Shown here: piece after piece, positions 1 through 31,049 of the stretch | Layout: each line of letters opens with the position of its first letter | Position numbering within the stretch: the first letter of the stretch is position 1 | Source of the DNA: a virus | DNA length: 31,049 nt | Direction: 5' to 3' (one strand) | IMG/VR virus record: IMGVR_UViG_3300025897_000045 | Coordinates: 1 to 31,049 of that record | Notes under the pieces: model-generated | The model's database searches: none | Told to the model about the DNA's origin: nothing | The model's input: only the letters and a program-made list of their open reading frames with translations | Program-made: the position numbers and the translations under genes

Positions 1-2618
1 GCAGGGTATGCTTTTTTAGGCTTTCCAAGTCCACCTGATTGATACATTGTATTGTCATCTTTGTATTCTTCGTCTGGTGAATTATCCCATCCGTCTTCTT
101 CAACATCTTCTTCAGGCATTGGACCTTTAAGTCCAGCTAATTTTTTCATATCTCCCATGCCGCCTTCATCACTTCCACATGGGGATTCATCTGGCATATC
201 ATGATCGTGCGACGTAGGTTTAATAGCAATATCTGGTTGATGATCGCCGTCCATGTCTATATCCATTTTACTATCACCGCCCATAGAGCTGATTGGCATT
301 GGAGTATCCATTGGCATGTCAATTGCTCCTACTGGAGCTGCATTTGGCATTCCTGCATTTTTAAGCATATTAAGTAATTCACTTACTTCACCTGCATTGT
401 CTCCGCTCATTGATATATTCATTGATGCTGATTCGTTAATTGCTTTTTTCATTCCGTAGTCCTTACTTGAGTTAATACCAGCGGTTGCTGGGTTTGTTGG
501 TCTTGGCGGAGGTGCTGTTGGTGTTGGTGTTGTTGGTGTTTTTGGATTTGCAAGTTTATTAGGGTCAACACCTGCTTGTGCTTTTGGCTCTTCTTTACCT
601 GCACCTACTCCATAAGTCTTACCGTCGTACTTGTAAGTTCCGCTAGTAAGTCCTTTTGGCTCTTTAACTACTTCAATTTTAATACCTTTAGCTGCAAAAC
701 CATCAATTACTTTTTGTAGTTCAGCTCCGCTAAAGTCATCTAACACTGTTGGTATTAGTTCTGGATTTGCAGTTAACATTTTATCAAAACTAGCTTTGTC
801 AGCTATTTCTGCTACTGCGGCATATACAGCTTCTTCGTCTGTGCCCATACCTTTTACTGCTTTAAGTAATTTACCTGCAATAGCGTCTTGGCTTGCGCCT
901 CCGCCATCCTGTGCAGTAGCACCGTCAGTAACTAGTTTGTTGTATTCTGCTCTAAGTTTAGATAGTTCTGTAAATTTTGCTTGCATTTCAGGCTCTAAAC
1001 TTGCTTGGTACTCTGGATCATCAATCTTTGCTTGTAGTTCACCTACTATGCCTTTTAGTGTTTCTTCGTCTTCTGGTGATAATTTCTCATCTAATCTTTC
1101 AAGTGTTTCAAGCATGTTACGCATACTAAAGTCTATGCTTGTGGTAATAGGCTGTCCAGGAGGAACTGCTTTTGTAGGATCTGTTGATCCTACTCTTCCT
1201 GCTGTATTTCCTGTTGGGTCATCACCTCCTTGTGCAGCTGGTTGTTCTCCACCAAATGCAGCAATTCCTTTTTTGAGTAGTTCAATTGCACTATCTAAAT
1301 CTTGTGTTAAATCAGTATCTGCAATACCGCCTTTACCAGTTGGATCTTTACTAAACTTAACCAGTTCTGCCGCTGTATCTGCGCCTGGATCACCGTCTAC
1401 TGTGATGCCTGCAAGTCCTTGAGCTTTCTTAACTGCTTCAACACTAGCTGGCCCGTACAGTCCGTCTGCATCAATATCCATATCTTTGTTGCCAGTAATA
1501 CTAGCAATTTGTTTCATTATCTGTTGTACAGCAGCTGCCGAAGCTGATTTCTTTTTACCATTTTCAGTTGCTTTTAACAATCCTTTTGCATTAGCCTGTG
1601 CTAACTCTTTAGGCATTTCGTTTGTAATCCAAAGTGCAGGATCTTTTATCGCTGCAGCAATAGCACTGTCACTATCCGTATCTATTTGAACTCCGCCTTC
1701 TGCACCTGGTTCGTCTATTCCTTGTGTAGATTTTGCTTGAAATTCTTTATATTGATTCAATGCTGCTTCTATTTGTTGCTTTACAGACTCATCTGCAATG
1801 TTAGGTAGTTCTGTTTCTAATTCTTTTATTAAACCTTGTAATTCAGTTGTTTCTTGTGCTGAAATTTCTTCTAATAACTGATCAGCATAACTTCGTGGTG
1901 CCCAACTTTCTTCAGTAGTTTGTTCTATTGCTTTGGCCAGCAATTCTTGTACACGTTTTAATTTTTGTGCAACTGCACCTGCGGCTCCACCTTCGCCATC
2001 CATAGATGCCGGATCTTCGCCAGTTTGATCATTCACTGCTTGTTGAAATTTTTCTTTATCAGGATCGCCTTCTTTTTTACCATCGGCAACTTTCTGCATT
2101 TTATCTACAATAGGTTGAGGCAATAATTTTAGTTTTGCTAAATCTTGTGATTGTCCTAAACTAGCGCCTCTTGCTCCAGATGGTTGTCCATCTTTCATGA
2201 ATATAAATCCGCTTCCATCTGCACGGTACATTCCTTCAAGACCTAATGTTTTAGCAGCATATGCAAGAACATATCTAGCGTTGCTATCACTACCTGCTTC
2301 CTGCTCCATCTTTGCAACGTCATCTAATGTCATACCCGACTTTGCATATTTTGCTACAATAGCATCTAATTCTTTGTTTCCACCTGCTTGCGGAGCAGCT
2401 GTACTAGCATCAAACTTTTCATATGCATTACTACCATCGATAAATTTTTGTGCTTCGTCTTCTGCTGCATGTAAGTCAAATGTATTTCCATCTTTGTCTT
2501 TAATTTTTGTTACAGGCAAACTTTTGTCTACATTAAAGTTTACTAAACCACCTGTACTACTTAATCCACGAGCCGGTGCTTCCGTTAATATATCTAAGTA
2601 TGATCGCATATTGTTCAT
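1..2618 (-). CDS. Very large predicted internal-head/virion protein, 3' end outside window
   Basis: The frame is open from an ATG at 2618 to the left edge (872 codons seen), with an AGGAAG ribosome site 5 bases upstream. It follows the preceding gene by one base. The N-terminus MNNMRSYLDILTEA resembles the T4 capsid-targeting peptide MKTYQEFIAEA and has a possible gp21-type cleavage site LTE|A after residue 13. Residues about 367-422 look like a peptidoglycan-binding_1 unit (key motif DGLYGPASVEAVKKAQ) and include an acidic DxDxDG loop. Residues about 575-645 contain an annexin-repeat-like KGMGTDEEAVYAA motif. A Pro/Thr-rich linker follows, then a second DxDxDGD stretch near 782 and an acidic tail (EEDGWDNSPDEEY) typical of large uncharacterised proteins of marine T4-like phages. 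The reading frame and the motifs are seen. Packaging in the head is inferred. The specific function is unknown. Confidence 0.8.
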   Translation of the reverse strand, partial: MNNMRSYLDILTEAPARGLSSTGGLVNFNVDKSLPVTKIKDKDGNTFDLHAAEDEAQKFIDGSNAYEKFDASTAAPQAGGNKELDAIVAKYAKSGMTLDDVAKMEQEAGSDSNARYVLAYAAKTLGLEGMYRADGSGFIFMKDGQPSGARGASLGQSQDLAKLKLLPQPIVDKMQKVADGKKEGDPDKEKFQQAVNDQTGEDPASMDGEGGAAGAVAQKLKRVQELLAKAIEQTTEESWAPRSYADQLLEEISAQETTELQGLIKELETELPNIADESVKQQIEAALNQYKEFQAKSTQGIDEPGAEGGVQIDTDSDSAIAAAIKDPALWITNEMPKELAQANAKGLLKATENGKKKSASAAAVQQIMKQIASITGNKDMDIDADGLYGPASVEAVKKAQGLAGITVDGDPGADTAAELVKFSKDPTGKGGIADTDLTQDLDSAIELLKKGIAAFGGEQPAAQGGDDPTGNTAGRVGSTDPTKAVPPGQPITTSIDFSMRNMLETLERLDEKLSPEDEETLKGIVGELQAKIDDPEYQASLEPEMQAKFTELSKLRAEYNKLVTDGATAQDGGGASQDAIAGKLLKAVKGMGTDEEAVYAAVAEIADKASFDKMLTANPELIPTVLDDFSGAELQKVIDGFAAKGIKIEVVKEPKGLTSGTYKYDGKTYGVGAGKEEPKAQAGVDPNKLANPKTPTTPTPTAPPPRPTNPATAGINSSKDYGMKKAINESASMNISMSGDNAGEVSELLNMLKNAGMPNAAPVGAIDMPMDTPMPISSMGGDSKMDIDMDGDHQPDIAIKPTSHDHDMPDESPCGSDEGGMGDMKKLAGLKGPMPEEDVEEDGWDNSPDEEYKDDNTMYQSGGLGKPKKAYP

Positions 2619-2619
2619 G

Positions 2620-3183
2620 TTAACTTCCTATGGTGCTTTTTGTGTTTTCATCTGCACTAATATCTTTTGACTCTCCAGGTTTAATACCTTCTACAGGGTC
2701 AATAGCTCTTTCTTTACGTGCCACTTCTAATTCTTTGAGTAGGTCCATAGTCCTATTATTAGCAACTTGATCTTGTGCGCTATCACCGCCCATATCTTCT
2801 GTATTTAATAATGGCTCATATGGTGCTTTATCATCTGCAACTTCCATTTGCTGTGCTTCTACAGGATCACCTTCTCCGCGAACAATAAGATTTGCGTGAG
2901 CTGTGCCTGTTTCATTAACAAGGTAATGTTCTAATACGTATGCAGTTACCGGATAACTTACTTCTACATCATAATGTGTGACTTCACAATTTGCTAATTG
3001 TGGAAAATCTAATGGCTTTTCAGTTATTGGTGTTTTCTTTCCTGTGCTGATTGAAACAACTTCAAACTTTGTCATCGCTTGATCCAGCTTATCGGCAAAG
3101 TTTTCTGGTAATTCTCCAGCTACCCTTAGTTTAAATTTATAAGTCTTTTTAGACTCTGTTAGATACTCTTTAAATAATTTCAT
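2620..3183 (-). CDS. Conserved marine T4-like phage protein, possible head-targeted protein
   Basis: 187 residues. I recognise this as a type of protein found in marine T4-like phages but know no assigned function. The N-terminus MKLFKEYLTES matches the pattern of T4 capsid-targeting peptides and has a potential prohead-protease site LTE|S after residue 10. The middle (residues about 15-105) is a compact alpha/beta segment with several Pro-containing turns, including PLDFPQL. The last 70 residues are acidic and probably disordered. It lies between the small terminase and the large partial gene, one base before the latter, and has its own late promoter overlapping the end of the terminase gene, with an AGGAT ribosome site. 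Capsid targeting is an inference from the N-terminus only. Confidence 0.75.
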   Translation of the reverse strand: MKLFKEYLTESKKTYKFKLRVAGELPENFADKLDQAMTKFEVVSISTGKKTPITEKPLDFPQLANCEVTHYDVEVSYPVTAYVLEHYLVNETGTAHANLIVRGEGDPVEAQQMEVADDKAPYEPLLNTEDMGGDSAQDQVANNRTMDLLKELEVARKERAIDPVEGIKPGESKDISADENTKSTIGS

Positions 3184-3203
3184 GGTGCAATCCTACTATA
3201 ATG

Positions 3204-3695
3204 TTATTTATCCATATTCTTTAGTTTTTCAAGCAAACTATTGCGATCTGTCACTACGTAACCTTCACCACTTATGACATCGCCTTCAATACCGTTGCTA
3301 TCTTTATCCTGTTTTTCTTTCTTTAGTTGTAGTTCGATCATCTTTAGCTTTTTATCTAGCTTTGCTGTCTTTGCATCTAGGCTAGTTTTTAACATATTGC
3401 CTGCTACTTCAAAAACCCTTCCACTATATCTGCTTTCAACATTCATACCTAAATCCATTAAATCGTCATAAGCAGTCATTGCTTTGTCAGCAACTTCATT
3501 TAATTCTTTATCTGCTAATTCGCCTAGTCCTTTTACAGCAGGTAATGCACTAGCAATTTTATCTAGCTCAGATATATCACGTGCAGTATCATGTTGCTCT
3601 ACAATAGCAGCTTCTGCCTTTTCAGCATTCTTAGATTCTTGAATAATTTCTTTTGAATCAGGTAAATTTAATAGTTCTTCAAGTTTTTTAGTCAT
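3204..3695 (-). CDS. 16: Small terminase subunit (gp16-like)
   Basis: 163 residues, close to T4 gp16 in length (164). Small terminases form rings that recognise DNA and regulate the large terminase motor during packaging. The central part (residues about 75-130) carries the segment YDDLMDLGMNVESRYSGR followed by a long Lys-rich helix (TAKLDKKLKMIELQLKK) predicted to form a coiled coil, as in gp16 proteins of marine T4-like phages. The assignment rests on this recognised pattern; no DNA-binding helix-turn-helix is obvious. It lies between gp4 and the 187-residue gene, with a TATAAATA late promoter immediately upstream. The ribosome site is weak. The large subunit gp17 is not in the window. Confidence 0.68.
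   Translation of the reverse strand: MTKKLEELLNLPDSKEIIQESKNAEKAEAAIVEQHDTARDISELDKIASALPAVKGLGELADKELNEVADKAMTAYDDLMDLGMNVESRYSGRVFEVAGNMLKTSLDAKTAKLDKKLKMIELQLKKEKQDKDSNGIEGDVISGEGYVVTDRNSLLEKLKNMDK
3205..3212 (-). promoter_or_regulatory. Late promoter GATAAATA of the 187-residue gene
   Basis: Minus-strand GATAAATA overlapping the end of the gp16 gene, 21 bases before the ATG at 3183, with AGGAT between. Confidence 0.6.
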
Positions 3696-3719
3696 TTATA
3701 ATCTCGCATTAACTACTAA

Positions 3720-3727
3720 TATTTATA
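3720..3727 (-). promoter_or_regulatory. Late promoter TATAAATA of gp16
   Basis: A perfect T4 late consensus on the minus strand, next to the gp4 stop and 24 bases before the gp16 ATG. No good Shine-Dalgarno is visible in the leader. Confidence 0.65.
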
Positions 3728-4162
3728 CTATCTAGAGCCTTGATGAAAAATATCTGTTTCATTTACTACCCGAAATATCATACCTTGTTGCTTACAATAA
3801 GAATTCGCCGCTGACCACTTTGCTTGATTAAGTATATAACTAGCTTGATTAGCCCTGCTTTTCCCTAGTTTATCTCTATGTGTTTGATTTGCAGGTTTTA
3901 CTTCTATTAATTCGACACGTTGTTTACCTGTCTGATCTACATATGAAACAAAAAAATCAGGAACATATATAGTATGCTTGCCGGTAAACGGGTTTTTGTA
4001 AGGTATTCTAATTGCTTCACTAGCCCACTTTGCTACGTTAGGATGTTCGTCACAAAACCTCATAAAAGCAAATTCCCAACTACTACGATAGGTGGGTGTT
4101 TTTCTTCCTACATATTTGTCTGGATTTTTAAGAGTAAATTTACCCTGTGCAAATCTTGCCAT
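3728..4162 (-). CDS. 4: Head completion protein (gp4/gp50 family, TnsA-like nuclease fold)
   Basis: 144 residues, about the size of T4 gp4 (150). In T4, gp4 acts late in head maturation before tail joining. The sequence shows a PD-(D/E)xK nuclease-like arrangement: E30 in RSSWE, PD at 68-69 in YVPDFFVSY, and E87-V-K89 in ELIEVKP. This matches the TnsA-type N-terminal fold assigned to the gp4 family. It lies directly downstream of the 120-residue gene, with a 4-base gap, and upstream of gp16. Whether the nuclease centre is active in virions is not known from the sequence, but the three acidic/basic residues expected for metal-dependent cleavage are all present. Confidence 0.85.
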   Translation of the reverse strand: MARFAQGKFTLKNPDKYVGRKTPTYRSSWEFAFMRFCDEHPNVAKWASEAIRIPYKNPFTGKHTIYVPDFFVSYVDQTGKQRVELIEVKPANQTHRDKLGKSRANQASYILNQAKWSAANSYCKQQGMIFRVVNETDIFHQGSR

Positions 4163-4166
4163 AGCG

Positions 4167-4529
4167 TTACACCACTATGTTGCGTTTTTCGATTTTATCT
4201 ACAGTTTGTGGACGTTTAAAACCTACGCTAGATGTTGCATCTCTATTGTAGTTTAGTACTTCTGCAACTACTGTGCTTAATTGTATATCATTTAAACCTT
4301 TTAGAGTATCTAAAAGTGTGAAAACATTTACATTATCTATTTTTGCTTGTTCTAAAAGAATAGTTCCGGTGCTTTGTGCGGCAGCTACATCAAATCCTCT
4401 TTTAGTAAAAAAACCTATTATAGCATCAACTTCGTTACTAGGAAAATTTAATTTTTTTGTAAAGTATTTGTCAAAAAATTCTGTTGTCTTTCCTTCTGAG
4501 GTCTTTGATTTATTTGGTAGGCTTGACAT
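4167..4529 (-). CDS. Conserved marine T4-like phage protein, unknown function
   Basis: 120 residues with no recognised enzymatic motif. The body (residues about 15-95) is predicted helical, with a conserved-looking core around FFTKRGFDVAAA and LLEQAKIDNVNVFTLLDTLKGL, followed by a basic C-terminus. Similar small proteins accompany head and tail genes in cyanophage-type genomes, which suggests a virion or assembly role, but that is inference from context. Its start overlaps the stop of the upstream tube-fold gene (shared base 4529), so the two are likely translationally coupled, and gp4 follows after 4 bases. Confidence 0.7.
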   Translation of the reverse strand: MSSLPNKSKTSEGKTTEFFDKYFTKKLNFPSNEVDAIIGFFTKRGFDVAAAQSTGTILLEQAKIDNVNVFTLLDTLKGLNDIQLSTVVAEVLNYNRDATSSVGFKRPQTVDKIEKRNIVV

Positions 4530-5794
4530 TATGTAGATCCTTTAAGTGCGTTTTGTGCTGAAGTCGATAGTGCATTGTATGCTGCTGTTGCTCCGTTAAC
4601 TCCGCCTGTGCCACCGTTATTTTGGAACGTTTTAGTATTTGCAAGTCTAGCGGCGCTTTCTTTTGCTGCATCAGTGTTATTTACTGCTTGGGTAAGAGCC
4701 TTCAGTCCTGTTATGGCTGCAGTTGCTATAACAAGATCTTTTGCTCCGCCGTTGCCAGCATTTTTTGGAAAAAATGTATTTGCAACACCCGAAACGTCTG
4801 TTCCTGCTGCTGCACCAATTGCACCAGTAAGTAAACTAAAGCCTTCTGCTCTAATACCATCACTACTCAAATTTCTTACATTAGATACTAAATTAGCCGC
4901 TGCTAACCCTGCTTCTAATGGGCTATTGAATCCTCCGTCATTAGTTATAAAATCATATAAACTAATTCCAGTACCGATAGCTCCGCCTAAACCTAAAGCA
5001 CCTCCACCTAATAAACTAGCTGGACTAGGAGTTGTATCATAGTGTGATGGATCTGCGAAACCTTTAGGATTATCTACACCAACTTTTCCTCTGTCATACC
5101 AAACTGCTTCATAAGCTACAGTCATTTGATTTTGCATTAATCCCGAACCATCTGCTGAATCTACACTATCGTGGCCCCAATTAGTAATTGTAGGATTTAC
5201 TAGTGTATATGTTGTAAATGTTTTTCGTGTAAGTTGACTAATTTGTATACTATTAAAGAACGGTTCGTTTTGGTTATTATCTAAACCGTATGCATACTTG
5301 TTTCTTTCTTTACCGGCATAAGTGTTATCTCCTGCAGCTGTTTTAGTAACATTCCTATTATATGCATCTGTTCTAGAGCCGTAATTTCCGTCTGCAAAAT
5401 AGTATCTGTAGTATGCTTCCATTAATGCACTTGTTACACCTAAATTATCATCATGAAATGCAATATTTACAGGATCATATGAAATACTAGTTTGTATATT
5501 TTTTATTCTATTATATTTCTTTTTTGTTTCTACATTAGCAGTATATTTAGGCAAATCTGCAGATTTTACTAAAAGTCCTATTTCTCTTGTGTGTTTTGAT
5601 TTAAGCTCAGGTAAAATACTAGCTGGTTGATCATTAATATCAAAATATACATGATAAAGAAATTTTGTTTTTGGCGCTAATCTAAAAGCATCAGTAACAA
5701 ATGTTTTACTTGCATGTCTAAAGTCTGCAAGGTTACCTTTTGGACTTAATGCTCCACTAGCTAAGTTGTCTAAAAATCCGTTGAACTTTCCCAT
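4529..5794 (-). CDS. Tail-tube-fold baseplate protein (gp19/gp54-like)
   Basis: 421 residues. The first about 250 residues follow the pattern of the second tube-fold protein of marine T4-like phages: FRLAPKTKFLYHVYFDIN, then REIGLLVKSADLPKY, YDPVNIAFHDD and MTVAYEAVWYDRGKVG. The motif order parallels gp19 (VxxxxLP, then a ...ITFHDD-type strand), so I favour a tail-tube initiator or tube-baseplate adaptor such as gp54. The C-terminal 170 residues are Gly/Ala-rich with hydrophobic stretches (for example around GGGALGLGGAIGTG) and have no counterpart in the short T4 gp19. The start codon lies exactly five bases after a GATAAATA late promoter with no ribosome site, so the mRNA may be leaderless. 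The exact T4 equivalent is uncertain. Confidence 0.65.
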   Translation of the reverse strand: MGKFNGFLDNLASGALSPKGNLADFRHASKTFVTDAFRLAPKTKFLYHVYFDINDQPASILPELKSKHTREIGLLVKSADLPKYTANVETKKKYNRIKNIQTSISYDPVNIAFHDDNLGVTSALMEAYYRYYFADGNYGSRTDAYNRNVTKTAAGDNTYAGKERNKYAYGLDNNQNEPFFNSIQISQLTRKTFTTYTLVNPTITNWGHDSVDSADGSGLMQNQMTVAYEAVWYDRGKVGVDNPKGFADPSHYDTTPSPASLLGGGALGLGGAIGTGISLYDFITNDGGFNSPLEAGLAAANLVSNVRNLSSDGIRAEGFSLLTGAIGAAAGTDVSGVANTFFPKNAGNGGAKDLVIATAAITGLKALTQAVNNTDAAKESAARLANTKTFQNNGGTGGVNGATAAYNALSTSAQNALKGST

Positions 5795-5799
5795 ACTAA

Positions 5800-5807
5800 T
5801 ATTTATC
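5800..5807 (-). promoter_or_regulatory. Late promoter GATAAATA, leaderless geometry
   Basis: Minus-strand GATAAATA followed by TTAGT and then ATG. If it works like T4 TATAAATA (positions about -13 to -6), transcription would begin at the A of the start codon of the 421-residue tube-fold gene. No Shine-Dalgarno sequence lies between it and the start. Confidence 0.6.
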
Positions 5808-5828
5808 CATTTTATAAAGTGCGTATTT

Positions 5829-5860
5829 AAAAGAAAAGGGGATACTTAAAAAGTACCCCC
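5829..5860 (-). terminator. Rho-independent terminator after gp19
   Basis: On the minus strand GGGG and TACTT pair with AAGTA and CCCC around a 3-base loop, with one bulged base. The hairpin is followed by a T-rich tail (TTTTCTTTT). It starts 28 bases after the gp19 stop and before the next late promoter, so it should separate abundant tube mRNA from the downstream tube-fold gene. Confidence 0.75.
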
Positions 5861-5887
5861 TAAGATTAGGAACTGTTATTTTTGTTA

Positions 5888-6517
5888 TTAAGCGCCGCCG
5901 CCTGTAACTAAAGTATTTACAGTTCTGCCAATAGCAGTACCAATACCTGTACCTTGCGGTGACTGCACAGCATTATCGTATTGTATATTTAATGCAATGC
6001 TAACTGGATCTGTTGAATTAGAATATGCTAACTGATTATAGTTTGCGGATTCTAAATAACATCCATATAATTCAAATGTTTCTAGTACAGTTGGTGTATT
6101 AGCACCGTTACCACCGTCTAAGATCTCAATACGTGATGTAAATTTATAATCTTGTCCTGATGCTGCACTTGACTGCTCGTAGAAGTCAAACTGTTTCTGT
6201 AACTGTTCGCCTACTAGTTTTTGTACGTTATTGTTTACGTCTTCACGTAAGTTAAGTGTAATTGGATCCCATGTATGTTTACCAGCAAGGTAAACTCTTG
6301 AGTTGTAAATGTCTATAGTCATTTTTTCAAATGACACATTTGGACGAGCTACGTCAATTACTTGCTTTGTTAGTTCTGTTGTTGGTGTTGATACTCCAAA
6401 GTTCTCCAAGCTCACTCTAAAGCGGTATTGTAGCTTTGGCATCAACAAACCTTGGTTACTAGCAGAGTCTCCGCTAGCCAAAGGTACTGTTATTTTTGAT
6501 AGTGTTGATATCGCCAT
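5888..6517 (-). CDS. 19: Tail tube protein gp19
   Basis: 209 residues, slightly longer than T4 gp19 (163). It forms the inner tube through which DNA passes. Recognisable family features are LLMPKLQYRFRVSLENFG at the N-terminus, LTKQVIDVARPNVSFE, the YNSRVYLAGKHTWDPITLNL strand-turn-strand, and ILDGGNGANTPTVLETFELYGCY. This is the standard gp19 pattern of marine T4-like phages. It sits just downstream of the sheath gene, as in T4, with its own GATAAATA promoter and an AGGAG ribosome site, and is followed by a strong hairpin terminator. These suit a protein needed in many copies. Confidence 0.92.
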   Translation of the reverse strand: MAISTLSKITVPLASGDSASNQGLLMPKLQYRFRVSLENFGVSTPTTELTKQVIDVARPNVSFEKMTIDIYNSRVYLAGKHTWDPITLNLREDVNNNVQKLVGEQLQKQFDFYEQSSAASGQDYKFTSRIEILDGGNGANTPTVLETFELYGCYLESANYNQLAYSNSTDPVSIALNIQYDNAVQSPQGTGIGTAIGRTVNTLVTGGGA

Positions 6518-6540
6518 TTAATTTGCTCCTAATCTAAAAG

Positions 6541-6548
6541 TATTTATC
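6541..6548 (-). promoter_or_regulatory. Late promoter GATAAATA of gp19
   Basis: Minus-strand GATAAATA in the gp18-gp19 gap, 23 bases before the gp19 ATG, with an AGGAG ribosome site in the predicted leader. Confidence 0.7.
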
Positions 6549-6553
6549 ATTTT

Positions 6554-9500
6554 TTACAATCCTGCAATTTCACCAGTATTCTTAAGTCTTAGTGGAATGT
6601 AAATAAACTCAACTGCTTTAACAGGTTCGATAGCAATGTCTAAATGTAGTTCATTTCTATCAATTCTGCTCGGTGTATTATTTGACTCATCACACACAAC
6701 TAAGAAGTCATAAAGTGCTCTTTGACCAACAAGCTCAAGCATCAAACTTTCAGCAGCGCCTTTGATTTCATCACGTGTAATTTTATCATTTGGTTCAAAC
6801 AAATATGGTTTAGCAAGTGTGTTAAGTTGACTACGTAAGTAAATTACAAGTCTAGCAACATTAATTCTATCTAACGAACTTGCAGTTAATTGTCTTGTTT
6901 TCTGCCCAAATGCTACTAATCCTGCGCCTGTTATGAAAGTTATTGGATTTACTGCATTTTGATACAGTGTATCTCTTTGGCCTTCATTAAGTGCAATTGA
7001 CTTAAATTCGCCTTCGCTAGTTATAAACCCTGTTGAACTTGCATTAGTTATTCCGCCACGTCTTGTACCTGCTGGTGCAAACCATGGAAACGATACTTGA
7101 TCGCTAAGTGCAATAGTTCTCATCATCATGTGCGAGGATGGTACAACAACGTTGTTACCAAAGTTATCACTTGTAAATCCACTTGGATAGTATACTGCTA
7201 GGTATGGATCTGAAGTAACAAGTCCATTATCGTTATCTTCAACAGCTAGTGCAGTATTTGTTGCCCAGTTGTTTATAGATGTTGCGTCACTTGTTAAACG
7301 GAATGGTGAATCACCAAGTACAAATGCTGTCAAGCCTCTGTCATAGTTTAGTGATTTCATTTCGCCTATTAGTTCTGGATACGAAGGACATGACATTAAG
7401 TTAAACAATCTTGATTCGTCATCTCTAATGTCTTGATTACTATTGACTGTTGCTTGTAATGCTTGAACAACAACTTTACGCTGTGCTTTACGTCCAAAAG
7501 TACCTGACCCATCTTCTTGGTTAGCACTTTCAGTAACCCAACGATCTGCAAAATAACTTGCCATAGATTCGCCAGTACCACTACCGTAACGTGTGTTATT
7601 TCCTGCTGTGTTAATATAATTTTTAACATATTTCTTAACATTAAATCCTGAACGTCTAAGGTTCCATAGCAACATACCTTTTGGATATAATGCTGGATCT
7701 GGACAATCTGGATCTACATAATCAGTAGCTAGTAAGTCTGATATTAATGCAGCATCGCTTCCTGCACCTGTATCAGAATATCTTGCATCAGCAAATAGTA
7801 TACCATTTTCTGATGTTTGATCTCCGCTATCAACTAAGATCCATCTGTTAACAATAGGTAAGTCTGTTCTATCTGCGTTAAACTTGTAAATTTTTGGATA
7901 GTTCTCTAAGTCGGCTGTGCTAATCCAAATATCTCCGTTTACTAGTGCTGTTCCGTCTCCTTGTACTAACGGTGCTGTTGCACTTACTTGTGGTCCGTCT
8001 GCATCTGGAGTTTTAGTTGCGTCTACATTGTAGAATGGACTTGCATTTGAACTTTGTCCTGATGCACCATCATATAATAGTCCACACCATTCACTACCGT
8101 TGTGTACCAAGATATCTACTTCGTCAACAATGCTATTGTACCAAAGTCTTCCGTTAGCAGTTGATCCTTTAACTTCTGTAGCACTTGATGTAAAGAAGCC
8201 AGTTCCTAAATCGTTTACTGGAGACCAAAGTGTTGCTTGAAATTGTTTTGGACTAGTTGAACTAGAAGTTCCTGGAACATAAATTAAGTTAGGTGTTCCT
8301 GCTGTTGGACTTACATATGGTGTAAATCCTGCAGCTAATAGTACACCGTCTGTGTCAACAAAACGCATTTCACCACCTAGTGCATGACTAATTACAACTC
8401 TGTTTTGTGCATCAACTGCTGCTGTAATATTTTCAATATTATTACCATTAATTGTAGCTGCTATTACACTTGCGTCTGAAGCGGCACCAGTGTAAGTTTT
8501 TGTAATTGTTTTTGGAGTACTAAATGCTGAACTACCGTTGTCTGTTGTACTAATTGTAAAACTTTGGCTTCCTACAGATATTGAACCAGATACAATTTTT
8601 CCGCCAGTTATAGTTGTAGGTGCTATTCCTCTACGCTTTTGTAGTTTAATAGTTGCTAATGGTTGTGTATCGCCTGCCACATTTGTTTCTGCATAGACTG
8701 CACCAGTAAGTAAAGCTGATCCACCTGTTGTTGGATCTAACTCATATAATGCTGTTTGGTTATCACTATACAATGGCGCTGAAATAGTTTCCCAAAGTTT
8801 AGTTGCATCATTCCATTTTTTCAATATCAAACTTGCACCTAAGTTAGGTGTTGTAGTTTTTAACCAAACTGAACCAGTTGGGCGAGTGTATGTATCGCCT
8901 GACTTCCATTCAGGTATGCTTGTGTGTTTGTTAATTTGTAGTGCTGGTGGATAATATGTTCCTACTGCTATTCCTAATTCGCCTAATCTAGTTGCATCGC
9001 CGCCAATTAGTATTGGGCCGCCTAATGAACTGTCATCTGCGCCCGAACTAGTACCATCACTATAAATGCATAACTGACTGTTTACTGCTTGTGCAGTCAC
9101 TCCTGGAATACTTAAACCGGTTATTGTTGATGCTACATCAGAAACTGTATCTGAACTGTTTACAGTTACACTTGTTCCGTTAATTGTTATGGCTGCTGTG
9201 CCAGCAAATGATGGATTAGAAGCAGTTCCTTTTACTGTTGACCAGCTCTTTGTCCATGCATCACTTCCTACAAGTACCCATGTACCGTATGAATTTCTAT
9301 AAAAAATTCTAATTAATGTTGTAGTTGCAACTACAGCATATGACCCAACTGATCCTATAGTAGCAGATGGAATTTCCCCAGAGTATCCATTAGTGCCGAG
9401 TGATCCTGTGTTTGACAAGTCTGTGCTATCTGTAATTACAATTGGTGCTTTGTTTGTGAAAACCTGTCCGGAGTTTAAAACACTTGCACCGTTCCATTCT

Positions 9501-9940
9501 TGAATTCCCCATAATGTATTTGCAGTATCTAACCAGTACGTACCGTCTGTTGGATTTGCAGCTGGTGCTGTTGCTGTTGCTTCTAGCTCTGCTAGGTCAA
9601 CATCTGCTCTTACAACATACGCTCTGTTTGCTATACCTAAGTATGAATATGCAGCTTGCAAACCATATTCATTAAGTTCGCCGCCGTGAATCATATTATT
9701 ATTAGAATCTGATTTGAATATAGGATCTCCAAATGTATCTGCTAAGTCTCTTTGACTTGTTAGTAAATATGGTGTTCCTGCTGTTGCAACTGTTGTTCCT
9801 GGTGCTGTACCAGTTCCTGCTGCATTTGTTTTGTCTTGTGCCGTAGCAACGAAGATCATTGGTGTTGTACCTGGTTCAGCTGGTGTGTAAAAACTTTCGT
9901 CTACTACGCTAACCTGTACTCCTGGGGATACTAGTGCCAT
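6554..9940 (-). CDS. 18: Contractile tail sheath protein gp18 with a very large insertion
   Basis: 1128 residues against 659 in T4. It forms the contractile sheath. The N-terminus (MALVSPGVQVSVVDES, then PYLLTSQRDLADTFGDP and an AYVVRADVD strand near 110) and the C-terminal about 420 residues (from GILFADARYSD near 710 through NPITFITGAGLVAFGQKT to the EPVKAVEFIYIPLRL end) are typical gp18 sheath-core sequence. Between residues about 120 and 700 lies an insert with four GxxW...W modules (near YWLDTANTLWG, VWLKTTTPN, LWYNSIVDEVD and IWISTADLEN) and two segments resembling flagellar-hook IN motifs. The insert would be surface exposed on the sheath. Promoter GCTAAATA and an AGGAG ribosome site precede the start. 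Confidence 0.95.
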   Translation of the reverse strand: MALVSPGVQVSVVDESFYTPAEPGTTPMIFVATAQDKTNAAGTGTAPGTTVATAGTPYLLTSQRDLADTFGDPIFKSDSNNNMIHGGELNEYGLQAAYSYLGIANRAYVVRADVDLAELEATATAPAANPTDGTYWLDTANTLWGIQEWNGASVLNSGQVFTNKAPIVITDSTDLSNTGSLGTNGYSGEIPSATIGSVGSYAVVATTTLIRIFYRNSYGTWVLVGSDAWTKSWSTVKGTASNPSFAGTAAITINGTSVTVNSSDTVSDVASTITGLSIPGVTAQAVNSQLCIYSDGTSSGADDSSLGGPILIGGDATRLGELGIAVGTYYPPALQINKHTSIPEWKSGDTYTRPTGSVWLKTTTPNLGASLILKKWNDATKLWETISAPLYSDNQTALYELDPTTGGSALLTGAVYAETNVAGDTQPLATIKLQKRRGIAPTTITGGKIVSGSISVGSQSFTISTTDNGSSAFSTPKTITKTYTGAASDASVIAATINGNNIENITAAVDAQNRVVISHALGGEMRFVDTDGVLLAAGFTPYVSPTAGTPNLIYVPGTSSSTSPKQFQATLWSPVNDLGTGFFTSSATEVKGSTANGRLWYNSIVDEVDILVHNGSEWCGLLYDGASGQSSNASPFYNVDATKTPDADGPQVSATAPLVQGDGTALVNGDIWISTADLENYPKIYKFNADRTDLPIVNRWILVDSGDQTSENGILFADARYSDTGAGSDAALISDLLATDYVDPDCPDPALYPKGMLLWNLRRSGFNVKKYVKNYINTAGNNTRYGSGTGESMASYFADRWVTESANQEDGSGTFGRKAQRKVVVQALQATVNSNQDIRDDESRLFNLMSCPSYPELIGEMKSLNYDRGLTAFVLGDSPFRLTSDATSINNWATNTALAVEDNDNGLVTSDPYLAVYYPSGFTSDNFGNNVVVPSSHMMMRTIALSDQVSFPWFAPAGTRRGGITNASSTGFITSEGEFKSIALNEGQRDTLYQNAVNPITFITGAGLVAFGQKTRQLTASSLDRINVARLVIYLRSQLNTLAKPYLFEPNDKITRDEIKGAAESLMLELVGQRALYDFLVVCDESNNTPSRIDRNELHLDIAIEPVKAVEFIYIPLRLKNTGEIAGL

Positions 9941-9976
9941 GTTATTCTCCTATCGTGGACATTCATTTCTTATTAT

Positions 9977-9984
9977 TATTTAGC
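9977..9984 (-). promoter_or_regulatory. Late promoter GCTAAATA of gp18
   Basis: Minus-strand GCTAAATA 36 bases upstream of the sheath start. An AGGAG lies eight bases before the ATG. The CTAAATA form is a variant of the GATAAATA boxes elsewhere in the window. Confidence 0.6.
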
Positions 9985-10014
9985 ATATATTTTTAAAACC
10001 CAGCTGTTATATGC
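9983..10014. repeat. 7-bp inverted repeat between gp18 and the HNH gene
   Basis: GCATATA (9983-9989) and TATATGC (10008-10014) are perfect inverted arms around 18 bases. One arm touches the gp18 late promoter. It could be an operator or RNA hairpin, or chance in AT-rich DNA. Confidence 0.35.
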
Positions 10015-10015
10015 C

Positions 10016-10112
10016 ATAAAAAAGGGACCATAAAGGTAAGGTAAATACAATATGCGACCATTATGCAAATGTAAACAGCATCCTTGTGCTGTAAATTATA
10101 AAAAAGGGACCA
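10016..10112 (+). repeat. 15-bp direct repeat in the leader and 5' end of the HNH gene
   Basis: The 15-mer ATAAAAAAGGGACCA occurs at 10016-10030, upstream of the gene, and again at 10098-10112 inside it, where it encodes part of YKKGTK. The GGGACC core makes chance less likely than for a plain A-tract. Confidence 0.7.
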
Positions 10113-10387
10113 AGACTTTTTATAGAAGCCTGTGCGAAAGGTGTTTACGGAATGGAGTTAATCATGGCATACCATTATGGAAGCAAAGAGGATACGATAA
10201 AAAAGATTACTGCGAAAAATGTGCGTTTGAAAGCAACTATCCCCAACAGTTTAATGTTTACCATATTGATGGAGATTTACAAAATTGTAGACCTAGTAAC
10301 TTAAAAACAATATGTGCTAACTGTCAACGTGTGCTACAGAAACAAGGAGTCAAATGGAAGCAAGGAGACCTTTTACCTGACTTCTAA
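10052..10387 (+). CDS. HNH-type zinc-finger protein, possible endonuclease
   Basis: 111 residues rich in paired cysteines: C28-x2-C31, C54-x2-C57 and C88-x2-C91. The C-terminal half reads VYHIDGDLQNCRPSNLKTICANCQ, which is the HNH layout (H71-x-D73, Asn83, CxxC) with the usual final His of the NCH sequence replaced by Gln. Such small proteins occur in T4-like phages and may be free-standing endonucleases, although the changed last residue could weaken metal binding. The start has a purine-rich AAAGGTAAGG ribosome site. A GGTAAATA sequence lies four bases before the ATG and may be a late promoter. It is the only plus-strand gene in the first 11 kb, and its end overlaps the convergent dNMP kinase gene by 38 bases. 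Confidence 0.75.
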   Translation: MRPLCKCKQHPCAVNYKKGTKTFYRSLCERCLRNGVNHGIPLWKQRGYDKKDYCEKCAFESNYPQQFNVYHIDGDLQNCRPSNLKTICANCQRVLQKQGVKWKQGDLLPDF

Positions 10388-10943
10388 GTTCAAGTAGTGT
10401 ATTACTATTATCAATAACATTGTTAAAGTTTATATTTGCCCATCTCCATTCTGATTCATGTACATCAGTTGGTTCTTGTCCAAGATCAGTGTACAATCTA
10501 AACCAAACCGGATCAGGTCCTCTTCTAACACGCCACACTTCACCGTTGATACTGTGTATCATATTTGCTTCGTTTTGAAAACGGACATCAGGAATAACAA
10601 AGTTTTTATTTGGATTATCTAACACATGTTTTTTAATTAGGCTTACCCATATACCATCATAAAAACCTTGTCGCATACAATCTGTACCAAACTCTTGCAA
10701 TATTAATCTTGGAGTAATACTACGTCCTGTTTCTTTTGACCAAAATGTATCCTCTTTTTCTCGCCAGCTTCTGCTAGAGTCAGTTTTGCCCTCTAGCATT
10801 TGTCTATCCCATCCAAATACACTAGCAACACCGTCTTTTAATTTATCTGCAAAGGATAATTTTTCAAAGTTTTTTTCTTGTACGAGTATATCTGCAATAG
10901 TGTCTTTACCACTGCCAATTAAACCGCATATTCCAATAATCAT
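10350..10943 (-). CDS. 1: Deoxynucleoside monophosphate kinase (T4 gp1-like)
   Basis: 197 residues; T4 gp1 has 241. It phosphorylates dNMPs to dNDPs for phage DNA synthesis in the cytoplasm. A Walker A loop is present at residues 7-15 (GLIGSGKDT), then the LSFADKLKDGVA and ILQEFGTDCMRQ segments typical of the dNMP-kinase family, NFVIPDVRFQNEA near residue 115, and a basic VWRVRRGPDP that fits a lid or substrate region. Unlike the surrounding virion genes, it is preceded by an almost ideal sigma70 promoter, so it should be expressed early by host polymerase, which fits nucleotide metabolism. A TTAAGGA ribosome site precedes the ATG. Confidence 0.88.
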   Translation of the reverse strand: MIIGICGLIGSGKDTIADILVQEKNFEKLSFADKLKDGVASVFGWDRQMLEGKTDSSRSWREKEDTFWSKETGRSITPRLILQEFGTDCMRQGFYDGIWVSLIKKHVLDNPNKNFVIPDVRFQNEANMIHSINGEVWRVRRGPDPVWFRLYTDLGQEPTDVHESEWRWANINFNNVIDNSNTLLELRSQVKGLLASI

Positions 10944-10949
10944 AGTTAT

Positions 10950-10997
10950 TCCTTAACTGTATTACATTATTATACAGTAAGAATTTATAAAAGTCAA
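10950..10997 (-). promoter_or_regulatory. Early sigma70 promoter with overlapping inverted repeat
   Basis: On the minus strand, TTGACT (10992-10997) is separated by 17 bases from TATAAT (10969-10974). The -10 box overlaps a perfect 7-bp inverted repeat (ACTGTAT and ATACAGT with a 9-base spacer), a possible operator or leader hairpin just before the kinase ribosome site. Confidence 0.8.
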
Positions 10998-11005
10998 GTA
11001 TTTTT

Positions 11006-11764
11006 TTAGCCGATTGTAAATGTGTAGCCGGTTCCGCCTGCCACTGCTGTAGAAACTTCGCCTTCAAGTTTTTCCATTTCTTGCTGTGCTTCTGCTTTCA
11101 ACGCATCACCGTTTAATTGGCCTCCGCCTTGTGGGCCGGCAATAGTAGCAAATTTACTACGTGCTTCGCCGAGCATGTACTTGCAAGTAGCAACAGTATA
11201 ATCTTTTATCCATTGTTTTGCTAGATAATCATCTAATAATTGTTCATCTGGTCGATAATTATAACAGTACAACATAAGTGTTTCTTCTGTACGAGAACGC
11301 TGTAATATAGTTAACTGTTTAGTTGTTGTATTCCATTTAAATTCAATAAAAGATCCAAACATTCTACCTACTAGTTCCTGATACTGACTAAAGAAATCGT
11401 AGGTTGCTAATCCGCCCATATTCGAACTTGCTAACAAGTATGTGTTTGTATATGCCATATTAAACGGTTCAAATAAAGTTCCGCCATCGCCGCCGCCGGA
11501 TCTTGAACCTATCGACCTACGAAATATTGTACGGACTTCTACAACTTCACTTGGCAAAGTATAAGTATTCTGATCAGTAACTGTAGGCATGAAGAAATAA
11601 CTTTCTTCTACCGAATTTTCCGATCTTTGTCTAAACCTTGTTAATGCTTTTGTAAGAGCTGTTTCATAATGTACAGGATCTAATTCAACATCGACCATGC
11701 CGCCGCCTAACATAGCGAATACATAGTCGAAAATCTCTTGTTTTTTTGTTTTTAATGTTGCCAT
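11006..11764 (-). CDS. 13: Neck protein gp13-like
   Basis: 252 residues. In T4, gp13 with gp14 seals the filled head and provides the tail-joining platform. This protein matches the neck-protein pattern of marine T4-like phages: IFDYVFAMLGGGMVDVELDP, HYETALTKALTRFRQRSENS, YTLPSEVVEVRTIFRR, NMGGLATYDFFSQYQELVG and a C-terminal LGEARSKFATIAGPQGGG. It is shorter than T4 gp13 (309). It diverges from the gp14 gene with only 46 bases between the two likely start codons, which contain late promoters for both. A GGAG lies about 12 bases before the ATG, rather far. Confidence 0.72.
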   Translation of the reverse strand: MATLKTKKQEIFDYVFAMLGGGMVDVELDPVHYETALTKALTRFRQRSENSVEESYFFMPTVTDQNTYTLPSEVVEVRTIFRRSIGSRSGGGDGGTLFEPFNMAYTNTYLLASSNMGGLATYDFFSQYQELVGRMFGSFIEFKWNTTTKQLTILQRSRTEETLMLYCYNYRPDEQLLDDYLAKQWIKDYTVATCKYMLGEARSKFATIAGPQGGGQLNGDALKAEAQQEMEKLEGEVSTAVAGGTGYTFTIG

Positions 11765-11784
11765 AAGAATGTTTTCTCCAATAG

Positions 11785-11792
11785 TATTTATC
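11785..11792 (-). promoter_or_regulatory. Late promoter GATAAATA of gp13
   Basis: Minus-strand GATAAATA followed by CTATT, the most T4-like late box here. It is 20 bases before the gp13 ATG and back to back with the gp14 promoter, with 5 bases between the boxes. Confidence 0.7.
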
Positions 11793-11797
11793 GTATC

Positions 11798-11805
11798 GAT
11801 AAATA
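11798..11805 (+). promoter_or_regulatory. Late promoter GATAAATA of gp14, leaderless geometry
   Basis: GATAAATA, then TGTGT, then the ATG at 11811. A T4-like start site would be the A of that ATG, and there is no ribosome site in the five bases between. Confidence 0.6.
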
Positions 11806-11810
11806 TGTGT

Positions 11811-12974
11811 ATGCCAAGACTTAGTTTATATAAACCAGAAAAGGGTAAAGACTACGAATTCATAGATAATCGCATCTATGAAATGTTCACTGTAGGTGGT
11901 ACAGACGTTTTTATTCACAAATATTTAGGGCCTAAAAACCCAGACGAAGCAGATGCGACTGCTGACCAACCAAAGTATAATGCTGTTGCCGAGACTAACA
12001 TACAAGATATGTTGTTTATGGAAAATAGAGATCGCAAATACGATCCTGATATCTATAGTTTGAGAGGTATATACAATGTACAAGATATTGACTTCAATAT
12101 GAGTCAATTTGGTCTATTTTTAACCAACGATACATTGTTTATGACTATACATATATCATCTAGTGTGAAAACACTAGGTAGAAAGATAATGGCAGGTGAT
12201 GTTATTGAATTACCTCATCTAAAGGACGAATATGCATTAAATGATTATAGTGTGGCATTAAAAAGATTCTTTGTTGTTGAAGATGTCAATAGAGCAGCAG
12301 AAGGATTTTCGCCTACTTGGTATCCGCATCTATATAGAGTAAAACTAAAACAAATTATGGATAGCCAGGAATACAAAGAAATACTCGACCTGCCTGCAGA
12401 AGAAGGTAATCCAGGTGGCAACACATTGCGAGATTTGTTGTCTACATATGAGCAAGAAATGCAAATTAATAATGCTGTAGTTGCACAAGCAGAAGCAGAT
12501 GCTGCAAAATCAGGTTACGATACAAGTCATTTTTTTAGTCTTGCTACTGATGACAACGGAGAAGTTGATTTAGTTACTGTAGACACTAACGATTTAGATG
12601 CTAGTACAGCAAATGAACTTGCTGATAGAGTAATGCAAACTCCGCAAAGAGAAGGTTATCAAGGTTACTTATTAGGTGACGGAATACCAGGTAACGGAGA
12701 AGCATTTGGACACGGTATTACATTTCCAAGCAGTAGTGTAGAAGGAGATTTTTTCTTAAGGACAGATTTTATGCCAAATAGGTTATTTAGAAACGATGGA
12801 TCTCGTTGGGTTAAACAAGAAGATTCAGTACGTATGACACTTACTAACACAAATACAAAATCTACACAAAAAGGTACATTTGTTAATAACACAAGCACTG
12901 ATACAATAGGCGGCGAATCTGTAACTGAAAGACAAAGTTTATCTAAAGCACTTAGACCTAAGGCGGATAATTAA
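11811..12974 (+). CDS. 14: Neck protein gp14-like
   Basis: 387 residues from the ATG at 11811. An in-frame ATG at 11769 would add 14 residues that run back through both late promoters, and the family N-terminus is MPRLSLYKPEKG, so 11811 is preferred. The core follows the marine gp14 pattern: NRIYEMFTVGGTDVFIHKYLGP, then NIQDMLFMENRDRKYDPDIY, LRGIYNVQDIDFNMSQFGLF, and AAEGFSPTWYPHLYRVKLK. T4 gp14 has 256 residues. The extra C-terminal part contains a GDFFLRTDF...LFRNDGSRWVKQEDS module like those in the sheath insert. It forms part of the neck that closes the head. It is coupled to gp15 by a TAATG overlap. Confidence 0.78.
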   Translation: MPRLSLYKPEKGKDYEFIDNRIYEMFTVGGTDVFIHKYLGPKNPDEADATADQPKYNAVAETNIQDMLFMENRDRKYDPDIYSLRGIYNVQDIDFNMSQFGLFLTNDTLFMTIHISSSVKTLGRKIMAGDVIELPHLKDEYALNDYSVALKRFFVVEDVNRAAEGFSPTWYPHLYRVKLKQIMDSQEYKEILDLPAEEGNPGGNTLRDLLSTYEQEMQINNAVVAQAEADAAKSGYDTSHFFSLATDDNGEVDLVTVDTNDLDASTANELADRVMQTPQREGYQGYLLGDGIPGNGEAFGHGITFPSSSVEGDFFLRTDFMPNRLFRNDGSRWVKQEDSVRMTLTNTNTKSTQKGTFVNNTSTDTIGGESVTERQSLSKALRPKADN

Positions 12975-14437
12975 TGCAACATTTTTATGACGGACAAATA
13001 CGTAGATATATTACTCAAATCGTAAGACTTATGAGTAATTTTTCATATAAAGACGGTAGTGGAGTGACTACTGAAGTACCAGTAATGTACGGAGATATTA
13101 CGCGGCAAGTTGGTCATATACTAAGAGATAATTCAGAAAATAAAATTCCTAGCGCACCAAGGATGGCTGTGTATATAACTGGTTTAGAAATGGATACAGC
13201 TAGGTTAAGTGATGCAAGTTATGTTAATAAATTAAACATTAGAGAACGTGCATATGATAGCGATGGTAATGAATACCTTAACACTGAAGGTAAGAATTAT
13301 ACTGTTGAACGATTAATGCCAACTCCTTACACACTTAGTGTGAATGTAGACTTATGGACTACAAATACCGATCAAAAATTACAATTAATGGAACAAATTC
13401 TAATGTTGTTTAATCCAAGTTTAGAGATTCAAACAACTGATAACTATGTTGACTGGACCAGTTTAAGTGTAGTAAATTTAGATACAATTGGATTTAGTTC
13501 AAGGAGTATTCCTGTTGGTACTGAGACCGAAATTGATGTTGCTACATTAGGATTTAAAACGCCAATATACATTTCACCTCCTACTAAAGTAAAAAGACTA
13601 GGTGTAGTTACAAGTATCGTACAAAGCATTTATGACGAATCACGAGGTACTATTGAACTAGAACAAAGTAAACCTGAATTAACCGCATATGCTGATACTG
13701 CCGTGCCAAGTGCTGATATACGCACGACTGTTGGTATTACTCCTACTGGTGAAATAAGCAGAACAAATAGAAATGCTGGTGCAATAAAAGACAATACTAC
13801 AAATGTTATCCTCAACACTTTTAAAGATTTTGGATTATTAGTTCTAGGCAACAGTGCAAAACTTATAAAACGTGGTGTTGTTGGTGGAGTGCTGTGGGAC
13901 GCATACGTCAAATCTTTTCCAGAAATATTTGAAGCTGGTATAACAGAAATACGCTTAAAACGTAAAGATTTAACTACAGAAATAGTTGGAACAGTTGCTA
14001 TAAACACTGCTAATCCAAATGAATTAATAGTCAACTGGGATGCAGATACTTTACCTAGTGATACTGTGTTTACCGGACCAAGCGGGGATAGTAATAAAAT
14101 ACATTATATTATTGATCCTCAAAAAACAAGTCCTGCTACACTAAAAACTGCTGGATATAGATTTTTGTTACTAGACAATAGTATCGGAGATACTATTAAT
14201 ACAGACGGTGCAGATGACTGGAAAAACAATGACGGCACAGACTTTATAGCAAGTGCTAATGATATTGTTGAATGGAGCGGAACTGCCTGGCAAGTAGTTT
14301 TCGATGCAAGTACATACACTGGTACTGCATATACTACAAACTTAAATACAGGTGTTCAATACAAATGGGATTCAGGCGAATGGATACTATCATTTGAAGG
14401 TGAATATCCAAATGGCACCTGGCGTTTAAAATTCTAG
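12974..14437 (+). CDS. 15: Tail sheath stabiliser/tail terminator gp15-like
   Basis: 487 residues against 272 in T4 gp15, which caps the tail and joins it to the neck. Residues 1-245 carry the recognised pattern: MQHFYDGQIRRYITQIVRLMSNF, VPVMYGDITRQ, LNIRERAYD, VERLMPTPYTLSVNVDLWT, LMEQILMLFNPSLEIQ and DWTSLSVVNLDTIGF. The C-terminal extension from about residue 350 contains repeated aromatic motifs (EWSGTAW, YKWDSGEW, GTWRLKF) similar to modules in the sheath and fibre proteins of this phage. Its position after gp14 is as in T4. It begins within the gp14 stop (TAATG), so translation is probably coupled. Confidence 0.78.
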   Translation: MQHFYDGQIRRYITQIVRLMSNFSYKDGSGVTTEVPVMYGDITRQVGHILRDNSENKIPSAPRMAVYITGLEMDTARLSDASYVNKLNIRERAYDSDGNEYLNTEGKNYTVERLMPTPYTLSVNVDLWTTNTDQKLQLMEQILMLFNPSLEIQTTDNYVDWTSLSVVNLDTIGFSSRSIPVGTETEIDVATLGFKTPIYISPPTKVKRLGVVTSIVQSIYDESRGTIELEQSKPELTAYADTAVPSADIRTTVGITPTGEISRTNRNAGAIKDNTTNVILNTFKDFGLLVLGNSAKLIKRGVVGGVLWDAYVKSFPEIFEAGITEIRLKRKDLTTEIVGTVAINTANPNELIVNWDADTLPSDTVFTGPSGDSNKIHYIIDPQKTSPATLKTAGYRFLLLDNSIGDTINTDGADDWKNNDGTDFIASANDIVEWSGTAWQVVFDASTYTGTAYTTNLNTGVQYKWDSGEWILSFEGEYPNGTWRLKF

Positions 14438-14445
14438 CATAATTA
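14438..14445 (+). promoter_or_regulatory. Possible weak late promoter CATAATTA before the NUDIX gene
   Basis: CATAATTA, then TTTGT, then ATG. It has the same five-base spacing as the clearer leaderless promoters but differs from the consensus at one internal base. It sits immediately after the gp15 stop codon. Confidence 0.35.
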
Positions 14446-14450
14446 TTTGT

Positions 14451-14879
14451 ATGGAAAAGATTATTTGTAGTGGAGCATTGTTCTACACCTTAGATACTCA
14501 TAGATTTTTGTTCTTACATAGAACTAAAGGTAAGCAAAACAACCTTTGGGGATTAGTTGGCGGAACAAATGAAGGTACTGAAACACCTTGGGAAAGTTTG
14601 AAAAGAGAAATATCCGAAGAAATAGGTACTGTCGAAATTAAAAAAACTATACCTTTAGAAACTTTTGTAAGTAACGATGATAAGTTCCAATTCCACACAT
14701 ATTTGTGCTTAGTAGATAACGAATTTATTCCTATACTAAACGATGAGCATGACGGATATGCTTGGGTATCTTTTACAAAATGGCCCAAACCGTTACATCA
14801 TGGACTGCGTAATACTTTACAAAATAAGACAAACCAACTTAAACTAGAAACAGTTTTTAAATTGATTGAATTACTATGA
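14451..14879 (+). CDS. NUDIX hydrolase
   Basis: 142 residues, the length of a single NUDIX domain. These enzymes cleave nucleoside diphosphates linked to another group (oxidised dNTPs, NADH, ADP-ribose, capped RNA and others). The NUDIX box Gx5Ex7REUxEExGU is complete: G-TNEGT-E, then seven residues, then REISEEIG. The upstream segment FLFLHRTKGKQNNLWGLVGG fits the fold. The substrate cannot be told from the sequence. It is the first gene of a coupled four-gene operon after gp15 and overlaps the next gene by ATGA. No clear ribosome site precedes the ATG; a weak late-box lies at leaderless distance. Confidence 0.9.
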   Translation: MEKIICSGALFYTLDTHRFLFLHRTKGKQNNLWGLVGGTNEGTETPWESLKREISEEIGTVEIKKTIPLETFVSNDDKFQFHTYLCLVDNEFIPILNDEHDGYAWVSFTKWPKPLHHGLRNTLQNKTNQLKLETVFKLIELL

Positions 14880-15454
14880 CGCAAGCAATGTTTTTAGAAA
14901 ATTTTGGTTTTTACAGAGAAAAAATACCGCAAAATTTGTATTATAATTTATGCAACGAATCTTCGAAATGTAATCAAATAGTTAATTCAGGGATAACTGA
15001 AAAAGGTGTTGCAAAACATTATAGACTAAAAGACACTGCACAAGAACTTAATCAATATATAATAACTCTTATTAAAAAATATGAAGTTGACTTTCCAGGT
15101 TTAGGAGAAATAGGCATATTGACAAAATCTTTGCCATATAGAATTGAAGAGCAATGGATAAACCATCAAAAGGCAGGCGAATTTATTCCTAATCATGTAC
15201 ATCAGGGTATCTACAGTTATAGTATATGGATTAAGATTCCTGAAATAAATGATAACAAGTATCAAGGTAATTTTGAATTCACATATACTAATGTAGTTGG
15301 AAATATTGTTCATAAAAGGTTTCAATTAACAAAAGAAAATGAAGGCGAAATAATATTTTTCCCCTCAAAGTTGCCCCACAACGTATATCCGTTTTTAAAC
15401 AGTAATGAAACAAGGATATCAGTAAGTGGCAATATAATATTGGATGCAGGATAA
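14876..15454 (+). CDS. 2OG-Fe(II) oxygenase-like protein (TIGR02466-like)
   Basis: 192 residues. Such enzymes use 2-oxoglutarate, O2 and Fe(II) to hydroxylate proteins or small molecules. Candidate iron ligands are His107/His109 in PNHVHQGIYSYSIW and His168 in IIFFPSKLPHNVYPF, with Arg180 in ETRISVSGNI as the 2OG-binding residue. This is the arrangement of the phage-common TIGR02466 group, where the usual HxD reads HxH. The N-terminal 90 residues are less conserved. It is coupled to the NUDIX gene (ATGA overlap) and to the cupin-like gene (TAATG). The substrate is unknown. Confidence 0.72.
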   Translation: MTQAMFLENFGFYREKIPQNLYYNLCNESSKCNQIVNSGITEKGVAKHYRLKDTAQELNQYIITLIKKYEVDFPGLGEIGILTKSLPYRIEEQWINHQKAGEFIPNHVHQGIYSYSIWIKIPEINDNKYQGNFEFTYTNVVGNIVHKRFQLTKENEGEIIFFPSKLPHNVYPFLNSNETRISVSGNIILDAG

Positions 15455-15807
15455 TGGATAAAAAAGATAATGTAAAACAAACTGACTACGGCTATGAAAT
15501 TACTTGGGTATCAGAAGAAACTTATGGCGGTAAAATTCTAGTGTTTGATAAAATAACCAAAACAGATTTTTGGTTTAACAGTAAAACTGAAAAATGTTGG
15601 TTTGTAAATAATGGCGAATTCCTGTTTAAATGGATAGATACTAGTACCGGTCAATTATTTGAAAAACAAGCCTCCGAAGGTACAACATTTATATCTAAGC
15701 CACTTATGCCTTGTGCAATTGAGTGTAGAATTGTTGGTAGTATTACTGAAGTCAACAACGGTAGTAACGACGATCACAATATTGTAATTAAAAAGGACAA
15801 CTATTAA
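15454..15807 (+). CDS. Cupin-like small protein lacking metal histidines
   Basis: 117 residues with a beta-rich pattern like the cupin domains of phage and sugar-isomerase relatives: GYEITWVSEETYGGKILVF, then a KTDFWFNSKTEKCWFVNNGEFLFKW strand pair, a G-rich turn and a final ITEVNNGSNDDHN strand. The positions where cupins normally carry metal-binding histidines are occupied by Phe, Asn or Ser, so if it is a cupin it is probably not a metalloenzyme and may bind a sugar or act structurally. The fold is my inference from the strand pattern. It is coupled on both sides by TAATG overlaps. Confidence 0.6.
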   Translation: MDKKDNVKQTDYGYEITWVSEETYGGKILVFDKITKTDFWFNSKTEKCWFVNNGEFLFKWIDTSTGQLFEKQASEGTTFISKPLMPCAIECRIVGSITEVNNGSNDDHNIVIKKDNY

Positions 15808-16064
15808 TGAATTTACTAGAAAGTCCAAAGGTTAAAAAAGATTTAAATGCTTATAAAAATGCTGTCAATAAAATAGATGATAGCAAAAATAAACAACATT
15901 TCCAAGATATTTTAAATGAATACATATCAAGAGTAAAAATTATTAATGATACTCATAGCTCTAAAACGCCTGGATTAATAAAACCTAGTTCAATTCAAGA
16001 ACATGTAAAAGAGTTAGGTGATTTAAGAACGCAGTTAGATAATTTAGTTAAGAGTGTCAATTAA
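15807..16064 (+). CDS. Small helical protein, unknown function
   Basis: 85 residues, Lys/Asn/Asp-rich and mostly predicted helical, with a likely coiled-coil C-terminus (HVKELGDLRTQLDNLVKSV). No family is recognised. It is the last gene of the NUDIX operon, coupled by TAATG to the cupin-like gene. Its TAA stop overlaps the stop of the convergent fibre gene within TTAA. Confidence 0.6.
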   Translation: MNLLESPKVKKDLNAYKNAVNKIDDSKNKQHFQDILNEYISRVKIINDTHSSKTPGLIKPSSIQEHVKELGDLRTQLDNLVKSVN

Positions 16065-17677
16065 ATATTATCCATATTCTTGACCTTCATAGTTCCAAAC
16101 ATAGCACTATGTGATGTACACTGATACACATAGTTAGTATTATTAGTTATAGCATCATCTACACGCCAGTATAACATTCCACTTGATTTACCCTGTGCGT
16201 TAGAATTTGTGCTGACTGTGCCATCTTCCGCAACGTGAACTAGATTAGTTGTCAAAGCAGATAATGTATTGTCTTGCAGTTCAAATGGATGTCCACCTAT
16301 ACCATCTAAGTCAAATGCTATTGTTGTTCCTGTTAATACTGTGATAGTAGGATTATTTCCTGAATAATGGCTATTAATTGTGTATGCTGTTGTACCTACG
16401 TTGCCCATTCTAAGTGTTGCAATAGCATGTTCGTATATATCATGTATATCAATACCTGCTGTTTGTACATCGCTAAGTGCATCAAAAGTTGCCGCGCCAG
16501 CAACTTGACTGTTGGTAATTGTTAACGAATCTCCAGCCGCATTAGTTGTAATACCAATTCCGGTACCTGCAACTACTGTGAGTGTATCTGTTGTAGTGTC
16601 AGCTTCTATATTAGATTGTCCTGCAACAGTTATAACACTGAATGCATTTTGGTTGACATCTCCACCACCGCCTCCAGTTGCTGGATCTGCAGGAACCCAA
16701 TTTGCGCCGTTCCAGGCAAGGACCTGATCATCAGTAGGTGCCGCTGTAGTTGTATCTACATCACTTAATGCATCTATACTTAAACTACTAATACCTGTTA
16801 AATAAGTTCCTAAATCACTAATTTGTGATTCTGTGATTGATAATGCAGCTTGATGCTGTGTAATACTGCTTTCTGTGATATTAGCATCTGGAACATTTGC
16901 CCATACAACTGCCGCACTAAGATCATTTGTTTCTGTGAAACTTGTCAACGCACCTATACCAGCGGCTGTAGGTGGTGTAAATTTAAATTCACCTGTCGCA
17001 TTATTGTAACTTATAGCACCGTTGCCACTAGGTGTATTTTCAATACCAATACTAAAACTATCTAGTGCAACGACACTAGGTGTGTTACTTAAATTGTTAT
17101 AGTTTAAAAAATATGCACTGTCAAATCCGTCCAATGTATCAGCATCAGTGCCGCCTCCACCTGTTGTTGCATCAGCGCCAGGTGCCCAATTAGTTCCGTT
17201 CCATTTTAAAACTTGTCCTGTAGTTGGTGCACTACTTGTTGTGTCTACATCGCTTAAAAAATTAATACTAAATTCACTCATATTAATTGTTACAATATCA
17301 GTATCTGTAGCAATAGCAGTTGCTATGTTTGTGCCACCTACAATACTTAGTGAGTCATTAATACTTGCTGCTGTTGTTGAACCTTGGTCTGCTGTAATAG
17401 TGTCAAAAACATTTTGTGTTAAGCCGCCACCACTACTATTAATAGTTAAGGTTTTACCTGAGATAGACGTAGTAACATTTGTGCCGCCTTCTACTGTCAA
17501 TGTATCGTTAATTATATTAGGAGCAACTGATCCAGTATCTGCACTAAATGTAGTAAAAACATTCCTTGCTACTGTATTTGTAACAAGATTCCATGCAGTC
17601 CCGTCCCACTTCCAGGTGGTGTTACCTTCTGTAAACGTATCGTCGTTTGCTGGTGTATTTGGAAAATTTATTGCCAT
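16061..17677 (-). CDS. Fibre-like structural protein with C-terminal amicyanin-type motif
   Basis: 538 residues, Thr/Ser/Asn/Gly-rich and low in charge, as in phage fibres. The N-terminus MAINFPNTPANDDTF...TWKWDGTAWN is a common marine phage fibre start. Two near copies of LSDVDTT-APT--QVL-WNG-NW-P occur (residues about 140 and 300), along with repeated ITADQG/INDSLSI-type beta repeats. The last about 90 residues contain His463 (GGHPFEL), then Cys520-x2-His523-x2-Met526 in YQCTSHSAMFGTMKV. This is the ligand spacing of the blue-copper protein amicyanin. Copper binding is unproven. It is the last gene of the fibre-protease-fibre group but has its own AATAAATA promoter and an AGAGG ribosome site. 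Confidence 0.8.
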   Translation of the reverse strand: MAINFPNTPANDDTFTEGNTTWKWDGTAWNLVTNTVARNVFTTFSADTGSVAPNIINDTLTVEGGTNVTTSISGKTLTINSSGGGLTQNVFDTITADQGSTTAASINDSLSIVGGTNIATAIATDTDIVTINMSEFSINFLSDVDTTSSAPTTGQVLKWNGTNWAPGADATTGGGGTDADTLDGFDSAYFLNYNNLSNTPSVVALDSFSIGIENTPSGNGAISYNNATGEFKFTPPTAAGIGALTSFTETNDLSAAVVWANVPDANITESSITQHQAALSITESQISDLGTYLTGISSLSIDALSDVDTTTAAPTDDQVLAWNGANWVPADPATGGGGGDVNQNAFSVITVAGQSNIEADTTTDTLTVVAGTGIGITTNAAGDSLTITNSQVAGAATFDALSDVQTAGIDIHDIYEHAIATLRMGNVGTTAYTINSHYSGNNPTITVLTGTTIAFDLDGIGGHPFELQDNTLSALTTNLVHVAEDGTVSTNSNAQGKSSGMLYWRVDDAITNNTNYVYQCTSHSAMFGTMKVKNMDNI

Positions 17678-17693
17678 TGTTTACCTCTTACTG

Positions 17694-17701
17694 TATTTAT
17701 T
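17694..17701 (-). promoter_or_regulatory. Late promoter AATAAATA of the 538-residue fibre gene
   Basis: Minus-strand AATAAATA overlapping the stop codon of the upstream protease gene and 16 bases before the ATG, with AGAGG between them. Confidence 0.6.
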
Positions 17702-20621
17702 AATCTGGTACATATCCTGATGGACCTGCAACTGTCGGATCGCCTACGTCACCGTCTTGGAATATATTTCTAATTGTTGTCAACGAAGGCTTACTAATAA
17801 CAGGAGCAATATATGTATTATGTAATGCGTAACCTAATGGGTTATTTGTTTGTATACCAGACTGTGTACGCATATCGTCTGTCCATTCAGGAGCAAGGCT
17901 TCCACCATCCCATAGACTTGAGTATTCAAACATACCAAAGTTTAGTAGGAACAAATATTCCTTAGCCGCTACTTCAAATGCATCTCCATCAGTCTTCCAA
18001 GCGTTTCCGCCATATCCTGATGAATCCCATTTGCCTGCATCGTATGCTTCTTCCATAGCCGCATATAGTGGACCACTTGCCCAGTCTGCACTAATGTAGG
18101 AATACATCTTTAATGATACTGCGTCAAGACCGTGCATATGTAGTGTATGGAATACATGTTCAATTACTTCTTGTGCATCGTTGTCACCGTCGCCAGGTGG
18201 ATCACCGGTTGAATTTAGATACCATACCATATCGTTTTGTACAGTGGCGTTTAATAATGCTGTTAGATTCCAAAATATAATGCCGGCGTCTGTCAAAAAG
18301 TTTGTGCTATAGTCTGCACCAGCACCCCTTGCTACTCGTTGTAATGTTGGTCCTTGGGCTGCGTGATAAGTTCCTGCGTCACCACTTAGCGTTTTAATAA
18401 ATGTACGCTGTGATGCTTCGTTGATGCCTGCGCCATTTGGATCTGTAAACAATTCAAACATACGTGCTACCTTTTCAACAAAGGCATCAGGCACTGCTGT
18501 TTGGCCGCCGACAGTTCCTGCCGCCACAATTCTTACACCATTAACTGTAACTTCTCTACTAAAGAAATTACTTCCGTCGCCGGTAAGATCAATAATTGCA
18601 CCGTTGTTATATTCTGGATCTATTGCAGGTGATGCTACTTCTGCTGAAGTAAAGTTAGGGAAAATTCCCTGTAATTTAAGATTTGCTCCGTTTACTTCTA
18701 CAGGCTGTCTACCGTACTTGTCGAATAACACTTTGTTTGATGCCCCTAATAAACTTGTAGTAAAAGCAGCATAATCTGTGTCTGATGCAGTATCGTACAT
18801 TACTGGTTTAGCTTCGGCTAATAACTTTGTTTTTAATTGTGCTGGTGTACTGTTTGCATTTACTTGCAAATGTAGTGCGGCTACACCAGCAACTTGTGGT
18901 GATGCAAAACTTGTGCCAGACAATGATACAATTTTATAGGCAGCATCTACTGGACTATCTAGTGAAGTATAAATATTAGTAGTACTTGTTGCTCCTACAA
19001 TGTTGGTTCCAGGTGCCCATATGTTTACTCTAGGACCTTTTGAGCTTGATCCTTGTGTTCTGTCTTTGTAAATTCCGCCATCATCATAAACACTCGTACT
19101 AATATTACCTACGATAAAAGCATCGTCGCTATGCGGACTAGAACCTCTTCCATAATTAAAAGTTAAGCCTCCAAAAATTACAGTATTATTATAATCATCA
19201 CCGCCCGATATATTGTAAACATCACCTCTGGTTATTGTAAAGGTTTTGCCTGCCATGTCGTACGTATCTAAAGAACTGTAGACAAGTACTAAATCCCTAT
19301 AAAGTGTTCTTCCAGGACCTCCATAGTTTGCGTCTCCATTTAGCTGAAAAACAATAATTATATCATCATTTTCAAGTTTGATATAATCGCCGCCGACGCT
19401 GTTGTCTATTGAAATGCTACCTGGAACCAAAGGTACATTTAATTCGTCCTGATGAAAGTTTATTGCCCAAGTCAGTGAACTATTAAAAGTAGAAGTATAA
19501 ACGTAGCCACCTGGGGTATCGTATTGTATCCAAAAACCGGTGTCGCCTGCTCCCGATTGATTAACTTCTGTAGATGTAAATTGCCAGTATCTGTCACCGC
19601 CCGATACATCGCCTTTGTAATAATCATTTCCAGCAGCAATCGCAACATGCACTCCGGCGGCTATAAGTTCATCTACATCTGCATCTACAGAAGCAATCCT
19701 AGCAGGAATTTTTCTTGTAGTTCCTGCTAAAGGAATTACCACTCCAGTTCCTTGCCATAATGCTACGTCAGTAGTATAATCAACTCCCCAAACCCAACCT
19801 GTTCCTCTATATGTACCACTAGTAGGATCGCCAGTTACTGTACTTGAATATCCCCAACTCATATTTACAACAGTTGGCCGGCCATTTGTTTTTGCATTAT
19901 GCCATTCTTTTATAACATCAAAACAATCTGCTATAGGTGTTCCTGTTCCGGTATCCCCAGCACCTTCTAAACCTGCAATTTTCATAGAGTATATATGAGC
20001 GTCTTTAGCAAAACCGTATATATTTCCTGCTGTAATACTTGCACACAAAGTTCCATGTCCGTCAAAATCTCTGTTATAATTTGCGTTTTGTGTCCCACTT
20101 ACAACTGATTGTGCTGTATACCAGTCTATTGGTTTGACTCTGCTAATGCCATTGCTATCTATAAAATCAGGATGGTCTGGTTGTATACCGCTATCTTGAA
20201 TAACTATGTCTACGCCCTTACCTGTGAGTGCATAAGGAAATGTATTATCACTTGTATTTGAATTTTGGTAATTATTTTCTTCCATTATACTTCTACGTAA
20301 TCCCCAATTTACAAGACTGTTATCTGAAAATGTAACTGGTTTTGTAAAGTTAGCAGTTTGTGTAGAATTTAATCCTATTTGGATATCTGTTCGTTGGTCG
20401 GGAGGAATTTCAACAGCAAGCACCCTACTATCCGCTTCAAGAGCAGTTGCTTCTTCGTCTGTAAGCATAAAATGTGTTTGTCTTTTTGATCCAGGTCTTG
20501 GATTAGCTATATCGACACTCCTATTTGGAATAGGTCCGGCACCTGAACTTGCTGTAATTTCAGATTCTAATTCTACTAAATTTACACCTTTATGTACAAC
20601 TACTGTGTATTCTTTTTCCAT
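17700..20621 (-). CDS. Virion-associated subtilisin-like serine protease (S8)
   Basis: 973 residues. Residues about 1-75 resemble an I9-type propeptide (EYTVVVHKG..., FMLTDEEATALEADSRVLAVE). The S8 catalytic triad is readable: Asp143 in VIQDSGIQPDHPDF, His189 in DFDGHGTLCASITAG and Ser571 in LSGTSFASPQVAGVAALHL. The oxyanion Asn lies in VAIAAGND. About 200 extra residues with beta-rich, Tyr-rich sequence sit between the Asn and the Ser. The C-terminal about 250 residues are a separate domain with a His cluster in EHVFHTLHMHG. There is no signal peptide. It lies one base after one fibre-like gene and just before another, so a tail-tip role in surface digestion or self-processing is likely but inferred. 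Confidence 0.88.
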   Translation of the reverse strand: MEKEYTVVVHKGVNLVELESEITASSGAGPIPNRSVDIANPRPGSKRQTHFMLTDEEATALEADSRVLAVEIPPDQRTDIQIGLNSTQTANFTKPVTFSDNSLVNWGLRRSIMEENNYQNSNTSDNTFPYALTGKGVDIVIQDSGIQPDHPDFIDSNGISRVKPIDWYTAQSVVSGTQNANYNRDFDGHGTLCASITAGNIYGFAKDAHIYSMKIAGLEGAGDTGTGTPIADCFDVIKEWHNAKTNGRPTVVNMSWGYSSTVTGDPTSGTYRGTGWVWGVDYTTDVALWQGTGVVIPLAGTTRKIPARIASVDADVDELIAAGVHVAIAAGNDYYKGDVSGGDRYWQFTSTEVNQSGAGDTGFWIQYDTPGGYVYTSTFNSSLTWAINFHQDELNVPLVPGSISIDNSVGGDYIKLENDDIIIVFQLNGDANYGGPGRTLYRDLVLVYSSLDTYDMAGKTFTITRGDVYNISGGDDYNNTVIFGGLTFNYGRGSSPHSDDAFIVGNISTSVYDDGGIYKDRTQGSSSKGPRVNIWAPGTNIVGATSTTNIYTSLDSPVDAAYKIVSLSGTSFASPQVAGVAALHLQVNANSTPAQLKTKLLAEAKPVMYDTASDTDYAAFTTSLLGASNKVLFDKYGRQPVEVNGANLKLQGIFPNFTSAEVASPAIDPEYNNGAIIDLTGDGSNFFSREVTVNGVRIVAAGTVGGQTAVPDAFVEKVARMFELFTDPNGAGINEASQRTFIKTLSGDAGTYHAAQGPTLQRVARGAGADYSTNFLTDAGIIFWNLTALLNATVQNDMVWYLNSTGDPPGDGDNDAQEVIEHVFHTLHMHGLDAVSLKMYSYISADWASGPLYAAMEEAYDAGKWDSSGYGGNAWKTDGDAFEVAAKEYLFLLNFGMFEYSSLWDGGSLAPEWTDDMRTQSGIQTNNPLGYALHNTYIAPVISKPSLTTIRNIFQDGDVGDPTVAGPSGYVPD

Positions 20622-20622
20622 G

Positions 20623-21909
20623 TTAGACTATTCCTGAATCGTCTAATCTACGCCATGTTCCATTTATATATGCTTGGATTTTATTGTCTTGGGTGTTGTA
20701 TATCATATCGCCGTTGACAGCTGATAACGCATCTCTCTGAGAGTTTGTATAACTAGGTAACCTAAATGGTCCGCCACTAACAATAGTTCCGTCTTGACTA
20801 TTTAAATTTATTACAGTAGCACTATCTATTGTAGGCGTACCATTTGATGTAGATACAAAATTATTTGCATATGCAGTGTTACGTACTGTTAAATCATTTT
20901 GTACAGTTAGGTCTGATGATGTAGTTACTGGAGGAGTTATTGTTATTCCACTACTATCGTCTGTATCAATAATACTAGAACCTATTGTAAAGTTGCCATT
21001 AGAATCACCTGCAGCAGGGTCTTGAAATGTAAATGCTCCGCTACCGTCTGTTGTTAGTATTTGGCCATTAGTTCCATCTGAAATTCCTAAATCTGTTATT
21101 GCAGTAATATTTTGGAAAGGTGCTGTAGGTTGTACCCATTGGTTGCTGTCACCGTCTGCTACATAGACATAAAGAATACCGTTTGTACTATTGTACCAAA
21201 TTGCTCCACTTTCTGGGCTATCTGGTACTGTATCGCTGACACTAATACTTGCGGCGCCGCCACCTGCACCCGGGTCTGCACTAGTAAATGTATTGCCCAT
21301 TCCTACATGTGATGTGCAATAATAATAAAGAGTTGCAGGTGTTGCACTAGTAACTGTAATTTGCACACTACGTTGTGTACTTTTTGCAAATCCTATGACA
21401 TACTGTGCTTTTGTAACAATATCGTTTTCTAATTTATAAACTACATTTGTAAGATATGGCGTTCCGGCGCCAAGTTCTCCATTTGCATCATCTGCTGAAA
21501 AACTTAAAGGATGTATGTTTGCAGTTGACCCTTCTGCATTAGGCCAAAATTCGTTTGTTTGATCGTTTTGGTTAAACACATATGTAAAACCTGTAACTAA
21601 ATTTAGTTCTGGTTTGTATTGTCCGTCAATGTTATATACATTTCCGTGATCTCCGTTTCCGTGTACACCTGCCTGAACAGTTACAGCATATTCAACTACA
21701 CCTACACCTGAGGAAAGTATATGCTCACTAATATTTTTATCAGTTAGTACACTATATCCCCCTGCTAAATTACCAGAATATAATCTAAGAGTATTAGACT
21801 GCTTATCAAAAAATACCTCACCACTGTTGCCAACATTTCTATCTAAAAAGTCGTCTGGCCTAGGTATAATCCTAATTCTATCTACTATTGGTGCTTGATT
21901 TGATGCCAT
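20623..21909 (-). CDS. Fibre-like structural protein with internal amicyanin-type motif
   Basis: 428 residues. The N-terminus (IVDRIRIIPRPDDFLDRNVGNSGEVFFDKQ) is a short-fibre or baseplate-attached type start. Residues about 80-205 form a module with His133 (ANIHPLSFS) and Cys198-x2-His201-x2-Met204 in YYYCTSHVGMGN, the same copper-ligand layout as in the 538-residue fibre. It is followed by a GAIWYNSTNGILYVYVADGDSNQW module, TITPPVTTSSDLTVQNDLTV repeats and a C-terminal NGDMIYNTQDNKIQAYINGTWRRLD module. It is the first gene of the protease operon. Its ribosome site AAGGA lies in one arm of a hairpin whose loop holds its late promoter. Confidence 0.8.
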   Translation of the reverse strand: MASNQAPIVDRIRIIPRPDDFLDRNVGNSGEVFFDKQSNTLRLYSGNLAGGYSVLTDKNISEHILSSGVGVVEYAVTVQAGVHGNGDHGNVYNIDGQYKPELNLVTGFTYVFNQNDQTNEFWPNAEGSTANIHPLSFSADDANGELGAGTPYLTNVVYKLENDIVTKAQYVIGFAKSTQRSVQITVTSATPATLYYYCTSHVGMGNTFTSADPGAGGGAASISVSDTVPDSPESGAIWYNSTNGILYVYVADGDSNQWVQPTAPFQNITAITDLGISDGTNGQILTTDGSGAFTFQDPAAGDSNGNFTIGSSIIDTDDSSGITITPPVTTSSDLTVQNDLTVRNTAYANNFVSTSNGTPTIDSATVINLNSQDGTIVSGGPFRLPSYTNSQRDALSAVNGDMIYNTQDNKIQAYINGTWRRLDDSGIV

Positions 21910-21916
21910 ATTAAAA

Positions 21917-21953
21917 GTCCTTCACAATACTATTTATCGATATCGTGAAGGAC
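21917..21953 (-). promoter_or_regulatory. Hairpin with late promoter in the loop and ribosome site in the 3' arm
   Basis: Perfect 9-bp inverted arms GTCCTTCAC and GTGAAGGAC flank a 19-base loop. The minus-strand loop holds GATAAATA (21931-21938), whose T4-like start site would be base 21925, the first base of the 3' arm. The 3' arm contains AAGGA eight bases before the ATG at 21909 and is followed by TTTT. Read-through RNA from groEL would fold and hide the ribosome site, or terminate; late-initiated RNA cannot fold. Confidence 0.75.
21931..21938 (-). promoter_or_regulatory. Late promoter GATAAATA of the fibre-protease operon
   Basis: Minus-strand GATAAATA inside the loop of the 9-bp hairpin, 21 bases before the ATG of the 428-residue fibre gene. 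Confidence 0.72.
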
Positions 21954-21961
21954 AAGGTTCT

Positions 21962-23656
21962 TTAGTACGTGTCGCCGTTACCTTGGTCGTATTGTGGTGG
22001 TAATACCTTTTCGCCTGCACTAGGTGACGGGCCAATGACAGTTATATCTTCTTCGTCATTGTCTTCGTAAATGGCGCAATCTGTAATTAAAAGCAAACCG
22101 GCAATACTTGCTGCATTCATAAGAGCTTTTTGTACAACAGTGATAGGATCAATAATACCAATATCAAACATATTTCCGTATTCGCCTGTAGCGGCATCAT
22201 AACCAAATTCGGCATCACCTTTGTTTACTTCATTTGCAACAACATCAGGGCTATCACCTGCATTTATAACAATTTGTCTTAGCGGCTCTTGTAATGCTTT
22301 GAGAACAACTTGTATACCTGCATCCTGTTCTGTATTTGCACCTTTGAGATCTTTGACTTTGTTCATTGCACGTATTAATGCAACTCCGCCACCTGGCACA
22401 ATACCATCTTTTAGGGCTGCTTTTGTAGCATGAAGAGCATCATCAATTCTGTCTTCTTTTTCGCGCAATTCAATTTTTGTTGCTGAGCCAACTCTAATAA
22501 TACTTACAGCACCAGTTAGATTACTAATACGCTTTTCTTGACCTTTGTCGGTAAAAACATCATCGCCTCTTGGAGCATTAATATAGTGTTTAATTTTTTC
22601 GTCAATATATTTTGCAATAGTGTCTTTGTTGCCGTGACCGCCAATAATAGTTACCTGGCTATCAGTAATTTCTACTCTATTTGCTACTCCACAATCATCT
22701 AATTCAGCACTTTCTACTTTTTTACCTGTTTGATCAGAAATTACATTTCCACCTGTTAGTACAGCAATATCTTCACAGTATTTTGTACGCATATTGCCTT
22801 TCCATTCTGGTGGTTTAACTGCACAACACTTAATAGATCCGTTTAAGTTGTTTATTACTAATGTAGCAAGTACATCTTGCTCTACTTCTTCGGCCATAAT
22901 TAAGAATGGACGTTTTGTTTCTACTAGTTTTTCTAATATAGGCAAAATATCATTCATGTTTAAGATTGGTCTGTCACAGATTAAAATCAACGGATTTTCT
23001 AAAATACACTTTTGCTTATCTGCATTAACAAATTGTGGAGATAAGTATCCGTGTTCATATTGGAATCCGTTTACATTAACAAGTTCGTCATAATAATTCA
23101 TACCCGGTTCAACTGATACTAATGCTTCGTGGGTTGCATTGTCGCCTCCAAGAGATTCGGTAATTAGTTTACCTAATTTAGGATCATTGTTGGTTGCAAT
23201 AGTCGCAACAGCTTCGGTTGATGCTCTATCTTTACAAACTTTTGCATCAGATGTTAATTCTTTCATTACTGCTTCTACAGCAAGATCCATACCTCTTTTT
23301 AAATTAATACCACTAATGCCTGCTGTTAGGAATTTATTGCCTTCATTAATCATTTTTTGGGCTAATAATGTTGCTGTGGTTGTTCCGTCTCCGATATCTT
23401 GAAATGTTTGTGTAGCCGCCTGCTTAATCATACGCACACCAGTATCTTCAAGTTTATCTTTTAACCAAATTTCTTTGGCAACAGTAACTCCGTCTTTTGT
23501 TACATGAGGTGGACCAAATGTTCTTTGACAAATTACGTTTCTGCCTTTTGGGCCAAGTGTTACCTTAACTGCATTTGCAAGAATGTTTACACCATCAATT
23601 ATCTTTTTACGTCCGGGTGCACCTTGGACAACTACTCTAGGAATTATTTTAGACAA
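21962..23656 (-). CDS. groEL: Phage chaperonin GroEL
   Basis: About 564 residues. It folds proteins in an ATP-driven ring with GroES. Signature segments are present: VTLGPKGRNVI, DGTTTATLLAQ (nucleotide binding), a CCAVKPPEWKGN segment in place of the usual AVKAPGFG, RIDDALHATKAA with the catalytic Asp, GIVPGGGVALIRA and YDAATGEYGNM. The Gly-Met tail of bacterial GroEL is absent; the end is QYDQGNGDTY. Start choice: an ATG at 23662 abuts the AAGGAG with no spacing, whereas the in-frame TTG at 23656 is six bases away and gives MSKIIPRVVVQG, so I prefer TTG. The gene overlaps groES by 8 bases (14 if ATG is used). T4-like phages normally supply only a GroES analogue (gp31), so a full pair is notable. 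Confidence 0.93.
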   Translation of the reverse strand: MSKIIPRVVVQGAPGRKKIIDGVNILANAVKVTLGPKGRNVICQRTFGPPHVTKDGVTVAKEIWLKDKLEDTGVRMIKQAATQTFQDIGDGTTTATLLAQKMINEGNKFLTAGISGINLKRGMDLAVEAVMKELTSDAKVCKDRASTEAVATIATNNDPKLGKLITESLGGDNATHEALVSVEPGMNYYDELVNVNGFQYEHGYLSPQFVNADKQKCILENPLILICDRPILNMNDILPILEKLVETKRPFLIMAEEVEQDVLATLVINNLNGSIKCCAVKPPEWKGNMRTKYCEDIAVLTGGNVISDQTGKKVESAELDDCGVANRVEITDSQVTIIGGHGNKDTIAKYIDEKIKHYINAPRGDDVFTDKGQEKRISNLTGAVSIIRVGSATKIELREKEDRIDDALHATKAALKDGIVPGGGVALIRAMNKVKDLKGANTEQDAGIQVVLKALQEPLRQIVINAGDSPDVVANEVNKGDAEFGYDAATGEYGNMFDIGIIDPITVVQKALMNAASIAGLLLITDCAIYEDNDEEDITVIGPSPSAGEKVLPPQYDQGNGDTY

Positions 23657-23954
23657 TATCATCTCCTTTTAATTTTCCAAGAATTTCATGTTCTTCTAAA
23701 ATTAAAAATTCTTCTCTGTTAATTTTAATTTGGTGTCCTGCATAGCGAGGGTAAACAATCATGTCTCCTGCTTGTACAACCATATCTAATAACTTACCGT
23801 CATTATTGATCTTCCCTGGTCCTACACTAATAACTTCACCTTTAGTAGGGCGTTCCTTAGTGTCATCAGAAAGAACAAGACCTGACTTTGTTTTATTTTC
23901 GTCTTCGACTTTTTTTACAAGAAGTCTATCTCGTATAGGTTCAAATACCTGCAT
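23649..23954 (-). CDS. groES: Phage co-chaperonin GroES
   Basis: 101 residues starting at the second of two consecutive ATG codons, which is six bases from AAGGAG; the first ATG at 23957 is three bases from it. Family features are FEPIRDRLLVKKVED, a mobile-loop segment TKSGLVLSDDTKERPTKGEV, SVGPGKINNDGK, and the C-terminal VYPRYAGHQIKINREEFLIL. It caps the GroEL ring and supplies folding chamber volume, probably for the major capsid protein as gp31 does in T4. It overlaps groEL, and a TATAAATA late promoter precedes it. Confidence 0.92.
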   Translation of the reverse strand: MQVFEPIRDRLLVKKVEDENKTKSGLVLSDDTKERPTKGEVISVGPGKINNDGKLLDMVVQAGDMIVYPRYAGHQIKINREEFLILEEHEILGKLKGDDIV

Positions 23955-23984
23955 CATCTTCTCCTTAGTAACGACATTGCATGG

Positions 23985-23992
23985 TATTTATA
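23985..23992 (-). promoter_or_regulatory. Late promoter TATAAATA of groES-groEL
   Basis: A perfect T4 late consensus on the minus strand, 30 bases before the preferred groES start, with AAGGAG in the leader. It implies that the chaperonin pair is made with virion proteins. Confidence 0.75.
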
Positions 23993-24024
23993 TTAGCAGT
24001 TTAATACGAATATTTAATTGTGGT

Positions 24025-24465
24025 TTATGACGGCTTAGTTGGCCAATTAGGATCCCAAGGGAATCTAGTTTGTGATGGAACATCACGTAACGCTGTTCTA
24101 TATGTAGACCACTCTGATCTTTTACTAGCAGTCATTGCCGCAGATACATCAGGTAAACCAGAAAAATCTGATTCTAGTAATAGCTGGTTTCTAGTAGCTT
24201 TTACTTCTGCTTCTCGCTCAGCTTGGGTTTTTGGCTGTGTTCTATAGCCGTCTGTTCCGTGTGTTAATTCACCGTAGTCACCGTTTTGTAATTTTGTGTA
24301 AAGCTCTACTGAAAGAGGTTCATCTGAATCAGGTCTAGCAATGTATTCGCAGAAATTTTCACAATCTGTAAATCTTATTCTACACCAAACTTCTTCTACA
24401 CCCATCACATAACATGCATCTTGAACAGCAACTACATCGCTTGCGGGGACATTTTTAATAGCCAT
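24025..24465 (-). CDS. Tail-fibre assembly chaperone-like protein (XkdW/gp38-like end)
   Basis: 146 residues. The C-terminal half has the layout common to phage tail-assembly chaperones: AEREAEVKATRNQLLLESDF, then LPDVSAAMT, WSTYRTALRDVPSQ and a terminal FPWDPNWPTKP. These proteins help fibre proteins fold or trimerise and often sit beside fibre genes. The N-terminal half (WCRIRFTDCENFCEYIARPDSD) is a small beta-rich domain also seen in such proteins. It lies just upstream of groES and downstream of three oxygenase genes, with its own TATAAATA promoter and AAAGGAG site. Confidence 0.75.
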   Translation of the reverse strand: MAIKNVPASDVVAVQDACYVMGVEEVWCRIRFTDCENFCEYIARPDSDEPLSVELYTKLQNGDYGELTHGTDGYRTQPKTQAEREAEVKATRNQLLLESDFSGLPDVSAAMTASKRSEWSTYRTALRDVPSQTRFPWDPNWPTKPS

Positions 24466-24488
24466 TCCAACTCCTTTAATTACAATAG

Positions 24489-24496
24489 TATTTATA
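24489..24496 (-). promoter_or_regulatory. Late promoter TATAAATA of the fibre chaperone gene
   Basis: Minus-strand TATAAATACTATT, an extended T4 late consensus, 23 bases before the ATG at 24465. Confidence 0.75.
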
Positions 24497-24502
24497 CAAA
24501 AT

Positions 24503-25147
24503 CTAAAATTCTTTATAGCCTAATCTAGGACGCTTGTCATATACCCATTCGGGATAAAACGGTCCGTCTTTGTCTATATAATGGAAAAATCCTTGTATAT
24601 GATAACTATTTATTCCTGCTACAAAAGGATCTCTCCAATGTTCAATATCAACACCTCTATATATTAAAATATCGCCGGGCGACTGTTGTACTGGAATGCC
24701 TGGATTACCTGCACTTACAAAATTTCCGAGGACAGGAGTATTTACAGATTCTTTATCTACATACATGCTCCAATGATAATCTTCGTCCGTATCATTATAT
24801 TTAAAGTCGAAGCACACTGATGTGCTTATTTCGCAACTTTCTCTATCTTTATGCCTTTCAAGTTCCATTCCGGGCCTGTATACTCTATAATAACTGTAAG
24901 TAGGAGCTAGTCGTAGTCCGGTATTTAATTCCATGTAGGGTAGCAAGAAAAATTCTAACGTTTCCATTAGGGTATCACCATACACACTATGAGAAAATGG
25001 TACTTGACCGTCTGCTTCTTCAGGCGAATCTAATTTATTTTCTTCTCTCATCAAACAGTATTTAGATACTAGGTTGCATATGTCTTTAGGTACAACTGAT
25101 TTACAGTCGGCATATAGATTTTCTTTAAAATGATCTGGATTTGTCAT
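24503..25147 (-). CDS. 2OG-Fe(II) oxygenase (prolyl-hydroxylase-like)
   Basis: 214 residues. Iron ligands fit His99-x-Asp101 in MELERHKDRES and His170 in GDILIYRGVDIEHW, preceded by the PGD turn usual before the distal His. Residues 85-91 (YSYYRVY) form the strand before the HxD motif. The expected 2OG-binding Arg/Lys ten residues after the distal His is not obvious. The substrate is unknown; relatives hydroxylate proline or other protein residues. It is the last of three coupled oxygenase-fold genes (ATGA overlap with the upstream one) and is followed by the fibre chaperone. Confidence 0.8.
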   Translation of the reverse strand: MTNPDHFKENLYADCKSVVPKDICNLVSKYCLMREENKLDSPEEADGQVPFSHSVYGDTLMETLEFFLLPYMELNTGLRLAPTYSYYRVYRPGMELERHKDRESCEISTSVCFDFKYNDTDEDYHWSMYVDKESVNTPVLGNFVSAGNPGIPVQQSPGDILIYRGVDIEHWRDPFVAGINSYHIQGFFHYIDKDGPFYPEWVYDKRPRLGYKEF

Positions 25148-25932
25148 CTAAATGGGTATCCTAAGTTCCAGCCTACTAAGCTATACCTTGTACCTTTTGT
25201 GACCGGTGTTACTTGGTGGTAGACATGTGATGGAAATACTATAACACTGCCTTGTGGTCTAATTTCTGTGCATTCGTGAAATCTTTCATCGGCATGCGGT
25301 CCAAAATCAAATTTTAAATTTCCACCTTCGTATTCTTCAGGTTTATTTAAACTGATTGTGACACTTAGCTTTCTTACCTTACCAATTAAACTGGGATTAG
25401 AAGTTGCTAAATTATCCTCAGTCAAAGGATTACCAAATGTATCTAACATAGGAGTTCCATCAGGGTTAAGTTTCCACTTATCTTCTTGAGGTTTAAATTC
25501 ACGATAAGGTTTTGACCCCATATCAACATGCCATCCATAAAATTGTCCTGGGCCATACTTTGTAAATTGGAATTCTTCGGTATAATCCCAATCAAAATTC
25601 CAACCTGCTTGTTTGTTGGCTTCACCAACAAAAGATTGTACCATTTCAAATAGAGGTTTGTCGTCTAGCCATGTGATGTTTGAGTCTCTTACATACGCTT
25701 CGGTAGGATCTAATCCTTCTTGTTTTAATTCTTCTATAGATTTATCATTTACTGCTTTTTCGTAACCTTGAGACCCTTTGTGTTGCCAGCCACCTGTAGT
25801 AGCAACAGATACTTCTTTACCAAATTGCTCTTCTTGCAATTTCATTTTTGCAAGACCTTTTTGGATTATAGAATCACAGAGAGCAGGATCTATTGCTTTT
25901 TCAAAATACCAATAATCGTAATCTAATATCAA
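25144..25932 (-). CDS. 2OG-Fe(II) oxygenase (PKHD-hydroxylase-like)
   Basis: 262 residues. It has a complete active-site set: His135-x-Asp137 in FYGWHVDMG, a distal His239 in SVIVFPSHVYHQV and Arg249 in KGTRYSLVGW ten residues later. The intervening LSVTISLNKPEEYEGGNLKF is typical of the PKHD/PiuC type. An insert of about 45 residues (144-186) sits between the HxD motif and that strand. It overlaps its neighbours by ATGA on both sides. This is the intact member next to a degenerate paralogue. Confidence 0.87.
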   Translation of the reverse strand: MILDYDYWYFEKAIDPALCDSIIQKGLAKMKLQEEQFGKEVSVATTGGWQHKGSQGYEKAVNDKSIEELKQEGLDPTEAYVRDSNITWLDDKPLFEMVQSFVGEANKQAGWNFDWDYTEEFQFTKYGPGQFYGWHVDMGSKPYREFKPQEDKWKLNPDGTPMLDTFGNPLTEDNLATSNPSLIGKVRKLSVTISLNKPEEYEGGNLKFDFGPHADERFHECTEIRPQGSVIVFPSHVYHQVTPVTKGTRYSLVGWNLGYPFR

Positions 25933-26546
25933 CGGAAAACAGCCCCATGCACATGACCAACAATAAGTTTCTTTTCTCCTTTAGTAATTTTATCAATACT
26001 ATAGGGTATAAAAGATGGAAAAATTAAAATTGATCCTTTTGTGTTAGTATTTACTTCGTTAGTGTCAATATTTAAAAATGAAATATTTCCGCCTTCGTAT
26101 TCGTCTTCATCTGATAAATTTACCATCCAAGTAATTTTTCTTGTCGGTGCAAGAACATTTAAATCAATATGAGTTTTATAGTAACATTCTTCACTGTACC
26201 TGTAGACTTGCGGAAAATCTTGATCAATAATCCCTAATAGATCAAAATTGTAAATTTGATCGTTTGCAGCTTTTGTTATGTCTCTAATCTTATCGAAAGG
26301 AAACGCTGCAACATCTCCTCTTAACTTTTGTCTAAATCCTTTGTGCAAGTCATCGTTGCCCATAACTTTGATAGGCATCCAAAGTTCATCAATAGTATTT
26401 TCGCATATAGTTTTGACTTCTTCATCGTCAAACAGAGAATTAAAGTTTACTGAAGTAATCTGTAAACTTGCTTCTTGTTCTGGCTTATCTGATTCTGTGC
26501 GTTCCATAGCAGGCTGTGTAAATCCGTTTGAGTTTTCTGTGTTCAT
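25929..26546 (-). CDS. 2OG-Fe(II) oxygenase-fold protein with altered active site
   Basis: 205 residues. It aligns with the following gene over the C-terminal half: HxD is present (His126, Asp128 in YKTHIDLN), then ITWMVNLSDEDEYEGGNISF, but the distal His position in GSILIFPSFIPYSI is Tyr182 and the 2OG-binding Arg position is Lys192. It may be inactive, use a different metal set, or act as a partner of its paralogue. The N-terminal 30 residues are polar and probably disordered. It is first in the minus-strand oxygenase operon, with an ATTAAATA promoter and a GGAGGA ribosome site. Confidence 0.8.
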   Translation of the reverse strand: MNTENSNGFTQPAMERTESDKPEQEASLQITSVNFNSLFDDEEVKTICENTIDELWMPIKVMGNDDLHKGFRQKLRGDVAAFPFDKIRDITKAANDQIYNFDLLGIIDQDFPQVYRYSEECYYKTHIDLNVLAPTRKITWMVNLSDEDEYEGGNISFLNIDTNEVNTNTKGSILIFPSFIPYSIDKITKGEKKLIVGHVHGAVFR

Positions 26547-26592
26547 TTTTTCCTCCAGTTAGCATACACATTTACTTATCTACGTACATTAC

Positions 26593-26600
26593 TATTTAAT
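26593..26600 (-). promoter_or_regulatory. Late promoter ATTAAATA of the minus-strand oxygenase operon
   Basis: Minus-strand ATTAAATA followed by GTAATG, 46 bases before the ATG at 26546, with a GGAGGA ribosome site in between. Confidence 0.5.
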
Positions 26601-26641
26601 AATTTTTTGATTCGTATTTCTCATGCTATGTGCAAATTATC

Positions 26642-26649
26642 GTTAAATA
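26642..26649 (+). promoter_or_regulatory. Late promoter GTTAAATA of the halogenase operon, leaderless geometry
   Basis: GTTAAATA, then TATGT, then the ATG at 26655, the same five-base spacing as at gp14. It diverges from the minus-strand oxygenase promoter 41 bases away. Confidence 0.5.
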
Positions 26650-26654
26650 TATGT

Positions 26655-27260
26655 ATGATTTTACCAAAAGATACAACATATTCAGATGGTTTACTTAGCG
26701 ACCAACACAAAGCAATTATTGAAAATGATGTTTTAGGATTTCATTTTCCTTGGTACTATGTAGGTAAACAAACAACTTATATTCCGCCTGAAAATACTCC
26801 TGAAAAAATAAAACAAGGATCGTATGTGAATGGTCCTTTCTTAAGCCATTCACTTCTACGCAGAACTGAAGAAGAACATGTTAAACACACTGATAGGCCA
26901 ACTGAAGATTATAGTGACGGATATGCAGAATTCTTTTTTGAAATTTTTCATAACTGGATGAGACAAAATAATAAACCTTATCATAATATTTTTAGAGCTA
27001 ATGTAAATTGTAATTGGTATAATGGCGAAAGTGCTGTAACAGTACCTCACGAAGATCATACTTGGCATCATTATAATTGGTTACTATATTTGACAGATAA
27101 TCCAACAGCTCCTACATTAGTATGGAATGAGGAAATAAATGATTGGAACGAATTACCTGCACAAAAATGGCAAGTATCACAGTTCAAAGGTTGTTATCAT
27201 GCCCACAAATATCCAGCATTGCACGAAAGACGAGTGGTAGTGGTATTTACATATGCATAA
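26655..27260 (+). CDS. 2OG-Fe(II) oxygenase-like protein
   Basis: 201 residues from the ATG at 26655. An in-frame ATG at 26607 would add 16 residues running through the promoter box, so it is not preferred. Candidate ligands are His132-x-Asp134 in TVPHEDHTWHHYNW, the distal His182 in GCYHAHKY and Arg192, ten residues later, in HERRVVVVF. The strand WLLYLTDNPTAPTLVWNEE fits the double-stranded beta-helix. It is first in the four-gene operon that ends with two halogenases and overlaps the next gene by 8 bases. The substrate is unknown. Confidence 0.78.
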   Translation: MILPKDTTYSDGLLSDQHKAIIENDVLGFHFPWYYVGKQTTYIPPENTPEKIKQGSYVNGPFLSHSLLRRTEEEHVKHTDRPTEDYSDGYAEFFFEIFHNWMRQNNKPYHNIFRANVNCNWYNGESAVTVPHEDHTWHHYNWLLYLTDNPTAPTLVWNEEINDWNELPAQKWQVSQFKGCYHAHKYPALHERRVVVVFTYA

Positions 27261-27885
27261 TTTTAATGTTATTGATCAAACAATTATATTACATATGGAA
27301 AATGAAATTCCACAAGCTATGTGTGACAAAATAAGTAATCAAATTAAAATGTATAAAGACCAAACACTTAATGCAGATAAAAAAATGTTAAAAAATAGTC
27401 ATTTTGGATGCTGGAGGGGTAAACCTCATTTACATAATGGTTTTGATCAGCAAACACAACAGTACCTTGTAAATAAGATTTTAGAAGTTTCAAACCAATA
27501 CATGTCAGTTTTGCCTAAACCTAATAAACTAAATATTCAAGATGTAGAAATATCAACTCAGTGGAATGTAGATGCTTGGTTTAACATGAATGAAAAAGGT
27601 GCAGAAAACCGAGAACATGCACACACATCAAGTGCAAACTTAGTAAGCGGAGTTTTTTACTTTCAAGGCACAGGAACAGGAGTGATTGAATTTATCCCGC
27701 AACATTATATGCATCGAACAACACATGTTTCTTGGCCTTATCACGGCACTTCGTACTATGAACCAAATGATGGAGATATACTATTATTTCCAAGTTATTT
27801 AATACATAAAGTACATAATAATCCTATTGATAGACAAAGGATTAACATGGCTTTTAACTCCGGATTAGCAACAGAGGATTTTTAA
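27253..27885 (+). CDS. 2OG-Fe(II) oxygenase (TIGR02466 family)
   Basis: 210 residues. It has a strong TIGR02466 pattern: DAWFNMNEKGAENREHAHTS (His122/His124), SGVFYFQGTG, then GDILLFPSYLIHKVHNN with distal His185 and RQRINMAFN containing Arg194/196. The family is common in marine T4-like phages, but its substrate is not established. It is coupled upstream (8-base overlap) and downstream (TAATG) to the first halogenase, so both enzymes should be made together. Confidence 0.85.
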   Translation: MHNFNVIDQTIILHMENEIPQAMCDKISNQIKMYKDQTLNADKKMLKNSHFGCWRGKPHLHNGFDQQTQQYLVNKILEVSNQYMSVLPKPNKLNIQDVEISTQWNVDAWFNMNEKGAENREHAHTSSANLVSGVFYFQGTGTGVIEFIPQHYMHRTTHVSWPYHGTSYYEPNDGDILLFPSYLIHKVHNNPIDRQRINMAFNSGLATEDF

Positions 27886-29417
27886 TGAAGATTGTAATTG
27901 TAGGCGGTGGCACAGCAGGCTGGGTAACTGCAATAATTGCTAGTGCAAGACATAAAAATCACAATATTACTGTGATAGAAAGTAGTAAAATAGGTGTTGT
28001 CGGTGTTGGCGAAAGCACTACTGGGCACTTTACTGATGTATTAACTAATTGGGCATCAAACTTTGGATGTGATCAAAATGAATTTATAAAGGAAACAGGT
28101 GCAACTTTAAAATACGCTATAAAGCACAAGGGGTGGACTAATGATGTTGATGATTACTATATAGGACCTATTGATGGTACTACTACTGCTGGTGCAGTAC
28201 CCGATTGTATGTTTAATTACGGCTTGGATAAACTACAACGAAAAGAGTTATTAAATTTATCTAGATGCGGGCACTGGATTCATGATGGTAAAAGTAATTT
28301 TAACAAACATACTAACCAGTTTGCAAATAATCATCATGCATATCACATAGACGCTCATCTTGCTGGACAATATTTTAAAAAGGTTGTTCTACGTAGGCAC
28401 AATACTACCTATATAGATTCAGAAGTGTTAGATGTATTATTAAATGAACAAGGATTTGTTAAAAACTTAAAATTATCAAACGGAGAAATTGTTGACGGTG
28501 ATCTCTTTATTGATTGCTCTGGATTCAACAGGGTAATTATGAAGCACTTACCGAGTAAGTGGGTAAGTTACCAGGAGAATTTGCCTCTTAACACAGGTAT
28601 GCCGTTTCATTTAAAATATAAAGAAAATGAAACGCCCGAACCGTATACAACAGCTTGGGCACAAAAGGCTGGATGGATGTGGCAAATTCCCCTAATGGAT
28701 AGAAAAGGTTGTGGGTATGTATACTGTGATGCATACACTACTCCTGATAAAGCACAACAAGAAATTGAAACAATTCTAGGGCAACAAATTGATCCTATTA
28801 AAACAATTAAGTTTAATGCAGGTAGACAAGAATCAGCTTGGATTAAAAATTGTGTAACTATTGGTTTAAGTAGTGCGTTCTTAGAACCTCTTGAAGCAAC
28901 TAGTATTCACTCAACTATTGTACAAGCAAATAATTTATTCCTCGAGTATGTACAAAATACTATTGAAGATACCCTTAATCCAGGAAGTATTTCTATCTAC
29001 AACAAGCGTACTAGAAAACTATACGATGATGTAAGAGATTTTCTTGTATTACATTATATGGGCGGTAGAAAAGATAGTGAATTTTGGAAATATATTAATT
29101 CTGGTGTCACACAAACTGAATTTGTTAAAGAATTACTTGCAATGACAAAAAATAGAACACCAACTGTAAATGATTTTCCGCACTATCAAGGCAGTGCCGG
29201 ATGGCCTTTGTATAGCTATGTTATGGAAGGCATAAATTTACTAGATAAAACAAAAGCAGGCAAAGAAATAGACTTTGATATGGAAGGGGGGTATAATCTT
29301 TATGAGTTAACACAAGACAGTTTTTATCATCAAAAAAACATGTGGCGTGATGAAGATCAATATACATACAGTTACAAAGAATTTATTGATTATTTTAGAG
29401 GGTTAAGAAATATATGA
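27885..29417 (+). CDS. Flavin-dependent halogenase (tryptophan-halogenase type), copy 1
   Basis: 510 residues, the usual length. It uses FADH2, O2 and halide to halogenate an electron-rich substrate. An FAD-binding GGGTAGW sits at residues 7-13, with VGVGEST at 39-45. The catalytic Lys80 is in YAIKHKGW. The signature WxWxIP is intact at 264-269 (WMWQIP), and Glu334 lies in SSAFLEPLEATS. The halide and substrate cannot be told. A cyanophage enzyme of this family (VirX1 from Syn10) has been characterised and prefers iodide. No flavin reductase gene is in the window, so reduced flavin must come from the host or another locus. It overlaps the second copy by ATGA. Confidence 0.92.
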   Translation: MKIVIVGGGTAGWVTAIIASARHKNHNITVIESSKIGVVGVGESTTGHFTDVLTNWASNFGCDQNEFIKETGATLKYAIKHKGWTNDVDDYYIGPIDGTTTAGAVPDCMFNYGLDKLQRKELLNLSRCGHWIHDGKSNFNKHTNQFANNHHAYHIDAHLAGQYFKKVVLRRHNTTYIDSEVLDVLLNEQGFVKNLKLSNGEIVDGDLFIDCSGFNRVIMKHLPSKWVSYQENLPLNTGMPFHLKYKENETPEPYTTAWAQKAGWMWQIPLMDRKGCGYVYCDAYTTPDKAQQEIETILGQQIDPIKTIKFNAGRQESAWIKNCVTIGLSSAFLEPLEATSIHSTIVQANNLFLEYVQNTIEDTLNPGSISIYNKRTRKLYDDVRDFLVLHYMGGRKDSEFWKYINSGVTQTEFVKELLAMTKNRTPTVNDFPHYQGSAGWPLYSYVMEGINLLDKTKAGKEIDFDMEGGYNLYELTQDSFYHQKNMWRDEDQYTYSYKEFIDYFRGLRNI

Positions 29418-30919
29418 ACATTGTTATTGTCGGAGGCGGGACAAGTGGTTGGACAACTGCCTTAATTTTAGCAAATGAGCATCCGCAACACCATTTCACA
29501 GTTATCGAATCAAGTAAAATTGGAATAATTGGTGTTGGAGAGAGTACAACTGGTTACTTTACAAATCTATTTGATGGTAGATATGGACTACATCTAAAAG
29601 AGTTTATGTTAGCAACTAACGCTACTCCTAAGTATGCAATTAAACATCAAAATTGGTCCAATAATGTTACTGATTACTATGTTGCACCTATTGACGGAAG
29701 TTACACTAGTGGACTTGACCAGGATTTGTTTTTCTCCTGGGGTATAAACTTTCTTGAAAGGAAAGAATTACCTACTGTTAGTAGACTAGGTAATTTTTTG
29801 CAAAAAGGTTATACATCTTTCCATAAACAAGACAAAGATTTCATAGATTTTAATTTTGCTCTGCATATTGATGGACAGAAAACAAGTCAATATCTAAAAA
29901 CACATGTGTTAAAATTACAAAATGTAGACTTAATAGACACAGAAGTAACTAAAGTAATATTAGATGAAAAAGGTTTTATAAAAAGTCTTGATTTAGCGAA
30001 CGATAACAATTTAAAAGGTGATTTTTTTATAGACTGTAGTGGATTTAAAAAGGTTCTTATAGGAGAATTAGAAAAAGATAACTGGATCAGTTATAAAAAA
30101 TATTTGCCTGTAGATACTGCAATACCATTTTTTACCTATTATGAAGAAAACGAAATTCCAGAAATGTATACAACAGCCTGGGCACAAAACAACGGATGGG
30201 TATGGCGAGGTCCACTAGCTCACAGAAGAGGAAACGGATATGTGTTTAGTAGTGATTTTTCTACTGTAGATGATGCTATAACCGAAGTTGAAAAGGTATA
30301 CGGTCACAAAATAGAACCTATTAAAATTGTAAAGTTTGATGCTGGTAGATTAAAACAATCTTGGATTAAGAATTGTTTTGCAAATGGATTAAGTAGTCAA
30401 TTTTTAGAGCCAATGGAAGCTACAGCTATCCATCATACTGTAGTTCAAACACAAATATTAAGCAAACAATTTTTAAAAAATACATTAGTAGACACTTGTA
30501 ACGAACACTCGCAAAAAATCTATAATGAAACTAACGGAAAGGCGGTTGACGATTATATGAATTTCTTGAATATTCATTACATGGGTGGTAGAATTGATAC
30601 TGATTTTTGGAAATATATAAAAAATGAATGCTGTACAGAATTTAACAAAACTTTAATTGAAAGCGCAAAGTCAAGGGTTCCTAGCAGATATGATTTTCCT
30701 ACCTATTACGGTAGCGGTGGCGGTCCTTTGTACAGTCATGTTATGTATGGACTAGGCTTACTAGATAAAGATGTTGCATTTTATGACATTAATAGAACAT
30801 ATAAAATGCAAGACATAAAAAACAATCTATTAGATTTACAAGATGAATGGATCAACTACATGTCATATTGTATGACTAGTGAAGAATTTCATAATTACAG
30901 ATTAAAAATTAAAACTTAG
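29414..30919 (+). CDS. Flavin-dependent halogenase, copy 2 with altered WxWxIP motif
   Basis: 501 residues, clearly a tandem paralogue of copy 1 along its whole length (GGGTSGWTTA, VGESTTGYF, YAIKHQNW with Lys77, SSQFLEPMEATAIHH, YMGGRIDTDFWKYI). The halogenase signature reads WVWRGP at residues 262-267, so the Ile of WxWxIP is Gly and an Arg is added before it. This may change the tunnel between flavin and substrate, or substrate choice. It is last in the operon. Its 3' end overlaps the convergent right-edge oxygenase by 18 bases. Confidence 0.9.
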   Translation: MNIVIVGGGTSGWTTALILANEHPQHHFTVIESSKIGIIGVGESTTGYFTNLFDGRYGLHLKEFMLATNATPKYAIKHQNWSNNVTDYYVAPIDGSYTSGLDQDLFFSWGINFLERKELPTVSRLGNFLQKGYTSFHKQDKDFIDFNFALHIDGQKTSQYLKTHVLKLQNVDLIDTEVTKVILDEKGFIKSLDLANDNNLKGDFFIDCSGFKKVLIGELEKDNWISYKKYLPVDTAIPFFTYYEENEIPEMYTTAWAQNNGWVWRGPLAHRRGNGYVFSSDFSTVDDAITEVEKVYGHKIEPIKIVKFDAGRLKQSWIKNCFANGLSSQFLEPMEATAIHHTVVQTQILSKQFLKNTLVDTCNEHSQKIYNETNGKAVDDYMNFLNIHYMGGRIDTDFWKYIKNECCTEFNKTLIESAKSRVPSRYDFPTYYGSGGGPLYSHVMYGLGLLDKDVAFYDINRTYKMQDIKNNLLDLQDEWINYMSYCMTSEEFHNYRLKIKT

Positions 30920-31049
30920 TGATATTCTTCCATCACTTTCGTCTTCAGTAACATTTTGCTCTACATAGTGGCTTACGTGACTAGGGAATAGTACTAGCAT
31001 ACCTTCTACAGGATAATACCAATGTGTATTATTAGTTTCTGGGTTATCA
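30902..31049 (-). CDS. 2OG-Fe(II) oxygenase C-terminus, 5' part outside window
   Basis: The last 48 codons of a minus-strand gene that enters from the right edge. It reads WYYPVEGMLVLFPSHVSHYV then a turn and DGRISLSFNF. This is the typical TIGR02466 ending, with the distal His in FPSHVSHYV and the 2OG-binding Arg in GRISLSFN. The HxH/HxD part lies outside. The TAA stop overlaps the end of the second halogenase gene. It adds one more oxygenase to the cassette. Confidence 0.8.
   Translation of the reverse strand, partial: DNPETNNTHWYYPVEGMLVLFPSHVSHYVEQNVTEDESDGRISLSFNF

Follow-up and report, generated by a model that had tools for sequence, protein, structure and literature searches.

The window, a 31,049-nucleotide stretch of DNA (IMG/VR record IMGVR_UViG_3300025897_000045, positions 1-31,049), comes from a marine, T4-like phage, and the segment in focus (24503-31049) contains two intact flavin-dependent (PF04820) halogenase genes together with six oxygenase-type genes (OxA-OxF). 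The relatives compared show that the cassette to which these genes belong is old, that its genes have stayed together and that it is tied to fibre genes in phages of quite different kinds. We propose that it hydroxylates or halogenates side chains of the fibre tips, a reading to which we assign a probability of about 0.5 and which draws mainly on gene location. Since 2010, halogenases of phages and the numerous 2OG oxygenases of marine phages have been catalogued as auxiliary genes whose role is uncertain; gene order offers one testable answer for both, namely action on the fibres encoded alongside.

Gene layout and active sites

The cassette adjoins a tail (fibre) assembly chaperone gene on the minus strand (24025-24465; PF16778, E=1.5e-14; phrog_8716/4912) that is syntenic in relatives, in agreement with the earlier note. 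OxA (24503-25147), OxB (25144-25932, with a TTG start) and OxC (25929-26546) lie on the minus strand, and a divergent gap (26547-26654) separates them from the plus-strand genes OxD (26655-27260), OxE (27253-27885), Hal1 (27885-29417) and Hal2 (29414-30919). The OxD start is probably at 26655 rather than at the listed TTG at 26607. The junctions are tight, as had been described: ATGA at OxB/OxA (a 4-nt overlap) and Hal1/Hal2, TTGA at OxC/OxB, TAATG at OxE/Hal1, an 8-nt overlap of OxD and OxE, and a convergent 18-nt overlap of Hal2 with OxF (30902-31049, minus strand), which the window edge cuts. The claim that both operons begin at late-type promoters failed. No exact copy of the late promoter TATAAATA is present in the divergent gap; exact copies occur in the window only at 3720-, 18968+, 23985- and 24489-, the last two preceding GroES and the tail chaperone, respectively, and near-matches were not enriched (90 observed, 103 expected from shuffles).

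The segment had been said to hold six 2OG-Fe(II) oxygenase genes, which stands for OxA, OxB and OxD, the only proteins to retain the HxD...H iron triad. OxB (PF13640, E=1.5e-14), OxC (PF13640, E=2.3e-8) and OxE (PF13759, E=1.3e-14) passed the Pfam oxygenase cut-offs. OxA, with the motif HKD...HWR, belongs to phrog_2954 (E=2.8e-38), named ‘ferrochelatase’; it had no Pfam match at a threshold of 0.1, ferrochelatase domain included, and its H99, D101 and H170 (HxD...H) were found in 117 of 117 relatives, so we rejected the name. Bacterial relatives of OxA were also seen: one MAG has five tail-collar-like genes a few genes downstream of OxA, some MAG contigs look phage-like, and the Lysobacter matches gave no clear gene context. 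OxB (HVD...H...R) is a PKHD/P4H-like 2OG-Fe(II) oxygenase with PDB matches to the PKHD-type hydroxylases 3dkq and PiuC, and its triad is present in 69-70 of 70 relatives. Structure prediction, which the earlier note had suggested for each active site, was applied to OxD (HED...H...R; phrog_274), a protein without a Pfam match. The single-sequence AlphaFold run reached only pLDDT 35.5, and a 43-sequence alignment gave the usable model (pLDDT 94.7), whose best PDB matches by Foldseek were PHD2/prolyl hydroxylases (E 3e-6); H132, D134, H182 and R193 are invariant in the 43 sequences. The phrog_274 name, ‘DNA endonuclease V’, was therefore rejected as well. Both database names mask the pattern described here.

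The remaining oxygenase-type proteins depart from the canonical triad. OxC is a degenerate OxB-like protein (HID...Y) in which the distal Fe-binding His is replaced by Y/F/W in all the cassette orthologs listed; it looks catalytically dead, has a dN/dS of ~0.1-0.3 and is probably a pseudo-oxygenase or partner subunit. OxE (HxH...H...R), OxF and the outlying OxG (14876-15454, plus strand), all of PF13759, have HxH...H in place of HxD...H. The same pattern occurs in nearly all of 243 PF13759 members, with the HxH also in PDB 2rg4/3bvc, and such 3-His proteins are putative 2OG oxygenases. The oxygenase end noted at the right edge is OxF, the C-terminus of a PF13759 protein with HxH rather than HxD (full-length homolog at L040:8423-9070, PF13759 E=1.4e-19), and the same qualification holds for the proposed seventh oxygenase, OxG (PF13759 E=8.1e-11), which sits between NUDIX and cupin-like genes and is syntenic in L026, L030, L032 and L033. 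A 2OG-binding Arg/Lys about 10 residues past the distal His is present in OxB, OxD and ~200 of the 243 PF13759 members, is mostly Lys in OxC and was not located in OxA.

The two tandem halogenases, Hal1 and Hal2, match PF04820 over most of the profile length with E=8.7e-99 and 2.3e-89 (331.9 and 300.8 bits against a cut-off of 21), and both contain the FAD motif GGGTxGW (GGGTAGW in Hal1). In an alignment of Hal1 with 15 others (16 sequences), K76 is invariant and E337 nearly so; Hal1 retains both along with the WxWxIP motif (as WMWQIP), and Hal2 keeps the catalytic Lys/Glu with WxWxIP changed to WVWRGP. PDB matches of Hal1 are halogenases, including the characterized VirX1, to which syn9 gp42 is identical except for the first residue. 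Free tryptophan is the substrate of the PF04820 enzymes best known among the PDB matches, a point in favor of small-molecule chemistry, which is an alternative that we consider unlikely. The enzymes would then hydroxylate and halogenate a host metabolite during infection, be it free tryptophan, an indole or some other compound, for example to produce an inhibitor or divert metabolism, and proximity to fibre genes would reflect chance or plasticity of the region. Previous authors considered an antibiotic function for phage PrnA (PMC2984593) and the halogenation of host metabolites (PMC10452541). However, none of the cassette genes was recognized as encoding a flavin reductase, a carrier protein, a ligase or a transporter, and small-molecule chemistry leaves unexplained both the five deep halogenase paralogs of the relatives and the halogenase-free oxygenase sets right after fibre genes, both described below.

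The full cassette in relatives

In relatives, the cassette runs past the right edge of the window, which shows less than half of it. In the collinear relative G003, it spans ~15 kb with 11 oxygenase-type genes and five halogenases, and three glycine-rich (PF21722) fibre genes mark its end. The whole ordered set (five halogenases, 11 oxygenase-type genes and one unknown gene, closed by the three glycine-rich fibre genes) is common to G003 and G004 at ~75% identity. Five halogenases are more than in any of the cultured phages examined. Absence of co-conservation had been named as a finding that would count against the tailoring hypothesis; the genes were instead found together in the same order. 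The dN/dS values are mostly below 0.2 for OxA-OxE, Hal1 and Hal2, and Hal1-Hal5 form five deep clades, indicating old, non-redundant paralogs.

Single halogenase alleles move between diverged phages (~99% identity against a ~75% background). Hal2 of the window is 99% identical in nucleotides to that of L014 with flanks at only 71-79%, and is a recently exchanged allele. An assembly chimera is unlikely, since identity to L009-like sequence (98%) resumes past Hal2 and the same type of swap occurs in the independent contigs G003 and G004. In the latter pair, Hal1 and Hal2 have been swapped (97-99%) and the glycine-rich genes remained at 79-85% nucleotide identity; we looked there for co-exchange of halogenase and fibre alleles and did not find it, suggesting that the two travel separately.

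The gene-sized swaps resemble an arms race and would suit targets other than fibres, either on the host side (proteins of its surface, envelope or defence systems) or in the virion (sheath, head), for example to block superinfection. The protein-hydroxylase-like folds suit any protein substrate, but the recurring neighbors are fibre and chaperone genes and not recognized defence or superinfection genes, and we consider such targets unlikely. We found no specific support for superinfection defence or for small-molecule chemistry. It is quite improbable, in our estimate, that the cassette is a plain hotspot, that is, a late structural region gathering laterally moving, functionally unrelated genes. 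Cyanophage hotspots have been described (PMC3037559), alleles swap, and OxE and Hal2 can be missing in relatives (OxE was not found in L015 and L016); however, mainly two enzyme classes gather here, their order is fixed over ~25% divergence, and this combination of partners is met again in phages of unrelated type.

Association with fibre genes and proposed tailoring

Oxygenases and halogenases occur together in 18 genomes; of the 123 oxygenase hits there, 51 have a halogenase no more than 5 kb away, compared to 17.4 expected under rotation (0 of 5000 rotations). Nine genomes contain both PF21722 genes and a halogenase, and in eight of them the distance between the two is at most ~9 kb (combined rotation p 0.011). 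A glycine-rich ORF is found within 8 kb in 15 of 41 OxA clusters (binomial p 3e-7 to 3e-4 with assumed backgrounds of 8-14%). The podovirus-like pelagiphage HTVC033P, phage 023Pt_psg01 and podovirus-like contigs share a one-strand order of fibre genes, a chaperone-like gene, OxB, a PF13759 gene and OxA; the fibre genes are glycine-rich in HTVC033P and the podovirus-like contigs, and in L156 a halogenase is inserted between OxB and the PF13759 gene. Some lone halogenases agree better with small-molecule chemistry: the single one of S-PM2 lies away from oxygenases, and that of P-SSM2 is 57 kb from glycine-rich genes. Of 20 residues tested in the fibres, His and Trp increase with the number of halogenases (Spearman 0.70 and 0.64), a trend that is exploratory because a single lineage supplies most of the loci lacking a halogenase; for Trp the relation holds only across lineages, and two podovirus-like loci that do carry a halogenase are nearly Trp-free.

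A role of the oxygenases in 2-oxoglutarate/nitrogen signalling (NtcA) or nucleic-acid repair with incidental clustering, as put forward for cyanophages in 2010 (PMC3037559), seems highly improbable. Draining 2OG needs no array of distinct conserved active sites, no AlkB-type Pfam match was obtained among the proteins, OxD is PHD2-like, and no DNA-modification gene was recognized in the cassette.

Fibre tailoring is favored because OxD resembles protein prolyl hydroxylases and OxB resembles PKHD hydroxylases, because VirX1 (syn9 gp42) is reported to have a large, open active site (PMC8407142), and because the set is co-inherited, selected, clustered and near fibre genes. It is weakened because plastic regions near fibre genes gather unrelated genes, neighborhoods of related phages are not independent samples, halogenase alleles are swapped without fibre alleles, the late promoter is missing and the P-SSM2 halogenase is distant. 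The earlier hypothesis of virion or fibre tailoring gains support from other types of phage, in which oxygenase genes come after glycine-rich fibre and chaperone genes and share their strand, and from the clustering of halogenases with oxygenases; its late-promoter argument is lost, and one enzyme looks catalytically dead. Our literature search found no paper on phage halogenases acting on virion proteins.

We infer the substrate, timing, reactions and effect of the cassette enzymes as follows. The segment in focus would form the left portion of a cassette of ~15 kb for virion tailoring, acting on phage-made tail-fibre proteins folded by the phage's own chaperones. Before or during assembly, OxA, OxB, OxD and the HxH-type OxE and OxF would act on certain fibre side chains together with Hal1 and Hal2 (with Hal3-Hal5 in relatives), so that these are hydroxylated and halogenated, with OxC probably a non-catalytic partner of OxB and with the halogenases using reduced flavin drawn from the host. 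The targets would most likely be exposed loops of the glycine-rich tip proteins, and modification may alter either the tip's attachment to host cell surfaces or how stable it is in seawater. More tentatively, several tailed-phage types might decorate their receptor-binding tips with hydroxyls and halogens (bromine or iodine from seawater) using a dedicated set that reaches five halogenases and eleven oxygenase-type proteins, and VirX1 might tailor proteins, with the fibre tip as its native substrate. If so, post-translational halogenation of proteins would be a step of virion maturation and a changeable layer of host recognition.

Comparison with known systems

Hal1 and Hal2 resemble the PrnA/RebH-type tryptophan halogenases (PF04820) in family profile, FAD motif and catalytic Lys and Glu; they differ in that Hal2 lacks the Ile of WxWxIP and no biosynthetic cluster was recognized. 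In the pelagiphages HTVC008M, Mosig EXVC030M and HTVC033P (the last with a genome of only 53 kb), clusters of OxA, OxB and PF13759 genes adjoin glycine-rich fibre genes, as for the cassette, but these clusters hold at most one halogenase, with none found in HTVC033P, and a smaller number of oxygenase-type genes.

The closest precedents are the Synechococcus phages syn9 and S-RIM44, in both of which glycine-rich fibre genes are followed by two tandem halogenases and then by oxygenases including OxA. The window shares with these clusters the tandem halogenases and the OxA, OxD and PF13759 genes in one block; a glycine-rich fibre gene at the block end is found in the collinear G003 and G004, and the window's counterpart would fall beyond its edge. 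In S-RIM44 (gp157-gp169), the glycine-rich genes, halogenases, oxygenases, ‘ferrochelatase’ OxA and neck genes lie on a single strand; this phage differs in having two halogenases in the cluster (a third is elsewhere), one operon direction and distant sequences. The syn9/Cyanophage Syn10 cluster (syn9 gp41-gp54) comes just after fibre genes and glycine-rich ‘tail fibre assembly’ genes and likewise has two tandem halogenases, then about ten oxygenase-type genes including OxA- and OxD-type. The window proteins are only ~28-36% identical to those of this cluster, three of the window's oxygenase genes run divergently to the others, GroEL/ES is a neighbor of the set, and the window's relatives carry five halogenases.

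Gene layout and extent of the cassette

The record is classed as linear in IMG/VR (31,049 bases); its late genes are T4-like, and its sheath gene is about 39% identical to the counterparts in HTVC008M and Mosig, both Kyanoviridae pelagiphages. The cassette starts at 24503 with three oxygenase-type genes on the minus strand (OxA, OxB, OxC), continues to their right with OxD, OxE and two halogenase genes (Hal1, Hal2) on the plus strand, and reaches the right edge in a minus-strand gene, OxF, of which only the C-terminal end is present. Most adjacent genes overlap by a few bases. OxB and OxC matched PF13640, OxE and the outlying OxG (14876-15454, plus strand) matched PF13759, and Hal1 and Hal2 matched the flavin-dependent halogenase family PF04820; OxA and OxD gave no Pfam match. 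The late promoters that the earlier note had placed before both operons were not found at the cassette.

OxG overlaps by one base the gene of a cupin-like protein (15454-15807, plus strand) matching phrog_7851 'cysteine dioxygenase'. A 973-aa subtilase (17700-20621, minus strand; PF00082, E=3e-28), possibly a virion-associated or fibre-processing protease, is flanked by two fibre-like genes. Phage GroEL and GroES genes (21962-23957, minus strand; PF00118, PF00166) adjoin the tail chaperone; relative to the chaperone, the GroEL gene lies on the opposite strand in loci L021, L034, L035 and L049-L051.

The cassettes of relatives extend further rightwards. In G003 (76.6 kb; loci L039 and L040) the order is OxA-OxB-OxC / OxD-OxE-Hal1-Hal2 / OxF / Hal3, followed by five further oxygenase-type genes (one weak DUF6445 match, two PF13759, two OxD-like), Hal4, phrog_17480 and Hal5, giving 11 oxygenase-type genes and 5 halogenases in about 15 kb. 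Three glycine-rich fibre genes matching PF21722 lie past Hal5. A second relative, G004, has the same gene order at mostly 72-82% nucleotide identity. Since five halogenases were also recovered in L009, L011 and L014, the nearest relatives, the window probably contains less than half of the cassette. The 242-aa phrog_17480 family (L040:1677-2405, minus strand), without a Pfam match, recurs next to phage halogenases.

Active sites, selection and allele exchange

The OxA triad H99, D101 and H170 was conserved in 117/117 relatives, the H, D, H and R of OxB in 69-70 of 70, and H132, D134, H182 and R193 of OxD in all 43 sequences. A model of OxD built from the 43-row alignment (pLDDT 94.7) had PHD2-type prolyl hydroxylases as its best solved matches (E 3e-6). 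OxE, OxF and OxG carry the H-x-H and distal His found in nearly all of 243 PF13759 rows and also in the solved, uncharacterised proteins 2rg4 and 3bvc; because this site has three histidines, a 2OG reaction is not certain for these members. In OxC, the distal His is replaced by Tyr, Phe or Trp in all cassette orthologs shown, suggesting from sequence a probable pseudo-enzyme, although purifying selection persists. Hal1 and Hal2 retain both catalytic residues, Lys and Glu, as well as the FAD motif; in Hal2, WVWRGP replaces WxWxIP.

The PHROG names 'ferrochelatase' (phrog_2954, the family of OxA), 'DNA endonuclease V' (phrog_274, that of OxD) and 'minor coat protein' (phrog_1644) are borne by proteins whose motifs are oxygenase-type. 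Divergent halogenase-like ORFs at L021:7169-8377 and G020:C1:38419-39462 (the contig of L053), which match PF04820 weakly and in separate pieces and sit on long branches, are perhaps altered enzymes.

For each tested cassette gene, dN/dS against relatives was mostly 0.05-0.2, close to the 0.02-0.18 obtained for GroEL. Hal1 to Hal5 formed separate clades across relatives in a 101-row tree, Hal1 and Hal2 being the closest pair. Judged by their sequences, the five are old paralogs maintained side by side, and their retention together suggests different substrates or sites. Hal2 of the window is 70% identical to that of L009, with every other tested gene at 95-99%, and 99% identical to that of L014, with every other tested gene at 71-79%; the last 130 nt (OxF) return to 98% identity with L009. 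Independently of the window, G003 and G004 share Hal1 at 97%, Hal2 at 99% and OxF at 92% on a background of about 75%. Both patterns indicate that halogenase genes move as gene-sized alleles. OxE is absent from L015 and L016, and Hal2 from L015.

Association with fibre genes

Among 18 genomes with both families, 51/123 oxygenase matches lay within 5 kb of a halogenase, compared to 17.4 expected by rotation (0/5000 rotations reached 51). Of the 9 genomes with both a PF21722 gene and a halogenase, 8 had the two within about 9 kb of each other (combined rotation p 0.011); P-SSM2 was the sole exception. After 70% clustering, 15/41 OxA groups with enough flank had a glycine-rich ORF within 8 kb (binomial p 3e-7 at an assumed background of 8%, 3e-4 at 14%, the rate being our estimate from 21 PF21722 matches in 20 genomes). 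Many loci are kin, and these statistics overstate independence.

Across 42 loci with glycine-rich fibre ORFs, the glycine-rich part is richer in His and in Trp where more halogenases lie nearby (Spearman 0.70 and 0.64), a trend confounded by lineage. In L212, a Chitinophagales MAG, an OxA homolog is followed, after a few genes, by a tandem run of five putative phage tail-collar genes.

The best-supported reading of the observed enzyme families, residues, selection, co-inheritance and neighbourhood is a fibre-tailoring cassette, to which we give a probability of roughly one half. Fibre tips would be the substrate, hydroxylation and halogenation the reactions, and the host the supplier of reduced flavin, with OxC probably acting as a partner protein. 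Two results stand against fibre tailoring: the P-SSM2 exception, and the co-exchange test of G003 against G004, in which the glycine-rich genes were not transferred along with the halogenases. A plain hotspot is a possible alternative.

Comparison with known phages

In cyanophages, prnA halogenases (at most two copies) have been reported along with several 2OG oxygenases (PMC3037559; PMC2984593), one survey giving 20/153 genomes (PMC10452541). The roles discussed are auxiliary metabolism, antibiotic protection or 2OG modulation (PMC3037559; PMC2984593; PMC10452541). We found no proposal of fibre modification by these enzymes in a literature search that covered few subscription journals. In an evolution experiment with S-TIM4, mutations were found both in fibre genes and in ORF23, a 2OG gene (PMC6224464), a result that is only suggestive.

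Mosig and S-TIM4 both carry a glycine-rich gene in addition to an oxygenase set; a search for a halogenase in Mosig found none. The 53-kb pelagiphage HTVC033P has the order glycine-rich, chaperone-like, glycine-rich, OxB, PF13759-like, small ORF, OxA, and in many podovirus-like contigs three glycine-rich genes precede a chaperone-like gene, one further gene of unknown kind, then OxB, PF13759 and OxA; in one of them (L156) a halogenase is inserted 3' of OxB. In S-RIM44, the long tail fibre is followed by three glycine-rich genes, a 153-aa protein, two halogenases, oxygenases, OxA and neck genes, and the layout of syn9 is similar. Apart from its first residue, syn9 gp42 is identical to VirX1, to our knowledge the only characterised viral halogenase, which thus sits in a fibre-linked cluster of this kind. 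The active site of VirX1, the first such enzyme to be characterised, is reported to be large and open, and iodide is its preferred halide (PMC8407142).
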